From the NCBI RefSeq assembly GCF_001659785.1, contig NZ_CP015961.1:2480001-2544000 (forward strand): a stretch of 64,000 nt of DNA. The letters are read 5' to 3'. This document shows positions 1 to 64,000 of this stretch, piece by piece. Under the pieces are notes generated by a model. The model was not told the DNA's origin, searched no databases, and was given only the letters and a program-made list of their open reading frames with translations. Positions within the stretch are counted from its first letter, which is position 1. Each line of letters starts with the position of its first letter. Source of the stretch: Dietzia timorensis (GTDB lineage Bacteria > Actinomycetota > Actinomycetes > Mycobacteriales > Mycobacteriaceae). A program made the position numbers and the translations under genes.

Positions 1-452
1 CGATCGGGAAACACCTGATCCTGCTGTAACAACATGGCGCCGCCGGAGTCGACGAGATAGATGCACGGCAGGTGGTTCATCGCGGCGATCTCCTGCGCGC
101 GGAGATGCTTTTTCACGGTCTCCGGATAGTAGGTGCCACCGGACACCGTCGCATCATTGGCGATGATGAGGCATTCGCGCCCGGAGACGCGGCCGATACC
201 TGCTATCACCCCCGCAGCAGGTGCCTTTCCCTCGTACATCCCGTAGGCGGCGAGCGGCGCGATTTCGAGGAACGGGCTACCCGGGTCGAGCAGACCGTCG
301 ATGCGGTCGCGAGCCGGCAGCTTGCCCCGCTCGATGTGGCGCGTACGCGCCTTCTCCCCGCCGCCGGCGGCGACCTCCTCGCGCGCGGCGCGCAGTTCTT
401 CGAGGAGTTCGATGTGCGCCGTGCGGTTCTCACCGGGCGTGCGTGAAGCCAT
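1..452 (-). CDS. Acyl-CoA carboxylase beta (carboxyltransferase) subunit, partial
   Basis: This is the N-terminal 150 residues of a biotin-dependent acyl-CoA carboxylase carboxyltransferase subunit; the gene runs off the left edge. I translated it directly, because it has no stop inside the window. It opens [20 protein letters not shown]. Further on it carries [20 protein letters not shown] and [18 protein letters not shown], which form the acyl-CoA-binding N-lobe. The VFPD ending is typical of methylcrotonyl-CoA carboxylase beta (AccD1 type) rather than propionyl-CoA carboxylase. Such enzymes carboxylate branched acyl-CoA in leucine breakdown. The gene is divergent from the ferredoxin oxidoreductase. 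The family is clear; the exact substrate is inferred. Confidence 0.85.
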
Positions 453-723
453 TCCTCGTCCCCTGACCGTTTCCGGTCGAGTCCAGGTCTCCCCGAACCC
501 AACTTCGGTTACTTTCGATTAACTGTAATTCGATAGTAGTGATACCCCTCACAATTGTCCACCGAATCAGAAGTTGTGGCGCAGTTCACATCGATTGGGT
601 ATGTTTTGGATCACACGCAGTTGCGCATCCGCACCTGCGAAGTGCGCATGGAGCGCGTCACCACCCCCGACGCGCTCCCGCCGTGCGCGACAACGATGAA
701 TACGAAACGGTTCGGTGACCCCC
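453..723. promoter_or_regulatory. Divergent promoter region between carboxylase and oxidoreductase genes
   Basis: This spacer separates two divergent genes. It contains a conspicuous AT-rich patch at about 505-560 with an imperfect inverted repeat (CGATTAA-CTG-TAATTCG, about 516-532), a plausible place for a promoter and regulator site. I could not fix -35 and -10 boxes with confidence. Confidence 0.4.
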
Positions 724-3700
724 ATGACCTCAGTACTCGGCCCCCATCGGCACAGCGACGCGGAGCACCTCGGCGACTTCTCGCTCGAGGACCGCTACAC
801 CCGCGAATCCGGGACGATCTTCTTGTCCGGCATTTCCGCGCTGGTCCGCATGGTTCGCGATCGGGCGATCATCGATCGCCGCCTCGGGCTCCACACCGGT
901 TCGATGATCTCCGGGTACGAGGGCTCACCACTGGCCGGATACGATCTCGAGATCTCCCGCCGCGCCCACAGGTTCCTCGACCCCTTCGATGTGCACCATC
1001 GCCCCGCCGTCAATGAGGAATTGGGCGCAACCACCGTGATGGGCTCGCAGCTCGCCGGCACCGCCGGCACGCTCGCCTCGACCCCGAATTCCGCCGCACG
1101 CCCGCTCGACGGAGTCGTCGGTTATTGGTACGGAAAGGCGCCGGGGCTCGACCGCGCGACCGACGCCCTGCGGCACGCGAACCTCATCGGCACCGGGTCC
1201 CGCGGCGGAGCGGTGGCCCTCGTCGGCGACGACCCGGGCGCCAAATCCTCGACTGTCCCCTGCGCCTCGGAGATGGCGCTCGCCGACATGTACATGCCGA
1301 TCCTCTACCCCGCCGATTCCCAGGACATACTCGACCTCGGCGTGCACGCCGCACTCATGTCGCGAGCCTCCGGACTGTGGACCTCGCTGAAGATCTCCGC
1401 GCACGTAGCCGACGGATCGTCGACTGCCGTCGTATCCCCCGACCGCATCACTCCAGTCCTCGAGCCTCTCGGCGAAAGCCCGCACGTTCCGAGCGGGAAG
1501 TTGCTCGGACGCAATCTCATGGAGCTCGAGCAGAATCAGCTCACCACCCGCATCCCGCGGGCCCTCGAGTATGCGCGGATCAACGGCATCAATAAGCTCA
1601 TCACCCACACACCCGACGACCGTATCGGGATCGTCGCCGCCGGCAAGACGTATATGGACGTGCGCTCGGCGCTGTTGCGCATGGGGCTCGACGAGGAGGA
1701 ACTCCATCGCCGCGGCGTCCGCCTGCTCAAGCTCGGCATGGTCTACCCGATGGAGCGCGAGATGCTCTTCCGCTTCGTCGACGGGCTCAGCGAGGTCATC
1801 GTCGTCGAAGAAAAGCGCGACTTCATCGAAACCATGATCCGCGAGATCCTCTACGACCGCCCCCACAACCCGAACGTGCGCGGCAAGTCCAACGAGGATG
1901 GCTCCACATTGTTCTCCCGTTTCGGCGAGCTCGACATCGATTCGGTGACCCGCGGTCTCGCCCACCGTCTCGGCGCAGTTCACCACATCGAGGCCGCGCA
2001 GCGCTGGCTCGACACCGAAACTCGTCGTCCCACGCGCATCGAGCTCCCCCTCATCCAGCGCACCCCCTACTTCTGTAGTGGCTGCCCGCACAATGCGTCG
2101 ACAAAGACGGCCGATGGCACCCTGGTCGGAGCCGGCATCGGCTGCCACGCAATGGTGCTGCTACAGCCGGAGGAGCAGGTCGGCAATGTCGTCGGCGTCA
2201 CGCAGATGGGCGGCGAGGGAGCGCAGTGGATCGGCATGGCCCCGTTCGTCGGCGAGCGCCACTTCGTGCAGAACCTGGGCGATGGCACCCTCGACCACTC
2301 CGGCTCACTCGCGATCCGTGCGGCCGTCGCCGCCGGGGACAACATCACCTACAAGTTGTTGTTCAACGGCACGGTCGCGATGACCGGCGGGCAGGACGCG
2401 GTCGGCGGCAAATCGCTGGTCGAGACGCTGCGCATGCTGCAGGCGGAGAAGGTCGCGAAGATCATCGTCACCACCGACGATGAAAAGCGCACTCGCCATC
2501 TCGGCCTTCCCGCAGGTGTCGAGGTCCGCGATCGCGCGGACATGATCGAGGTGCAACGCGAACTCGCCGCCGTCCCCGGGGTCACCGTGCTCGTGCACGA
2601 CCAGCACTGCGCGGCCGAGAAGCGCCGAGGGCGCAAGCGCGGCGCCTTCCCCACGCCCACCCAGCGGGTGGTCATCAACGAGCGGATCTGCGAGGGCTGC
2701 GGCGACTGCGGCAAGAAGTCGAACTGCCTCTCGGTGCACCCCGTCGATACCGAGTTCGGCCGCAAGACCCAGATCGACCAGTCCTCCTGCAATCTCGATT
2801 TCTCCTGTTTGTCAGGCGATTGCCCATCGTTCGTCACGGTCACCCCGGGCGAGACCAAGAAGGTGCCCACCGCGCGTGCCGCCACGTTGGACGCCGCCGT
2901 CCTCCCCGCGCCTAACCCGGAGAAGTATGACGGCGGAGGCGCTGGTTTCTCCATGCGCATCACCGGCATCGGCGGAACCGGGGTCGTCACCGTGTCCGCG
3001 GTTCTCGCCACGGCCGCAGTGATTGACGGCAAGCATTCGCGCACCCTCGATATGACCGGGCTCGCGCAGAAGGGCGGCGCCGTGGTCTCGGACGTGAAGA
3101 TCGCCGGGACGCCGCTGCCGCAGGCCGCGAAGGTCGCGACCGCGAGCTGCGATCTGTATCTGTGCGCCGACGGTCTCGTGGGCGCGGACCAGACCAACCT
3201 CAAAGTGGCTTCGCCCGAACGCACCGTCTCGGTGTTGTCCACCGCGAAGATCCCCACCGGCAAGATGGTCATCGACACGCGGACCTCCTACCCCGCTGCT
3301 TCCGAGGTCTCCGGACGGATCGGCGCAAGTTCGCGCCGCGTCGTCGCGCTCGACCCGATGGAGCTGTCCACGCAGCTCTTCGGGGATACGTCGGCGGCGA
3401 ACATGGTGCTCGTCGGCGCCGCCTACCAGTCCGGAGCGCTGCCCATCAGCGCGGAGTCCATCGAGCGCGCGATCGAGCTCAACGGCGTCGCGGTGGACCG
3501 CAACATTCAATCCTTCCGCCGCGGCCGCCAGGCGGTAGCCGACCCCGCCGCAGTCACCGCGGAAGTCGAGCGCCTGCATCCGGCTCCCACACCCCGCGTG
3601 CTTTCGGGTGAGGAACGCGCAATCCTCGCGAGCGTCGAGTCGAGCGGCAACCGTCTCGCAGACATTCTCACCGTTCGCGTACCGGAGCTGCTCGCCTACC

Positions 3701-4290
3701 AGGATGCGCGCTACGCGCAGCGTTATGCGGACCGCGTCGAATCAGTGCGGCGCACCGAGGACGCTGTCTCGCCGGGATCGACAGTGCTCGCAGAGGCCGT
3801 CGCCACCTACCTGTTCAAGCTGATGGCCTACAAGGACGAGTATGAGGTCGCCCGCCTCGCCATCGATCCGGAATTCGCCGCGCAGATCACAGAGGATTTC
3901 GGCGAGGGCGCGAAGATGGCGGTTCGCCTCCATCCGCCGCTCCTGCGCGCAATGGGGATGAGGAACAAGATCGCGCTCGGCGATTGGGCCCGGCCCGCGC
4001 TCGTCGGTCTTGCCAAGGCGAAGCGACTTCGCGGCACGAAGATCGACGTATTCGGCCGCACCGAGGCGCGCAAGCTGGAACGCGAGATCCTCGCCGAGTA
4101 CGAGGTGTTCGTCGACCGACTCGTCCACCACATGCGTGCGGCACGCCCGGACGCCATGTGGCTCGCACGGGCTGCTGCGGCCGCGGAGTTGCCAGACATG
4201 GTGCGCGGCTACGAAGAGATCAAGGAGCACAACGCCGCCGAGTACCGCACGGAGATGGCGGAGCGCACTGCGGAACTCTTCGCCGGCTGA
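724..4290 (+). CDS. Fused indolepyruvate ferredoxin oxidoreductase family protein
   Basis: A single 1188-residue polypeptide joins the alpha (thiamine-diphosphate) and gamma (2-oxoacid) parts of indolepyruvate:ferredoxin oxidoreductase. The family oxidatively decarboxylates aryl- or branched-chain 2-oxoacids to acyl-CoA and reduces ferredoxin. The motif CSGCPHNASTK, near residue 450, begins the TPP-binding half. A cysteine-rich stretch at about residues 655-700 (ICEGCGDCGKKSNC, then FSCLSGDC) should bind Fe-S clusters. The MRITGIGGTGVVTVSAVLA segment, near residue 742, starts the gamma domain. A GTG lies nine bases upstream at 715; I prefer the ATG because GGTGA precedes it. The gene lies opposite a branched acyl-CoA carboxylase, so a role in amino-acid catabolism is likely but inferred. 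Confidence 0.88.
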   Translation: MTSVLGPHRHSDAEHLGDFSLEDRYTRESGTIFLSGISALVRMVRDRAIIDRRLGLHTGSMISGYEGSPLAGYDLEISRRAHRFLDPFDVHHRPAVNEELGATTVMGSQLAGTAGTLASTPNSAARPLDGVVGYWYGKAPGLDRATDALRHANLIGTGSRGGAVALVGDDPGAKSSTVPCASEMALADMYMPILYPADSQDILDLGVHAALMSRASGLWTSLKISAHVADGSSTAVVSPDRITPVLEPLGESPHVPSGKLLGRNLMELEQNQLTTRIPRALEYARINGINKLITHTPDDRIGIVAAGKTYMDVRSALLRMGLDEEELHRRGVRLLKLGMVYPMEREMLFRFVDGLSEVIVVEEKRDFIETMIREILYDRPHNPNVRGKSNEDGSTLFSRFGELDIDSVTRGLAHRLGAVHHIEAAQRWLDTETRRPTRIELPLIQRTPYFCSGCPHNASTKTADGTLVGAGIGCHAMVLLQPEEQVGNVVGVTQMGGEGAQWIGMAPFVGERHFVQNLGDGTLDHSGSLAIRAAVAAGDNITYKLLFNGTVAMTGGQDAVGGKSLVETLRMLQAEKVAKIIVTTDDEKRTRHLGLPAGVEVRDRADMIEVQRELAAVPGVTVLVHDQHCAAEKRRGRKRGAFPTPTQRVVINERICEGCGDCGKKSNCLSVHPVDTEFGRKTQIDQSSCNLDFSCLSGDCPSFVTVTPGETKKVPTARAATLDAAVLPAPNPEKYDGGGAGFSMRITGIGGTGVVTVSAVLATAAVIDGKHSRTLDMTGLAQKGGAVVSDVKIAGTPLPQAAKVATASCDLYLCADGLVGADQTNLKVASPERTVSVLSTAKIPTGKMVIDTRTSYPAASEVSGRIGASSRRVVALDPMELSTQLFGDTSAANMVLVGAAYQSGALPISAESIERAIELNGVAVDRNIQSFRRGRQAVADPAAVTAEVERLHPAPTPRVLSGEERAILASVESSGNRLADILTVRVPELLAYQDARYAQRYADRVESVRRTEDAVSPGSTVLAEAVATYLFKLMAYKDEYEVARLAIDPEFAAQITEDFGEGAKMAVRLHPPLLRAMGMRNKIALGDWARPALVGLAKAKRLRGTKIDVFGRTEARKLEREILAEYEVFVDRLVHHMRAARPDAMWLARAAAAAELPDMVRGYEEIKEHNAAEYRTEMAERTAELFAG

Positions 4291-4318
4291 GCAATAAGTC
4301 GCGGCCCAAGATGACGGA

Positions 4319-4362
4319 GCCGAGGCCGAGTGTCCGCGGAGCGCGGACTACTCGGCCTCGGC
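4319..4362. terminator. Strong convergent hairpin terminator
   Basis: GCCGAGGCCGAGT (4319-4331) pairs perfectly with ACTCGGCCTCGGC (4350-4362). An inner 5-bp stem (GTCCG/CGGAC) and one bulged T lie between them. It sits between the oxidoreductase stop and the TetR gene and covers the last codons of the TetR gene, so it can serve both strands. There is no clear U run. Confidence 0.6.
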
Positions 4363-4989
4363 GGTCAACGAAGCGCGGACCATCGCCGTCAGCAAGTGGC
4401 GCAGGTATTCGCGCGGAGCGCGGGGAAAACGCGGGCTCGAGTTGAGCAGCCCGATGCCGCCGGAGACGCGGATGCGCGCCGAGGTGTCGTCGAGCGCGGG
4501 GTTGTGCCCCTGGAGTGCCTTGGTCCAGATGTCGAGGTACTGGCGCTGGAGCGAACGCACCTTTCGGCGCGCGGATTCCGGGAGCACCTCAAGGTCGCGG
4601 TATTGCACGGAGATCAAAGCGGGCTCGGTAATGACGAAGTCGACGTGCACCGCGATCAGCCCCTCGAGGCGCGCAGCCGGATCCGATTCGGACGCGACTA
4701 CGGCCTCCGCGGCGGCATGCAGCCGCTCGGAAATGTCGGTGAGCATCTCCATGAGCAAGTCCTCTTTCGAGGAGAAGTGGCGGTACATCGCTGGGCCGGA
4801 CACACCGACGGCCTGGCCGATATCGTCGAGCCGGACGCCTCGAAAACCGTGCTTGGACATCAGCTTCGAAGCTGCCGTGAGGATTTCCTCGCGCCGCTCC
4901 GCCTTCGCCCGCGCCCGCGGGGTGAGCCGTATTTCGTCCTCGCTATCGGCCTGTAACGCGCTCCTTGTGCTCCTGATCACACCCGCCAC
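4348..4989 (-). CDS. TetR family transcriptional regulator
   Basis: A 213-residue TetR-type repressor. The helix-turn-helix lies at about residues 30-75 (EEILTAASKLMSKHGFRGVR, then DIGQAVGVSGPAMYRHFSSK). The C-terminal half is the ligand-binding and dimerisation domain. The assumed GTG start lies one base after the stop of the CPBP protease gene, which suggests translational coupling; the gene could also start further inside. A TetR gene also sits near accD1 in M. tuberculosis (Rv2506, from memory), so control of the nearby carboxylase or oxidoreductase genes is a reasonable inference. The ligand is unknown. Confidence 0.88.
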   Translation of the reverse strand: MAGVIRSTRSALQADSEDEIRLTPRARAKAERREEILTAASKLMSKHGFRGVRLDDIGQAVGVSGPAMYRHFSSKEDLLMEMLTDISERLHAAAEAVVASESDPAARLEGLIAVHVDFVITEPALISVQYRDLEVLPESARRKVRSLQRQYLDIWTKALQGHNPALDDTSARIRVSGGIGLLNSSPRFPRAPREYLRHLLTAMVRASLTAEAE

Positions 4990-4990
4990 G

Positions 4991-5803
4991 TTACCCTGCT
5001 GCCGCAGCGGTCAACAAGGTGATGGCCACTAAGGCGTTATTAACCGAGTGGAGAATTATCCCAGGCACGACCGACCGATACCATTCGGCCATGATGCACA
5101 GGCTGAACCCGATAACGGCGAGATACGGGAAGCCAACGGCCACGAGATGAACGATTGCGAATGCGCAACCGGCGAGCGCGGCACCTCCCCACCGGCCGAG
5201 CCGCGTGCGGATCATCCCGAACACGACGCCCCGAAAGAACAGCTCCTCCCACACCGGAACCACGCCGCATATCAGGATGACGCCGATCGCCACGACCGGC
5301 AGGGACGTCCCCACGAGCACGTCCTCGACCGAGCCCTGCGCCGGCTCTGCAGATGTAAAGGGAGCGATGACTGCGATCTGCACGACCAATGCCGACACGA
5401 TGACCAGCGGTATCTGCCACAGGAGATTCCACATCGACCGCGCTGGCGGCCGCCAGCCGATCACGTCCCAACGCCCACCGAGCGGTGACACGACGAATGC
5501 CCACATACCGATGCCCATCACCACGGACGAGCCCAGCAGCACGAGAATGAACAGAGCCGTCGTCGACGCCCCATCCCGTACGAAGGACACCACAAATAGT
5601 GCGAAGATCAGCGCGGCGAAGTAGCCGACCACGAGCGCAATGATCTTGAGGACGGCAAGCACGCCGAACTTCCCGCCGAGCGGTGAGGACCAGCGCGCAG
5701 AAGCAGGACCCCACGTCGGCGCCTGCACGGTCGCGGCTACCCGCGCCGGCTGCTGGAGCCCGCCGCCGGCGGGAAAACGTTGGTCCTGGCTGGGCTGGAA
5801 CAT
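4991..5803 (-). CDS. CPBP family intramembrane metalloprotease
   Basis: A 270-residue polytopic membrane protein of the CPBP (CAAX protease and bacteriocin-processing) family. The glutamate-rich catalytic motif is WEELFFRGVVFG. It is followed by FAIVHL and a final HSVNNAL histidine motif, the usual set of metal and catalytic residues. About 40 hydrophilic, proline/glutamine-rich residues precede the first membrane helix. The substrate is unknown. The gene lies directly upstream of, and nearly touches, the TetR gene on the same strand, and follows purH by 25 bases. Confidence 0.85.
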   Translation of the reverse strand: MFQPSQDQRFPAGGGLQQPARVAATVQAPTWGPASARWSSPLGGKFGVLAVLKIIALVVGYFAALIFALFVVSFVRDGASTTALFILVLLGSSVVMGIGMWAFVVSPLGGRWDVIGWRPPARSMWNLLWQIPLVIVSALVVQIAVIAPFTSAEPAQGSVEDVLVGTSLPVVAIGVILICGVVPVWEELFFRGVVFGMIRTRLGRWGGAALAGCAFAIVHLVAVGFPYLAVIGFSLCIMAEWYRSVVPGIILHSVNNALVAITLLTAAAAG

Positions 5804-5828
5804 AGAGAGATCCGAACTCGCTGGCGCC

Positions 5829-7457
5829 TCAGTGGAAGAAGTGGCGCGCCCCGGTGAGGTACATCGTGATCCCCGCCTTCTCTGCGGCTTCGATCACCTC
5901 GCCGTCACGCACGGATCCGCCCGGCTGGACAACCGCCTTCACCCCTGCGTCAATAAGAACCTGGAGCCCATCGGCGAACGGGAAGAACGCATCCGAGGAC
6001 GCCACGGCGCCGGCCGCACGCTCGGTCCCGGCCCGCTGCACCGCGAGGTGCGCGGAGTCGACGCGGTTGACCTGACCCATCCCCACGCCGACCGTGGCGC
6101 CGCCCGAGGCGAGCAGGATCGCGTTCGACTTCACCGCACGTCCGGCCCGCCACGCGAACACGAGGTCGCGCAGAACCTCGTCGGACACGTCCTCGCCGCA
6201 CGCCTTGGTCCAGCCCGAGGCGACATCGCCCGGGGCGTCGAGTACGTCGCGGGACTGCAGTAGCGCGCCGCCGGTGATCTGCTTGCGCTCGATCCGCTCC
6301 TCGGGCACGGGCGCGGTGAGGATCCGGATGTTCTTCTTTCCCTGCAGGATCTCCACGGCCCCGTCCTCGTACGACGGTGCGATGATCACCTCGGTGAAGA
6401 TCTCTGCGACCTGCTTGGCCATCTCGACCGTTACCTCGCGGTTCACCGCGATCACGCCGCCGAACGCGGACAGCGGATCGCAGGCGTGCGCCGCGCGGTG
6501 CGCCGCGGCCACATCGCCCGCGACCGCGATCCCGCACGGGTTCGCGTGCTTGATGATCGCCACGCACGGCTCGGCGTGATCGAACGCGGCTCGCCACGCG
6601 GCGTCGCCGTCCTGGTAGTTGTTGAAGCTCATTTCCTTGCCGTGCAGCTGCGTCGCCTGCGCGATCCCCGGCGCTGCCGCCGCGTCGGTGTACAGTGCGG
6701 CGGACTGGTGCGGGTTCTCCCCATACCGCAGCGTCGCCTTGCGCTGCAGCGACTGTCCTGTCCACACCGGGAACTCCGACTGCTCCACGGCCTCACCGCT
6801 TACGCTGTCGCCGCTGGTCTTCTCGGTGATCCACGTCCCCACTGCGACGTCGTACGCTGCGGTATGACGAAACGCCTCGGCCGCGAGCGCGCGCCGCTGA
6901 GACAGCGTGAACCCGCCACCGGCCACCGCCTCGGCGACCGCGCCGTACGACTCCGGCGACACGACGACGCCCACCGACGGGTGGTTCTTCGCCGCCGCGC
7001 GCACCATCGACGGCCCGCCGATATCGATCTGCTCGACGCATTCGTCGTAGTTCGCGCCCGAGGCCACGGTTTCGGTAAACGGGTACAGGTTCACGATCAC
7101 CAGGTCGAACGGCGCGACGCCAAGCTCGGCGATCTGCTCGAGGTGCTCAGGCTTGCGGGTATCGGCGAGGATGCCGGCGTGGACGCGCGGGTGCAGCGTC
7201 TTTACACGCCCTTCGAGGCATTCAGGGAAATCGGTGAGCTGCTCGACCGGCGTCACGTCCACCCCGGCCTCGGCGATCTGCTTCGCCGTAGACCCGGTCG
7301 AGACGATCTCCACGCCGGCCTCGCCGAGCGCCTTGGCGAGTTCGACGAGCCCGGTCTTGTCGTACACGCTGACGAGAGCGCGACGGATCGGGCGCTTCGT
7401 CTCGGCGTCGCGGGGGTCGCCGGTGAGTTCGGGGACGGACGAGGAGTTCGCGGACAT
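5829..7457 (-). CDS. purH: Bifunctional AICAR formyltransferase / IMP cyclohydrolase
   Basis: PurH performs the last two steps of purine synthesis: formyl transfer to AICAR from 10-formyl-THF, then ring closure to IMP. The 542 residues match the family length plus a short N-terminal extension. The N-terminal cyclohydrolase domain begins [20 protein letters not shown]. The transformylase domain carries [13 protein letters not shown] and [20 protein letters not shown], with the end matching other PurH proteins ([10 protein letters not shown]). It lies 74 bases downstream of purN on the same strand, the usual actinobacterial pair. Confidence 0.97.
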
Positions 7458-7531
7458 TGAGTCGCCTTTCGCGTTGTGGACCGGGACGTAGCTGGAAACA
7501 AGAAACCTTGGAATGACGCCGGACGTGGCGG

Positions 7532-8203
7532 CTAGCCGGGCCGACGCGTTGCCGCGCCGGCGAGATCGACTTCGCCCACCGCGATCCCGACGAGCGTCGA
7601 AACGATGAGCTCACGCTCGAGCACCTTGATCCGCTCGTGCAGCTGATCTTCGGTTTCGCCGGCGTTGATGCCAAGGGCGCGTTGCGCGAGGATCGGCCCG
7701 GTGTCCACGCCCGCGTCGACGAGGTGCACGGTGCAGCCGGTGATCTTCACGCCATACGCGAGCGCGTCCCGCACGCCGTGCGCGCCGGGGAACGCCGGCA
7801 GAAGCGCCGGGTGGGTGTTGATCGTTCGACCGGCGAACGCGTCGATGAACCGCGGCCCGAGGATCTTCATGAACCCCGCCGACACCACCAGGTCCGGCGA
7901 CGCCCCGGCAACGGCCTCGCTCAGCGCGACATCCCACGCGGCGCGGTCTTGATATTCGCCCACAGGCACCACCTGCGTCCTGACGCCGAACGCCTGCGCC
8001 CGCGATACCGCCTCACACTCGCGATCGGTGAACACGGCGACGACATCGACCGGCGCCAATCCGGAGTTCGCCGCGTCGAGAATTGCCTGGAGCAGCGTGC
8101 CGCCACCGGACGCGAGAACGACGATGCGCAGCTGCTGGGCCGCCTCCTGAGGCGCGGGCGCGGGCGCGTGGCGCGCGTGCGCGTTGTCTTCGGTGGAACT
8201 CAC
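7532..8203 (-). CDS. purN: Phosphoribosylglycinamide formyltransferase
   Basis: PurN transfers a formyl group from 10-formyl-THF to GAR in purine synthesis. The 223-residue protein has a hydrophilic 25-residue leader, then the nucleotide-binding start [20 protein letters not shown]. The catalytic region carries [20 protein letters not shown], with the Asn and His of the active site, and the Asp in [13 protein letters not shown]. purH follows on the same strand and the perM-like gene precedes it, the same order as M. tuberculosis Rv0955-Rv0957. Confidence 0.96.
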
Positions 8204-8260
8204 AGGCGGTGCGGTCTCCTCTTCGAAGCGGAAGCTGTCGATGGCGGGTTGCGATGCCGC

Positions 8261-10093
8261 CTAGTCTAGTCTCTCGCCCTCGCCGGGCTCGCTGTCGCTT
8301 CCCTCACCGGCCTCGGCCTCCGCCCCGAACCCCGCGTCAACTCCGGTTCCCTGGTTCCCTACCGGCTCCGCCTCGTCCGCGTCCTCGGTCCATCCGTCGG
8401 CGGCTTCGGCCTCGGCGAGCATCTGCTCGGTGATCACCGGAAACTCGTCGGTGATGTCTCGTTCGGAGTCTTCGGTGCCAAACACCTTCTTCTCCACGAC
8501 GGCGGGCGATTGGTCGCCCTGGCCCTCGCTCGGCTCGGACGTGGAGGCCTCGGCGGTGGTTTCGGGCACCGAGCGGTCCTCGACGGACGCGGCATCGTCG
8601 GCCCCACCGGCGGCAGGTACGGCGTCCTCCGCAGCCCCTACCGAAGTATCGGCGGCGGACGCTTCGCTCGCGGCCTGGTCCTGCGCCGTCGCGGACGCGG
8701 GGCCCTGCGAGTCGGCACCTCCGCCGTCATGCGTGGGGGTCGTGTCTTCGGTTCCGGACGCGGCGCCAGCGGCGGCTGCTCCGGCGGCGGCACCCGCGCC
8801 GGCCGCTCCGGCGGCTGCGCCCTGGCCACCGTGGGCTGCGTTCTTCGCGGCGACGCGCTCGCGGCGCTGGCGGATCCTGTCCGCCGCGGCGGTGCGCTTT
8901 CGTTCAACTCCGACGAGCGACAGTGCCATGGTCGCTGAGCCGAGCACACCCATCCATGCGACGATGAGCAGGCAAGTCAGACCGAGAGGGTAGCCGGCGC
9001 TACCGAGAAGGCCGACATTCCCTCCGACGAGGAAGCGCGCGAGCACCGACACCACGACGGCGGTGGCCGCGGCGACGAGGCATGCGAACACGCCATCACG
9101 TGTCGCGGCGAACCATCGGGCGCTGTAGCGCGCGATGAGCACCGCTGCCAGCGCGGCCGCAACGAGAGCGAGCTGCCACCACCACGACGGCTGCGACGCG
9201 GGCCAGGCCGCGAGAATCGGCAGCGCCGGAAGGTCGCCGGGTGCCACGGTGAACACGCTCGCCGAGGCGTCGCCGATGTTGGCCTGCCCGCCGACGACCG
9301 CGGCGGAGCCGAGCGCGAAGACGTTCGGGGCGTAGCCGACCGACAGCAGGAACAACGCCACCAGGCCCCAGGCATCGCCCTCTGCGGTGCCGAACAGCAT
9401 CCCCAGATCGGACCAGTTGATAAGGAAGAAAATGATGCCGACGATCCCGGAGATCACCCACGTGGCGGCGACGAACGCCCCGCCCATGTGGAGGCCGGCG
9501 ACCACATAATTCGGCACTTGCTTGCGCACCCACCGCACGTGCGCCCACCAGAGCCCCGCCGTCACCGACACCAGATTGACGACGACGGTCCACAGCAACG
9601 CTATGCCGACTCCGTCGACGCGTGCGGGGAAATCGGTACTGGCGGTGTCGAGCACGGTCGCCGCGAGCCCGGTCACGATCACCGGGATGAGCACCATGAC
9701 GACGGTGGTCAACGCCGCCGCTCTGTGCGCCGCCTCCATCTGGTCAGTCGGCACCCCGGGCATCGCGCTCGACACCGACTCCTCGGCCTCAAGCGCATAG
9801 GGCATTGCGGTGACCCTCGCCTGCCAAGCGACCGCAAAGCCGTAGAGCAGCGTCGGGACAAGCGGAAGCACGCTGAGCGTCACGCCGTCCGCGGAAAGCG
9901 GCGCCTGATTCACGGCGAGCCACATCGTCGACACGAAGTGCGGCATCGACGCGAACTCGCGACGCATCGCGAGCAGCGCTATAAGCGTCAAGGCCACGAG
10001 AAGAGCGAGGGTGACCCCGACGGGAACGACCGCCGACGTCAACAATTTGGGCACGCCGATTTTCGGCGATGCCCCTCGGTCTCTCGAACTCAT
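8261..10093 (-). CDS. perM: PerM-like (DUF6350) integral membrane protein with long acidic tail
   Basis: A 610-residue protein. About ten hydrophobic segments fill residues 1-420, starting LLTSAVVPVGVTLALLVALT. A long low-complexity tail follows, first Ala/Gly-rich (GGQGAAAGAAGAGAAAGAAA), then strongly acidic. M. tuberculosis PerM (Rv0955) is a membrane protein needed for division under stress; the identity rests on position (between the 34 kDa antigen gene and purN) and on topology. The tail makes it clearly longer than the mycobacterial protein (about 455 residues). I chose ATG 10093 (MSSRDRGASPK), 21 codons inside the longest frame; GGAG lies upstream. The longer frame would read into the upstream terminator. 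Confidence 0.8.
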   Translation of the reverse strand: MSSRDRGASPKIGVPKLLTSAVVPVGVTLALLVALTLIALLAMRREFASMPHFVSTMWLAVNQAPLSADGVTLSVLPLVPTLLYGFAVAWQARVTAMPYALEAEESVSSAMPGVPTDQMEAAHRAAALTTVVMVLIPVIVTGLAATVLDTASTDFPARVDGVGIALLWTVVVNLVSVTAGLWWAHVRWVRKQVPNYVVAGLHMGGAFVAATWVISGIVGIIFFLINWSDLGMLFGTAEGDAWGLVALFLLSVGYAPNVFALGSAAVVGGQANIGDASASVFTVAPGDLPALPILAAWPASQPSWWWQLALVAAALAAVLIARYSARWFAATRDGVFACLVAAATAVVVSVLARFLVGGNVGLLGSAGYPLGLTCLLIVAWMGVLGSATMALSLVGVERKRTAAADRIRQRRERVAAKNAAHGGQGAAAGAAGAGAAAGAAAAGAASGTEDTTPTHDGGGADSQGPASATAQDQAASEASAADTSVGAAEDAVPAAGGADDAASVEDRSVPETTAEASTSEPSEGQGDQSPAVVEKKVFGTEDSERDITDEFPVITEQMLAEAEAADGWTEDADEAEPVGNQGTGVDAGFGAEAEAGEGSDSEPGEGERLD

Positions 10094-10147
10094 AGATCGT
10101 TGGCGCTCCACCCGTCCACCGTAAGGACCGGACCGGGCGGAAATGGT

Positions 10148-10184
10148 GAACGGCACGCCGGTTCCGGGAACCGGCGTGCCGTTC
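10148..10184 (-). terminator. 37-bp near-perfect palindromic terminator
   Basis: GAACGGCACGCCGGTTCC (10148-10165) is matched base for base by GGAACCGGCGTGCCGTTC (10167-10184) around a single centre base, giving an 18-bp arm. It lies just after the 34 kDa antigen gene and before the perM-like gene on the minus strand. It should end the upstream transcript or act as a strong RNA hairpin; only a short T-containing stretch follows. Confidence 0.75.
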
Positions 10185-10201
10185 GTTATCCAGCCTGAGA
10201 T

Positions 10202-11665
10202 CTACTGGCCGGGGTAGCCTCCGGGCTGCTGGCCGTAGCCGCCCTGGTCGTATCCGCCGGGCTGCTGGCCGTAGCCACCCGGCTGCTGTCCGTAGGCGCT
10301 CTGCCCGTAGCCTCCGGGAGCCTGCCCGTAGCCACTTTGGCCATAACCACCTGCCTGCTGGCCCGGCGCCTGGTAACCGCCTTGCCCCTGGTATCCGCCT
10401 TGCTGACCCGGGCCACCAAATTGCTGGCTCGGTCCGCCGAACTGCTGCTGTTGCTGCGCTTGCTGGGCCTGCTGGGCCTGCTGGATGCGCTGCTGCTCTG
10501 CCTTCTGCGCCTTCCGCTCCGCAGACTTCTTCTTGAAGTCGTCGATCATCTCGTCGGTCGCGAACACAGAAGCGGCCAGCACGATGACGGCGAGGAAGCC
10601 GAGAATCAGGGTGAGAATGACGCCAAAGCCCCACGTAGACGAGCTGAACCCGAGTCCGGACTCGGGGGTGATGTTGCCGGCCCCGACGAGCTGGGACACG
10701 AAGAACGCGAGCCATGTACCCGCTGCGATAGCAAACGCAGGAATCCGCTGCTCACTGAACTTGATGGACAGCCCCGCAAGGATCGCCACGATGAGGAAGC
10801 CACCGTGCACCCAGGGGTATACGGCGAACCCGCTGATCGAAGTCTCATCACCGAGTGCGGAGAACGACTGGAATTCGAGGAATCCCATGAGGAAAGTGAG
10901 GGCGCCGAGTGCCGTCGCACCGATCGCGAGCCACTGAACGATCGTCAGCGGGGCCTTTGCCTCGGCAGGCGGGCCATACGTTGCCGCCTGACTAGGCGAA
11001 GACTGTTGCTGGCCGTAGCTGCCCGCAGCCTGGCCGGCACCGGCTGTCTGGCTCGCGTAGGCTGCTGCACCCAGCGCTGCCGAATCGTTCGACGAACTTT
11101 CTGCGGAAGCACCCGCCCCGGATGCGGCAGCGTAGCCCTGCGGCGAGCTGTACTGGGTGGTCGAGTCCGCGGCAGGCGTGTAGCCCTGCGGCGAGCTGAA
11201 CTGCGTCGTCGAGTCCGCGGCAGGCGTGTATCCCTGCGGCGAGCTGTACTGGGTGGTCGAGTCCGCGGCAGGCGTGTAGCCCTGCGGCGCGCTGTACTGC
11301 GTGGAAGACGTGCTTACGCTGGGCTCGTTACTCGGGTAACCGCCGGGAGCCGAGTGGGCACCGCCTTGCGGCTGAGAGTCGGCATTCCACTGCGAGGTGG
11401 GGGCCGAGCTGGAGCCGAGCGTCGAGGAGTCCCCGGCGACGCCCTGGCCATACCCGGGGTTGGAGCCGTAGCCGGCCGGATAGGAATCCGAGTGCGCTCC
11501 CCCCGTGTACGAACCGGAGGTGTGGCCTTCGTCCGCAGCATGCGCGCCGCGGAACCCATCGCCGTAATCGTTCGTCGCGGCGGGGAATGCATCGCTTCCG
11601 AATGCATCCCGCGAATAGCCGTCCGAGGGCTCACCTGCCGGACGCTGTCCGAAATTGTCAGTCAT
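10202..11665 (-). CDS. 34 kDa antigenic protein family (DUF5336) membrane protein
   Basis: A 487-residue homologue of mycobacterial Rv0954, by position and architecture. A long hydrophilic N-terminal region of Ser/Gly/Gln/Tyr-rich low complexity (residues 1-240) includes tandem 16-residue repeats. Four hydrophobic helices follow at about 250-395 (VQWLAIGATALGALTFLMGF is the first). A charged stretch with DDFKKKSAERKAQKAEQQRI then leads to a Gln/Gly/Tyr-rich tail of GYGQ-type repeats. Start ATG 11665 follows GAAGGAGTCCC. Rv0954 has been linked to the division complex; I infer the same general setting here. It is far longer than the about 300-residue mycobacterial protein because both disordered ends are expanded. 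Confidence 0.85.
   Translation of the reverse strand: MTDNFGQRPAGEPSDGYSRDAFGSDAFPAATNDYGDGFRGAHAADEGHTSGSYTGGAHSDSYPAGYGSNPGYGQGVAGDSSTLGSSSAPTSQWNADSQPQGGAHSAPGGYPSNEPSVSTSSTQYSAPQGYTPAADSTTQYSSPQGYTPAADSTTQFSSPQGYTPAADSTTQYSSPQGYAAASGAGASAESSSNDSAALGAAAYASQTAGAGQAAGSYGQQQSSPSQAATYGPPAEAKAPLTIVQWLAIGATALGALTFLMGFLEFQSFSALGDETSISGFAVYPWVHGGFLIVAILAGLSIKFSEQRIPAFAIAAGTWLAFFVSQLVGAGNITPESGLGFSSSTWGFGVILTLILGFLAVIVLAASVFATDEMIDDFKKKSAERKAQKAEQQRIQQAQQAQQAQQQQQFGGPSQQFGGPGQQGGYQGQGGYQAPGQQAGGYGQSGYGQAPGGYGQSAYGQQPGGYGQQPGGYDQGGYGQQPGGYPGQ
11132..11300 (-). repeat. 48-bp in-frame tandem repeat, about 3.5 copies
   Basis: Units start at 11132, 11180, 11228 and 11276 with an exact 48-bp period and a few base changes. 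Each encodes a 16-residue block of the type SSPQGYTPAADSTTQY in the 34 kDa antigen-like protein. Copy number is likely to vary between strains. Confidence 0.9.
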
Positions 11666-11740
11666 GGGACTCCTTCTCTTTAGTCTTTGCCCACCGTAAT
11701 AGCTGGAAAGCGCTCGCGAAACCATTAATCGCAAATGAGA

Positions 11741-11769
11741 ACGGGGCAGCCCGCATCGGACTGCCCCGT
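11741..11769 (-). terminator. sucCD intrinsic terminator
   Basis: ACGGGGCAG (11741-11749) pairs with CTGCCCCGT (11761-11769). On the minus strand the hairpin is followed by TCTCATTTGC. It lies 18 bases after the sucD stop. Confidence 0.75.
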
Positions 11770-11786
11770 CATCGACGACCGCCTAC

Positions 11787-12689
<903 letters not shown>

Positions 12690-12705
12690 GTGAAGTCTCT
12701 CGTCC

Positions 12706-13869
12706 TTACTTGGCGGCCAGCTCGGCGGCCTTGTCGGCGCCCTCGTCCATGGTGGCGGACTGGGTCACGATCGGGTGGTTGGCTTCTTCGAGGATGCGGC
12801 GACCCTCTTCGACGTTGTTTCCGTCGAGTCGGACGACGAGCGGCTTGGTGGCCTCGTCGCCGAGGATCTCCAGCGCCTTGACGATGCCGTTCGCCACGGC
12901 ATCGCACGCGGTGATGCCACCGAAGACGTTGACGAAGACGCTCTTGACCTGGTCGTCACCGAGAATGACGTCGAGGCCCGCAGCCATGACCTCTGCAGAG
13001 GCGCCGCCACCGATGTCGAGGAAGTTCGCCGGCTTGACGCCCTTGTGCTTCTCACCTGCGTAGGCGACGACGTCGAGAGTCGACATCACGAGGCCGGCAC
13101 CGTTACCGATGATGCCCACCTCGCCGTCGAGCTTGACGTAGTTGAGGTCGTTCTCCTTGGCCTTGAGCTCGAGCGGATCGGTCGAGCCCGCATCGGCGAA
13201 CTCGGCGATCGACTCCTGACGGAACTCGGCGTTCTCGTCCAGCGTGACCTTGCCGTCGAGCGCGAGGATCTGGTCGTCCGGGGTGCGCACGAGCGGGTTG
13301 ACCTCGACGAGGGTGGTGTCTTCCTTGACGAAGACCTCGTAGAGCTTCGCGATCGTCTTGGCCGCAGAGTCCAGGACCTCTTCCGGGAGATGGCCGGCTG
13401 CGGCGATCTCGCGCGCCTTGGCTTCGTCCACACCCTCGGTCGGGTCGATGTTGATCCGAGCGAGACGATCCGGGGAGTTCTTCGCAACCTCCTCGATCTC
13501 CATGCCACCCTCGACCGAGCACATCGCCAGGTAGTTACGGTTCGCACGATCGAGCAGGAAGGAGATGTAGTACTCCTCCTTGATATCCGACGCCTCGGCA
13601 ACCAGGAGCTTCTTCACGACGTGGCCCTTGATATCGAGACCGAGGATGTCCTCGGCGTGGGCCTTTGCGTCGGCAGGGTTGTCCGCCAGCTTGACGCCGC
13701 CGGCCTTGCCTCGACCGCCGACCTTGACCTGAGCCTTGACTACAACGCTCTTGCCAATTTCCTGCGCGATCTGCTCTGCCTCTTCTGCAGTATCCGCGAC
13801 GCGCCCGGGGGTGGTGGGTACGTCGTGCTTCGCGAAGAGAGCCTTTGCCTGGTATTCGAAGAGATCCAT
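12706..13869 (-). CDS. sucC: Succinyl-CoA synthetase beta subunit
   Basis: SucC (387 residues) carries the ATP-grasp nucleotide site of succinyl-CoA synthetase. It starts [20 protein letters not shown] and includes [29 protein letters not shown] and the C-terminal [20 protein letters not shown] and [16 protein letters not shown]. The start at 13869 is set by this conserved N-terminus; the open frame continues 25 codons upstream without homology. It forms an operon with sucD. Confidence 0.97.
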
Positions 13870-14333
13870 CAGCTCACCATCTTGACATGTTGATTTTCTC
13901 GGCACCGGGTCGGGAACCGAGTCCAGCCTCAACTTTAACCCCATTGCTGAATGCGCGCATCGAGTGACCTGTCATCCCCCTGAGGCACCGCCGTTGCTCG
14001 CGCCCGATAGCTGACCGACCAGGGGTTACTCGACCGCGTCGGACAGGCTCCACAGTGGAAAGCTGTGCACGGTTGCGAGAACCGGCGGCGTGAGGGGTTG
14101 CGCGAAGCAAGCATCGCCAACAACCGAATGTGACCATCGCCATATGCCGACCCTTATCGAAACAAACAGCAGGTAAACGAGTGGCCGCTGTTATTCGTGT
14201 TGCAGAAGTCTTTTAGACAAGCGGGCGCGCGTGGGCGTTGGTCCCGAATCAGCTTGAACCGGGCCGCGAGTGCGGCTACGTTAAGACGTTGTTAGTGATC
14301 ACGAAACGATCACGGGAAGGCCTCGGGTGCGTA
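13870..14333. other. 464-bp intergenic region between sucC and the M23 peptidase gene
   Basis: No gene is supported here; the short frames that cross it have no recognisable protein. It must hold the divergent promoters of sucCD (minus) and the peptidase gene (plus). An inverted repeat GTGATC-ACGAAAC-GATCAC at 14295-14313, about 20 bases before the peptidase start, could be an operator or part of the leader. I looked for a ydaO-type riboswitch and did not find its conserved elements. Confidence 0.5.
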
Positions 14334-15461
14334 ATGGGACGCCAGAAAACAGATGTAAGTGAGCTCGCAGAGCGCATGCGCATCGACTCTGGCGACCCCG
14401 AACGGTCTCCCCGCAAGGCAGCTTCTCACCGCGTCCCCGGCCCATCGGGTTCGATGAAGTCACGGGCGGCCGTAGTGGCGGTCGCTGCAGGCGCGTCGTT
14501 CGCAGCATATAACGGCGCCAACGTCGGCGGAGCTTCGCAATCCGAGGCTGACGTGCTGTTCCTGGCCAGCGGTGAGACGCGCGCCGGCGGTACCGCGGAG
14601 GCCGAGGCCGCTCCGGTCGCCGATGAGGTCCAGTGGGATCCGGCCCAGGACGATTCCGTCATCACGTCCTTATACGAAGGACAGACGAAAAACGTCGAGC
14701 GCGAGGTCTTAGAGGAACTCGACCGCCGTCCGAAGATCGTCGCACCTGCCGTGGGCACGTTCACTTCCGGGTACGGGCAGCGCTGGGGCGAGATGCACGG
14801 CGGGATAGATATCGCCAACGAGACGAACACCCCGATCGTCGCCGCAACCAACGGCGTCGTCATCGATGCTGGCCCTGCCCAGGGTTTCGGGCAGTGGGTG
14901 CGCATTATGGGTGACGACGGAGTGATGACCGTTTACGGTCACCTTGAATCAATCGACACCGAAAAGGGTCAACGCGTCTCGGCCGGCGATCACATCGCCG
15001 GAATGGGAAACCGCGGATTCTCAACCGGCACCCATCTGCATTTCGAGGTGTGGGAGAACGAAGGAAAGCAGCGCGTTGATCCGCTCCCCTGGCTGATCCA
15101 GAACGGGGTCGACCTCAGTTCGGTCGGTTCGATCGGCGAGGCCGCCGAGAACATTGCGCTCCCGGGATCCACGGACCCGGCCAGTATTGCCGCCTCTGTC
15201 GCGGGTTCGCTTGTTCCCGATCCTGCCAACGAGACCGGCGCCCCCGGTCTGGAGGAAAGCCTCCGCTCAACCGTCGTCGGCGATGCGGGTGAGAACACGC
15301 AGGAGCTCATCGCGCTCGCTTCGGGGCAGACCCGTGCCTCCGGGCGGGACGCGACCATCGGTCCGGTCGGCGTGATCGCGGGCAAGCCGCGCGCCACTGC
15401 ACCCAAGAAGGGCGCGTCGGCGACGAGCACCCCGTCCCTGAGTGCCATCGGCTCGAAGTAG
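14334..15461 (+). CDS. M23 family peptidoglycan endopeptidase
   Basis: A 375-residue exported LytM-type zinc peptidase. The first 40 residues are hydrophilic (MGRQKTDVSELAERMRIDSG). A weakly hydrophobic signal or anchor follows at about 45-65 (AAVVAVAAGASFAAYNGANV). The peptidase domain has TSGYGQRWGEMHGGIDIANE, with the His and Asp zinc ligands, and GTHLHFEVWEN, with the HxH motif. A 150-residue Ala/Ser/Gly-rich tail follows. The product is expected to cut peptide cross-links in the cell wall or to regulate such enzymes. The gene matches the position of Rv0950c, between sucC and uvrD1. Start ATG 14334 was chosen because MGRQ is the first convincing residue run; the frame stays open 32 codons upstream. 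Confidence 0.88.
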   Translation: MGRQKTDVSELAERMRIDSGDPERSPRKAASHRVPGPSGSMKSRAAVVAVAAGASFAAYNGANVGGASQSEADVLFLASGETRAGGTAEAEAAPVADEVQWDPAQDDSVITSLYEGQTKNVEREVLEELDRRPKIVAPAVGTFTSGYGQRWGEMHGGIDIANETNTPIVAATNGVVIDAGPAQGFGQWVRIMGDDGVMTVYGHLESIDTEKGQRVSAGDHIAGMGNRGFSTGTHLHFEVWENEGKQRVDPLPWLIQNGVDLSSVGSIGEAAENIALPGSTDPASIAASVAGSLVPDPANETGAPGLEESLRSTVVGDAGENTQELIALASGQTRASGRDATIGPVGVIAGKPRATAPKKGASATSTPSLSAIGSK

Positions 15462-15479
15462 TTTCCCTCACGCGGTAGC

Positions 15480-15499
15480 GCGGCGGATGTTCCCGCCGC
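15480..15499. terminator. Possible convergent hairpin
   Basis: GCGGCGG (15480-15486) pairs with CCGCCGC (15493-15499) around ATGTTC, in the 57-bp gap between the convergent M23 and pcrA genes. There is no U run, so this is a weak call. Confidence 0.35.
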
Positions 15500-15518
15500 A
15501 TGCGGACCACGTCGAGCG

Positions 15519-18053
15519 CTACAGCTTGGTCATCGGCACGCCGCCGATCAGCATGAGTTGCACCGTTCCGTAGTCACCGAAGTCTATCCGTGCTCGGGCG
15601 GTCGTCCCCGATCCTTCCACAGCCACGACCTTGCCGAGTCCGTACTTGTCGTGATTGACGCGGTCCCCGAGCTCGAGCTCCAGCGCCGGCTTCTTCGGCG
15701 CGGCCTTCGGAATGCCGCGGGAGCTTCCTCCACCGAAACGACTGCCGCCCGCCCCGGCCGCACCGATTCCGCCGAAACCGCCAGAGTCCTGGCCGAATCG
15801 CCTGGGCGCGGAATAGTCGCTGTCGATAAAGGACGAACGCTGCGGTTCCTCACGCTCCCATTCCACGACGCTGTCGGGGATCTCGCCGAAGAATCGTGAC
15901 GGTGGGTTGGTCATCGGCTGACCGTATGTCGAGCGCAACATCGCCCTGGAAATGTATAGACGCTGGCGTGCCCTGGTAATGCCCACGTAAGCCAGCCGGC
16001 GTTCCTCCGCCAGTTCCGCGGGATCCCCGAGCGCACGCATGTGCGGAAAGAGCCCGTCCTCCCAACCGACGAGGAAGACCGCCGGAAATTCCAGCCCCTT
16101 GGCGGTGTGCAGGGTCATCAACGTGACCTCGCCCGCATCATCCTCCGGAATCTCGTCGGCATCGGCGACGAGCGACACGCGCTCGAGGAACGCCTCCAGC
16201 GACCCTGGAACCGCAAGCCCCTCGTCCAGCTCTGCATCGAGCGCGTCCTCTCCACCCGATTCGCCGGGAACCTCGTCCGCAGAGCGTCGCAGAGCGGCCT
16301 CCGAGGAGAATTCACGCGCCACTCCCACGAGTTCTTCGAGGTTATCGAGACGCGTCCCGTCCTGCGGATCGTTCGATCCCTGCAGGGCATCGCGGTAGCC
16401 GGAGGCGTCGAGCACGGCATCGAGGAGATCGCCGATATCGGGAAGCGAGCCTTCCCCAGCCGCATGCCCATCCCCCTCAAGGCGTCCGCGGAGTCCATCA
16501 GTCATCTCCACGAACGCCGCAATGGACTTGACCGCGCGCGGCCCGAGGCCGGAGACCTTGCCTTCAGCCGCATCGCGAAGCGCCGAACCGAAGCCGATCT
16601 GCCGCACGTCCGCGTGGGCGACCACGGCCTGCTCGGCCTTGTCCCCGATGCCGCGCCTCGGGGTGTTGATGATGCGCCTGAGCGAGACGGTGTCTTCCGG
16701 GTTGAGCAGAATGCGGAGGTATGCGACGGCGTCCCGCACCTCTTTGCGCTCGTAGAAGCGGAGTCCGCCGACGACTTTGTACGGGATACCCAGGCGGATA
16801 AAGATGTCCTCGAGCACGCGCGAGGAGTTGTTCGTGCGGTAGAAGACCGCGATGTCTGAGTAGTTCAGGTCTCCTGAATCGACGAGGCGATCGACCTCGC
16901 CCGCGACGAAACGAGCTTCGTCGTGTTCGTTGTCGGCGACGTACGCGGTGATCGCCGAGCCCTCGTCCGACGCGGTCCACAGATTTTTCGGACGGCGCCC
17001 CTCGTTGCGGGAGATGACGGCGTTTGCCGCCGAGAGGATCGTCTGCGTCGAGCGGTAGTTCTGCTCGAGAAGAATCGTCTCCGCATTGGGGAAGTCCTGC
17101 TCGAAGTCCTCGATATTGCGGATTGTCGCGCCGCGGAACGCGTAGATCGACTGGTCCGCATCGCCCACGACGCACAGTTCGGACGGCGGAACCGAGAACT
17201 CCGGCTCCTCCTTGCCCTGTTCGCTCGCCCCGCCGCCGACGATGGTGCGGACGAGCACGTACTGGGCGTGGTTGGTGTCCTGATACTCGTCGACCATGAC
17301 ATGGCGGAAGCGGCGCCGATAGTATTCGGCGACCGGAGGATTGTTGCGGAGTAGGTCGACCGTTTCGCCGATGAGGTCGTCGAAGTCGAAGGCATTCGCC
17401 GAGCGCAGGCGCGCGGCGTACTCGATATAGACGGCTGCGATCGTCTGCGCGTTTCGGTCGCCGTCTTCCATCGCGATATCCATTGCCCGCTCCGGCGAGA
17501 CGAGCTCGTTCTTGTGATTCGAGATGGAGTTGGCGAGGTACCGCGGGGTGTACTTCTTGACGTCGAGGCCCTGCTCCTTGGCGATGATGCCGAGCAGCCG
17601 GCGCGCGTCGTCCCCGTCGTAGATCGAGAAGTTCGAATTGCGACCCGGGACAAGCTCGTATTGCGCGCGCAGGATGCGCACACAGATCGAGTGGAACGTG
17701 GCGACCCACATCCGCGAGGCTTCCGGACCGACGAGATCGGCGACACGCTCGCGCATTTCCGCAGCCGCCTTGTTGGTGAAGGTGATGGCCAGGATCTGCC
17801 CCGGGTGCGCCCCGCCCGCGGCGAGCAGGTAGGCGATGCGGCGAGTGAGCACGCTGGTCTTGCCAGAGCCGGCCCCCGCGACGATGAGCAGCGGCCCGCC
17901 ACGGTGCTCCACGGCCTTACGTTGCTGCGGGTTGAGCCCCTCGACAAGGCGCTCCACGTAGCCCGATCCCCCATTGCCGCCTTGGGTCCGGGCGGACGTG
18001 GCCACGGTGGCGGACGAATGAGCTGCGGAATTCGGGTCTGTGCGTGGAGACAT
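15519..18053 (-). CDS. pcrA: UvrD/PcrA-type superfamily 1 DNA helicase
   Basis: An 844-residue 3'-5' DNA helicase for repair and replication restart, equal in position to mycobacterial UvrD1. All SF1 motifs are visible: IVAGAGSGKTSVLTRRIAYL (Walker A), VDEYQDTNHAQY (Walker B), VVGDADQSIYAFRGA, NYRSTQTILSAANAV, VTLMTLHTAKGLEFPAVFLV and EERRLAYVGITRARQRLYIS. The C-terminal domain (ELGDRVNHDKYGLGKVVAVE) is the Tudor-like module that binds RNA polymerase in PcrA. The first 35 residues are a non-conserved Ser/Thr-rich extension. The gene is divergent from the chorismate mutase gene. Confidence 0.96.
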   Translation of the reverse strand: MSPRTDPNSAAHSSATVATSARTQGGNGGSGYVERLVEGLNPQQRKAVEHRGGPLLIVAGAGSGKTSVLTRRIAYLLAAGGAHPGQILAITFTNKAAAEMRERVADLVGPEASRMWVATFHSICVRILRAQYELVPGRNSNFSIYDGDDARRLLGIIAKEQGLDVKKYTPRYLANSISNHKNELVSPERAMDIAMEDGDRNAQTIAAVYIEYAARLRSANAFDFDDLIGETVDLLRNNPPVAEYYRRRFRHVMVDEYQDTNHAQYVLVRTIVGGGASEQGKEEPEFSVPPSELCVVGDADQSIYAFRGATIRNIEDFEQDFPNAETILLEQNYRSTQTILSAANAVISRNEGRRPKNLWTASDEGSAITAYVADNEHDEARFVAGEVDRLVDSGDLNYSDIAVFYRTNNSSRVLEDIFIRLGIPYKVVGGLRFYERKEVRDAVAYLRILLNPEDTVSLRRIINTPRRGIGDKAEQAVVAHADVRQIGFGSALRDAAEGKVSGLGPRAVKSIAAFVEMTDGLRGRLEGDGHAAGEGSLPDIGDLLDAVLDASGYRDALQGSNDPQDGTRLDNLEELVGVAREFSSEAALRRSADEVPGESGGEDALDAELDEGLAVPGSLEAFLERVSLVADADEIPEDDAGEVTLMTLHTAKGLEFPAVFLVGWEDGLFPHMRALGDPAELAEERRLAYVGITRARQRLYISRAMLRSTYGQPMTNPPSRFFGEIPDSVVEWEREEPQRSSFIDSDYSAPRRFGQDSGGFGGIGAAGAGGSRFGGGSSRGIPKAAPKKPALELELGDRVNHDKYGLGKVVAVEGSGTTARARIDFGDYGTVQLMLIGGVPMTKL

Positions 18054-18134
18054 GATGCATGTAGGTTACCGCCCGGGTGCGACATTCCGGGTACTCGCTC
18101 CGGCGTCAGCCTTTCGCACATTAGGCTGTAGTCC

Positions 18135-18452
18135 ATGAGTGATGCCGCCTCCGAGAACACGCCGAACGGCGACGCCTCTGTCGACCCCGCGGGTACCGAC
18201 GATCCTCTGTCCGAGGCCGAGATCCAGCAGCTGCGCCAGGAGATCGACAGCCTCGACGCCCAGATCCTCGCGTCGGTCAAGCGCCGCGCGGAAGTGTCGC
18301 GACTCATCGGTAAGACACGCATGGCCTCCGGCGGTACCCGGTTGGTGCATACGCGGGAACTCAAGGTCTACGAACGCTTCTCAGAGCTCGGCGAGGAAGG
18401 ACGCATGCTCGCCTCGCTGCTGCTGCGTCTCGGCCGCGGCCGTCTCGGTTAA
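18135..18452 (+). CDS. AroQ-type chorismate mutase (intracellular)
   Basis: A 105-residue all-helical AroQ chorismate mutase that converts chorismate to prephenate. Recognisable blocks are [20 protein letters not shown] and [20 protein letters not shown], and the C-terminus [11 protein letters not shown] is nearly that of M. tuberculosis Rv0948c. There is no signal peptide, so it is the cytosolic form that works with DAHP synthase in mycobacteria. The first 30 residues are polar and probably disordered. It lies between pcrA (divergent) and pgi. Confidence 0.92.
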
Positions 18453-18598
18453 GTTGCAGGTGGGCGCGGTCTGCGCCCGCGTGCCCGGCGAAGTACGTCC
18501 GCCGTCATTATTGTGGGTTGTTGAGGGCGCGAGCCGAGGGCGCGGAGGCCTTCCGTTCGAGCCTGTGCGACCTCGAATCCTTTGCTAGGAGAACAGCG

Positions 18599-20281
18599 AT
18601 GAACGCTCAGCCACCCGCGGCTGCAGCCACCGATATCTCGACGACACCGGAGTGGGACGCGGTGGGCGATGCCGTCGCCGAGCTCGCCGACACATCGCTG
18701 CGCGAACTGTTCGCCGCCGACGGCGGGCGGGCCGGTAAGTTCACCATCCACGCCTGCGATCTGCACGTGGATTTCTCCAAGAATCTCATCACCGAATCGA
18801 TCGCTACGAAGCTGTTCGCGCTCGCGAAGCGCGCCGATGTCGCGGGCAAACGCGATGAGATGTTCGCAGGCAGACACATCAACACCACCGAGGACCGCGC
18901 GGTCCTCCACACCGCGTTGCGCCTGCCCCGAGGCGAGGAGCTGTCCGTCGATGGGCAAGACGTCGCGGCCGACGTGCACGCGGTGCTTGCGCAGATGCGC
19001 ACCTTCGCCGAGCGGGTGCGTTCCGGCGAATGGAAGGGGCACACGGGCCGGGATATCGACACGGTTGTCGGCATCGGCATCGGCGGCTCGGATCTCGGCC
19101 CCGTGATGGTCGACAAGGCGCTTCGCGCTTACCAGACTGCGGGCATTCGCGCCCGGTACGTGTCGAACGTCGACCCGGCGGACCTCACCGCAGTGCTCGC
19201 GGAGATCGATCCGGCGAGCACGCTCGTCGTCATCGCGTCAAAGACCTTCACCACGCAGGAAACCCTCACCAATGCGCACGCGATGCGCAGGCACTTCGTC
19301 GCCGAGCTCGGGGACGAGTCGGCCGTGGCCAAGCATTTCGTGGCCGTGTCCACCGCGGCGGACAAGGTTGCCGAGTTCGGGATCGACACGAACCACATGT
19401 TCGAGTTCTGGGACTGGGTCGGCGGCCGCTATTCGGTGGATTCGGCAATAGGGCTGACGTGCATGCTCACCGCGGGCCCCGAGGCGTTCGACGAGTTCCT
19501 CGCCGGTTTCCACGCGATGGACACGCACTTCGCCACGGCGCCGACGCGGGAGAATCTTCCCATCATCATGGGTCTACTCGGCGTCTGGTATTCGGACTTC
19601 CTCGGCGCCCAGTCCACGGCGGTGATCCCCTATTCCGAGGACCTGTCGCGCTTCCCCGCCTACCTGCAACAGCTCACCATGGAGTCGCTCGGCAAGTCGG
19701 TGCGGCTCGACGGCGCGGACGTCGCCTACCCCACCGGCCAGGTGTGGTGGGGCGAGCCCGGCACCAACGGCCAACACGCGTTCTTCCAGCTTCTCCACCA
19801 GGGCACCCAGCTCGTGCCGGTCGACTTCATCGGTTTCGCGAATCCGGCCGAGGACGTGCAGACCTCGGACGGTTCCGGCTCGATGCACGACCTGCTCATG
19901 AGTAACTTCTTCGCACAGTCGCGCGTACTCGCGTTCGGCAAGACCGAGGACGAGATCCTCGCCGAGGACGTACCCGCAGACCTTGCCCCGCACAAGGTGA
20001 TGCCCGGCAACCGCCCCTCGACAACCGTGCTCGCGCCGCGCCTCACCCCGGGCGTGCTCGGCCAGCTCATCGCCCTCTACGAGCACATCGTGTTCGTACA
20101 GGCCGCCATCTGGGGCATCAACGCGTTCGACCAATGGGGCGTGGAGCTGGGCAAGAAGCAGGCAGGGCAACTACTCCCATATCTGACGTCGGACGCAGCC
20201 CCTACCAAGGGCGCCGCCGCCTTCGACGGTTCCACGGACGCACTGCTCGCCGCCTACCGCTCCGCCCGCGGCCGGTCGTAG
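18599..20281 (+). CDS. pgi: Glucose-6-phosphate isomerase
   Basis: Pgi (560 residues) interconverts glucose-6-phosphate and fructose-6-phosphate. Signature blocks are [69 protein letters not shown] and the Lys-containing [12 protein letters not shown]. Start ATG 18599 follows CTAGGAGAACAGCG, a clear ribosome-binding site; the frame stays open 27 codons upstream without homology. It stands in the conserved block next to the chorismate mutase gene. Confidence 0.97.
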
Positions 20282-20337
20282 ACCGCATCCCGTCGGCCAC
20301 TCGCGCGCCTTGAATGTCGCGCCAGACTGTCCGCAGG

Positions 20338-21132
20338 CTAGAGGAACTTCCGTGATACTGGCTCGGGCAGGAACCGAAGTGCGGGGTCGACCACGGACCA
20401 CGGCAGCGGAGGCACGGCGGCCTGCGCGGGTTCGCGGTCAATCGCCGCGACCAACGCCCGCACTCCCTTATCGAGGTCCGCCTTGAGCGGACTCTTGTTC
20501 TGGCTCGTCATTTCCGTCGCGATATAACCGGGCAGAATTGTCGACACCTTGATCTGCGAACCGCGGCGGCGTTGTTCGGCATGAATTCCCTGCGCCAGCG
20601 ACGTCACAAATGCCTTGGTTGCGCCGTAGGTCGTCTCGGCGCCGAGCATTCCGCGCCGCGACGCGATCGAGGAGATGAACACGAGGTGCCCGGCGCCGCC
20701 GCGGGCGCGCATGAGCTCGATGGCGACCTCGGCCTGGTGAAGAGTACCGAGGACGTTGACCTTGGCAGTCTCGGCATTCGCCCAGGCCTTGCCCGCCCCG
20801 ACCGAAGCACCCTTGCCCAGACCGGCGTTGAGAACATAGCGGTCGATTCCGCCGAGTGCGTCGTCCAGTTCCGTGAACACACGACGCACGGCTTCGGGAT
20901 CAGAGACGTCGAGCGCGGCGATTTCCACGGTGATCGACGGGTTCGACGCCAGAAGTTCTTCTCGCAGCGCCTGAAGATTGTCGAGCCGGCGCGCAGCGAG
21001 TGCGAGATTGTGCCCATGTGCGGCCCACTGGCGGGCCATTCCCTCGCCGAGGCCCGCGCTCGCGCCGGTGATGAGGATGTTCTTCCGCTCCTCGTTCTTG
21101 CTGCCGCGCTTGCCTGAAATGCCCAAAACCAC
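20338..21132 (-). CDS. Short-chain dehydrogenase/reductase
   Basis: A cytosolic SDR of about 264 residues, in the position of Rv0945 next to pgi. It has ILITGASAGLGEGMARQWAA as the NAD(P)-binding TGxxxGxG motif, then YVLNAGLGKG (NAG motif), FISSIASRRG with the catalytic Ser, and TTYGATKAF with the YxxxK pair. The substrate is unknown. The start is uncertain: the frame opens with a TTG at 21183 and has a GTG at 21132, and neither has a good ribosome-binding site. It is convergent with pgi. Confidence 0.85.
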   Translation of the reverse strand: MVLGISGKRGSKNEERKNILITGASAGLGEGMARQWAAHGHNLALAARRLDNLQALREELLASNPSITVEIAALDVSDPEAVRRVFTELDDALGGIDRYVLNAGLGKGASVGAGKAWANAETAKVNVLGTLHQAEVAIELMRARGGAGHLVFISSIASRRGMLGAETTYGATKAFVTSLAQGIHAEQRRRGSQIKVSTILPGYIATEMTSQNKSPLKADLDKGVRALVAAIDREPAQAAVPPLPWSVVDPALRFLPEPVSRKFL

Positions 21133-21383
21133 CGATACGAACCCATCTTCTCGTCGACTCGTGCGTGTGTACTTTTGGGTCAATTTACCCGGATTTCACG
21201 AACTCATGACCATTGTGGACGCGATAACCCACAGCTCATTGCCAGCGAACCAATAGAGTTAACCGGGTGAACCTGAGCGCGCAGGGATTCACATCGCCGA
21301 ATAGTGAGCGGAACATAAGCGCCGTTGCTCGCATCAGACGGTGGACACCATGAGGGCAGAGAAGAAACGAGAGGTCGACGGTA

Positions 21384-22697
21384 ATGCGCAGGACGAGGAT
21401 GATTCCGCTCCCGGTGGCACTGTGTGCCGTAGTCGCTCTGGCCGGTTGTTCGATGCTCGGTGGAGACGGCGAGGATGCGGAGGCCGGTTCCTCGACCTCG
21501 GAAACTGCGCCCCTCGATCCCGCGGCACTGGACACCGGCGATTATCCGACGGAGCCACAGCCGGAGTTCGGCGAGACCGACGACAGCAACGTCGTCGATT
21601 ACGAGACGCAGCGTCTGGCCGAATACGTGGCCCTGCCCTACGAAATCGATCCGGTGCTCTCCGAGCGCACGAGCGTGATGGCTCACACGATCCGCTCTGG
21701 CCAGAACCTCATCGGTGCGGGCTTGGGTTACGCTTCCGCAGCGATCATCGGGAACAGCGACTTTGTTTATGGCTTCGTCGGCGGTGGCGAAACCCCGACG
21801 ACGTCGATCAACGATCCCCAAAAATCGCTCATGACCGGCGTTCTGCGTTTCCAGTCGCCCGAGGGCGCCCAGTCCGCTGCCGCAGCCGTGACCCACTACA
21901 TGGTCACCGGAGAGGGGGCGCCTCCAGAGCAAGCCGCAGAAGAAGCGGAAACCTTCACGCCCGCAACACCCGAAGAGCTTCCAGGGCGGCCGGAGGCAAA
22001 AGTGGTCAGCGCCACCCCTTATTCGCCCACGGGTGACCCCGATACCGAGTGGGTGTTCTCGTTCGCCCCGAAGGGCGACTACATCACCTATAGCTTCGCC
22101 GAGGTTCCCGTTGGTGAGAAGCAATGGGCGCTGGATACGATCGCGAAGTCGCTGGAGGTCCAGGAGCCGCTGACCGAGCAGTTCGTCGGCCTCCCCACGA
22201 AGGCGCAGCGAGGCGACGCGGAAAGGCCCGAAACGCTCATCGACCAGGACAAGGTGCTCCTGTACACGATTCCCGACACCGAAGACGACAGCAATATGGG
22301 CGGCGTGACGATGGCGTCGTACGGCCCTCGCGGACTTTCTCACTTCTACTCTGATCAGCGGGCGACACATGATGCGTTGGAGAAGGCAGGCGCAGACCAT
22401 ACCGGAATGTGGGACACGACAGTGTTCCGCGCGGAAAGCAACGAAGCTGCACAGGGTCTCCTCGACGATTTTCTCCGGATCGATTCCGACGAGGGGTACG
22501 AAACCACGGAGTCGCCACAGGGCCTTCCGGACGCGAATTGTGAAAAGAGGATTGACGAGACCGGTCGCGTCGACGTGTGCTACGTGCTCAACGGCCGATA
22601 TATCGGCGTCGCCCAAGAGTTGGACGACACCAAAGCAGTCCACCAGAAGATCTCCGCACAAGCGCTAATTCTCGAAAAGGCTGATCAAGATGCCTAG
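21384..22697 (+). CDS. Lipoprotein 1 of the lipoprotein/Hsp70 array
   Basis: A 437-residue exported lipoprotein. The signal peptide ends in a lipobox, VALAGCSML, with Cys about residue 22. After an acidic linker comes a motif shared with two paralogues in this array: LDTGDYPTEPQPEFG, then QRLAEYVALPYEIDP. Later shared blocks are ASYGPRGLSHFYSD, WDTTVFRAESNEAAQGLL and the Cys-containing LPDANCEKRI...CYVLNGRYIG. The architecture resembles the DUF7373 lipoproteins of Mycobacteriales, from memory. Function unknown. Its last 8 bases overlap the Hsp70-like gene that follows, so the two are translated together. GAGAGG lies before the ATG. Confidence 0.85.
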   Translation: MRRTRMIPLPVALCAVVALAGCSMLGGDGEDAEAGSSTSETAPLDPAALDTGDYPTEPQPEFGETDDSNVVDYETQRLAEYVALPYEIDPVLSERTSVMAHTIRSGQNLIGAGLGYASAAIIGNSDFVYGFVGGGETPTTSINDPQKSLMTGVLRFQSPEGAQSAAAAVTHYMVTGEGAPPEQAAEEAETFTPATPEELPGRPEAKVVSATPYSPTGDPDTEWVFSFAPKGDYITYSFAEVPVGEKQWALDTIAKSLEVQEPLTEQFVGLPTKAQRGDAERPETLIDQDKVLLYTIPDTEDDSNMGGVTMASYGPRGLSHFYSDQRATHDALEKAGADHTGMWDTTVFRAESNEAAQGLLDDFLRIDSDEGYETTESPQGLPDANCEKRIDETGRVDVCYVLNGRYIGVAQELDDTKAVHQKISAQALILEKADQDA

Positions 22698-24573
22698 TGA
22701 TATTCACGATGCCGGCGGCCGCCGAGGGTGGACCCTCGGCATAGATTTCGGCACCTCGAACACCGCTGCCGCGCACACGGGCGCGGTCAGCGAATCGATC
22801 GAAACCGTACAACTGAGCCACAACCGCACGACCATGTCGTCGTCCGTGTTCGTCGAGTCCCCGCAGTCGATTGAAGTTGGCGACGTGGCCTTCGATATGG
22901 CGCAGAAGAATCCCAGCGGATTCGTCATGTCGCCGAAGCGCGTGGTCCCGCAGGGAAGCACCTTCGTCAACGGCTACGACATCCCCGCATCTGCGCCGGT
23001 CGCCGCGGTCCTTCGCTCGGTACTCCACCGGGCGATGACGGCGCACGACGGCCAACCGCCGGACCAACTCGTCCTCACTCACCCTGAAGCATGGACCGAG
23101 CGAGAGATCGACGTGCTTCTATCGGCCACGAAGAATCTCGGTCTCGATCCGTCGAGAATTACGACGGTGTCCGAGCCACGTGCGGCGGCACAGTATTACA
23201 CCCGTGCCAAGCCATTGGAGCCGGGCTCCAAGATCGGCGTATTCGATTTCGGTGGCGGCACGCTCGACGTTGCCGTACTCCAATCCACGCCCGAGGGCAC
23301 CTTCAACGTGATCTCGGCACACGGAGACAACCAGATCGGAGGTAAGAACTTCGACGCCCAAATCCGGCGGTGGGTCGACGCCCAGCTGGAGGAAGAACAC
23401 CCCGACGCTCTCGGGTACCTTCGCACGTCCGCATCCATAGAACAGCTCTACAGCCTCGATGACTCGATCCGGAGGGCAAAGGAGCTGCTGTCGGAGACGC
23501 AGACCGCGACGATCTCGGTGCCCTCGGGAGCCGAAAGCATCAAATTGCAGATCACCCGGGGCGAGCTCGAGGCAATCATCGCGCCCGCATTGCAGGCGGC
23601 GTACGACCTCACGCAGCGCACCTTCGCCACTGCGGGGATTTCTTCGCCCGCAGATTTGACGGCCTTGTACCTCACCGGCGGTTCCTCGCGAATTCCCGCC
23701 GTTCACGAGCTGCTTTCGACGCTCGGCCCGATCGCCACGCTTGACGATCCCAAGACCGTGGTCGCTCAAGGTGCGCTTTCTGCCGCCGCGCCGATCTTGC
23801 GTGGACTCGAGCCCGGCGCCCGGACTGCCGGGCCCGGTCTCTACGGCGGCCGAATAGGTAACCAGCATGCCGGCCAGCATTACCCTGAGAAGGCGCAGCC
23901 GTCCGCCTCACCAAAGGGAACCTCCGGCGCAGGGACGGGCGCGAAAAAGCGAGCCCTTCCACTGGCGCTGGCCGCGATCGCCTCCCTCATCGTCGTCGCG
24001 ATCGTCGGCACGCTGGTCGTGCGGGCCGTCTCGAGTAACGAGTCCAGCGGCGAAACGCAGGAAACAGCGGCACCTGCGGCGCAGCAGGCCGACAACACTC
24101 CCGTCACCGAAACGGAAGACATCATCGATGCTCTACCCCGCAGGCTCGCCGATGAGATCGACGCAGAGTCGTGTCAGGCTACGGGCGAAACAACGAACGG
24201 AGGCCGGGAGCTCCGATGCGACTTCAACTCCGGCAGCACGCTTGTTCCCAAGCCAGACGAGGGCCCGGGATTGGAAAACCAGCTCGTCGTCTCCGTCGAC
24301 CCTGATGATGCCGAAGCTCGTGTCATAGCAATTCGAAACGGTAGTACTCCCAATATTTCGTCAGGCGATGGGGCGCCTGTCGATGAACTGCTTGAGAACT
24401 CCCAGCGCACGGCGGCCGCGCGCATCCAGGGCACCGAAGGGCCCGACGACACTCTCGATTCGATTGACGTCGAGTACGCGAACAATTCCACAGGAGCTCT
24501 GGTTCATGTGACCGAATTCCGGACTCTCGACCAGGCCCGGCAATTTCTCGCCAATTCGGCTCTCATCAACTAG
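22690..24573 (+). CDS. Membrane-anchored Hsp70-like ATPase 1
   Basis: A 627-residue protein whose residues 1-380 are an Hsp70/actin-fold nucleotide-binding domain: LGIDFGTSNTAAAH (phosphate 1), IGVFDFGGGTLDVAV (phosphate 2) and LYLTGGSSRIPAV (adenosine). There is no Hsp70 substrate-binding domain. After a low-complexity linker comes one transmembrane helix at about 421-448 (LALAAIASLIVVAIVGTLVV). The last 170 residues should lie outside the membrane; they hold two conserved Cys in CQATGETTNGGRELRCDF and end in a block shared with the paralogue (ELLENSQRTAAARI). The ATPase faces the cytosol. It is coupled to lipoprotein 1 by an 8-bp overlap. No function is known to me. Confidence 0.87.
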   Translation: MPSDIHDAGGRRGWTLGIDFGTSNTAAAHTGAVSESIETVQLSHNRTTMSSSVFVESPQSIEVGDVAFDMAQKNPSGFVMSPKRVVPQGSTFVNGYDIPASAPVAAVLRSVLHRAMTAHDGQPPDQLVLTHPEAWTEREIDVLLSATKNLGLDPSRITTVSEPRAAAQYYTRAKPLEPGSKIGVFDFGGGTLDVAVLQSTPEGTFNVISAHGDNQIGGKNFDAQIRRWVDAQLEEEHPDALGYLRTSASIEQLYSLDDSIRRAKELLSETQTATISVPSGAESIKLQITRGELEAIIAPALQAAYDLTQRTFATAGISSPADLTALYLTGGSSRIPAVHELLSTLGPIATLDDPKTVVAQGALSAAAPILRGLEPGARTAGPGLYGGRIGNQHAGQHYPEKAQPSASPKGTSGAGTGAKKRALPLALAAIASLIVVAIVGTLVVRAVSSNESSGETQETAAPAAQQADNTPVTETEDIIDALPRRLADEIDAESCQATGETTNGGRELRCDFNSGSTLVPKPDEGPGLENQLVVSVDPDDAEARVIAIRNGSTPNISSGDGAPVDELLENSQRTAAARIQGTEGPDDTLDSIDVEYANNSTGALVHVTEFRTLDQARQFLANSALIN

Positions 24574-24636
24574 GGCTCTCGCCTCACCGGACACACAAGC
24601 AAGTATTTCACCATCACGACCGGGAAAGACGTCTCC

Positions 24637-25917
24637 ATGAAAACCTCTCCGCTGCGCGGCGGAATCGCCGTTGCACTAACCGCCACAGTCGTACTCGGCG
24701 GTTGTTCCTCAGGCACCGCTTCCTCCGATCAGGATGAATCAGCCGCGACTCCGACCGTCGATCTTGACTCTCTCGATACGGGAGATTTTGCCACCGAGCC
24801 ACATGGCGACTTCGGCCATTCGGACGAAGCGACAATGACTCAATTCGACGCACAAAGGTTAACCGAGTTCACGGCCTTTCCCGTCGAGATTGATCCACTC
24901 TATGAAGCATCCGACGAACTCAACATCCAAATACACACGTCGGTTGAAGACGGCTATGGATCCGATACACAAAATGAGGTCAAGACAGAACTCGGATGGG
25001 ACTTTGGCACTGTCGGCAGTGGTTACGCGAATGCGCCCGATGATGATCCCAAGGACCAGCTCTTCTTTGAGATCTCACATTTCCCAGATGAGGAGTCCGC
25101 TGCCGAGGCCGCAGTGCGTATGGGTGAGATGGAACGCGATCGTGAGGCCCTGATGCCAGGGGCCAAACCATTACCCGTCAGTAGAACCCCGGTGGAGATC
25201 CCCCGGTACCCCGACGCCGTCGCCACAACGGAAATAAGTCGCGTGGATCCCGAGGACGACACGCTCCAGGTCCTGTCGTATTCCACCAGGGGTGAATTCG
25301 TCGTGCGGACCTCCGTGACGGCCCCACAGGAAGACCAGGACCGCGCCGTCGAAACGGTGGCGAGGACTCTGGATGTGCAGAATCCCCTTCTCGACCAATT
25401 CACGGCCGCATCGACATCTGACTCCGAAGAGCCGTCTGAGTCCGACGTCAACACCAAGATCGACCAGGGCGAAGTAATTCGGTACGCACTTCCCGAACCA
25501 TCGAAGCCCCAATACGTCGAGGGCTCCGCTCCTGGGGAGTACGGCCCTAGAGGATTCGGTCATTTGTCGAGGGGCGGCCCAAGAATGGTCGATATCTTGA
25601 ACACAGCCGGCGTTCAACACATCGGGGTTTGGGGATCCACGGTGTTCAGGGCCGGTGACGAGGAACGTGCCACTCGCCTCGACGAGGATCTGAAGGACTT
25701 CTATCTCGACTTCGGCTTCTTTGAGGACGAGGCTCCGGCAGATATTCCACGCTCGGCGTGCTATTTCGCACCAGCCGGAACGAACCGCGTCAATCAGTGT
25801 CTGGTGATTGTCGGCAAGTACGTCGGTCTTGTCACCAATATCGGTCCCGTCTCCGGAGTCCATCAGGAGTTGGCAGCGCAATACGCCATCCTCACACAGG
25901 CCGACCAGGAGGCGTGA
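24637..25917 (+). CDS. Lipoprotein 2 of the lipoprotein/Hsp70 array
   Basis: A 426-residue paralogue of lipoprotein 1. The lipobox is VVLGGCSSG. Shared blocks are LDTGDFATEPHGDFG, QRLTEFTAFPVEIDP, GEYGPRGFGHLSRGG, GVWGSTVFRAGDEERATRL and a Cys pair near the end (SACYFAPAGTNRVNQCLVIV). It follows Hsp70-like 1 by 63 bases and precedes Hsp70-like 2 by 51 bases, all on the plus strand. Base composition is visibly less GC-rich than in the conserved block to the left. Function unknown. Confidence 0.85.
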   Translation: MKTSPLRGGIAVALTATVVLGGCSSGTASSDQDESAATPTVDLDSLDTGDFATEPHGDFGHSDEATMTQFDAQRLTEFTAFPVEIDPLYEASDELNIQIHTSVEDGYGSDTQNEVKTELGWDFGTVGSGYANAPDDDPKDQLFFEISHFPDEESAAEAAVRMGEMERDREALMPGAKPLPVSRTPVEIPRYPDAVATTEISRVDPEDDTLQVLSYSTRGEFVVRTSVTAPQEDQDRAVETVARTLDVQNPLLDQFTAASTSDSEEPSESDVNTKIDQGEVIRYALPEPSKPQYVEGSAPGEYGPRGFGHLSRGGPRMVDILNTAGVQHIGVWGSTVFRAGDEERATRLDEDLKDFYLDFGFFEDEAPADIPRSACYFAPAGTNRVNQCLVIVGKYVGLVTNIGPVSGVHQELAAQYAILTQADQEA

Positions 25918-25968
25918 TGTTGCTCCGCACCCTCCATCAGCGGCAAAACGAACGAAGGGAGGATCAAC

Positions 25969-27768
25969 GTGTCTACATCGTCTAGCGATGCCTGGACCCT
26001 CGGAATCGACTTCGGAACGTCGACAACTTTTGCGGCCCACTCGCATTCGCCCGGAAGAACGATCGCATCTATTCGATTGAGCCACGATGCCTCGACTATG
26101 CAATCCTCCGTATTCGTCGAATCGCCAGAGCTGGTGGATGTGGGAGCCGTGGCGATCGACAAAGCTAGAGCGAATCCGACAGGATTCCTGTCCGCGCCGA
26201 AGAGGACGATCGCGCAGGGCACTGCCCACGTCAACGGGTACGACTTGCCTGCGTCGGTACCAATCGCCGCGATTTTTCGCTCTGTCATCGATCGCGCCGC
26301 CGCGGAACACAACAGTGTCCCCCCGGAATCACTGGTAATCACACACCCCGAATCCTGGTCGGAACGGGAAGTCCAGGTTCTTCTCGACGCTGCAGCCGCA
26401 GTAGGTTTCGAGCGCACGCGTGTCCGAACGGTTTCCGAAGCGCGCGCAGCCGCGCATTATTACACCCGCGCCAAGGGACTCCGGTCCGGCTCGAAGATCG
26501 CCGTGTTCGACTATGGCGGCGGCACGCTAGATGTTGCTGTGTTGTCGATGAACGACGATGGCTCTTTCCAGGTGCTCGCCGCCGACGGCGATGTCAATAA
26601 TGGCGGCAGGTACCTCGATTCCTTGATTCGCGAATGGGTCGACGAAGAGCTGAGCACAACGCACCCCGAGGCGCTTGCCTATCTCCGCAGTTCAGCGCGC
26701 GTCGAGCAACATTACGCCTTGGCCGATTCCATTACCCGAGCCAAAGAGCTCTTGTCAGAATCGAGGACGGCTCGGATACTCGTGCCCACCGGCGAGGGCC
26801 AGTTGTCGCTCGAACTGAGCCGCGGGGTACTCGAAAAAATCATTGACGCGCCCCTGCGGCACGCACACGATATGACGGCGGCTGTGCTTGAACGGGCAGG
26901 AATCACCTCGGCCTATGACCTCGAAGCGTTGTACCTCACCGGTGGCTCGTCTCGAATCCCGCTCGTCGCCGAGCGTCTAGCCCTACTCGGGCCGATCACC
27001 ACGCTGGATGATCCCAAGGCAGTGGTCGCGCTCGGCGCTCTCACTGCTGCTCAGCCCGTAGCCAGGGCTCAGCGCCTCACCGATGTTGCCGCTGATTCGG
27101 GCACGAACGGGCGCACCGGTGCCCCTCAGAAGTCTCACGGTGCACCCTCGTCCAATGCCTTACGCGGAACCAGAACCCCCCACCGTGGCAAATGGGTCGC
27201 CGGATTCGCGATCGCGGCCGTCATTGTGCTCGCGCTTGGCGGAATCGTCTGGTTGACGCTCAGCGGTGGAGATGACAATAGCGTCCCGACTGAATCTGCA
27301 GAGCCAGCGACTGACGTGAGCCCTGACGGGCCGGCCACAACTAAAGAAGAAGTCCTTGCGGCACTTCCGTCGCAGTTCGCTCAAGATCTCACGGCCTGCG
27401 AGATCTCGGGAGAAACGACGTACGGCGGCCTCGAAATTCGATGTGACTTCCTCGATGAAGCCGCGTCGTTGGCTGGGACAGACGAAACCCACAGGCCACA
27501 CTTCTTCACCGTGTCGGCCGATCCCGACTACACGACCAGCGAACTTGCAGCAATGCGCAAGGGGTTACGCGAGTCCAGCATGGCGGAAACCAACGAACTC
27601 CTGGAAAACAATGCTCGAACCGCCGCTGCGGCGATATCTAACAATGAACTTTCCACGGACCTCAAATACTCGAACTCCGAAACCCACGTCAGCTTCCAAA
27701 TTTTCTCATTCGAATCATCCGAGGCGGCCAAAGACTTCCTCAAGCGTGGCGGCTTCCTCGCGGATTAG
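25969..27768 (+). CDS. Membrane-anchored Hsp70-like ATPase 2
   Basis: A 599-residue paralogue of the first Hsp70-like protein with the same plan. The actin-fold ATPase (LGIDFGTSTTFAAH, IAVFDYGGGTLDVAVLS, LYLTGGSSRIPLV) spans about residues 1-365. One membrane helix lies at about 408-430 (VAGFAIAAVIVLALGGIVWL). The outside domain again has a Cys pair (CEISGETTYGGLEIRCDF) and ELLENNARTAAAAI. The start is GTG 25969, set by GAAGGGAGG just upstream. The long DNA-level likeness to copy 1 indicates tandem duplication. Role unknown; coupling of cytosolic ATP state to an outside partner is inference. Confidence 0.87.
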   Translation: MSTSSSDAWTLGIDFGTSTTFAAHSHSPGRTIASIRLSHDASTMQSSVFVESPELVDVGAVAIDKARANPTGFLSAPKRTIAQGTAHVNGYDLPASVPIAAIFRSVIDRAAAEHNSVPPESLVITHPESWSEREVQVLLDAAAAVGFERTRVRTVSEARAAAHYYTRAKGLRSGSKIAVFDYGGGTLDVAVLSMNDDGSFQVLAADGDVNNGGRYLDSLIREWVDEELSTTHPEALAYLRSSARVEQHYALADSITRAKELLSESRTARILVPTGEGQLSLELSRGVLEKIIDAPLRHAHDMTAAVLERAGITSAYDLEALYLTGGSSRIPLVAERLALLGPITTLDDPKAVVALGALTAAQPVARAQRLTDVAADSGTNGRTGAPQKSHGAPSSNALRGTRTPHRGKWVAGFAIAAVIVLALGGIVWLTLSGGDDNSVPTESAEPATDVSPDGPATTKEEVLAALPSQFAQDLTACEISGETTYGGLEIRCDFLDEAASLAGTDETHRPHFFTVSADPDYTTSELAAMRKGLRESSMAETNELLENNARTAAAAISNNELSTDLKYSNSETHVSFQIFSFESSEAAKDFLKRGGFLAD

Positions 27769-27813
27769 AAATACAGACACTTGATCATCACAAGAAAGAA
27801 AGGGACTACACAC

Positions 27814-29094
27814 ATGAAGAATTCGAAGATCCTCGCCGCGGCCTCGGCTCTCGTCATCTCCACCGCCCTCCTCGCGGCGTGTGGTGACGACGATTCCACC
27901 GACTCTGCCGCCCCAGAAAGCGCCGAGCAATCCAACACCGAAGGCGTCGACGAGTCGGCACTCGATACTGGCGACTACCCGACCGAGCCCGCCGAAGAAT
28001 TCGGAAAACCCACCGCCGAGCAGATCGGTGACATTGAAGGCCAAAGGCTCGCCGAGTATTCGATTTTGCCGTTCGAAGCCGATCCCGCCTTCACCGAGGG
28101 CGGGCAGTTCCCGGTGCCCGTCCTACGCTCGTTGTCCAATATCTCCGGCCTTCTCCCCGAGAACGCGACGGAGATCTTTGGCGAGGCCCCCATCAATGCG
28201 GGCTACACGGTCGGCGGTGCCACAAAATCCACGGACGGCTCAGACCAGTCGAATTACCAGCATTCAGTGCTGAGCTTCGCGACTGCGGACGAGACTGGGC
28301 GGATTGCGAACGACCTGCACAATGCAGATGTCACGGCCTCGACAGAAGGTCCGGCAACGGCCGAGGAGGTACCGGGGCAGCCGGGCACCCTGGTCACCTC
28401 CACGCCTCAAGGGGAAGGCGACTCAGCGAATGTTCGCGTCCGCGCATTTACCGCGCACGGCCCGTACTTGTTCATCGACCAGTTCATCGTTCCGAACGAC
28501 CAGAAGGATAAGGCACTCGAATCGATCGGCCGCGCGGTCGATCAGCAGGTTCCACTAGCCGACCAGTTCCCGCGCACCCCGAACTCCGACGAGCCCGGCG
28601 GCGGCGAAGAATCGTGGCCCGACATCGATCAGGACAAGATCCTGATCTATGCGCTTCGCGACGAAGCCGACGATCCAGCACTACTCGGCGCCGATGGTTC
28701 CGTATTCGGTCCTCGTGGCACCGCCGGGCTTCGGCTGAATTCCGACGTGTGGCTCGACCTTCTCCAGGAGGTCGGTGCCGAGCACACCGCGATTTCGGCA
28801 ACGAATGTATTCCGTGCCGCCGACGATGCGGGAGCCGAGAAGATCGTCAACGAGTATCGGCGCGAGTTCGAAGAGCACGGGGCTGCGGAAGTCGAGGGGC
28901 CCCAGGGTCTTCCAGATGCCCTGTGTGTCGATGACTCGTCGTCGCTGTCACCGAAGAAGTGCATCATTCAGGTCGGACGCTATGTCGCGGAGATCCCCGA
29001 AATGCAAAGCGACACCGACGTCGAGGACATGAAGCAGCGCACGGCAGCGCAGTACATGATCTTGTCGAAAGCCGATCAGAAGCAGCCGAACTAG
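27814..29094 (+). CDS. Lipoprotein 3 of the lipoprotein/Hsp70 array
   Basis: A 426-residue third paralogue. The signal peptide MKNSKILAAASALVISTALL runs into the lipobox LLAACGDD. Shared blocks are LDTGDYPTEPAEEFG, QRLAEYSILPFEADP, FGPRGTAGLRLNSD, ATNVFRAADDAGAEKI and LPDALCVDD...KKCIIQVGRYV. No Hsp70-like gene follows; the gene ends tail to tail with nei, the two stops overlapping in CTAG. The start at ATG 27814 gives a proper signal peptide; the frame is open 11 codons further up. Confidence 0.85.
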   Translation: MKNSKILAAASALVISTALLAACGDDDSTDSAAPESAEQSNTEGVDESALDTGDYPTEPAEEFGKPTAEQIGDIEGQRLAEYSILPFEADPAFTEGGQFPVPVLRSLSNISGLLPENATEIFGEAPINAGYTVGGATKSTDGSDQSNYQHSVLSFATADETGRIANDLHNADVTASTEGPATAEEVPGQPGTLVTSTPQGEGDSANVRVRAFTAHGPYLFIDQFIVPNDQKDKALESIGRAVDQQVPLADQFPRTPNSDEPGGGEESWPDIDQDKILIYALRDEADDPALLGADGSVFGPRGTAGLRLNSDVWLDLLQEVGAEHTAISATNVFRAADDAGAEKIVNEYRREFEEHGAAEVEGPQGLPDALCVDDSSSLSPKKCIIQVGRYVAEIPEMQSDTDVEDMKQRTAAQYMILSKADQKQPN

Positions 29095-29972
29095 CGCTGG
29101 CAGTTCGGGCAGTAGAAGACGGTCCTGGCGAAGCGGTCGGCGGCGCGAGAGTCGCCGGCCAGCTCGCCGAGCTCTCCGGCAATGATTGCCGTCCCGCACC
29201 GCATACATGGCTCCCCGCCGCGCCCGTATACCCAGTGGCGCCGGCGGGGTTTGTCGATTCCGGTGAACATGCGGATCTGGCGGTGCACATTGATCGCCAT
29301 CGTTTTGCGGGCAAGCATGAGCAGCGGCTCGAGCCCGCCTACCTCGTCGACGTCCGTCACCGTGCGACGTGGATCGATCCCCCGCAGGAAGAGCAGCTCA
29401 CTGCGATACTCGTTTCCGATCCCCGCCACTAGCCGCTGGTCGAGAATCGCCGCGCCTAACGCGCGATCGCCGTCGGCGCGAATCCGGCGCAGCGCCTCGG
29501 CCCCGCTCCAGTCCCCGACGCGAAAGGGCTCCCCCGGCCGCGGCTCGCCGAGTAGGTCGGGGCCGATATGTTCCACTCGCGCCGCCGCCTCGCCTGGCGA
29601 AAACACGTGGAGTTCCCCGAGCTCCACGCCGACTGCCTCGGCTCCGCCGTCATCGCTGGACGTGCGCAGGACGACGCGCGCGAGGAACGCCGGAAACGTC
29701 CACTTCGTCCCCGCGTCGTGGGCGAACCATTTACCTTCCATCTTCAGATGAGAATGGACGACGGCGGACGGCACATCTGTCGTGGAGTGCGCCGCCCCTC
29801 CCACATCGATGAACAGGTGCTTGCCCACGGCCCGCGCTTGCAGGAAGCGCCGGCCGGTCAGGTCAACTGTGGCGAACTTCGGCACGCGGAAATCGGTGCG
29901 CGTGAGCGTGTGGCCTGCCATCGCCTCGTGAATGCGGACGGCGGCGCGGTGGACCGTGTCGCCCTCAGGCAC
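29091..29972 (-). CDS. nei: Fpg/Nei family DNA glycosylase (endonuclease VIII type)
   Basis: A 293-residue base-excision glycosylase/AP lyase. The start is GTG 29972 because the catalytic proline must be residue 2, giving (M)PEGDTVHRAAVRIHEA. It has the helix-two-turn-helix segment DQRLVAGIGNEYRSELLFLR and a C-terminal zinc finger (CMRCGTAIIAGELG ... FYCPNC). The start overlaps the end of lhr by 8 bases, so the two are translated in sequence; lhr-nei is also the mycobacterial order. The PEGDTVHR start is the Nei rather than the MutM form. Confidence 0.93.
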   Translation of the reverse strand: MPEGDTVHRAAVRIHEAMAGHTLTRTDFRVPKFATVDLTGRRFLQARAVGKHLFIDVGGAAHSTTDVPSAVVHSHLKMEGKWFAHDAGTKWTFPAFLARVVLRTSSDDGGAEAVGVELGELHVFSPGEAAARVEHIGPDLLGEPRPGEPFRVGDWSGAEALRRIRADGDRALGAAILDQRLVAGIGNEYRSELLFLRGIDPRRTVTDVDEVGGLEPLLMLARKTMAINVHRQIRMFTGIDKPRRRHWVYGRGGEPCMRCGTAIIAGELGELAGDSRAADRFARTVFYCPNCQR

Positions 29973-32900
29973 GTCCGGCTCCCGAGCCGATGCCCGCGCG
30001 CAGCCGCAGCCCCTGCGGGGAGGCGCCGAACCCCGCACCGCGGAGCTGCTCGGCCCATCGCGATGCTGCGGCGGGTTCGCCGTTAATGGTATGAACAGTC
30101 ACCGAACCGATGTGGCCGTCGCGCACGAGGGCGGCAAGCCTGCGAACGGCGAGCCCGACCGCATCCTCACGCTCGCTGTACACAAGTAGAGTCTTGCCGC
30201 CGCGCTCAAGGTAGAAGGTTAGTTCGCCGTCGACGAGGGCGACGAGAGCGCCGGATTTGCGGCCCGCGCGACTCCCGTCGCCCGGAGGCTGCGGCCACGG
30301 CAGAGCCGCGCCATACGGGTTGGCCGGATCGGTGGCGGCGAGCACGTGAACATCGGGCATGTCCTGCCCCCTGGACCATGTGGTCTCGTCGGCAGTGGCC
30401 TCGAAACCGCGGAGGCGATCGATGGTCGCGCCATCGGCGAACTGTGACGCCCCGAGCCCTTCGATGTAATAGCCGCGGCGCGGACCCCCGGAGTCCTCCA
30501 TCGCCGCGAGCACCTTGTATACGCCCGCGAAGCCGCCGCTGATGCCCTCGGACTCGACCACTCCGCGGGTGACGACGCCGTGGCGGGCGAGCACGAGTTC
30601 GGCCGCTGCGTGCGCCCGCACCGTCGCGTCCGGCTCGGGCGAAGGGGTCGCCGACCAGCGGCCGGCGACGACCGGCGGGGTGCGCATGCCGGTGCCGATG
30701 GTGCCGCCGACGCCTGCGGTGGCGCCTCCGGCAAGAGCTACGCTACCGAGGCGCGCGCGGCCCAGGCGCGGGGCGCGGGACGAACGACTTCCCCGACCGC
30801 GCGAGGTCGATCGGTGCGCGGGCGCGCCGGAGCCGGAGGATTTTCCGGCGCTCCCCGCTGCCGGGAGCGCCCCGGCGAGCACCGAGCGCAGCGGCGCGAA
30901 GGTATCGCCTTTGGCGAGGCCGAGCCAGGCGAGTTCCCACAGCGCGTCGCGCACCGCGATCTCCGAGATGGCTGGAATCGCGGCGCCGTCATCGGCGGTG
31001 CCTGGTTCGGAGCGGCGATCCGCCTCGGCCTTTGCGGCGGCGACGATGTCGCGGAAAAACTGTCCGCCGCCGTGTTCGAGGACATCGAGAACAACGCGAT
31101 GGAGTGGTCCGAGGTCCGCGCGGGCTGCAGTGAGGTCGGCCGCGGGGAGGGTGAGCGGCGCCGAATCGGCCGGGTGGAGTGAGACAAGCCCGTCGCGGGC
31201 GCCGGACCGGCCACGACCACACCAGAGGACCTCACCGGCGGCAAGCAGTTCGTCGAGCATTCCCGGCTCGTAGTCGCGCACGCGTGGGGCGAGGACGAGC
31301 GGCTCCCAGGCCGAGAGCGGCAGCGCGGAGCCGTCGAGTTGCTCGATGACGGCGAGGAGCCCGTCGACCCCGTGTTCCTGATTGCCTCGGCCGAGGCCCT
31401 GCCATGCCGGGAGGAAGCGGCCGAGGGCTGCGGGCTCGACCGGTTCGATGGCCGCACGGAGCTCGGCGAGGCTACGTTTGCGGATGCGGCGCAGAACTTC
31501 CGGGTCGCACCATTCCGTTCCGGTTCCGCCAGGGCGGAATTCACCCGCGACGAGCTGATCGTTCCCCGTGAGCCGGTCGAGCACGCCGCGGGCGATGGAC
31601 GCGCCGATGCCGAACCGCTCTGCGATCGCGGCGGCGTCGAAGGGGGCGTGGGTGCGGGCGTAGCGGCGCACCAGCTCGCCGAGGGGATCGTCGCCGGAGT
31701 CGAGGAACGTTGCCGCGGTGCCCGGTGGTGGTGGGACGCCGATTCCGTCGCGGAGTCGGCCGAGATCCTCGCTGGCCACCCACCAGTTCGTGCCCGCGAA
31801 GGACACCTCCGCGGCGCGGGATTCGCCGCTAAGCTGCTCGAGGTTTCGATCGACCTCGGCGGGATTCTCGGCGCGCTCGGCGAGCTCCTCCCGGGTGAGC
31901 GGACCGAGCAGGCGCAGCAGGTCCGCGATCGCCTCGGCGTCCCGCGCCTTGTACCCCTCGGCCCGGTGCTGCAGGCGGTCCTCGACCTGTTCGAGTATCG
32001 CGGGGTCGAGCAGCTCGCGCAGTTCGATCCGGCCCAGGAGCTGGCCGAGCAACGAGGGATCGAGGCTGAGCGCGGCGGCCTTACGTTCGGCGAGTGGCCC
32101 GTCGCCCTCGTAGACGAAGGCGCCTATGTAGTCGAACATCAGCGCGGCGGCGAACGGCGAGGCCGTGGACGTTGTGACCTCGGAGACCCGAATCTCCCCC
32201 GAGGCAATCGAACCGAGAACCTCCTCGAGCGCCGGCACGTCGTACACGTCCTGCAGGCATTCGCGGACGGCCTCGAGAATGATGGGAAAGTCCGGGTACT
32301 GCTTGGCTACGTCGAGCAGCTGCGACGACTTCTGGCGTTGCTGCCACAGCGGCGCACGCTTGCCCGGGTCGAGCCGCGGCAGGAGCATCGCGCGCGCCGA
32401 ACACTCGCGGAACTTCGAGGCGAACAGCGCCGTGTCCGCGACGTGCGAAGTGACGATGTCCACCGCTTCCGCCGGGTCGAAGACGATCTCGTTCGCGCCG
32501 ACGGGCGGCTGCCCGGCGCCGGATCCCCACGGATCGGCGCGGAGGGAATCGAGGGGCGCGTCGAGATCGGGAACGGCGCCGTCATCGGCACCTCCCACGT
32601 CCGGGACGCGCAGGATGATGCCGTCGTCGTGGACGACGGGGACGGCGTCGAATCCGTGGCGGGAGGCCAGGCGGGCGCGGATCGCCTCGGCCCAGGGCCA
32701 GTGCACTCCGGCGCCGAACGGTGAGTGGATGACGACGCGCCAGTCCCCCACCTCGTCGCGGAAGCGCTCGACGAGGATGGTCTTGTCCGACGGAACGACG
32801 GACGTGGCCTCGACCTGTTCGGCGACGAAGCGGCGGAGGTTCTCGCGGGCGCGCTCGTCGAGCCCCGCAGCCTTCAACCGTTCCTCTACTTGTGTCGAAC

Positions 32901-34824
32901 CGGTGGCGATGTCGCGGAGGAACGCGCCGAGTGCGCGCCCGAGTTCAATCGGGCGGCCCGTCTCGTCTCCGCGCCAGAAGGGCAGCCGTCCGGAATGCGC
33001 CGGAGCCGGGGATACGAGGACGCGATCGTGGGTGATCTCCTCGATCCGCCAGCTCGTGGCGCCGAGCGCGAACACGTCGCCGATGCGCGATTCGTAGACC
33101 ATTTCCTCGTCGAGCTCGCCGACGCGCGTGGGGCTGTCGCCGACCATGAACACGCCGAACATGCCGCGGTCGGCGATGGTACCGCCAGAGGTGACGGCGA
33201 GGCGTTGCGCTCCCGGTCTACCGCGCAGGACTCCTGCGTCGCGGTCCCACACCACGCGCGGACGCAGCTCGGCGAAGTCAGTGGACGGATATTTGCCGGC
33301 GAGCATGTCGAGGGTCGCGGTATAGGCGGCGCGCGGCAGGCCCGAGAAACTTGCGGTCCGGCGCACGAGGTCGAACCATTCCTCGACGTCGAGGTCGTCC
33401 ATCGCGGCGGCGGCGATGGTGTGTTGTGCCAGTACGTCTAGCGGGTTGGCCACGGGTGCCGTCTTTTCGATCGCGCCGGCGAGCATCCGCTCGACGGTGA
33501 TCGCCGAATGCACGAGGTCCGCGCGGTGCTTCGGGTAGAAAACGGCCACCGAGGTGTCGCCAACGTTATGGCCGGCTCGGCCGACGCGCTGCAGCCCTGA
33601 GGCGACCGACCCTGGCGATTCGACCTGGATCACGAGGTCGACCGCGCCCATATCGATGCCGAGTTCAAGCGAACTCGTCGCGACGACGGCGCGAAGTTCG
33701 CCGCTCTTGAGCGCGTGCTCGACCTCGGCGCGCCGCTCCTTCGACACCGAACCATGGTGCGCCATCGCCAGGTCCGACGGCGCCCCGCGTGTGACCTCTG
33801 AGGGCACCATCATCTGCGCCGGCGGGCGCGGCGGTTCGTCTGGAAGGTTCTCCGGCGCAGTGTCGGCGGCGTGGATTTCATTGATCCGCGCGGAGAGCCT
33901 CTCGGCCAACCGCCGGGAATTGACGAACACCAGCGTCGACCTGTGCTCCGTGATGAGGTCCACGACCTGCCGCTCGATATGCGGCCAGATCGAGCCCTGC
34001 CCCGCGCTGCCCGGCGGCGTTTCCACCGGGGACGGTGTGCCGGACAGATCCGCCAGGTCGTCGACGGGCACCCGCACCGCGATGTCGTACCTCTTGGCTG
34101 ACGGCGGAGCCACTACATTTACAGAGCGCTCGCCCGCGAGGAACGCGGCAACGGTGTGTGGTTCGGCCACCGTGGCCGACAAACCGATGCGCTGGGCGGA
34201 TGATTCTTGCGCGTCGCCTTCCTCGGCGGCCAGGGCGTCGAGCCGTTCGAGGCTGAGCGCGAGATGCGCCCCGCGTTTGGTTCCGGCCAGCGCGTGGACC
34301 TCGTCGACGATCACCGTATGCGCGGCGGCGAGGCCCTCGCGGGACTGCGACGTCAACAAGAGGTAGAGCGATTCGGGGGTCGTGACGAGGATGTCCGGAG
34401 GGTTGCGGCGCTGCTTGGCGCGTTCTCCGGGCGGGGTGTCTCCGGTGCGGATGCCGACGGTGATGCGCCGCTCGGGCAGGCCCTCGACCTCGCGGGTGCG
34501 GGCGATGCCGGCGAGTGGGGCGCGGAGGTTGCGTTCGACGTCGACGGCGAGGGCTTTGAGGGGTGAGACATAGATGACGCTCGTGCCCTTGCGCCCCGGT
34601 TCCTCGGCGAACAGCCGGTCGAGCGCGGAAAGGAACGCGGCGAGCGTCTTGCCCGACCCTGTGGGCGCAACGACGAGGGTATGTGCGCCGCGGCTGATCG
34701 ACTCCCATGCGCCGGCCTGGGCCGCGGTCGGCGCGCCGAAGGACTCGGCGAACCACCGCGCGGTGGGCGCGGTGAAAGCCGAGAGCGCTTCAGAGCTCGA
34801 CGTCGAATCAGTCACGCGTCCCAT
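29965..34824 (-). CDS. lhr: Lhr large superfamily 2 ATP-dependent helicase
   Basis: A 1619-residue 3'-5' helicase of the Lhr class. RecA domain 1 has VVAPTGSGKTLAAFLSALDR and a DEVH box (VIVDEVHALAGTKRGAHLAL). Domain 2 has ATSSLELGIDMGAVDLVIQV and LQRVGRAGHNVGDTSV. A winged-helix and beta-barrel core follow, and the long C-terminal half matches full-length actinobacterial Lhr, apart from a Gly/Ser/Arg-rich insert around residues 1335-1385. Lhr acts in DNA repair; in mycobacteria it is induced by DNA damage. Start is ATG 34824 (MGRVTDS), with a GTG three codons later equally possible. nei overlaps its 3' end. Confidence 0.94.
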   Translation of the reverse strand: MGRVTDSTSSSEALSAFTAPTARWFAESFGAPTAAQAGAWESISRGAHTLVVAPTGSGKTLAAFLSALDRLFAEEPGRKGTSVIYVSPLKALAVDVERNLRAPLAGIARTREVEGLPERRITVGIRTGDTPPGERAKQRRNPPDILVTTPESLYLLLTSQSREGLAAAHTVIVDEVHALAGTKRGAHLALSLERLDALAAEEGDAQESSAQRIGLSATVAEPHTVAAFLAGERSVNVVAPPSAKRYDIAVRVPVDDLADLSGTPSPVETPPGSAGQGSIWPHIERQVVDLITEHRSTLVFVNSRRLAERLSARINEIHAADTAPENLPDEPPRPPAQMMVPSEVTRGAPSDLAMAHHGSVSKERRAEVEHALKSGELRAVVATSSLELGIDMGAVDLVIQVESPGSVASGLQRVGRAGHNVGDTSVAVFYPKHRADLVHSAITVERMLAGAIEKTAPVANPLDVLAQHTIAAAAMDDLDVEEWFDLVRRTASFSGLPRAAYTATLDMLAGKYPSTDFAELRPRVVWDRDAGVLRGRPGAQRLAVTSGGTIADRGMFGVFMVGDSPTRVGELDEEMVYESRIGDVFALGATSWRIEEITHDRVLVSPAPAHSGRLPFWRGDETGRPIELGRALGAFLRDIATGSTQVEERLKAAGLDERARENLRRFVAEQVEATSVVPSDKTILVERFRDEVGDWRVVIHSPFGAGVHWPWAEAIRARLASRHGFDAVPVVHDDGIILRVPDVGGADDGAVPDLDAPLDSLRADPWGSGAGQPPVGANEIVFDPAEAVDIVTSHVADTALFASKFRECSARAMLLPRLDPGKRAPLWQQRQKSSQLLDVAKQYPDFPIILEAVRECLQDVYDVPALEEVLGSIASGEIRVSEVTTSTASPFAAALMFDYIGAFVYEGDGPLAERKAAALSLDPSLLGQLLGRIELRELLDPAILEQVEDRLQHRAEGYKARDAEAIADLLRLLGPLTREELAERAENPAEVDRNLEQLSGESRAAEVSFAGTNWWVASEDLGRLRDGIGVPPPPGTAATFLDSGDDPLGELVRRYARTHAPFDAAAIAERFGIGASIARGVLDRLTGNDQLVAGEFRPGGTGTEWCDPEVLRRIRKRSLAELRAAIEPVEPAALGRFLPAWQGLGRGNQEHGVDGLLAVIEQLDGSALPLSAWEPLVLAPRVRDYEPGMLDELLAAGEVLWCGRGRSGARDGLVSLHPADSAPLTLPAADLTAARADLGPLHRVVLDVLEHGGGQFFRDIVAAAKAEADRRSEPGTADDGAAIPAISEIAVRDALWELAWLGLAKGDTFAPLRSVLAGALPAAGSAGKSSGSGAPAHRSTSRGRGSRSSRAPRLGRARLGSVALAGGATAGVGGTIGTGMRTPPVVAGRWSATPSPEPDATVRAHAAAELVLARHGVVTRGVVESEGISGGFAGVYKVLAAMEDSGGPRRGYYIEGLGASQFADGATIDRLRGFEATADETTWSRGQDMPDVHVLAATDPANPYGAALPWPQPPGDGSRAGRKSGALVALVDGELTFYLERGGKTLLVYSEREDAVGLAVRRLAALVRDGHIGSVTVHTINGEPAAASRWAEQLRGAGFGASPQGLRLRAGIGSGAGRA

Positions 34825-34877
34825 TGTTCCGCATGACCCCGACATTCGACGCGGTCCGCCAATAGTGCGACAGGTGG

Positions 34878-36104
34878 TCAGCGATTCGCGTTGATGACGT
34901 CCACCAACCGGGCATAGGTTTCACCGGAGCGCCTGATTAATGCCTCGCGAATAAAGACGGTCGGGTCCAGGACGTTTCCACTATCGAGCTTCACGAACGG
35001 ATCGAGGAATCCGTTTCCATTCCACCGCTCGGCCCATCTGCCCGGCTCCAGCGTGAGCACCATCTGCCCTAGGTGCCTCTGATAGCGGTCGAGAAGGTCG
35101 CGATTCTCAGGGCGGGCCGCCTCGTCCCACGACGCGAAAGTATCGAGGAGATGCCGTTCGATCACCGGCGCATCGACCGCACCACAACGATCGCCCGTGG
35201 TGGCCCCGGCGATGTCGTAGACAAAGAATTCGACATCGAGAATCGACATTCCGCCCAGCCAGGTTTCGAGGTCGTTGAAGCCGAGAAAGGATTCCTCCAG
35301 GAGTTCGGGTCCGGCTTGTGGCTCGGGTATGGCTACTGGTCGCTCGGCGCCGCGCCTGAATGATGCGCGGGCGGGAACGACTTCGCCTTGTCGAGGAAAA
35401 AGTGGAGGAACTCCCAAGTCGTCATCGGTCAAGGACAGTAGGGCCGAGTCGCACGTCGATATCGACTCCACTTCCGCCCGACACTCGCTCAAGGCTGCAT
35501 CAGAATCGATCGGCATTCGGGGGCGTGTGCCGACTTCGTCGATAATCTCCGACGCGTACTTCGGATGCCCGCACATTGCTAGGACGATCACGGCGGTCCT
35601 CCACCTTTTCGGGTCGACTCGGTAGCCGTCCGAGGAGGTCAGTGCGATCTGCGACACTTTGGAGGTCGTGAGCCATGCGGGGTCGCTTACCGCGAATTCC
35701 AGCGTTGGATCGAGGACGAACTTCTGGACCAGACCGGCTGCTGCATCTAGATCGACGCAGCCGGCCGTCGTGGGAGCCCATGTCGTTTCGTGGAAGGGCG
35801 ATGACTCGTACAGCGCAGACCAATGGCTTTCGGTTTCAGGCCCTCGCGCTCGGGCAAAGCGCGACAAAGAGCTTGGGGCGTCAGCACTCGATACTTCTGC
35901 TTCCAGTGCAAACTCGCAGTTCATCCAGATGCGAGGCCCGAGGTCGAACACCCTTGGCGAAACCCGCCATCGCAACAACGACGATGCCGCGCCTTCTACG
36001 GAAAACGGCCGAACAAAGGCGGCGCCTTCGATAGGAGTCCAGCCAAGCTTTTCGACCAGATTCTCGTTCAAGAGGTCTATGCACTCTTCGTAGATGTATG
36101 ACAA
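34878..36104 (-). CDS. Hypothetical protein with TTG start
   Basis: I do not recognise this 408-residue protein. I placed the start at TTG 36104, because AGAAGGAG lies nine bases upstream and the longer frame upstream looks non-coding. It begins (M)SYIYEECIDLLNENLVEKLG. There is no signal peptide or membrane helix. It is acidic and rich in Trp and Asp/Glu, with segments such as FFVYDIAGATTGDRCGAVD and GRWAERWNGNGFLDPFVKLD. The composition is less GC-rich than the flanking genes. It lies between lhr and a DoxX-like gene with a 444-bp empty region upstream, which suggests an acquired gene. It could be an immunity or stress protein; this is a guess. Confidence 0.7.
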   Translation of the reverse strand: MSYIYEECIDLLNENLVEKLGWTPIEGAAFVRPFSVEGAASSLLRWRVSPRVFDLGPRIWMNCEFALEAEVSSADAPSSLSRFARARGPETESHWSALYESSPFHETTWAPTTAGCVDLDAAAGLVQKFVLDPTLEFAVSDPAWLTTSKVSQIALTSSDGYRVDPKRWRTAVIVLAMCGHPKYASEIIDEVGTRPRMPIDSDAALSECRAEVESISTCDSALLSLTDDDLGVPPLFPRQGEVVPARASFRRGAERPVAIPEPQAGPELLEESFLGFNDLETWLGGMSILDVEFFVYDIAGATTGDRCGAVDAPVIERHLLDTFASWDEAARPENRDLLDRYQRHLGQMVLTLEPGRWAERWNGNGFLDPFVKLDSGNVLDPTVFIREALIRRSGETYARLVDVINANR

Positions 36105-36548
36105 GGCAGAAGCTCCTTCTCGTGTCTGAACTCGTCCTGCGGCAACAAGAACTCTCTTCTGTCCCCGCACGCATCGGACAGTGAACCGAGCTTGCGAGCA
36201 CTACATGTCTCGCTGGCACTCGCAATTTGTGACGCCGGGGCACAGGTGAGTACATGCCGCTCTCGAATCAAGTGTGTGGATCCGTCCACGCAATCCTCGG
36301 ATGCTCTCGCGCGTACAGAAGTTCCCGGTGACTTTGAACCCTGTAAGGCCCTAGCGGACAGCTGCGCGCGGAGCAGACAAAGTGTCACCTCGTAGCGCAG
36401 CAGTAACCCTGGCGTATATCGAATTCTCTTCTCCTTAAACATGCGAGTCGGACCGCGGGACGATTTCGGCCCGTCCGCCGTCATACCTGGGTCTGATTTG
36501 TTGCGGGAGCACTGGTTTGGCATGGGGATTGCATGTAGAAATCGGGGC
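36105..36548. other. 444-bp region without a supported gene
   Basis: Several short frames cross this stretch on both strands, but none has a ribosome-binding site plus recognisable protein. It must contain the divergent promoters of the TTG-start gene (minus) and the DoxX-like gene (plus). The composition is less GC-rich than average. I see no tRNA, riboswitch or repeat in it. Confidence 0.5.
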
Positions 36549-37688
36549 ATGACTTCGACGAACACAGACGCAATCTCACCGCCGCCCACCACGCCTGCCG
36601 AAGCCGAATGCGCAGAACCGGCCCGCCAGAGCCGCTGGGTCACAACCGCGTGGTGCGCGCATTGGTTTCTTCGCATGTTCGTCGCCGGATACTTCTTCAT
36701 CTACGGCTGGTCGAAGGTGTTCCTGCTCCAGATGGGGACGATCGACTACCCCGAATCGCTCATCACCGTCGGCGAGAAGTCACCCATGGGCATCCTGTGG
36801 ACGTGGATGGGCTACTCGCCCACCATCCAATTCGCCGCCGGCGCGATCGAGGTACTCGTCGGGCTACTACTTTTGTGGAGGCGTACCGCAGCGCTCGGCG
36901 CGCTCGCGGGTCTGGGCGCCGGATTCTCGGTGTGGCTGCTCAACATGACCTACGACGTGCCGGTCAAGGGACTGTCGGGCATGCTTGCGGTACTCAGCGC
37001 CGTCATCCTCATCCCGTGGATCCCGCGGGTCTTCCGCTTCCTTATCGGGGCGCCGGTCAATCGTGCCGTGCTCCCTAACGCGGTGCCGCCGGAGAAGCTG
37101 CGGCGGGTCACGCGCTTCTTCCCCGCGCTCGCCGCGGTTTGCGCGATCGCCCTGCCATTCGCCACGCAGTCGATGGCGCTGTCCGACTACGGGACCGAGG
37201 ACGAGGCGACCCCGCTTGCCGGGGTCTGGCGCGTACACACGGATTCCCGTGGTCCGGCTGAGAATCTCGCAGAGGACTCACGGTGGAGCCAGATCGCGTT
37301 TGGCAGGCGCCCGGCGACCGGACCGTCGACGTCATCACCCGATGGCGAGCCGCAGCCGCAGGTTGTCTCGGTCCGCGAGGTCGACGGCACACTGTGGATA
37401 GGCACGTATTCCCTCCGAGGCGAGCCCGGCGGCGATGCCGATCCCACCGTCGACGTCACTCTCGATGCCAAGCTCGGCGGCGATACGAACCTCGGTCAGA
37501 ACCCGGATGACGGCGGAGATGCAGAGTCGCACGACAGCGAGGTCGTCGAGGAATCATTTACCGTGTCGCTCGGCGGCGATGAGCTCACGTTGGGAGGAGA
37601 CCGAACCCTGCACGCCACTCGAGACACCGAGGGCGAGTACCTGTTCGACAAGGGGTTCTCGTGGTCGGGTAAGCCGGTCAATCGCTGA
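36549..37688 (+). CDS. DoxX-like membrane protein with large soluble C-terminal domain
   Basis: A 379-residue protein. After 35 polar residues comes a DoxX-type bundle at about 40-165: FLRMFVAGYFFIYGWSKVFL, FAAGAIEVLVGLLLLWRRTA, LGALAGLGAGFSVWLLNMTY and a helix ending ILIPWIPRVF. A further hydrophobic helix at about 197-212 (FPALAAVCAIALPFA) leads to an acidic, probably extracytoplasmic domain of 165 residues (WRVHTDSRGPAENLAED, then VDGTLWIGTYSLRG). DoxX proteins take part in redox homeostasis with thiol and superoxide systems; whether that holds here is unknown. The added domain is unusual. ATG 36549 was chosen as first codon of MTSTNTDAIS. Confidence 0.72.
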   Translation: MTSTNTDAISPPPTTPAEAECAEPARQSRWVTTAWCAHWFLRMFVAGYFFIYGWSKVFLLQMGTIDYPESLITVGEKSPMGILWTWMGYSPTIQFAAGAIEVLVGLLLLWRRTAALGALAGLGAGFSVWLLNMTYDVPVKGLSGMLAVLSAVILIPWIPRVFRFLIGAPVNRAVLPNAVPPEKLRRVTRFFPALAAVCAIALPFATQSMALSDYGTEDEATPLAGVWRVHTDSRGPAENLAEDSRWSQIAFGRRPATGPSTSSPDGEPQPQVVSVREVDGTLWIGTYSLRGEPGGDADPTVDVTLDAKLGGDTNLGQNPDDGGDAESHDSEVVEESFTVSLGGDELTLGGDRTLHATRDTEGEYLFDKGFSWSGKPVNR

Positions 37689-37752
37689 CGTCGCTGGCAG
37701 CGCGGCCCGCGCTCGCCCGCAAATGTCGCCGGTCCTCCCTATGCTTGGGGGC

Positions 37753-38528
37753 GTGCGAGACCTCAACGATCACGAACTGGCCTATTACATCGCCGAGGGC
37801 ATCGGTGCCATCGCCACGGGCGCGCGTACCGGCGGCCTCATCGAGGCGCGCGATCTCGCGCAGGTCGCCAACCGCGTGGCGCACGACTGGGTCGACCAGG
37901 TCCTGCGCGTCAATCGCCCGGACGATGCGATCTTGTCCGAGGACTATGCCGACGACCATGCCCGGCTCGATTCCGAGCGCGTGTGGATCCTCGACGTCAT
38001 CGACGGAACCAAGGAGTACGCGACCGGGCGCGGCGACTGGGCGGTGCACGTCGCTTTGGCGTCCGGGGGCAAGATCGAGGCGGCGTCGGTGGGCATGCCT
38101 GATGCGCAGCGCGTATTCCGCGACGATTTATGCGAATACGTCGACGGTCCGATGAGCGGCAAGATCGTCGTCTCCCGCAATAATCCGCCCGCGGGGATCG
38201 ACGACTTCGCCGCGTCTATCGAACGCATGGTGCGGCCCATGGGCTCGGCAGGGGCGAAGACGATCTCCGTCCTCCTCGGCGATGCCGACGCCTACATCCA
38301 CACCGGCGGCCACAACGAATGGGACCAGGCGGCACCGGCCGGCGTCGCGCTGCGCGCCGGCCTGCACTGTTCCCACCTCGACGGTTCTCCGCTCGAATTC
38401 AATCAGGCGGACGTCTGGCGTAAGGACTTCCTCGTCTGTCGGCCGGAGATCACTGACGAGGTCCTCGCCGCGGCCGCGCAACTGCCGCCGCAGAACTACG
38501 AGCGCCGCGACCCGGCCGCAGCGCGCCG

Positions 38529-38532
<4 letters not shown>
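37753..38532 (+). CDS. cysQ: 3'(2'),5'-bisphosphate nucleotidase, inositol monophosphatase family
   Basis: A 259-residue Mg-dependent phosphatase that removes PAP made during sulfate assimilation. Metal-binding motifs are ILSEDYADDHARLDSERVWI (with the Glu) and WILDVIDGTKEYATGRGDWA, a variant of DPxDGT in which the Pro position is Val. The second motif is NEWDQAAPAGVALRAGLHCS. The variant DGTKEY form is usual in CysQ rather than SuhB. Start GTG 37753 has a GGGGG site just before it; ATG 37741 is an alternative. Its TAA overlaps the stop of the convergent ABC gene. Confidence 0.88.
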
Positions 38533-40852
<2,320 letters not shown>

Positions 40853-40880
40853 CCTTCACTGTCAAGAATTCGCGGGATGC

Positions 40881-41408
40881 CTAATTGCGACGTTCTCTTT
40901 GAAATAGCCCCGGGTACTCGATCACTAATCCCTCCGAATCCACGAGAACGGACCGGCGAAAGTCTGAATCTCGGGATTCGTACAAGTACACGTTTTCGTC
41001 CGTCCTCGTGTATCGCTGTGGATCGGTCGTGACGTCGAGTTCTGGCACTCGAATATATGCGGTTGTGATGTCTGCGCTCTCTCCCACCGCTAGGTCAAGA
41101 CGCCGGATGGGGAGCGTATTACTCAACGGAGACACAGAGATATCGACCTCGTGTGCATCCTTCAGGTCAGGTCGTTGTGTGCCGTCGACGACCCAGCCAC
41201 GCTCCGTAAGACGGAGGTCAAGATCGCGTCCGTTCGACTGAATTTCCAGGGATTCGAATGTCCAATCCACTGTTACTTGAAGCCTGTACGAACAGTCGCT
41301 ATCTCCTCCCTGGATGCGGCTGGCGATAACCACGCCTTGTGGTCCACTCTCGATGGAGCACACTTCACGGGAGGGATCTTCCAAGCCGGTCCACACAACC
41401 TCAACCAT
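40881..41408 (-). CDS. Putative glycolipid-binding protein (PF06475-like)
   Basis: A 175-residue protein that I recognise as the glycolipid-binding family (COG3554) from its pattern: an N-terminal VVWTGLEDPSREVCSIES, then TVDWTFESLEIQSNGRDLDL, RLTERGWVVDG, PIRRLDLAVGESADITTAYI and the end DSEGLVIEYPGLFQR. The family fold resembles that of LolA/LppX-type lipid binders, but there is no signal peptide here. AGGAGGT precedes the ATG. The biological ligand is unknown. Confidence 0.8.
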   Translation of the reverse strand: MVEVVWTGLEDPSREVCSIESGPQGVVIASRIQGGDSDCSYRLQVTVDWTFESLEIQSNGRDLDLRLTERGWVVDGTQRPDLKDAHEVDISVSPLSNTLPIRRLDLAVGESADITTAYIRVPELDVTTDPQRYTRTDENVYLYESRDSDFRRSVLVDSEGLVIEYPGLFQRERRN

Positions 41409-41533
41409 CTTTACCTCCTAGAGCAATGAGAGAAGAAAGTCCTGCGGAAGATCTAATGCACGAGCATCGATCCGCAAGAGGAGCATAGATTTGTCATCGC
41501 GTTCACAGTGCGTGCGACATTGGAGTCACGCGA

Positions 41534-42157
41534 TCAGAACCACTTCCAGTTCTTCGGCACCCGCTGCCCGGGTTCGAGCACGCGAATCTTGACATCGCCG
41601 ATGAAGGTATCCGCCTGGATACGGATGATCGGCCCATACGGCGCCGCGTACCGCCCCTCCTCGGTCTTGAGCGCGCCCATGATGCGGCTGCCGCTGAGTT
41701 CGACGCGCACCCCCGGCGGGATGAGGATGCGGGTATCTCCCATGACCGAATGGGTCTTGAGGTCGGTGATCTCCGAATCGATGATTGCCTCGCGCAGGTC
41801 GAGGTAGATATCGCCCATGAGCGTGAAGACCTCGGCGCCCTCGGTGAGGTCCCAGCGACCCTTGCGTTCGACATCGTCCATCCAGCCCTTGACCGGGCCG
41901 ACGTTGCGGATGGTCACGGCCGAGCTTTCGCGGCGGATGACCGCCTGCGAGTCGGCCTCCTCCGCCATGATCGGCCTGCCCTTTTCAGGCAGCGCGCCGG
42001 CCTCGGCCAAGATTGCGTTGAGCTGCTCGGCGGTCTCCGACTCCCATATCCTGCCGGACATGTCGGAGAACTCGCCGAGCGTCAACCGACCGAGGCCGAC
42101 CTGCTTTTCCAGGGCCTTCGCGGCACGTTCACGATCATTGTCGTTCAGGTCTCCCAT
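41534..42157 (-). CDS. DUF1707 protein with LiaF-like C-terminal domain
   Basis: A 207-residue cytosolic protein. Residues 1-55 form the DUF1707 SHOCT-like domain (NDNDRERAAKALEKQVGLGR, then LTLGEFSDMSGRIWESET). From about residue 110 a beta-rich domain with repeated Gly-Asp turns (VFTLMGDIYLDLREAIIDSE, SVMGDTRILIPPGVRVELSG, ADTFIGDVKIRVL) resembles the cell-wall-active antibiotic response / LiaF C-terminal family. No membrane helix is present. The role in envelope stress is inferred from the family. Confidence 0.82.
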   Translation of the reverse strand: MGDLNDNDRERAAKALEKQVGLGRLTLGEFSDMSGRIWESETAEQLNAILAEAGALPEKGRPIMAEEADSQAVIRRESSAVTIRNVGPVKGWMDDVERKGRWDLTEGAEVFTLMGDIYLDLREAIIDSEITDLKTHSVMGDTRILIPPGVRVELSGSRIMGALKTEEGRYAAPYGPIIRIQADTFIGDVKIRVLEPGQRVPKNWKWF

Positions 42158-42211
42158 GGGGTGCAGATTAACAGCTTTCGCCCAGGCGGTCCGCCGGTCG
42201 CGGCTCGCGTA

Positions 42212-43333
42212 CTAGTCGTCGTGGATGATCAGCCCGCGAAGAAGGCCGGAGCCAGGCGTCTCCATCATCTCGTATCCCTCGTTGACCTGGTCGAGTGTGA
42301 ACCGGTGGGACACGAGTTCGTCGAGCATTATGTGCTTCTGGTCCCACAGCTTGAGTAGGTCCGGGATCTCGTAGTTCGCGTTGGCCGAACCGAAGAGCGA
42401 GCCCTTGATCACCTTCTCGAACTGGCACAGGAACAGCCCCGGGATGTGCACCGAGTAGTTGTCCATCGCTCCCATCGACACGAGCACGAGCACGCCGCGC
42501 TTGCCGAGCAGGTTGAACGCGGCCTCGGTGACCGCCGCGTCGGCGACGCCGATGGTGATGATCGCCTTGTCGGCCTGCTCGCCCCAGCTCAGTTCGTTGA
42601 CCACAGGGCCAGCTTCGGCCGGGTCGGAAAAGAAGTGCGTCGCGCCGAACTTCATCGCGACGTCTTCCTTCGTCTTATCGGTGTCGATGGCGATGACGTA
42701 GCGAGCACCGGCGAGCTTCGCGGCCTGCAACGCGTTGGCGCCGAGCCCGCCGATACCGAATACGACGACGATGTCGCCGGCCTTGACGCCCGCAGTGTTG
42801 ATCGTCGAGGAGTACCCGGTGGTCACACCACAGCCGACGAGCGCCGCCGTCTCGAACGGAATCCATTCCTGGACCGGCACGACGGACTTTTCCTTGACGA
42901 CCGCGCGCTCGGCGAACGTGCCGAGGTTCGTCATCCCGCCGGCCTCACGGCCGCCGGGAAGCTTGAACGGAAGCCGGCCATCGGCCATGAAGCCGGTGGT
43001 GCCGTTCCAGCCCTCGTTGCACAGATTCGACATGCCGCGCGAGCACGCGCCACACGTGCCGCAGCCCGGAATGAAGGAGCCGACCACGTGATCACCAGGC
43101 TTGACGCGCGTGACGCCGGGCCCGACCTCCTCCACGATGCCCGACCCCTCATGGCCGACAACCAGCGGAAGCGTGGCCGGCATATCACCGGAGGAGATGT
43201 GGAGATCGGAATGGCACAGGCCGGCGACCTTCCACTTGACGAGTACCTCGAAATCCTTGGGACCGTCGAGTTCGGCCTCCATGAGCTCGAACGGCTTACC
43301 GATTTCCATCGCGACGGCGACCTTGGTTTTCAC
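42212..43333 (-). CDS. NDMA-dependent (mycofactocin-type) alcohol dehydrogenase
   Basis: A 373-residue zinc alcohol dehydrogenase. It has the catalytic zinc region [20 protein letters not shown] and [12 protein letters not shown], the structural zinc cysteines in [20 protein letters not shown], and the nucleotide motif [20 protein letters not shown]. The sequence matches the NDMA-dependent family, in which NAD is bound tightly and mycofactocin takes the electrons in vivo. It lies about 10 kb from mftA beyond trxA, so it is a likely client of the cluster. Two operator-like palindromes lie in its upstream region. Confidence 0.9.
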
Positions 43334-43423
43334 GTTCTTTCGGCCCTCTCACTTGTCTTGCGCGTCGTGCGCCGAGTTCGCCCACGCCCCGCCCCTACTC
43401 GAGCCGCGGCGAACTCGACGAGT

Positions 43424-43494
43424 TCTAGAACACGTTCTACGTGTCTGCCAAGCATTGTGGCACACAGCACAGCCCGTGCGTGAACGTGTTCTAG
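43424..43494 (-). promoter_or_regulatory. Paired operator-like palindromes upstream of the alcohol dehydrogenase gene
   Basis: TAGAACACGTTCTA (43426-43439) is a near-perfect palindrome with TAGAAC and GTTCTA arms. TGAACGTGTTCTAG (43481-43494) is a second copy with GAAC-GT-GTTC arms. Together CTAGAACACGTTC and GAACGTGTTCTAG also form a 13-bp inverted repeat 44 bases apart. The first site fits the published KstR consensus TnnAACnnGTTnnA. It is likely a regulator-binding region for the alcohol dehydrogenase gene at 42212-43333. Confidence 0.65.
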
Positions 43495-43518
43495 TTTTTT
43501 CTGGCCGGAGCACGAAAA

Positions 43519-43548
43519 AGCCCCCGTAGGGAAATCCCTACGGGGGCT
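43519..43548 (-). terminator. trxA intrinsic terminator
   Basis: AGCCCCCGTAGGGA (43519-43532) pairs with TCCCTACGGGGGCT (43535-43548). On the minus strand it is followed directly by a run of Ts (TTTTTCGTG). This is a textbook rho-independent terminator 34 bases after trxA. Confidence 0.92.
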
Positions 43549-43582
43549 CCGAAAGACTCGGGAAAGCCCGCGCCGAAGGCGA

Positions 43583-43966
43583 CTAGGAGTTGCCCTGAGC
43601 CGCCTTCGCGGTCTCTTCCTCGATGGCCTTACGCACCTGATCCATGTCGAGCTCTTTGATCTTGCCGATGAGCTCTTCGAGGCGGGCGGCGGACTCGACG
43701 CCGGAGTTACGGTATACGGCCACGCCCTCGCGGAAAGCCATGAGGGTGGGGATCGCCTGGATCTGCAGCTGGGCCGCGAGATCCTGCTCGGCCTCGGTAT
43801 CGATCTTCGCGAACACGACGTCCTCATGGTTCTCGGAGGTCTTCTCGTACGTCGGTGCGAACGAACGGCACGGTCCGCACCAGGAAGCCCAGAAGTCGAC
43901 GAGGACGATGTCGTTCTCGGTGACCGTCTTCTCGAATTCGCTGCTGGTGACGTCCACGGTTGCCAT
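43583..43966 (-). CDS. trxA: Thioredoxin
   Basis: A 127-residue thioredoxin with the active site VDFWASWCGPCRSFAPTYEK and the family cis-Pro region IQAIPTLMAFREGVAVYRNS. A 20-residue charged extension follows the fold (MDQVRKAIEEETAKAAQGNS). AAAAGGAGC precedes the ATG. It is a general dithiol reductant of the cytosol. It has its own terminator and stands between the alcohol dehydrogenase and the mft operon. Confidence 0.94.
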   Translation of the reverse strand: MATVDVTSSEFEKTVTENDIVLVDFWASWCGPCRSFAPTYEKTSENHEDVVFAKIDTEAEQDLAAQLQIQAIPTLMAFREGVAVYRNSGVESAARLEELIGKIKELDMDQVRKAIEEETAKAAQGNS

Positions 43967-44136
43967 TTATATAGCTCCTTTTACGGTTTGTGTCCGCCGT
44001 CGTTAGTCCACCGCAACCGATGCCGGCAGTGGCTCTACCGGGGGTTGCCGCCTGGGGCGGCGATTACTTTGTTGGCCTTAGTTGACTCAATGAGTGCAAC
44101 CAGCTTGGCACGAGATTCATTCCAAAATCGAACTTT

Positions 44137-44153
44137 GCGCCCCCGAAGGGCGC
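44137..44153 (-). terminator. Candidate terminator at the end of the mft operon
   Basis: Read on the minus strand, GCGCCC-TTCGG-GGGCGC forms a 6-bp GC stem with a UUCG-like loop, followed by AAAGTTCGATTTT. It lies about 115 bases past the alpha/beta hydrolase gene. The remainder of the 303-bp gap 43967-44269 shows no gene. Confidence 0.5.
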
Positions 44154-44269
44154 TTACCTGGGGATACACCGATTACAACGTCCCGAACTCCACCCCAAAG
44201 ATGGGGCATCGAGCACCAATTCCCCAGGCGCCCAGGAAGCCTGTTTCCCCAGGTAATTAACCTGCCGCC

Positions 44270-45217
44270 TTAACTTTCCGCGCGACCGGCTTGTTCGGCT
44301 CGCGGGCCGGCGATCTCGTCGAGGAACCAACCGAGGTTACCGAGGAACACCGCATTGTCGTCGCCGACGAGCATATGCCCCGCCTCGGCGACCGATCGCG
44401 TATAGACGTGCGGGATCTGCTTGCGCAGCGCATCCCCCGCGTCCTCGGCGATCACGTCGGAATTCGAACCGCGCAGCATCATCGTCGGTACCTGCACACA
44501 GCTCGCATACCGGCCCAGCACCTCGGCACCGAGCGCCGCGTTGTCCCCGTTGGCATTGTCCGCGAAGCGCGGGTCCCAGTGCCAGTACCAGCGTCCATCG
44601 GACTTTTGTCGCAGGTTCTTTCGCAGCCCGTCGATGTTCTTCGGGCGCGGCCGGTGCGGTTGGTACTCGGCGACCATATCGGCCACCTGCTCGAGGGAAT
44701 CGAAGCCCTCGACCCCGGAACGCATGAAGGCGCCGACGCGCTCGACCCCCTCTCGTTCGAGCTTGGGCGCCACGTCGACGAGAACGAGGGCACCTCCGAC
44801 GTCATCCCCGCGCCCCAGGGCGATGAGCGCGGTGATCCCGCCGAGCGAGGCGCCGACGAGCACCGGGCGCGCACCGTCGAAGAGCTGGCCGACGGCGAGA
44901 ACGAGGTCGTCGGCCATCGCGAAGATGTCGTAGTCGCCATCGGGCGCCCACTCGCTGTCGCCGTGGCCGCGCGCGTCGAGGGTGATCACCTCGTAGCCGT
45001 CGCCGGCGAGCGCGGTCGCCGCGCGGTTCCACGAGTGTCGCGTCTGCGCTCCGCCGTGGAGCATCAGCACCGGAGGTTTCGGGTTCCCGGCCTTGTCGCG
45101 TCGCTCCGCGTGCTGCGGCGGGCTCCAGCGGTCCCCGGCGATCTTTCCCACGGCCCCGCGCACCGTGAAGGCCTCCACCTGGGGTTGTGATCCGGTCGCA
45201 GTCGACATGGACGTCAT
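44270..45217 (-). CDS. Alpha/beta hydrolase at the end of the mycofactocin operon
   Basis: A 315-residue alpha/beta hydrolase. The oxyanion loop is PPVLMLHGGAQTRHSWNRAA. The nucleophile elbow VLVGASLGGITALIALG has Ser in GASLGG, and the catalytic His is in VAEAGHMLVGDDNAVFLGNL. Asp in the MLRGSNSDVIAEDAGDAL loop probably completes the triad. The gene follows mftG by 58 bases on the same strand and may be co-transcribed. The substrate is unknown; ester or epoxide hydrolysis is possible. ATG 45208 is an equally good start. Confidence 0.85.
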   Translation of the reverse strand: MTSMSTATGSQPQVEAFTVRGAVGKIAGDRWSPPQHAERRDKAGNPKPPVLMLHGGAQTRHSWNRAATALAGDGYEVITLDARGHGDSEWAPDGDYDIFAMADDLVLAVGQLFDGARPVLVGASLGGITALIALGRGDDVGGALVLVDVAPKLEREGVERVGAFMRSGVEGFDSLEQVADMVAEYQPHRPRPKNIDGLRKNLRQKSDGRWYWHWDPRFADNANGDNAALGAEVLGRYASCVQVPTMMLRGSNSDVIAEDAGDALRKQIPHVYTRSVAEAGHMLVGDDNAVFLGNLGWFLDEIAGPRAEQAGRAES

Positions 45218-45275
45218 TGTGCACCACTGCCGACGCACCGCGCGGGCTTTCGCCGATGTGTTCCGCCGCACCGAA

Positions 45276-46634
45276 CTACCGCGCGAGACCGGCCCGGCTG
45301 CCCGCGGCGATCGACTCCGCCACCGCTTCGGCGACCGCGAACACGCTCGCATACGGGCCCGCGCCCAGCCCCGGCGGCAGGATCGCCGCGTCCGCGACGC
45401 GCAGCCCGTCCAGCCCCTCGACGCGCCCGTCCGCATCGGTCACCTGTCCCATGGGGGCGGTGGCGTAGAGGTGCTGGGAGTACCCGGTATGACGTCGGAC
45501 CTCCCCCACCGCCAGGCCGCCGCGGGCTTCTGCCAGCGTGGCCAGGGCATCCGCCACGAGGCCGGCGCCCGCGTCCAGTACCTCGCGGTCGGAGTCGTCC
45601 GTAACTGCCGAGAGCGTGAGCCTGTCGTCCTCGACGATGCTCACCGAGCGCGGATCAAGCAGGGCCACGCCGATCTGGGCCGAGGCCTCCGGCAGACCTG
45701 GGATCGCGGCGTGGAAGGGCCGCTCGTAGGGGCGCACTTCCATGCGGCGTCCAGCGATTGTCAGCGGAATGCGTGCGCCGAGTATCCCCGCCGGCGCCTC
45801 GTGCAGCAGTGTGTGCAATGAACCGGGCAGGTCGAGAAGAGTCTCCGGGTGTTCGCGCGCGTCGCGCCCCGCCGAACTCAATGTGGAACGCACTTCCGGG
45901 TGAGCCTGTACCACGGGGTTCGCGGCGGCTCGTCGAAGCAGCCGCGCGGTGTCTATTGCGCCGGCCGCGAGTACAACCTCTCCGCCGTACAGTCGTTCGC
46001 CGTCATCCAGCACAACCCCCTCGGCCCGAATCGAGCCGCCCGGTCCTGCGGCATCGGAGCCCGAAAGAAGCAGCTCGCGTACACCTGCGCTGCAGTGAAG
46101 TGTCGCTCCCGCACGTTCGGGGCAATATGCGGTCCATGGATCGCGGCGGCGCCCGTCGGGCTCAACGGTGAGTCGACCGGGCGCCATAGGTTCTCCGAGA
46201 ACGCCGGACAATGTTACTGCCAGCGGCGAGGGCGAAACCTCTACGGGCAACATCACGCTTTCGGCGCGGCCGAGTGCCCGGGCATAACGATCGGCGGTAC
46301 ATCCCGGCCAGGTTTTGACGACGTCGGCGGGCGCGGGAGTCCACGCGGCCCCGTTGATCGCGCCGGAACCTCCCGGACCGCGGCCGCGCCAGACGGACAC
46401 TGTCTCTCCGGCGCGACCGCGCGCAGCGATCTGCCGGGCCGCGGGCTCGTCCCCACTCAACGGAAGTAGAGCCGCGGGCTGCCGGGGCGTCTCGCGCGTG
46501 TCCGGCCCGGCCTCGAGCACCCTCACCTCGGCTCCGGCGTCCGCGAGCCGCCGGGCGAGCACGGCTCCCGCGGGCCCGGCTCCGACGATGATCACGTCGG
46601 GCAGCCGAGGGGCGCCAGAAGAGTAGGAGATCAT
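45276..46634 (-). CDS. mftG: Mycofactocin system GMC family flavoprotein MftG
   Basis: MftG (452 residues) is a GMC-type FAD oxidoreductase. The ADP-binding motif is VIIVGAGPAGAVLARRLADA; the second conserved block is VWRGRGPGGSGAINGAAWTP; the end has GLRVADAAILPPGLGAGPYA. It has been reported to re-oxidise mycofactocinol and pass electrons to the respiratory chain. The ATG overlaps the mftF stop in ATGA, which fixes this start; the frame is open for another 210 codons upstream through mftF. It is somewhat shorter than many GMC enzymes, as is usual for MftG. Confidence 0.93.
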   Translation of the reverse strand: MISYSSGAPRLPDVIIVGAGPAGAVLARRLADAGAEVRVLEAGPDTRETPRQPAALLPLSGDEPAARQIAARGRAGETVSVWRGRGPGGSGAINGAAWTPAPADVVKTWPGCTADRYARALGRAESVMLPVEVSPSPLAVTLSGVLGEPMAPGRLTVEPDGRRRDPWTAYCPERAGATLHCSAGVRELLLSGSDAAGPGGSIRAEGVVLDDGERLYGGEVVLAAGAIDTARLLRRAAANPVVQAHPEVRSTLSSAGRDAREHPETLLDLPGSLHTLLHEAPAGILGARIPLTIAGRRMEVRPYERPFHAAIPGLPEASAQIGVALLDPRSVSIVEDDRLTLSAVTDDSDREVLDAGAGLVADALATLAEARGGLAVGEVRRHTGYSQHLYATAPMGQVTDADGRVEGLDGLRVADAAILPPGLGAGPYASVFAVAEAVAESIAAGSRAGLAR

Positions 46635-48145
46635 CGCCGAAGTTCCGGCCGGAGCGCCCTGGGGCTTCGCTCGGCGAGAACCGATTTCCACACCCCGAGC
46701 CCGTAGGCGAGATCGTCGGCGCGGTGGAGAAGGAGATGCGAGGGCAGGTCGTTGACCGGGCGGCCCTGCGGCGGCCGTTGGCGCCACCAGTGCCGCACAC
46801 CTTCGGCGACTGCGGCAACGGCGACGATCCTTGCGCCCCTGCGACCGATCGACGAGGTGGAGGTAGCCGCGAGAACGGCAAGCGTTGCGGGCGCGTACGG
46901 GCGAAGCACTGCGGAGGCGAGTTGCCATACAGAGTTGGCCTGGCTCTTGATTACGATGCGCGCGGTCAGTCGCTTGCTGCCGCCGAGAGTGTTGTGAACC
47001 GATGCCGCCGACCACACCGTCATCGCCGCGGCAAGCGCGAGAGACCAGGGCCGAAACCACCAGAAACCGGCCGCTGCGATCAACGTTCTGGTGCTGAAAA
47101 TCGCGGGGACGATCTCGGCTTCGTGATCCCGGGCAAGCCGAGATGCGCCTTCGCCGTAGAACATTCGTCGCCGCAGCATCGCGACGAGGCCGAGTCGATG
47201 GGTGTGGGCGACGTGAGCGACGGGTTCGTAGCGGATTTCGCCACCGGCGCGGAGCACGCGCCAGCACAGGTCGACGTCTTCGGCAACGTGCATACCGGCG
47301 GCGAAAAGATCGCCTTCGCCGAGGAGTTCGCGCAGCCTCGGGAGATGGAGCAGCAATGCGGCGCTGGGCACGTACGGCACCGAGGTACGCGGGGCGACCC
47401 GGGCGGGGTGCGCACCCATGTCAAGGGCGGAACGGGCGGTCTCGAACCCGCGCACGCCCCTCGTGCCGGGCTCGGCGGCAACGATTCTCGGAGCCACCAT
47501 GCACACGTCCGGCCGGGCGAAGTGTAGGCGGAGCAAGGCGAGCCATCCGCTTCCGGAGACAACCGTGTCGGCATCGAGGAGCATCACCTCTGTCGCGCCG
47601 CGCTGCTCGGCCAGCGCGATGCCCGCGTTACGGGCGGCGGCCGGCCCCCGGGTGCGATCGTGGCGCACGATCTGCACCGTTTCGGCGTCGCCGAGATCGG
47701 CGCCTCGCAACGGGGTTGCACTTCCGTCGTCCACGACGATCATCGAAGCCCCGCGCGCTCGAATCGGCCCGAGCGATTCGGCTAGCGCCCGCACACCCTC
47801 GTGGTCGTCCTTGACCGGCACGACGATGGACAGGTGCGCAAGACTGGAGGACTCGTCGAGGCGGTAGGGACCCCTGTAGGCGATCGGCGTGGGATGCGCG
47901 AGCCCGCGGGCATAGAACGCCTCGGCGATCCGGTCGGAGATACCGAGTAGACCGATCCCGAGCGGCGGACGACTGAATGCCTGGCCGTCCAACCGCAGCA
48001 TCGTCATGGGTTCGCCGCCCACGAAACGGTAGCTCCCGTCGGTTAGCCAGGACACCTCTGTGCGCACGTCGAGAATCGGTGCGAGCGCGCCGTGAGTCGG
48101 CGCCGCCGGTGCCTCGGTGTGTTCGTCGCGCGCGCCCTCACTCAC
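46631..48145 (-). CDS. mftF: Mycofactocin glycosyltransferase MftF
   Basis: MftF (504 residues) is a membrane-associated family 2 glycosyltransferase that adds beta-1,4-glucose units to premycofactocin. The GT-A domain begins LSIVVPVKDDHEGVRALAES and carries IVVDDGSATPL, VMLLDADTVVSGSGWLALL (DxD) and MHVAEDVDLCWRVLRAGGEI (ED motif). A hydrophobic C-terminal region (TLIAAAGFWWFRPWSLALAA) follows. The start at GTG 48145 was chosen for the GGAGG five bases upstream; the frame reaches 48187. It overlaps mftG by four bases. Confidence 0.93.
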   Translation of the reverse strand: MSEGARDEHTEAPAAPTHGALAPILDVRTEVSWLTDGSYRFVGGEPMTMLRLDGQAFSRPPLGIGLLGISDRIAEAFYARGLAHPTPIAYRGPYRLDESSSLAHLSIVVPVKDDHEGVRALAESLGPIRARGASMIVVDDGSATPLRGADLGDAETVQIVRHDRTRGPAAARNAGIALAEQRGATEVMLLDADTVVSGSGWLALLRLHFARPDVCMVAPRIVAAEPGTRGVRGFETARSALDMGAHPARVAPRTSVPYVPSAALLLHLPRLRELLGEGDLFAAGMHVAEDVDLCWRVLRAGGEIRYEPVAHVAHTHRLGLVAMLRRRMFYGEGASRLARDHEAEIVPAIFSTRTLIAAAGFWWFRPWSLALAAAMTVWSAASVHNTLGGSKRLTARIVIKSQANSVWQLASAVLRPYAPATLAVLAATSTSSIGRRGARIVAVAAVAEGVRHWWRQRPPQGRPVNDLPSHLLLHRADDLAYGLGVWKSVLAERSPRALRPELRR

Positions 48146-48204
48146 GCCCTCCACAGTAGTGGCATGTGCCGGTTTGAGGTCACACACCTACCGCGGCGAC
48201 GCCG

Positions 48205-48927
48205 CTAGCGCAGGCATAGCGGCGTCATTCCGCCTTGTCCGTCCGTGGTCGGAGACGAGAGGAATGCGCAGTCGGTCCAGCCCCGTTCGGTGATGATCTC
48301 GCTGACGTCGTCCCAGCGATCGGCGGGCAGGTCCGGGGTGCGACTGAGCACGAAGCCCGAGCTGCGGTCCGGGGACCCGACGATCGCGAGCGAATAGTCG
48401 TCCGCCAGATACGTGATGCGGTAATTCGTCGGCCCATTGGGGTCCTGCCCGGGTACGCCGGAGAACGCAACGCGTAGCGAGGCATTCGTCTCCTCGTTTG
48501 TCACCCGGGCCTCGCCGTCGATGGATGAGCGGCCACCGAACGCCCGGTCGCAGGAGTTGCGCACGGACAGGGTCGTCGGGTTGGTCACCTCATATTCGGC
48601 GGTCGTGTTGGCGACGCACTGGATATTGAACGGCTGCGGTATGGCGGCAAGCTGGTACCACTTGCCCGCATAACGCTCGGGATCGACGTGGCCGACCTCG
48701 GTGAGCGGGTCCCCGCCGACCGAGCCGAGCTGCACGCCGCCGGGAACAGGGATGTCGGACGAGCTCGCGGCCCTCTGCCCGGCTTCGTTCGGGCTCGTGG
48801 ACTGTGCGGCCGCCGCGGGCGACAAGGCGAGCGCGGCGAGGGCGGCGAGTGCGACGGCGGCGGAGGCAGCGGCACCCCGCAGCATGGTCGGTCGGGCACG
48901 GGTGGGAGTGGAATGACGGCGGAGCAT
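48205..48927 (-). CDS. Secreted lipocalin inside the mycofactocin cluster
   Basis: A 240-residue Blc-type lipocalin. An N-terminal signal peptide (AASAAVALAALAALALSPAA, cleavage near AAAAQ) precedes the fold. The lipocalin start is HVDPERYAGKWYQLAAIPQP with the invariant GxW. CVANTTAEYEV and later YRITYLADDYSLAIVGSPDR follow, and the C-terminal CAFLSSPTTDG Cys may pair with the first. Lipocalins bind small hydrophobic ligands outside the membrane. It sits between mftE and mftF on the same strand, a place where the standard cluster has no such gene. GGAAGAGGATCC precedes the ATG. Confidence 0.88.
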   Translation of the reverse strand: MLRRHSTPTRARPTMLRGAAASAAVALAALAALALSPAAAAQSTSPNEAGQRAASSSDIPVPGGVQLGSVGGDPLTEVGHVDPERYAGKWYQLAAIPQPFNIQCVANTTAEYEVTNPTTLSVRNSCDRAFGGRSSIDGEARVTNEETNASLRVAFSGVPGQDPNGPTNYRITYLADDYSLAIVGSPDRSSGFVLSRTPDLPADRWDDVSEIITERGWTDCAFLSSPTTDGQGGMTPLCLR

Positions 48928-48994
48928 GGATCCTCTTCCGTTGGGCCTCCGTGGCGGTGGCGACTATCGGGGTCGCCTTGTGGTTCGGAGCCGA

Positions 48995-49708
48995 TCAACG
49001 ATCGGATAGGTGCCCGCGCGAATCGATCTCCCACGGCTGCGCGGCGGACGCGATCCGCCGCACGTTTTCGGCCACCATCTCCCGCCCTTCCTCGGCGCTC
49101 GCGCCGGTCGGGTCTCCGAGCACGCCACTGGCGGAGACCGCGCGCACTCCCCCGCGTCTGAGTTCGGGGAGGATCTCGGCAAGTGGGGCCGTGCAGCCGG
49201 GGCGCGCGGCGTCCATCTTCACCTCGTCCGGAGCCAGCGCGAGCATGATCGAGGTTTCACCGCGGCCGGCGTGGGTATCGGACGGGCCCGTCGCCGTCTC
49301 GCACGCCACCCACGCGACATCCCGCCCCTCGCCGCGCAGCGCCACCACGGCCGCCGTGAGCGCGCCCACGTTTCCGCCGTGAGCGTTGACGATGAGAAGC
49401 CGCGGCGCCCACTCGCACACCGAGCGACCGATCTCGATCAGCACGCTCCGCAGCACCGCGTTTCCGATGGAGACCAGCCCGGCGAACCCCGCATGCTCGC
49501 CGGAGGCCCCGATCGCCTGGGCGGGAAGGAGCTCCGCCGTCATACCTGCATGTTCCATGTGTATGACGGCGGAGGAGGCGATCGCCCTGGCGATCCGGGC
49601 ATCGGTGTCCGTGGGAAGGTGCGGCCCGTGCTGTTCGGTCGCGCCGAGGGGCAGCACGGCCAGCGCGACAGATGTAGAGCGGCCGGACCCGCGCGCGGAC
49701 TCGGGCAC
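48995..49708 (-). CDS. mftE: Mycofactocin precursor peptide peptidase MftE
   Basis: MftE (237 residues) belongs to the creatininase metalloprotease family and frees the C-terminal Val-Tyr-derived AHDP from modified MftA. Metal ligands are visible in LPLGATEQHGPHLPTDTDAR (Glu, His, Asp), NAHGGNVGALTAAVVAL (His) and AGRGETSIMLALAP (Glu). The start is GTG 49708, two bases after the SDR stop, so the two are coupled. Confidence 0.94.
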   Translation of the reverse strand: MPESARGSGRSTSVALAVLPLGATEQHGPHLPTDTDARIARAIASSAVIHMEHAGMTAELLPAQAIGASGEHAGFAGLVSIGNAVLRSVLIEIGRSVCEWAPRLLIVNAHGGNVGALTAAVVALRGEGRDVAWVACETATGPSDTHAGRGETSIMLALAPDEVKMDAARPGCTAPLAEILPELRRGGVRAVSASGVLGDPTGASAEEGREMVAENVRRIASAAQPWEIDSRGHLSDR

Positions 49709-49710
49709 TG

Positions 49711-50526
<816 letters not shown>

Positions 50527-50583
50527 TGGCGATCCCCTCTGGATATATTGCGGACGCGAGTGGAGTGAACTCGCTCGAAGTGA

Positions 50584-51807
50584 TTATTCGCCCAGCCGGC
50601 GGAAAAAATCCTCCGGAATGATCAAATCGTCCCGAGACAGCTCGGAAATGGAACTCTTACCCGTGCCGATGAGCGCCGAGTCGAGCCCCATGCGCAACAG
50701 GTCGAGAACGTTCTCCACACCCGTCTGCCCATTGGCGCCGAGGCCCCACAGGTACGCGCGGCCGATCATCACCGCACGCGCGCCGAGCGCGAGCGCCTTG
50801 GCTACGTCCCCGCCGCGCCGGATACCGCCATCGAGCACGACCTCGACATCCCCGCCGACAGCGTCGACGATCGGCGCGAGACAGCGGATCGATGCCGGGG
50901 TGCCGTCGAGGTTGTTGCCGCCGTGGTTGGACACGGAGATCGCGGTGACCCCGGCGTCGACGGCGCGCTTGGCGTCGTCGACGCGGGTGATTCCCTTGAG
51001 CATGACCGGCCCGTCGAAATTCCGGGCGATCCACGCGATGTCTTCCCACGTGGGAGGCGGGGTGCCCTGCCATTCGCCGTAGGCGCCGAAGAACGTCGGG
51101 CCCACCTCGCCCGGGGCGACGAGGTTCGGCGTCGTCAGGTCCGGCATTGCCTTGTTCTCGATCACCGATTTGGCCCATTCGGTCACCCAGCGGGGGCGCA
51201 CCGCGAGCTCGGGCGCGAGCTTGACCATCGCCTTCGCGTCGAGCTTCTCCGGAATCTCCGGGCTCCCCCAGTCGCGGCCGATGGAGAACGACCAGTCGGT
51301 GGTGATGATGACGCCCTTGGCGCCGGCCGCCTTCGCCCGCTCGAGGCGCGCCAGCACCTCCTCCTTCCCGCCGAGCCAATACACCTGGAAGAAGGTCTGC
51401 GGGTTGACCGCCGCGACCTCCTCGATCGGCTTCGACGCGAAGGACGACAGCCCCATCGCGGTGCCGCGGGCCGCGGCGGCGCGGGCGACGTCGACCTCTC
51501 CGTCCGGGGTCACCGCCTGAACTCCGGTCGGCGAGATCATCACCGGAAAGCTGATGGGTTGCCCCATGACGGAGGTCTCCATCGACCGCTCGGCCTTCGC
51601 GCCGACCACGTGCGGTTTGAAACCGAGCTCACCGAAGGCGTCCGTGTTGTCGTCCCGTGTCAGCCCGCGCTCCGAACCTGCGATGAGCGCCATGTACACG
51701 CTTTTCGGCAGCTTTTTCTTTGCGCGCCGCTGCGCTTCGGCGACGGACTCGAACCAGGGGTTCTTGCGCCACGGGTTGAGCTCTGCGAGTTCGGAGAGAG
51801 AGGCCAC
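50584..51807 (-). CDS. mftD: Premycofactocin synthase MftD
   Basis: MftD (407 residues) is an FMN-dependent alpha-hydroxy-acid oxidase family protein that oxidatively deaminates AHDP to premycofactocin. It begins (M)ASLSELAELNPWRKNPWF from GTG 51807. It contains the TIM-barrel FMN sites (FPVMISPTGVQAVTPDGEVD, GLSSFASKPIEEVA), the base region AISVSNHGGNNLDGTPASIR with the catalytic His in SNHGGNN, and DGGIRRGGDVAKALALGARA. The frame extends another 126 codons upstream over mftC without meaning. Confidence 0.95.
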   Translation of the reverse strand: MASLSELAELNPWRKNPWFESVAEAQRRAKKKLPKSVYMALIAGSERGLTRDDNTDAFGELGFKPHVVGAKAERSMETSVMGQPISFPVMISPTGVQAVTPDGEVDVARAAAARGTAMGLSSFASKPIEEVAAVNPQTFFQVYWLGGKEEVLARLERAKAAGAKGVIITTDWSFSIGRDWGSPEIPEKLDAKAMVKLAPELAVRPRWVTEWAKSVIENKAMPDLTTPNLVAPGEVGPTFFGAYGEWQGTPPPTWEDIAWIARNFDGPVMLKGITRVDDAKRAVDAGVTAISVSNHGGNNLDGTPASIRCLAPIVDAVGGDVEVVLDGGIRRGGDVAKALALGARAVMIGRAYLWGLGANGQTGVENVLDLLRMGLDSALIGTGKSSISELSRDDLIIPEDFFRRLGE

Positions 51808-51854
51808 GGAGTTAATCCTTCGGGTCAGGCGTGCAGGTCGGTGGGGTTGGGAAA

Positions 51855-53081
51855 CTAGATGGGCGACTCGTCGCACATGTGCGTGGGCTTGCGCGGCGGG
51901 GTCGTCAGGAGCGTCAGCGGTACCGGCCCCGCGGGCTGCTTGCGCGCGGCGAGTCCCTTCGTGCGGGAATGGTCTTGTGACGGCGAAGGTACGTTCCGCT
52001 CCGCCTCCAGCAGTCCCTCGCCGAAGCCTTGGACGCACTCGGGGTCGGGACCGTCCATCGGGAGGCCGGTGAAGAACTTCGCGGCCATGCAGCCGCCGCG
52101 GCACGAATCGAAGTAGTTGCACGAGGCGCAGGCGCCCGCGGACTGCGGCTCGCGCAGGCTGCGGAACAGCTCGCTTTCCTGCCACACGGACTCGAAGCCG
52201 CCGTCATCGACGATGTTGCCTGCGAGGAACTCCTCGTGAATCGCAAACGGGCAGGCGTACACGTCGCCGATCGGGTCGATCAGGCACACCACGCGGCCGG
52301 CGCCGCACAGGTTGAGCCCCGGGAGCGAACCCTGGCCCTCCCCAAACGCGGACAGATGGAAGAAGGAGTCCCCGGTAAGCACGTTCTCGCCGTGCTCGAC
52401 GAGCCAGTTGTACAGGTCGCGCTGCTGCTCGGGCAGCGGGTGCAGGTCGTCCCACACATCGGCGCCGCGGCCGGACGGACGCAGGCGGGTGATACGAAGC
52501 GTCGCGTTGTACTTGTCGGCGAGCGCCTTGAACTCATCGAGCTGTCCGACGTTCTCGCGCGTCACGACGACGGAGATCTTCGCGTCGCGGAAGCCCGCAT
52601 TGTTGAGGTTCTCGAGCGCGCGGCACGCCATGTCGAACGACCCGGGCCCGCGCACGGCGTCGTTGACCTCGGCGGTCGCGCCGTCGATGCTGATCTGCAC
52701 GTCGACGTAGTCGCTCGCGGCGAGGCGCTCGGCCACCTCCTCGTTGATCCGTACACCGTTGGTGGAGAACTTGACCCCGACCTGGTTCGCGGTGGCGTAG
52801 TCCACGAGCTCCCAGAAGTCCGAGCGCACCGTCGGCTCGCCGCCGCCGATGTTCACGTAGAAGACCTGCATCTTGTGCAGCTCGTCGATAATCGCCTTGC
52901 ACTGTTCGGTGGAGAGCTCGCGCGGATCGCGCTTGCCGGACGACGACAGGCAGTGCACGCACGCGAGGTTGCACGCGTACGTCAGCTCCCAAGTGAGGCA
53001 GATGGGGGCGTCTAGACCCTTCTCGAACTGGTCGACAAGGCGTCCGACTTTGGGCGGTGGGGCAACGGCCGGGGCGGTCAT
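51855..53081 (-). CDS. mftC: Mycofactocin radical SAM maturase MftC
   Basis: MftC (408 residues) decarboxylates the C-terminal Tyr of MftA and joins it to the preceding Val. The radical-SAM cluster motif is LTYACNLACVHCLSSSGKRD (CxxxCxxC). The SAM loop is YVNIGGGEPTVRSDFWELVD. The C-terminal SPASM region supplies further Cys (LCGAGRVVCLIDPIGDVYAC and CASCNYFDSCRGGCM). AGGAGGTCCTGCCC precedes the ATG. It follows mftB by 59 bases. Confidence 0.97.
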   Translation of the reverse strand: MTAPAVAPPPKVGRLVDQFEKGLDAPICLTWELTYACNLACVHCLSSSGKRDPRELSTEQCKAIIDELHKMQVFYVNIGGGEPTVRSDFWELVDYATANQVGVKFSTNGVRINEEVAERLAASDYVDVQISIDGATAEVNDAVRGPGSFDMACRALENLNNAGFRDAKISVVVTRENVGQLDEFKALADKYNATLRITRLRPSGRGADVWDDLHPLPEQQRDLYNWLVEHGENVLTGDSFFHLSAFGEGQGSLPGLNLCGAGRVVCLIDPIGDVYACPFAIHEEFLAGNIVDDGGFESVWQESELFRSLREPQSAGACASCNYFDSCRGGCMAAKFFTGLPMDGPDPECVQGFGEGLLEAERNVPSPSQDHSRTKGLAARKQPAGPVPLTLLTTPPRKPTHMCDESPI

Positions 53082-53140
53082 GGGCAGGACCTCCTGTGAG
53101 TGTGCTCGGCGCGGTGAGCGCTCGAGCGCTGTGGGGCGAC

Positions 53141-53470
53141 TTACTGGGGAACGATCATCTGCGACTCGGCGAGCTGGCCGAGCGCATGCATGTAGAGACG
53201 GGCGACGTGCGGGTCATCGATATCGACGCCGGCGTCTCGGATGGCTGCCGCCGCGGTGTCGTGGTCGGCCATCGTCTTGACGACCTCGACGATCGCCGGG
53301 TGCTTGAGAAAAGAAAGCTTGCGCGTGTGGAAGTGGTACAGGAGCGCGCCGAAGGGTTCGGGACGCAATGCCACGTGCGGGTGCAGGCGCCAGCCGGCAT
53401 CCAGCGCGAAACCCGCGCCGGCTTTCGCCTGCGAATCTTGGTGGATACCGGCCGGTGCTGCTGCGGGCAT
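53141..53470 (-). CDS. mftB: Mycofactocin precursor chaperone MftB
   Basis: MftB (109 residues) is the PqqD-like RiPP recognition element that binds the MftA leader and presents it to MftC. The body is LDAGWRLHPHVALRPEPFGA, LLYHFHTRKLSFLKHPAIVE and the end ARLYMHALGQLAESQMIVPQ. The ATG at 53470 lies two bases after the mftA stop; the longest frame begins within mftA and was rejected. Confidence 0.93.
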   Translation of the reverse strand: MPAAAPAGIHQDSQAKAGAGFALDAGWRLHPHVALRPEPFGALLYHFHTRKLSFLKHPAIVEVVKTMADHDTAAAAIRDAGVDIDDPHVARLYMHALGQLAESQMIVPQ

Positions 53471-53472
53471 GA

Positions 53473-53559
53473 TCAGTACACCCCGCACATACCGTCGATC
53501 GAGACCTCTTCGATGAGCGCCTCGTCGAGCATGACCTCGTCATTGTGCTTGCTGTCCAT
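53473..53559 (-). CDS. mftA: Mycofactocin precursor peptide MftA
   Basis: This 28-residue peptide was found by reading upstream of mftB. It begins MDSKHNDEVMLDEALIEE and ends in the invariant core IDGMCGVY; the last Val-Tyr becomes the cofactor. GAAGGAGG lies nine bases before the ATG. It is preceded by a clear promoter and followed two bases later by mftB. Confidence 0.96.
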   Translation of the reverse strand: MDSKHNDEVMLDEALIEEVSIDGMCGVY

Positions 53560-53623
53560 GACGAACCTCCTTCGTGCTGTCAACCAACTCGTCGTGCACA
53601 CAGGCGGGCGGTGTTGCCCTCCT

Positions 53624-53647
53624 CACACCAAAGCCATCCTTGGTGTG
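53624..53647. promoter_or_regulatory. 8-bp inverted repeat at the mftA transcription start
   Basis: CACACCAA (53624-53631) and TTGGTGTG (53640-53647) are exact complements with 8 bases between. It lies where the mftA promoter should start transcription, so it is a candidate MftR operator or leader hairpin. Confidence 0.6.
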
Positions 53648-53653
53648 TTCCAC

Positions 53654-53682
53654 ATCATATTGGCACCCAGTGCCATTTGCAA
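53654..53682 (-). promoter_or_regulatory. mftA promoter with palindrome in the -35/-10 spacer
   Basis: On the minus strand TTGCAA (53677-53682) and TATGAT (53654-53659) stand 17 bases apart. The spacer holds the perfect palindrome TGGCAC-TGG-GTGCCA (53661-53675). It gives a leader of about 90 bases before mftA. The arrangement suggests a repressor bound between the two hexamers, most likely MftR. Confidence 0.75.
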
Positions 53683-53721
53683 TGGTTCGCGGCGCTTTTG
53701 TCTACACGCAACGCGGCGAGG

Positions 53722-53737
53722 TGGCATCATAGTGCCG
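53722..53737. promoter_or_regulatory. Second TGGCA/GTGCC palindrome before mftR
   Basis: TGGCATCATAGTGCCG repeats, imperfectly, the palindrome seen in the mftA promoter and lies 43 bases before the mftR start. It would suit autoregulation of mftR. Confidence 0.45.
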
Positions 53738-53779
53738 TCGAGCTGCACGAATGAACGCGAAAAACGAAGGGGGAAGACA

Positions 53780-54418
53780 ATGCCTTCACACTCCCCCGGC
53801 GCGCCGGACGACGCCTCGCGCGCATCGACAGGCAACATCGATCACGCCCCCGGGCGCCGGCCCTCCACCAGCCGGCGACGCATCTTCACCTCCGCCATGG
53901 AGTTGTTCGCCACTCGCGGATACTCCTCGACAAACGTCGAGGACATCGCGGTGGCGGCGGGCATTTCCCGGCGTACGCTGTTCCGCTACTACCCCAATAA
54001 GGCCGCGATTCCCTGGGGCGAGTTTTCCGATCAGATCGCTGTCATGCGCGAACATTTCGTACTTATCGACGACGTGCTCCCACTTCGCGACGCCCTCTCC
54101 GACGCGCTCGTTTTCTTCAACACCTTTCCCGCCTCGGAGACTCGCGTGCACCGGGCGCGAATGCGCCTGTTGCTCGACGAGCCGGAACTACAGGCGCACT
54201 CGGTGCTCATGTACTCGGATTGGCGCGCCGCGATCGCCGAGTTCGTCGCGGGCCGGCGCGGCGAAAGCACCACCGACCTCATTCCGCTGGCCGTCGCGCA
54301 CGCCGCACAAGGGATCGCGATGTCCTCGTACCAAGCCTGGCTGTCGCTTCCGGAAGACGAGGGATCGCAGGAGGCGTTACATGGCTACCTGCAGAAAGCG
54401 TGCGAAATACTCGACTGA
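53780..54418 (+). CDS. mftR: Mycofactocin system TetR regulator MftR
   Basis: MftR (212 residues) is the TetR-family repressor divergent from the mft operon. The helix-turn-helix is FTSAMELFATRGYSSTNVED then IAVAAGISRRTLFRYYPNKA. In mycobacteria MftR has been reported to respond to long-chain acyl-CoA. The first 35 residues are a polar extension. GAAGGGGGAAG precedes ATG 53780; the longer frame upstream crosses the promoter and mftA-mftB and was rejected. Confidence 0.93.
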   Translation: MPSHSPGAPDDASRASTGNIDHAPGRRPSTSRRRIFTSAMELFATRGYSSTNVEDIAVAAGISRRTLFRYYPNKAAIPWGEFSDQIAVMREHFVLIDDVLPLRDALSDALVFFNTFPASETRVHRARMRLLLDEPELQAHSVLMYSDWRAAIAEFVAGRRGESTTDLIPLAVAHAAQGIAMSSYQAWLSLPEDEGSQEALHGYLQKACEILD

Positions 54419-54478
54419 GCCAAGGCTTCCTCCCGAAAACCGAACACATAACGGGCGTACGACTGGAACTATTGACCT

Positions 54479-55039
54479 ATGAGCAAAGTCACATTCTCAG
54501 TCGCGTGTTCGCTAGACGGCTACCAGACCGATTCGGACGGGGATTACTCGTGGGCGGAACCTTCGGAAGAAGTGATCTCCGCGATCAACGAGGATCTTCG
54601 CGATGTCAGCACGTACCTTTACGGCCGCCGCATGTATCAAGAAATGGCCGTGTGGGAAACCGACCCCGCGGTCGCCGCACAGTCACCGGAGACCGAGCGG
54701 TTCGCCGAGGCATGGAAAGCGGCTGACAAGGTCGTGTTCTCGCGTTCGCTCGAGTCAGTGTGGACAGAGCGGACCCGACTCGAACGCGAGCTCACGACCG
54801 AGACCCTTCGCGCCGCGAAGTACGGCGCACAGGGCAACCTCACGATCGAGGGCCCGATCCTCGCCCGCTCGGCGCTCGAGCGCGGCATGGTCGACGAGGT
54901 CGAACTGCTCCTGTGCCCCATCATCGTCGGCGGCGGGAGCCCGGTCTTTCCGGCCGGGGTGTTCTCGAAGCTCGAGCTCACGCGCGAGCGCCGCTTCGAC
55001 AACGGCATGGTGCAGGTGCGCTACGACGTCCGCCGATAA
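54479..55039 (+). CDS. Dihydrofolate reductase-like (RibD C-terminal) family protein
   Basis: A 186-residue member of the RibD-C/DHFR superfamily of NADPH reductases: FSVACSLDGYQTDSDGDYSW, YLYGRRMYQEMAVWE, LTIEGPILARSALERGMVDE and the end LLCPIIVGGGSPVFPAGVFS. The substrate is unknown; these stand-alone copies are not true riboflavin enzymes as a rule. Its last 19 bases overlap the convergent serine hydrolase gene. Confidence 0.85.
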   Translation: MSKVTFSVACSLDGYQTDSDGDYSWAEPSEEVISAINEDLRDVSTYLYGRRMYQEMAVWETDPAVAAQSPETERFAEAWKAADKVVFSRSLESVWTERTRLERELTTETLRAAKYGAQGNLTIEGPILARSALERGMVDEVELLLCPIIVGGGSPVFPAGVFSKLELTRERRFDNGMVQVRYDVRR

Positions 55040-56421
55040 CGCCCGGTGAGCGCGGTCGCCGCGCACACACCAGCGAGCAGCACCGCGAACCCGCCGAACG
55101 CACTGAGCAGGATCGCCACATCCGGCGCCCACTGCGCGATGAGCGCCACCGGATATCCGAGGTAGGCGGGCACGGCGATAGCGGCGGCCGCCGTCAGCCC
55201 CACAGCCGAGGCCTCGAGCAACGCTCCCGGCGCCGACCTCGACGCGCGGGCGCGCCACGCAAATGCGGCTCTCACCCAGAGCAGGAGGACGGCGATCCCT
55301 CCCGCGACCATAGCCAGTATGTATCCCCACGGCCGCCCCGGAGCAGCGGCCGCGCTCCCCGACTCGCCGAGCGCGGCGGCCACCGTGCGCTCGGCTTCTG
55401 CGGACATGCGGGCGGCTTCCATCTCCCCGTACCTGTTCGCCAGGGCAACCACCGCTTTACCGTCCTCGGGCGCCAACGCGACGTGGGCGAAGTAGCCGGG
55501 TACCGCTCCCGAATGGCGAAAGGTCGCCCCGCGTCCTGCGTCGCTATCGCCGGCATCGACGTACCATCCCGATGCGTACCGGCTGCCGTCTCGCGCGACG
55601 GTGTCCGGTAGCCGCTCGCCGGGCCCACCGGGAACGCGAAGTCTCGCCTGCTCGGCCGCGTATCGTGCGAGCACTTCCACGGAGCCGGCGAGGTACCCGT
55701 AACCGAGACCGGCATGATCTTGTGCGATGCGGTGCGCCCTATTGAGGCCGAATACCGGCACATGCCCGGCCGAGACCGAGTCCGAGAACTCCTGGTAGGA
55801 GGTTATGACGCCGGGCGCACTGTGCTCCAGCAGCGAGCTCAGGTCGCCCTGTCGCTCGAGGATTGCCTGGAGCAGCAGGTAGTTGAGGCTTGAGTAATTG
55901 AATCCGCCGCGTTCGGAGACGTCGACGTCGAGCAGAGGAGAGTTTGGTCCCTCCAGGACTTCGAGGGCTCCGGCGCTCCGGTCGATGTCGGTGGCCGAGA
56001 GCGAGTGCGGCAGCCCGCTCGTGTGGTTGAGGAGGTCGCCGACTGTGACATCCCTCCCCAGTGAGGCGCCCTTGGAGAGGAAGGGCAGCGCATCGATAAC
56101 GGAGAGATCGGTGTCCACTCCGGAGTCGAGCACGGCGGCCGCCATCACCGATTTCGACACCGACCCCCAGACGAACGGGGTGTCGGTGTCGATCGGATTG
56201 TGGCTGCCGTCGCGGCCAAATGTGCTGGAGTCGAGGATGTGGCCGTCGAGGTCGACCACCGCCACTGCCGTCCCGGGTGCGTCGGTATGCGCGGCGAAGG
56301 TTTCGGCAAGCGTGGTCGATTCATGCTTCGAGGCAGCGGCGACGGGCGCGACGACGATCGCGCCGACGGCCACCACCACCGCTGCGAGTGCCCAGGGCCA
56401 TGTCGTTTTCACGACGCTCAC
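55021..56421 (-). CDS. Membrane serine hydrolase, beta-lactamase/class C PBP-like
   Basis: A 466-residue protein. A signal or anchor helix comes first (LAAVVVAVGAIVVAPVAAAS). The penicillin-recognising fold has the SxxK motif in FVWGSVSKSVMAAAV, a Tyr motif in GGFNYSSLNYLLLQAILERQ, and FRHSGAVPGYFAHVALAPED (the HSG counterpart of KTG). Three to four membrane helices close the protein (YILAMVAGGIAVLLLWVRAA and on). It is likely an esterase or peptidase facing outside. It overlaps the RibD-C-like gene by 19 bases, tail to tail. Confidence 0.86.
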   Translation of the reverse strand: MSVVKTTWPWALAAVVVAVGAIVVAPVAAASKHESTTLAETFAAHTDAPGTAVAVVDLDGHILDSSTFGRDGSHNPIDTDTPFVWGSVSKSVMAAAVLDSGVDTDLSVIDALPFLSKGASLGRDVTVGDLLNHTSGLPHSLSATDIDRSAGALEVLEGPNSPLLDVDVSERGGFNYSSLNYLLLQAILERQGDLSSLLEHSAPGVITSYQEFSDSVSAGHVPVFGLNRAHRIAQDHAGLGYGYLAGSVEVLARYAAEQARLRVPGGPGERLPDTVARDGSRYASGWYVDAGDSDAGRGATFRHSGAVPGYFAHVALAPEDGKAVVALANRYGEMEAARMSAEAERTVAAALGESGSAAAAPGRPWGYILAMVAGGIAVLLLWVRAAFAWRARASRSAPGALLEASAVGLTAAAAIAVPAYLGYPVALIAQWAPDVAILLSAFGGFAVLLAGVCAATALTGRYRRTS

Positions 56422-56487
56422 ATTATGAGCCGACCGGCCCTCGGCACATCGGGGATGACCACTAAGTCGACCCCGATTCGCGCAGGG

Positions 56488-56931
56488 TTAGCCGCCCATC
56501 TGCGCGAGAGCTTCGGGATCCATCCACATCAGTTCCCAGCCGTGCCCGTCGAGGTCGTCGAAGGCGGCACCGTACATCGGCCCCTGGGCTTCTGGTTCGC
56601 GGGTGATCTTTCCTCCGGCGTCGCGCACTCGCGACACGAACGTGTCGACGTCCTCTTTCGAGGTGAGCTGGATGCAGTTGAGGACCTCGCGCGGGCCCCC
56701 CGGGGTGTAACTTTCGCGATCGTTGAACTGGGAGAACTTGCTGTTCTCCAGCAACATGACGACGATGTTGTCGCTGACCTCCATAGAGGCAGATGTCTCG
56801 TCGCGGAAGATCTCGTTCTCGTGCCACCCGAGTGCGCGGTAGAAGGCGATCGCCTTCCTCACGTCCTCGACGACGAGGTTGATGAACACCATGGGATGGG
56901 AAAGACGCTCGGGCTGGGCTGCGGTGGACAT
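56488..56931 (-). CDS. VOC superfamily (glyoxalase-like) protein
   Basis: A 147-residue vicinal-oxygen-chelate protein with the paired babbb pattern: FINLVVEDVRKAIAFYRALG, VVMLLENSKFSQF, then AGGKITREPEAQGPMYGAAF and DDLDGHGWELMWMDPEALAQ. The WELMWMD Glu can be a metal ligand. The substrate is unknown. It is last in a likely operon after the DUF1992 gene (14-base gap). Confidence 0.85.
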   Translation of the reverse strand: MSTAAQPERLSHPMVFINLVVEDVRKAIAFYRALGWHENEIFRDETSASMEVSDNIVVMLLENSKFSQFNDRESYTPGGPREVLNCIQLTSKEDVDTFVSRVRDAGGKITREPEAQGPMYGAAFDDLDGHGWELMWMDPEALAQMGG

Positions 56932-56945
56932 GAGGTCCTACTTCC

Positions 56946-57413
56946 TTACGGGTGGCGGCTATCCCGCCACGTGGAGACCAGGATATCCGGATCGATTCTG
57001 CGCAGGGGGATGTTCGGACCGTCTCCTACGCCGCGACGGACTTCCTCGGCGACGTCGCGGTTGTAACCTGCGGCAAGCTCGCGCACCTCGGCCTCGGTGC
57101 GGCATGAGCGCGCCTTCTCGGGGAGCAGCTCGCGTTCACGCCGAAGGCGCAGCGCTGGCGGGAGGAGCTCGTGGCCGGTGAGACCTTCGCGCTCGATGAG
57201 CTGGTTAATCCACCAGTCCTCTCCCCCGTCGCGTATTGGCAGAGGCTTTCCGGCGCCGGGCAGATTGTCGAACTCCCCGCGCTCGATGGACTGCCGGATC
57301 TGACGCTCTACAAATGTCTCGAAGGCCATTCCCGGCGGCTTTCGCTGGGGCACGCCCTTGTCCCGCGGCGCGGGCGAGCCGCCCGATTCGTTGGCTGGTT
57401 CCTCCGACGTCAT
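56946..57413 (-). CDS. DUF1992 (DnaJ-C28 conserved domain) protein
   Basis: A 155-residue protein whose centre is the DUF1992 block: FETFVERQIRQSIERGEFDN, LPGAGKPLPIRDGGEDWWIN and LIEREGLTGHELLPPALRLR. The first 30 residues are polar. The family has no firm function. The start at ATG 57413 (MTSEEPANES) with CAGGGG upstream was preferred to a frame open 34 codons more. It lies 16 bases from the GNAT gene. Confidence 0.85.
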   Translation of the reverse strand: MTSEEPANESGGSPAPRDKGVPQRKPPGMAFETFVERQIRQSIERGEFDNLPGAGKPLPIRDGGEDWWINQLIEREGLTGHELLPPALRLRRERELLPEKARSCRTEAEVRELAAGYNRDVAEEVRRGVGDGPNIPLRRIDPDILVSTWRDSRHP

Positions 57414-57429
57414 ACCTGAACCCCTGGGC

Positions 57430-57855
57430 TTAGCGGCGGATCCGGCCATTCCACAGGCCCATTCCCGCGGAGAATTCCGGGGCCTCCGTGAAGCCATGCT
57501 TTGCGTAGAGGGCACGGCCGGGCGGATCGGCCATGAGCGTGACGAATCGGCCGGGCGGGGACTCGGCCTCGATGGTGTCGAGGAGCCAGGACATGATCTG
57601 GTCGCCGAGTCCGCGGCGTTGATGGTCCGGAAGCACGGCCATATCGACGATGTGAAAGTACCAGCCGCCGTCGCCGATGATGCGACCCATGCCGACCGTC
57701 TCCCCGGTGTCGGTGTCGACGACGTGGCAGCCGCGCCACGTTCCGGGGAGACCGGCTTCGGCCTGCTCGCGCGTCTTCGGAGTGAGGCCCGAGTCCGCTC
57801 GCAGGCGCAGGTACGACTCTATGTCCGGTGTGCCGCTGCGGAGTTCGTAACCCAT
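57430..57855 (-). CDS. GNAT family N-acetyltransferase
   Basis: A 141-residue GNAT acetyltransferase. Acetyl-CoA-binding motif A is VDMAVLPDHQRRGLGDQIMS (RRGLG). The C-terminal PPGRALYAKHGFTEAPEFSA is the usual alpha-4 and beta-5 end. The acceptor is unknown. Start ATG 57855 (MGYELRSGTP) lies 11 bases after the ABC permease stop, so the genes are co-transcribed; the frame upstream overlaps the permease and was rejected. Confidence 0.88.
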   Translation of the reverse strand: MGYELRSGTPDIESYLRLRADSGLTPKTREQAEAGLPGTWRGCHVVDTDTGETVGMGRIIGDGGWYFHIVDMAVLPDHQRRGLGDQIMSWLLDTIEAESPPGRFVTLMADPPGRALYAKHGFTEAPEFSAGMGLWNGRIRR

Positions 57856-57866
57856 GGGGACGGATT

Positions 57867-58718
57867 TTAACCGCTGGTGCGGCGGTTGAACGCGCGCAGC
57901 GACAATGGGGCGAGCACTGCCGTGAGTACAACGACCCAGATGAGTGTCGCGACGACGGGATGTTGCAGCGGAAGCGCCGCGTCCGGGCCGGCCACCGGGG
58001 CGTTGCCCCAGAGTTCGCGCATTCCCTGTACGACGGCGGAGATGGGGTTCCACTCGGCGATCGTGCGCAGCCACGTCGGCATGGATTCCGGCGGGGCGAA
58101 CGTGTTGGCGAGGAACGTCACCGGGAAGACAGTGACGAACATGACGCCGTTGACGGCTTCGACGCTCTTGAGTGCCGAGCCGACGAGGATTCCGATCCAG
58201 ATCATCGCGAAGCCAAAACCGAGGAGAAGCAAATATCCGCCGAGCGCCTCCGCGATGTTTCCGTGAATCTTCCAGCCGATGAACAGGCCGGTGATCGACA
58301 TGACAATGATGCCGATCATCGAGTGGATGATCGACGACACCGAGCGACCGACCAGGACCGATGCGCGGGAAATCGGCAGCGAACGGAACCTGTCGACGAT
58401 GCCCTTCTCCAGGTCCTGCGACAGCCCGGCCGCGACGATGAACGCGGCGAACGTCATGGTTTGCGCCATGATGCCGGGTAGCAACCATTCGCGGTACGAG
58501 CCACCAGGGGCGCTGATCGCACCGCCGAAGACGTAGGCGAACAGGACGACGAACATGATGGGCTGGATCGTGACGTCGGTGAGGTTTTCCGGCTGGCGCT
58601 TGATGTGGGTGAGGTTGCGACGCACCATCGTCGAAACCTGGCGGCCAAATCCGGGGCCGAGGGGACGGGCCGGCTCCTCTGTTTCGGTGATGACACCGGA
58701 GATATTCGCTGAGCTCAC
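57867..58718 (-). CDS. ABC-2 type transporter permease (DrrB-like)
   Basis: A 283-residue ABC-2 permease with six hydrophobic stretches after a cytosolic N-terminus: TIQPIMFVVLFAYVFGGAIS, IMAQTMTFAAFIVAAGLSQD, then IIHSMIGIIVMSITGLFIGW and the last LIWVVVLTAVLAPLSLRAFN. The block LEKGIVDRFRSLPISRASVL is typical of daunorubicin-resistance type DrrB exporters. The ATG overlaps the ATPase stop in ATGA. The transported drug or lipid is unknown. Confidence 0.93.
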   Translation of the reverse strand: MSSANISGVITETEEPARPLGPGFGRQVSTMVRRNLTHIKRQPENLTDVTIQPIMFVVLFAYVFGGAISAPGGSYREWLLPGIMAQTMTFAAFIVAAGLSQDLEKGIVDRFRSLPISRASVLVGRSVSSIIHSMIGIIVMSITGLFIGWKIHGNIAEALGGYLLLLGFGFAMIWIGILVGSALKSVEAVNGVMFVTVFPVTFLANTFAPPESMPTWLRTIAEWNPISAVVQGMRELWGNAPVAGPDAALPLQHPVVATLIWVVVLTAVLAPLSLRAFNRRTSG

Positions 58719-59725
58719 TTCGCCTCCTCGGCGATCTTGTCGGCGTCTTCGCCCAGGTTGCTGGTGTCTTCGGCGCGGTGCCCGGTGAGACCGAGGAACA
58801 CGTCGTCGAGACTGGGGCGTTGCAGTCCGATGTCGTCGAGTTCGATCCCGGCATCGGCGAACGCATTCGCGATCGCGGCAAGTGCACTGACGCCCTCACT
58901 GGGGGCCGTCATCCGGCGCGCATCGCGGTCGACATGCACTTCCTCGACACGGGAGCGCAGGATTTGCTCCGCCTGTTCGACCTCCTCTGCGCGGGACACG
59001 GTGACCACGAGGGAGGCCGCGCCCGAGCGGTCCTTGAGTTGCAGCGGGGTGCCCTCGGCGATGACCTTCCCGCGGTCGATGACCACGATGTTGTCGGCCA
59101 GCTGGTCCGCCTCATCTAGGTACTGGGTGGTGAGGACGAGCGTTGCTCCCTCCCGCACCAGCGTGCGGAGCACCTCCCACAGTTCGAGTCGTGCGTGCGG
59201 GTCCAGGCCGGTGGTCGGCTCGTCGAGAAACAGCACCGGCGGCGCGGCGACGAGGCTCGCTGCAAGGTCGAGGCGCCGGCGCATGCCACCGGAGTAGCTC
59301 TTCGCGATCTTGTTCGCGGCGTCGCTGAGCGAGAACTTCTCGAGCAGCTCGTCCGCCCGTTCCTTGACCCGCTTCCCGGGCAGGCCGTAGAGGTCTCCGA
59401 TCATGCGGAGATTCTCGCGGCCGGTGAGTAACTCGTCCACGGTGGCCGATTGGGCGGTCAGGCCCATCGACTGCCGGACCTGCTTCGGTTGAGTCACCAC
59501 GTCGTACCCGGCGACCGTCGCGGTGCCGGAGGTGGGTGTGAGCAGGGTGGTCATCATCTGTACGCAGGTGGTCTTACCCGCGCCGTTGGGGCCGAGCACA
59601 CCGAGCACCGATCCTTTGGGGACTTGGAAGGACACTCCGTCCACTGCGGTGAAGTCGCCGAATTTCTTGACTAGGTTCTTCGCCTCGACGGCGATGGCCC
59701 GATCGGGGCCCGTTTTCTCAGTCAC
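58715..59725 (-). CDS. ABC transporter ATP-binding protein (DrrA-like)
   Basis: A 336-residue DrrA-type ATPase: GVLGPNGAGKTTCVQMMTTL (Walker A), KSYSGGMRRRLDLAASLVAA (signature), VLFLDEPTTGLDPHARLELW (Walker B) and LTTQYLDEADQLADNIVVID (H-loop). The about 90-residue C-terminal domain common to DrrA exporters follows and ends PSLDDVFLGLTGHRAED. It pairs with the permease gene that it overlaps by four bases. Confidence 0.94.
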   Translation of the reverse strand: MTEKTGPDRAIAVEAKNLVKKFGDFTAVDGVSFQVPKGSVLGVLGPNGAGKTTCVQMMTTLLTPTSGTATVAGYDVVTQPKQVRQSMGLTAQSATVDELLTGRENLRMIGDLYGLPGKRVKERADELLEKFSLSDAANKIAKSYSGGMRRRLDLAASLVAAPPVLFLDEPTTGLDPHARLELWEVLRTLVREGATLVLTTQYLDEADQLADNIVVIDRGKVIAEGTPLQLKDRSGAASLVVTVSRAEEVEQAEQILRSRVEEVHVDRDARRMTAPSEGVSALAAIANAFADAGIELDDIGLQRPSLDDVFLGLTGHRAEDTSNLGEDADKIAEEAK

Positions 59726-59748
59726 CCGATCACAGTGCCATATGGCCC

Positions 59749-59786
59749 CGACAATTTCCTATGGGGGAAGTCCCCCAAATTTGTCG
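59749..59786. terminator. Hairpin between pcaC and the ABC exporter operon
   Basis: CGACAATTT (59749-59757) matches AAATTTGTCG (59777-59786) but for one base. Inside, TGGGGGA (59762-59768) pairs perfectly with TCCCCCA (59771-59777). It lies just after pcaC and before the ABC genes, both on the minus strand. It may end the pca transcript or be an operator for the exporter; no U run is seen. Confidence 0.45.
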
Positions 59787-59792
59787 AGCTAA

Positions 59793-60200
59793 TTAATCAC
59801 CGAGGACCTTGGCGGCGATCTTGAAGGCGGAATTGGCTGCGGGGACGCTGCAGTAGATCGCCGACTGCAGCACGATCTCCTTGATCTCATCGTTAGTGAG
59901 TCCGTTTCGGACCGCGGCGCGCACGTGCATTTCGAACTCTTCCCAGTACCCACCCGCGATCATCGCGGTGAGTGTCACCGCGCTGCGCATACGCCTGTCG
60001 AGCCCCGGCCGGCTCCAGATCTCGCCCCACGCATAGCGGCTGATGAGGTCCTGGAAATCGGCGGTGAACTCGGTCGTGTTCGCTTCGGCGCGGTCGACGT
60101 GGGCATCGGAGAGCACCTCGCGGCGCACACGCATCCCTTCCGCGCGTGCTTGCTCGTTGGTGCGGTCGGCGCGGCCGACGGTGCTGTCGAATTCGGTCAT
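59793..60200 (-). CDS. pcaC: 4-carboxymuconolactone decarboxylase
   Basis: PcaC (135 residues) decarboxylates gamma-carboxymuconolactone to beta-ketoadipate enol-lactone. It has MRVRREVLSDAHVDRAEANT, FQDLISRYAWGEIWSRPGLD, RRMRSAVTLTAMIAGGYWEE and the C-terminal EIVLQSAIYCSVPAANSAFK of the AhpD-like CMD fold. It is the stand-alone form, not fused to the enol-lactone hydrolase PcaD as in PcaL of many actinobacteria. No pcaD is seen in the window. It follows pcaB by 69 bases. Confidence 0.93.
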   Translation of the reverse strand: MTEFDSTVGRADRTNEQARAEGMRVRREVLSDAHVDRAEANTTEFTADFQDLISRYAWGEIWSRPGLDRRMRSAVTLTAMIAGGYWEEFEMHVRAAVRNGLTNDEIKEIVLQSAIYCSVPAANSAFKIAAKVLGD

Positions 60201-60269
60201 GTCGCTGTTCTTTCGGAGTTTACGGGTGGAGAAGTGCTCCGCCGCGCTCGGCGGAGGCGGGGTCCGACG

Positions 60270-61361
60270 TCATCGCCGGGTGTTGTCGTCGCGGTCCATG
60301 AGCCCTGCGATGCGCGCCCGGTCGGGCTGCGTTAGCCCTTCCGAGTGGGCGGCGGCGCGATCGGTATCGACGACGAGGCCCGCGCCGAGTTCGGCGCCGA
60401 TACTCGCGGCACTGCGCAGGTGGCGCAGCAGCGTGCGCCATGCCTCCCACTCGGCGTGCCAGGCTCCGGCGGGGCGTTCGTCCTCGGCGAGCCCGGCAGC
60501 GACGGAGAGGGTCGAGGTGAGCCCCGGCGCCGCGATCGCGCTGCGCCTGAGCAGGATCGAGCGGACCGGGTTCTGCTTGTGCGGCATCGCACTCGAGGTG
60601 CCGCCGGTCGGTTCGGCGAGCTCGGCGATCTCGGTGCGCGAGGCGGTGATGACGTCGCCGCCGATCTTGCCGAGCGCTGCTATCGCCTCGCCGGCGGCCG
60701 AGCCGATACGCAACACCGGCCAGCGCGACGTGTGCCACGGCAATTCGGGCACTGTGAGCCCGAGCTCCGCGCCCCACCGAGCAACCTCCTCGGCGCTCTG
60801 CGTGCGGGCGGTGCCTGCCGCTCCCCCGAACGCCAACGGCAGTTCGGCGACACCGAGCGCGTCGGCGGCGCGCCGTAGCCCCTCGGCCCACTGGGCGAAC
60901 CGCAGCCCGAGCGTCGTCCCTTCGGCGGCCTGCCCGAGAGTGTGGGCCGCGGCGGGTGCCTGCGCGAATTCCCGTGCCAGCCCGTCGAGGGAGCCGGCGG
61001 CAGCAGAGAGGTCCGTGCGCGCCGCGGCGAACGCAGTGCGGGTGAGCAGAATCAGCGCGGTATCGATGACGTCCTGGCTGGTGAGCCCCGTGTGCAGCGC
61101 GCGGGCGTCGGCGTCGTCGAGGTGGCGACGCCACTGCGCGAGAAGCGGGATCAACGCATTCCCGCCGGCCTCCAGCCCACCGGCGATCTCGGACGGGTCG
61201 ATCGTCGCGGCCGCGTCGCGCAGCCGGCCCAGGCGCGCCGCGTCCGCGCCCGTCGCTGTGGCCCAGGCGAGCTCGACGTCAACCATTGCCGTGGCGAAGC
61301 AGCCGTCGTCGAGCCCGTCCGCGCGGGCGAATCCGGGAGACAGGAATCCGTGGTCTGCCAT
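60270..61361 (-). CDS. pcaB: 3-carboxy-cis,cis-muconate cycloisomerase
   Basis: PcaB (363 residues) cyclises 3-carboxymuconate to 4-carboxymuconolactone. It is a fumarase/argininosuccinate-lyase superfamily protein: LHTGLTSQDVIDTALILLTR, the signature GGTSSAMPHKQNPVRSILLR with the mobile-loop Ser, and the basic RLGRLRDAAATIDPSEIAGG in the N-terminus. It is shorter than the about 450-residue canonical form, lacking part of the C-terminal domain; this short form also occurs in other organisms. Start ATG 61361 is two bases past the pcaG stop. Confidence 0.92.
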   Translation of the reverse strand: MADHGFLSPGFARADGLDDGCFATAMVDVELAWATATGADAARLGRLRDAAATIDPSEIAGGLEAGGNALIPLLAQWRRHLDDADARALHTGLTSQDVIDTALILLTRTAFAAARTDLSAAAGSLDGLAREFAQAPAAAHTLGQAAEGTTLGLRFAQWAEGLRRAADALGVAELPLAFGGAAGTARTQSAEEVARWGAELGLTVPELPWHTSRWPVLRIGSAAGEAIAALGKIGGDVITASRTEIAELAEPTGGTSSAMPHKQNPVRSILLRRSAIAAPGLTSTLSVAAGLAEDERPAGAWHAEWEAWRTLLRHLRSAASIGAELGAGLVVDTDRAAAHSEGLTQPDRARIAGLMDRDDNTRR

Positions 61362-61362
61362 G

Positions 61363-61959
61363 TCAGTTCTGCGCCTCGAGAACGTCGCTCGGGCTCGCCG
61401 TGGCGGGCGAGAATTCCAGGAACACAGTCTCGTCGGAGCCCTGGAGGCGAATATCGAAACGGAAGCGCTCGCGTCCGGGCGCCTCTTGTTCGCGGATGAC
61501 GGCGAGCGTGCTTCTCCGCTCGGCGGGAACGTCCGCGAGGTCCTTTTCGACTCCCGCGGGGTCGAGATAGGCGCGCGTGAATACGCGGTCGAGCAGCCCA
61601 CGCGCGAACACGCACAGCGAGAAGAACGGGACCTGCTGGCCGTCCATCGCGCCCGGGGTGCGGGTGAAGAAGCTGTAGCGGCCCTCGGCATCGGTGGCGC
61701 AGCGGCCGTATCCGGCGAAGGTGATGCCATCGCGCTGAAGGGCGCCTGCCGGGCTTGGCGCCTCGCCGTTCTCGTCGGCCTGCCACAGCTCGATCAGCGC
61801 GTCCGGTACCGGAGCGCCGGCGCCGTCATACACAGTCCCGTGGAGTACGACGGTTTCCGCGGCTCCCGGGAGGGCGAGCTCGTTGCCGCGCTCATAGGGC
61901 AGCGCGTAGTGGAAGAACGGTCCGACCGTCTGGGCTGGGGTGGGAAGAAGTTTCGGCAT
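61363..61959 (-). CDS. pcaG: Protocatechuate 3,4-dioxygenase alpha subunit
   Basis: PcaG (198 residues) is the alpha chain of the intradiol dioxygenase that opens protocatechuate. It starts MPKLLPTPAQTVGPFFHYAL and carries GAPVPDALIELWQADENGEA, FAGYGRCATDAEGRYSFFTR and FFSLCVFARGLLDRVFTRAY. It lacks the full iron ligand set, as expected for the alpha chain. It lies 12 bases after pcaH. Confidence 0.96.
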   Translation of the reverse strand: MPKLLPTPAQTVGPFFHYALPYERGNELALPGAAETVVLHGTVYDGAGAPVPDALIELWQADENGEAPSPAGALQRDGITFAGYGRCATDAEGRYSFFTRTPGAMDGQQVPFFSLCVFARGLLDRVFTRAYLDPAGVEKDLADVPAERRSTLAVIREQEAPGRERFRFDIRLQGSDETVFLEFSPATASPSDVLEAQN

Positions 61960-61971
61960 GTGATGTCCTTT

Positions 61972-62766
61972 CTACGCCTCGGTCCAGGTGCGGCGCGCGC
62001 CGGTGAGCACGATGTCCCAGCGGTATCCGGTCGACCATTCCGGGGTGGTGAGGTCATGGTCGTAGGTGGCGATGAGGCGCTCACGGGACTTCGGGTCGAC
62101 GATCGACTGGTAGATCGGATCGAGGGAGAACAGCGGGTCGCCGGGGAAGTACATCTGGGTGACCATGCGCTGGGTGAAATCGGTGCCGAACAGCGAGAAA
62201 TGTACGTGCGCCGGGCGCCAGGCGTTCGCGTGATTCTTCCACGGGTACGGGCCGGGCTTGATCGTGTGGAAGCGGTAGTTGCCGTTTTCGTCGGTGAGGC
62301 AACGGCCGGCGCCGGTGAAGTTCGGGTCGAGCGGGGCGGGGTGCTGGTCGCGCTTGTGCACGTAGCGCCCTGCCGAGTTCGCCTGCCAGATCTCCACGAG
62401 CTGGTTGCGCACGGGACGCCCGTCGCCGTCGACGACACGTCCGGCGATGGTGATGCGCTCGCCGAGCGGCTCGCCGGCGTGCTGGATCGTCAGGTCCGCT
62501 TCGAGGGGGCTGACGTCGCGGTGTCCGAATGCCGGGGACGTGAGCTCGATCGCCTCCGGGTCGACCTTCGCGAACGCGCGGGTCGGGTGGCGCAGAAGAG
62601 AGCTGCGGTAGGGCGGATAGTCCAGACGCGAGGACAGCTCGTGGCCGGTGGACTCGCGACTGTCGAGGTACTCGGACTCGATGTCGGCGATCTGCCGCGA
62701 GATCTCGGCCTGGGTGTCGGCCGCGTCGTCCGGTCCGGGCTGTGTGGTGTGCGCGGGAGCGCTCAT
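61972..62766 (-). CDS. pcaH: Protocatechuate 3,4-dioxygenase beta subunit
   Basis: PcaH (264 residues) holds the non-haem Fe(III). Ligand regions are IWQANSAGRYVHKRDQHPAP (first Tyr) and IKPGPYPWKNHANAWRPAHV (second Tyr and first His, with HVHF next). It has PPYRSSLLRHPTRAFAKVDP and FTGAGRCLTDENGNYRFHTI. The start is ATG 62766, overlapping the pobA stop in ATGA; the 118 further codons upstream are not part of it. Confidence 0.97.
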   Translation of the reverse strand: MSAPAHTTQPGPDDAADTQAEISRQIADIESEYLDSRESTGHELSSRLDYPPYRSSLLRHPTRAFAKVDPEAIELTSPAFGHRDVSPLEADLTIQHAGEPLGERITIAGRVVDGDGRPVRNQLVEIWQANSAGRYVHKRDQHPAPLDPNFTGAGRCLTDENGNYRFHTIKPGPYPWKNHANAWRPAHVHFSLFGTDFTQRMVTQMYFPGDPLFSLDPIYQSIVDPKSRERLIATYDHDLTTPEWSTGYRWDIVLTGARRTWTEA

Positions 62767-63950
62767 GAGTGTGTCCTTTCGTTCGGCCAGCCGGTGTAGC
62801 TTTCGGCGAGCCAGGCTTTTCCGTGTTCGGATTCGACGACCGTGCGTAGCTCGGCGACGGAGCGGCGCTGATCGAATTCCGAGGCCTCGGGGTTGGCGTG
62901 GAGCATCGACGTCATCCAGTAGGAGAAGTTTTGTGCCTTCCACACGCGGCGCAGGCACCGTTCGCTGTAGGCGGTCAGCGCGGAGTCGGAACGGGCGGAA
63001 TGCCACTCCGCGAGCGATTCGGCGAGGATGCGCACGTCTTGAAGCGCGAGGTTGAGCCCCTTCGCGCCCGTCGGCGGCACCGTGTGTGCGGCGTCGCCGG
63101 CGAGCAGGAGGTTGCCCCACCGCATCGGCTCGGACACGAAGCTGCGGAAGCCGAGCACGCTCTTGTGCACGATCGGTCCCTCATTGAGCTCGAAGCCGCC
63201 GAAGTTGACGCGTTCCCTGAACGTCGCCCAGATATCCTCGTCCGTCCAGGCGTTCGGGTCGGTGCCCGGGTCACACTGGAAGTAGAGGCGCTGCAACTTC
63301 GGGGTGCGCTGGCTGATGAGCGCGAATCCGGCTTCACTACGGGCGTAGATCAGCTCGTCGTGGCTCGGCGGTGTCTCGGCCATGATGCCGAACCACGCGA
63401 ACGGGTACTCGCGGTAGAACGCGCGGCGCTCCCCCTCGGGGATCGAGCGGCGGCACGTGCTGCGAGAGCCGTCCGTACCGACGAGCAGCTCGCACTCGAT
63501 TTCGATGCGCTCGCCGCTTTCCGGATCGACATACGAGATGAGCGGCGAGCCCGTCAGGTCGTCGACGTCCACGGGGCCGAGTCCGAAACGGACGTCGCGT
63601 CCGTCCTCGACAGCCTTGTCTGCGAGGTCGATGAACACGTCGGTTTGTGGATACAGGAACGTCGAGGCGCCGACGAGCCCCTGGAAATCGACGTGATGGG
63701 ACTCGCCGTTGATACGGATGTCGATTCCATCGTGGCGTGCGCCGTCATGAAGCACCCTGTCGCTGACGCCGTCTGTGAGCATGTCCGCAGAGCCCTGTTC
63801 GAGGATGCCGGCGCGGTGGGTGTTCTCGATTTCCTCGCGCGGGCGCGCCTCGACCACGATGTGCTCGATGCCCTCGCGGTGCAGGAGATGGGACAGCATG
63901 AGGCCGGAGGGTCCGCCGCCGACGATGCCAATGGTCGTGCGCTCACGCAT
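62763..63950 (-). CDS. pobA: 4-hydroxybenzoate 3-monooxygenase
   Basis: PobA (395 residues) hydroxylates 4-hydroxybenzoate to protocatechuate with FAD and NAD(P)H. It has TIGIVGGGPSGLMLSHLLHR (FAD dinucleotide), IENTHRAGILEQGSADMLTD, the DG motif ELLVGTDGSRSTCRRSIPEG and WGNLLLAGDAAHTVPPTGAK (GD motif). It is first of the recognisable pathway genes and supplies the substrate for pcaHG. Its start overlaps the end of another gene upstream. Confidence 0.96.
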   Translation of the reverse strand: MRERTTIGIVGGGPSGLMLSHLLHREGIEHIVVEARPREEIENTHRAGILEQGSADMLTDGVSDRVLHDGARHDGIDIRINGESHHVDFQGLVGASTFLYPQTDVFIDLADKAVEDGRDVRFGLGPVDVDDLTGSPLISYVDPESGERIEIECELLVGTDGSRSTCRRSIPEGERRAFYREYPFAWFGIMAETPPSHDELIYARSEAGFALISQRTPKLQRLYFQCDPGTDPNAWTDEDIWATFRERVNFGGFELNEGPIVHKSVLGFRSFVSEPMRWGNLLLAGDAAHTVPPTGAKGLNLALQDVRILAESLAEWHSARSDSALTAYSERCLRRVWKAQNFSYWMTSMLHANPEASEFDQRRSVAELRTVVESEHGKAWLAESYTGWPNERTHS

Positions 63951-64000
63951 TGATGGTCCTCCTGTCGTTCTCCTCCTCGATCTCGGCGCGCACCCTGCGC
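63943..64000 (-). CDS. C-terminal end of an unidentified gene upstream of pobA (partial)
   Basis: Reading leftward from the window edge, one frame gives RRVRAEIEEENDRRTINA and a TGA that overlaps the pobA start (ATGCGTGA). An 8-base overlap of this kind suggests a real operon gene. A charged tail like this would suit the cytosolic end of an aromatic-acid transporter, but 18 residues cannot identify it. Confidence 0.45.
   Translation of the reverse strand, partial: RRVRAEIEEENDRRTINA

Follow-up and report, generated by a model that had tools for sequence, protein, structure and literature searches.

An inserted, apparently duplicated array of DUF7373 lipoproteins and transmembrane Hsp70-like ATPases, probably part of a cell-envelope stress system

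Why would a bacterial chromosome alternate genes for lipoproteins with genes for membrane-tethered relatives of Hsp70? In the window, the 64,000-nt stretch of Dietzia timorensis DNA analysed here, a run of five closely spaced plus-strand open reading frames (21384-29094) encodes a lipoprotein, an Hsp70-like transmembrane (Hsp70-TM) ATPase, a lipoprotein, an Hsp70-TM ATPase and a lipoprotein. An earlier note, made from the sequence alone, had described this alternation, and open reading frames and Pfam matches place it at the same coordinates. In relatives, the lipoprotein/ATPase pair often lies beside genes for membrane-remodelling dynamins, with which it shares a promoter motif of stress type; the array therefore probably belongs to a cell-envelope stress system that has been little studied. 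The earlier reading missed both this association with dynamin and sigma genes and the status of the array as an insertion. The features are as follows.

20338..21183, minus strand: left flank, short-chain-dehydrogenase-like gene at the edge of the insertion (named by reading)
21310..21335, plus strand: candidate ECF-type promoter motif GGAACAT-N14-GCATC, first base 74 bp 5' of the lipoprotein 1 ATG
21384..22697, plus strand: DUF7373 lipoprotein 1, 437 aa, lipobox Cys22; Cys386/Cys399
22690..24573, plus strand: Hsp70-like transmembrane ATPase 1, 627 aa; nucleotide-binding domain to about residue 372
23947..24003, plus strand: transmembrane segment of ATPase 1, residues ~420-438, by hydrophobicity
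24007..24570, plus strand: outside domain of ATPase 1, Cys495/Cys510
24637..25917, plus strand: DUF7373 lipoprotein 2, 426 aa, lipobox Cys23
25969..27768, plus strand: Hsp70-like transmembrane ATPase 2, 599 aa, GTG start
~27184..27240 and 27259..27765, plus strand: transmembrane segment and outside domain of ATPase 2, Cys477/Cys492
27814..29094, plus strand: DUF7373 lipoprotein 3, ATG start (alternative TTG start, chosen in the earlier note, at 27781)
29091..30038, minus strand: right flank, Nei-type DNA glycosylase-like gene (named by reading)

The first two genes overlap by 8 bp, as had been noted before, and the later gaps measure 63, 51 and 45 bp; the 45 bp are counted to the ATG of lipoprotein 3 at 27814, a start that yields a normal lipoprotein signal. 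Given this spacing, a single transcript is likely. Rfam gave no match at gathering scores across 18000-32000, a tRNA search of the window found none, and scans for sigma-70 promoters and terminators showed no clear excess. At the thresholds used, the 3.6-Mb genome holds three DUF7373 genes and three TM-type Hsp70 genes. The array contains every one of these DUF7373 genes and two of the TM-type Hsp70 genes, so its composition is not a matter of chance.

The array is a 7.9-kb insertion. In all five congeners examined (L211-L215, taken from 20 other genomes of the genus having the right-flank gene), it is missing from this site, and the dehydrogenase-like and Nei-type genes lie about 50 bp apart. 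At 60.8%, the G+C content of the insert is below that of the flanks (65.5% and 70.1%), and third-position G+C is 0.64-0.74 in the array genes versus 0.77-0.87 in the flanks. Among the 22 genomes of the genus in our sample of 251 (own genome included), DUF7373 is found in three and the ATPase, at cut-off, in two; the third DUF7373 genome (G248) has an ATPase piece at a contig end. In FastTree trees, for which only local supports are given, the two window ATPases are sisters (support 97), the three lipoproteins group together (80, with 95 for the first two), and the third ATPase of the genome stands apart on a long branch. From the sister copies, together with repeats of 113 and 125 nt at a spacing of 3264 nt within the two ATPase genes, we infer that a lipoprotein-ATPase unit was locally duplicated.

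The Pfam HSP70 matches of both ATPases end at profile position 373-377 of 599 and thus cover the nucleotide-binding domain only. The substrate-binding domain of Hsp70 chaperones is missing, as had been claimed, and for this reason we do not file the proteins as chaperones. In an alignment of both window ATPases, the third own copy and one fusion protein (described below) with the DnaK of the same genome as reference, the columns of K70, E148, D171 and T176 (own DnaK numbering), whose catalytic roles we presume from DnaK biochemistry, are invariant, as is the GG of the adenosine motif. At the sequence level, the nucleotide-binding motifs are therefore kept, as previously stated, and the catalytic residues of Hsp70 chaperones are present. 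A basic stretch follows the ATPase domain, then a single hydrophobic segment (from about residue 420 in ATPase 1 and 406 in ATPase 2) and an outside domain of about 188 and 169 residues, respectively; the one helix proposed earlier for each protein is found. Of 81 homologous rows scored, a few of them doubles, 80 carry more positive charge N-terminal to the segment than C-terminal to it, and by the positive-inside rule this places the ATPase domain in the cytosol.

Each outside domain holds one Cys pair. These two Cys are the sole invariant residues in an alignment of 33 outside domains (31 of the 48 Cys-pair-type rows from relatives plus the two window rows, other outside types being excluded), so that the longer pattern previously proposed, CxxxGETTxGGxExRCDF, describes the two window proteins but not the group. 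No convincing relative of the domain was found in Pfam (best E 0.095, in one member) or the PDB (best E 0.69), and homology to the DUF7373 halves was unsupported (hhalign probability under 1%). Related ATPases carry other outside domains: DUF7373 and an RCC1 propeller (L078) match above cut-off, and a possible NTF2-like domain (L066) below it. More distant Hsp70s with PQQ-type repeats, identified by domain match alone, lie above (L141) and below (L131) cut-off.

All three lipoproteins match Pfam DUF7373 (PF24088) and DUF7373_C (PF24092) above the curated cut-off, which makes them members of a family without described function; the name had no match in the literature searched. By reading, each has a signal peptide and a lipobox Cys, as do, by a crude rule, 65 of 76 DUF7373 frames in relatives; several of the 11 that fail the rule are visibly merged or mis-started. 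The blocks that the earlier note held to be shared (LDTGDYPTEP, QRLAEY and YGPRG) recur only approximately in the second (LDTGDFATEP, QRLTEF) and third (FGPRG) lipoproteins. The N and C halves of DUF7373 align with each other at an hhalign probability of 66% (E 5.5e-5), which is suggestive of an internal duplication, and the PDB holds no convincing relative (best E 0.074). DUF7373 is present in 98 of 251 family genomes; a phylum sample of 296 genomes gave five matches above cut-off, all of this family, and one sub-cut-off match outside it. A viral origin was considered and set aside, the lipoproteins having no PHROG match and DUF7373 having no relative in two viral-contig scans able to find close relatives only.

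At E 1e-45, the ATPase is present in 64 of the 251 family genomes. Both families occur in 45, DUF7373 only in 53, the ATPase only in 19 and neither in 134, a co-occurrence with a Fisher p of 6e-9, relatedness not removed. In 39 of the 45 genomes holding both, the two share one place (38 through the fetched ATPase loci, including the fusion, plus the window), fetched loci being mostly 13-18 kb long. Three of the six others have their clusters at or near contig ends (G116, G132, G044), the rest being G028, G052 and G224. The conserved pairing anticipated earlier thus stands where both families are present, but 53 of the 98 DUF7373 genomes lack this ATPase at E 1e-45, which bears on the refuting condition set in the earlier note, that the two families be found mostly apart. 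The locus counts given below cover 69 ATPase loci from 59 of the 64 genomes, several second copies and five genomes of one genus without DUF7373 being left out. In these counts an ATPase is defined by score alone (over 100 bits; for genomes, E 1e-45); one locus, L105, may hold an ordinary Hsp70, and L101 and L102 end differently. Genes of relatives were called with a simple ORF caller and profiles built for this analysis.

The best evidence that the two families cooperate across the membrane is a natural fusion. In two of two species of one genus (G001, G032), a single uninterrupted frame encodes Hsp70 domain, TM helix, DUF7373 and DUF7373_C, which places the Hsp70-fold ATPase and DUF7373 on opposite sides of one TM helix. 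The two proteins are 94% identical; in L097, the sole one run against Pfam, the domains score above Pfam cut-offs. DUF7373 here replaces the Cys-pair domain, and the gene lies near a dynamin pair. Distance correlations over 30 loci are 0.87 for lipoprotein-dyn1, 0.84 for ATPase-dyn1 and 0.82 for lipoprotein-ATPase, the last falling to 0.33 with dyn1 held fixed. Because the lipoprotein follows dyn1 at least as well, the lipoprotein-ATPase pairing is not special within the cluster, and a mirror-tree link specific to this pair was rejected. The inside-to-outside device suggested before is partly supported, by the pairing, the co-occurrence and the fusions but not by correlated distances.

Among the 69 ATPase loci, DUF7373 is found in 39, the fusion in 2, dyn1 in 44, dyn2 in 44, an acidic-repeat gene in 47 and an ECF sigma gene in 35; 11 have no dynamin, DUF7373, acidic-repeat or sigma gene nearby, which counts against a dynamin-system reading. 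In many relatives, the lipoprotein gene is divergent from dyn1-dyn2-ATPase, downstream of which follow genes for an acidic repeat, a C39-like or FHA-ABC protein, a small acidic protein and an ECF sigma factor; in a presumed Rhodococcus group, g27, lipoprotein and ATPase are adjacent on one strand. One representative each of dyn1 and dyn2 matches Dynamin_N above the Pfam cut-off, and IniA (6J72) is the sole PDB match of both at E 0.01 (E 1e-15 and 3e-5). With the PADLOC models, dyn1 matches LeoBC (E 2e-19) and LeoA (2e-13), Leo-type matches being confined to dynamins, and neither the ATPase nor the two lipoproteins examined gave a match. The acidic repeats (DxDxDG type) may, on our reading, bind calcium; no Pfam model matched the one acidic-repeat protein examined, and the single small acidic protein examined matched no known domain.

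Dynamin matches are also present at 7 of 22 actinobacterial ATPase loci outside the family (L127-L148), a sign that the link between ATPase and dynamin may predate DUF7373. Independent annotation of a Rhodococcus opacus plasmid gives a hypothetical protein (DUF7373), dynamin, GTPase, Hsp70, hypothetical, C39 peptidase, hypothetical and sigma-70; plasmids of R. qingshengii and Gordonia carry the DUF7373/dynamin/dynamin-GTPase/Hsp70 core, and a conjugative Rhodococcus plasmid carries the ATPase with a divergent hypothetical gene. Beside the window array there is no IniA/IniC-like dynamin pair. The dynamins and sigma gene of this genome are located away from it, the dynamin pair at 1779282-1781581 of contig 1, about 720 kb from the array. 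Among the literature matches listed, we recognised none describing the Hsp70-TM/DUF7373/dynamin cluster; two leads were set aside as unrelated or marginal in the parts available (PMC8467076, PMC6104087), the latter mentioning there a cyanobacterial dynamin with a DnaJ-like domain.

Inspection of the lipoprotein/dyn1 intergenic stretches yielded the motif GGAAC-N15-19-GCATC. Its strict form, GGAAC[ACT][AT]N13-17GCATC, has 83 sites in 80 fetched loci (L039-L118) versus 4, 3 and 4 in first-order Markov copies; eleven of these loci were fetched for DUF7373, not the ATPase (L042, L108-L116, L118), and L107 is the own genome. The motif was derived from part of the counted loci, with the window upstream stretch seen alongside, so the DUF7373 excess and the window match are not fully independent of it, but its presence before other families is. 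In a wider set of 92 sites, which includes contigs counted twice (e.g. L122, the contig of L048), 27 precede acidic-repeat genes, 19 DUF7373, 7 the ATPase, 6 dyn1 and 5 the small acidic protein. Within 300 bp, the motif precedes 17 of 44 DUF7373 genes near an ATPase (L042 and L115, whose clusters run off contig ends, being assigned by hand), none of 20 elsewhere and 10 of 578 other genes, a count that leaves out the 11 DUF7373 frames without a recognised lipobox. Against a regulon, 28 of the 92 sites precede no labelled gene and 27 of the 44 ATPase-linked DUF7373 genes lack the strict motif; it is further weakened by the own genome, where 21 sites compare with 11 in a reversed control, a roughly twofold excess. 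Three of these sites lie before the array, the small acidic/sigma operon and a gene for a 314-aa lipoprotein, respectively. At the level of sequence, genes of the cluster do share an upstream -35/-10 pair of ECF type, which would be read by an ECF factor, presumably the linked one.

In our reading, the array supplies the half of an envelope-stress dynamin system that does the sensing and gating. That it is an acquired, duplicated cassette of such a system, probably under ECF control, whose ATPase/lipoprotein pair gates the dynamins, we judge an even call. Envelope stress would activate the ECF factor, raising lipoprotein, ATPase and dynamins together. The ATPase would act as a one-pass protein with an Hsp70-fold domain inside and a sensor-like domain outside, partnered by the DUF7373 lipoprotein on the outer face, while two IniA/IniC-type dynamins act on the inner face. 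The lipoprotein and the outside domain would detect or mark an envelope lesion, and nucleotide exchange in the Hsp70 domain would recruit or release the dynamins, which would then cut or mend the membrane. Here, with dynamins and sigma factor encoded elsewhere in the genome, both would have to act in trans. The contacts between ATPase, lipoprotein and dynamin, the direction of signalling, the signal sensed and the action of the ATPase on dynamins are what we infer. IniA-type dynamins in mycobacteria have been tied to membrane repair, the release of vesicles and tolerance of drugs; on the present reading, two candidates emerge for the regulators of where and when they act, joined by a common promoter motif and by the natural fusion.

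The rival readings partly overlap one another and the main reading. It is unlikely, in our estimate, that the families merely share a stress regulon and make no mutual contact. The shared motif and the non-specific distance correlation would suit this, as would the Ser/Thr kinases that adjoin DUF7373 in four of nine fetched ATPase-free DUF7373 loci (L109-L111 of genus g22, L116), but the natural fusion joins exactly the DUF7373 and ATPase families.

We also hold it unlikely that the Hsp70-TM protein is an anti-sigma-like sensor, in which an outside signal and the lipoprotein would alter the nucleotide state and release the ECF sigma factor, the dynamins being merely downstream. The third own ATPase (3353948-3355795, contig 1) does lie tail to tail with the own ECF sigma gene, and the sigma genes at 35 of the 69 loci, the motif before the small acidic/sigma operon and the lack of a known domain in the small acidic protein examined point the same way. 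Yet 34 of the 69 loci have no sigma gene nearby (some are cut by contig ends), and the anti-sigma role could instead fall to the small acidic protein.

Improbable, too, is a role limited to handling the lipoprotein, in which the ATPase, as a membrane-bound chaperone or motor, would sort, insert or extract it and take no part in signalling or dynamin control. Fusion, close pairing and an Hsp70 nucleotide-binding fold with all catalytic residues would be expected of it, but the substrate-binding domain is missing, the 53 DUF7373 genomes without the ATPase at E 1e-45 indicate that the lipoprotein can be managed without it, and a DUF7373 that replaces the outside domain looks more like part of a receptor than like a client. 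A system for defence or surface exclusion, accessory to plasmids and islands and directed at phage or mating with dynamins at the membrane, is the least probable of the rivals: the patchy distribution, insertion at a site that the five congeners examined otherwise conserve, carriage by plasmids of Rhodococcus and Gordonia (the ATPase on one typed conjugative) and Leo-type matches of dyn1 favour it, but the ATPase and the two lipoproteins examined lack PADLOC matches, the lipoproteins lack PHROG matches, two viral-contig scans for close relatives gave none of DUF7373, and ECF-driven regulons are more usual for envelope stress.

The envelope-stress dynamin reading invites comparison with iniBAC of mycobacteria (IniB, IniA, IniC), which, according to the parts of the sources available, is induced by cell-wall drugs (PMC6715688, PMC11077946). 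There, IniA is described as cutting membranes in vitro (PMC6715688) and, with IniC, as supporting vesicle release, with a role in drug stress (PMC11077946). The likeness lies in the two cluster dynamins, whose representatives are IniA homologues encoded side by side; such a pair is absent from the window locus and present at 44 of the 69 fetched ATPase loci. The systems differ in control, which is reported there under IniR (PMC6715688, PMC11077946) with repression by HpoR (PMC13413693), as far as the available parts go, and here appears as an ECF-type motif with a linked sigma gene, and in the Hsp70 component, which the main texts of PMC6715688 and PMC11077946 do not mention in their available parts. 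With Hsp70/DnaK, the window ATPases share the nucleotide-binding domain and catalytic residues, but they have a TM helix and an outside domain instead of the substrate-binding domain. PknB-type transmembrane Ser/Thr kinases combine an inside catalytic domain, one TM helix and variable outside domains. The window ATPases have the same plan, and such kinases are the neighbours of DUF7373 in the four ATPase-free loci mentioned above, but the catalytic domain here is an Hsp70-fold ATPase, not a kinase. Tentatively, and with more doubt than conviction, we raise a new receptor class, in which an Hsp70-fold ATPase switch with swappable outside domains (Cys-pair, DUF7373, RCC1 propeller) and a lipoprotein co-receptor would pass a damage signal to dynamins, where receptor kinases signal by phosphorylation. 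If true, the Hsp70-fold ATPase would join the catalytic domains used in bacterial one-pass receptors.

Beyond the array in the window, the Hsp70-TM architecture (Hsp70-like nucleotide-binding domain, one transmembrane helix, outside domain) was found in a third copy away from the array in the D. timorensis genome (G000, contig C1) and with a different outside part elsewhere:

G000:C1:3347000-3362000 (L107), locus of the third own Hsp70-TM gene
L078:7005-9362, Hsp70-TM with an RCC1-type propeller as outside part, by Pfam test
L083:6404-8770, Hsp70-TM, outside part assigned as RCC1-type propeller from Cys spacing and length as in L078
L088:5999-8347, Hsp70-TM, assigned likewise

In L107, the Hsp70-TM gene and an ECF sigma gene lie tail to tail, with no DUF7373 gene nearby; a ferritin-like gene (named by reading) and an L,D-transpeptidase gene are also close. 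ABC-transporter-like genes adjoin the RCC1-type genes in L078 and L083. Elsewhere in the D. timorensis genome, at G000:C1:2346295 (L224), the ECF-type motif (GGAAC-N15-19-GCATC) lies upstream of the gene for a 314-aa lipoprotein, which follows that for a 316-aa lipoprotein, making the 314-aa gene a candidate further regulon member.

The N- and C-terminal halves of the DUF7373 family (A4) may have arisen by internal duplication (hhalign probability 66%). Tandem DUF7373 arrays occur in L109-L111, with at most 12 matches per genome; in these loci and L116, PknB-type Ser/Thr kinase genes are interleaved with or 3' of the DUF7373 genes, and the lipoproteins encoded there may pair with such kinases instead.

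In L050 (genus g3, perhaps Corynebacterium; smaller genome), two lipoprotein/ATPase sets flank a transposase-like gene and third-position G+C is low (0.48-0.55 in the second set), which together suggest recent transfer. Among the plasmid loci L202-L205, Rhodococcus and Gordonia plasmids bear the whole cluster or its core, and L205, from a Rhodococcus plasmid that is typed as conjugative, carries the ATPase gene too.
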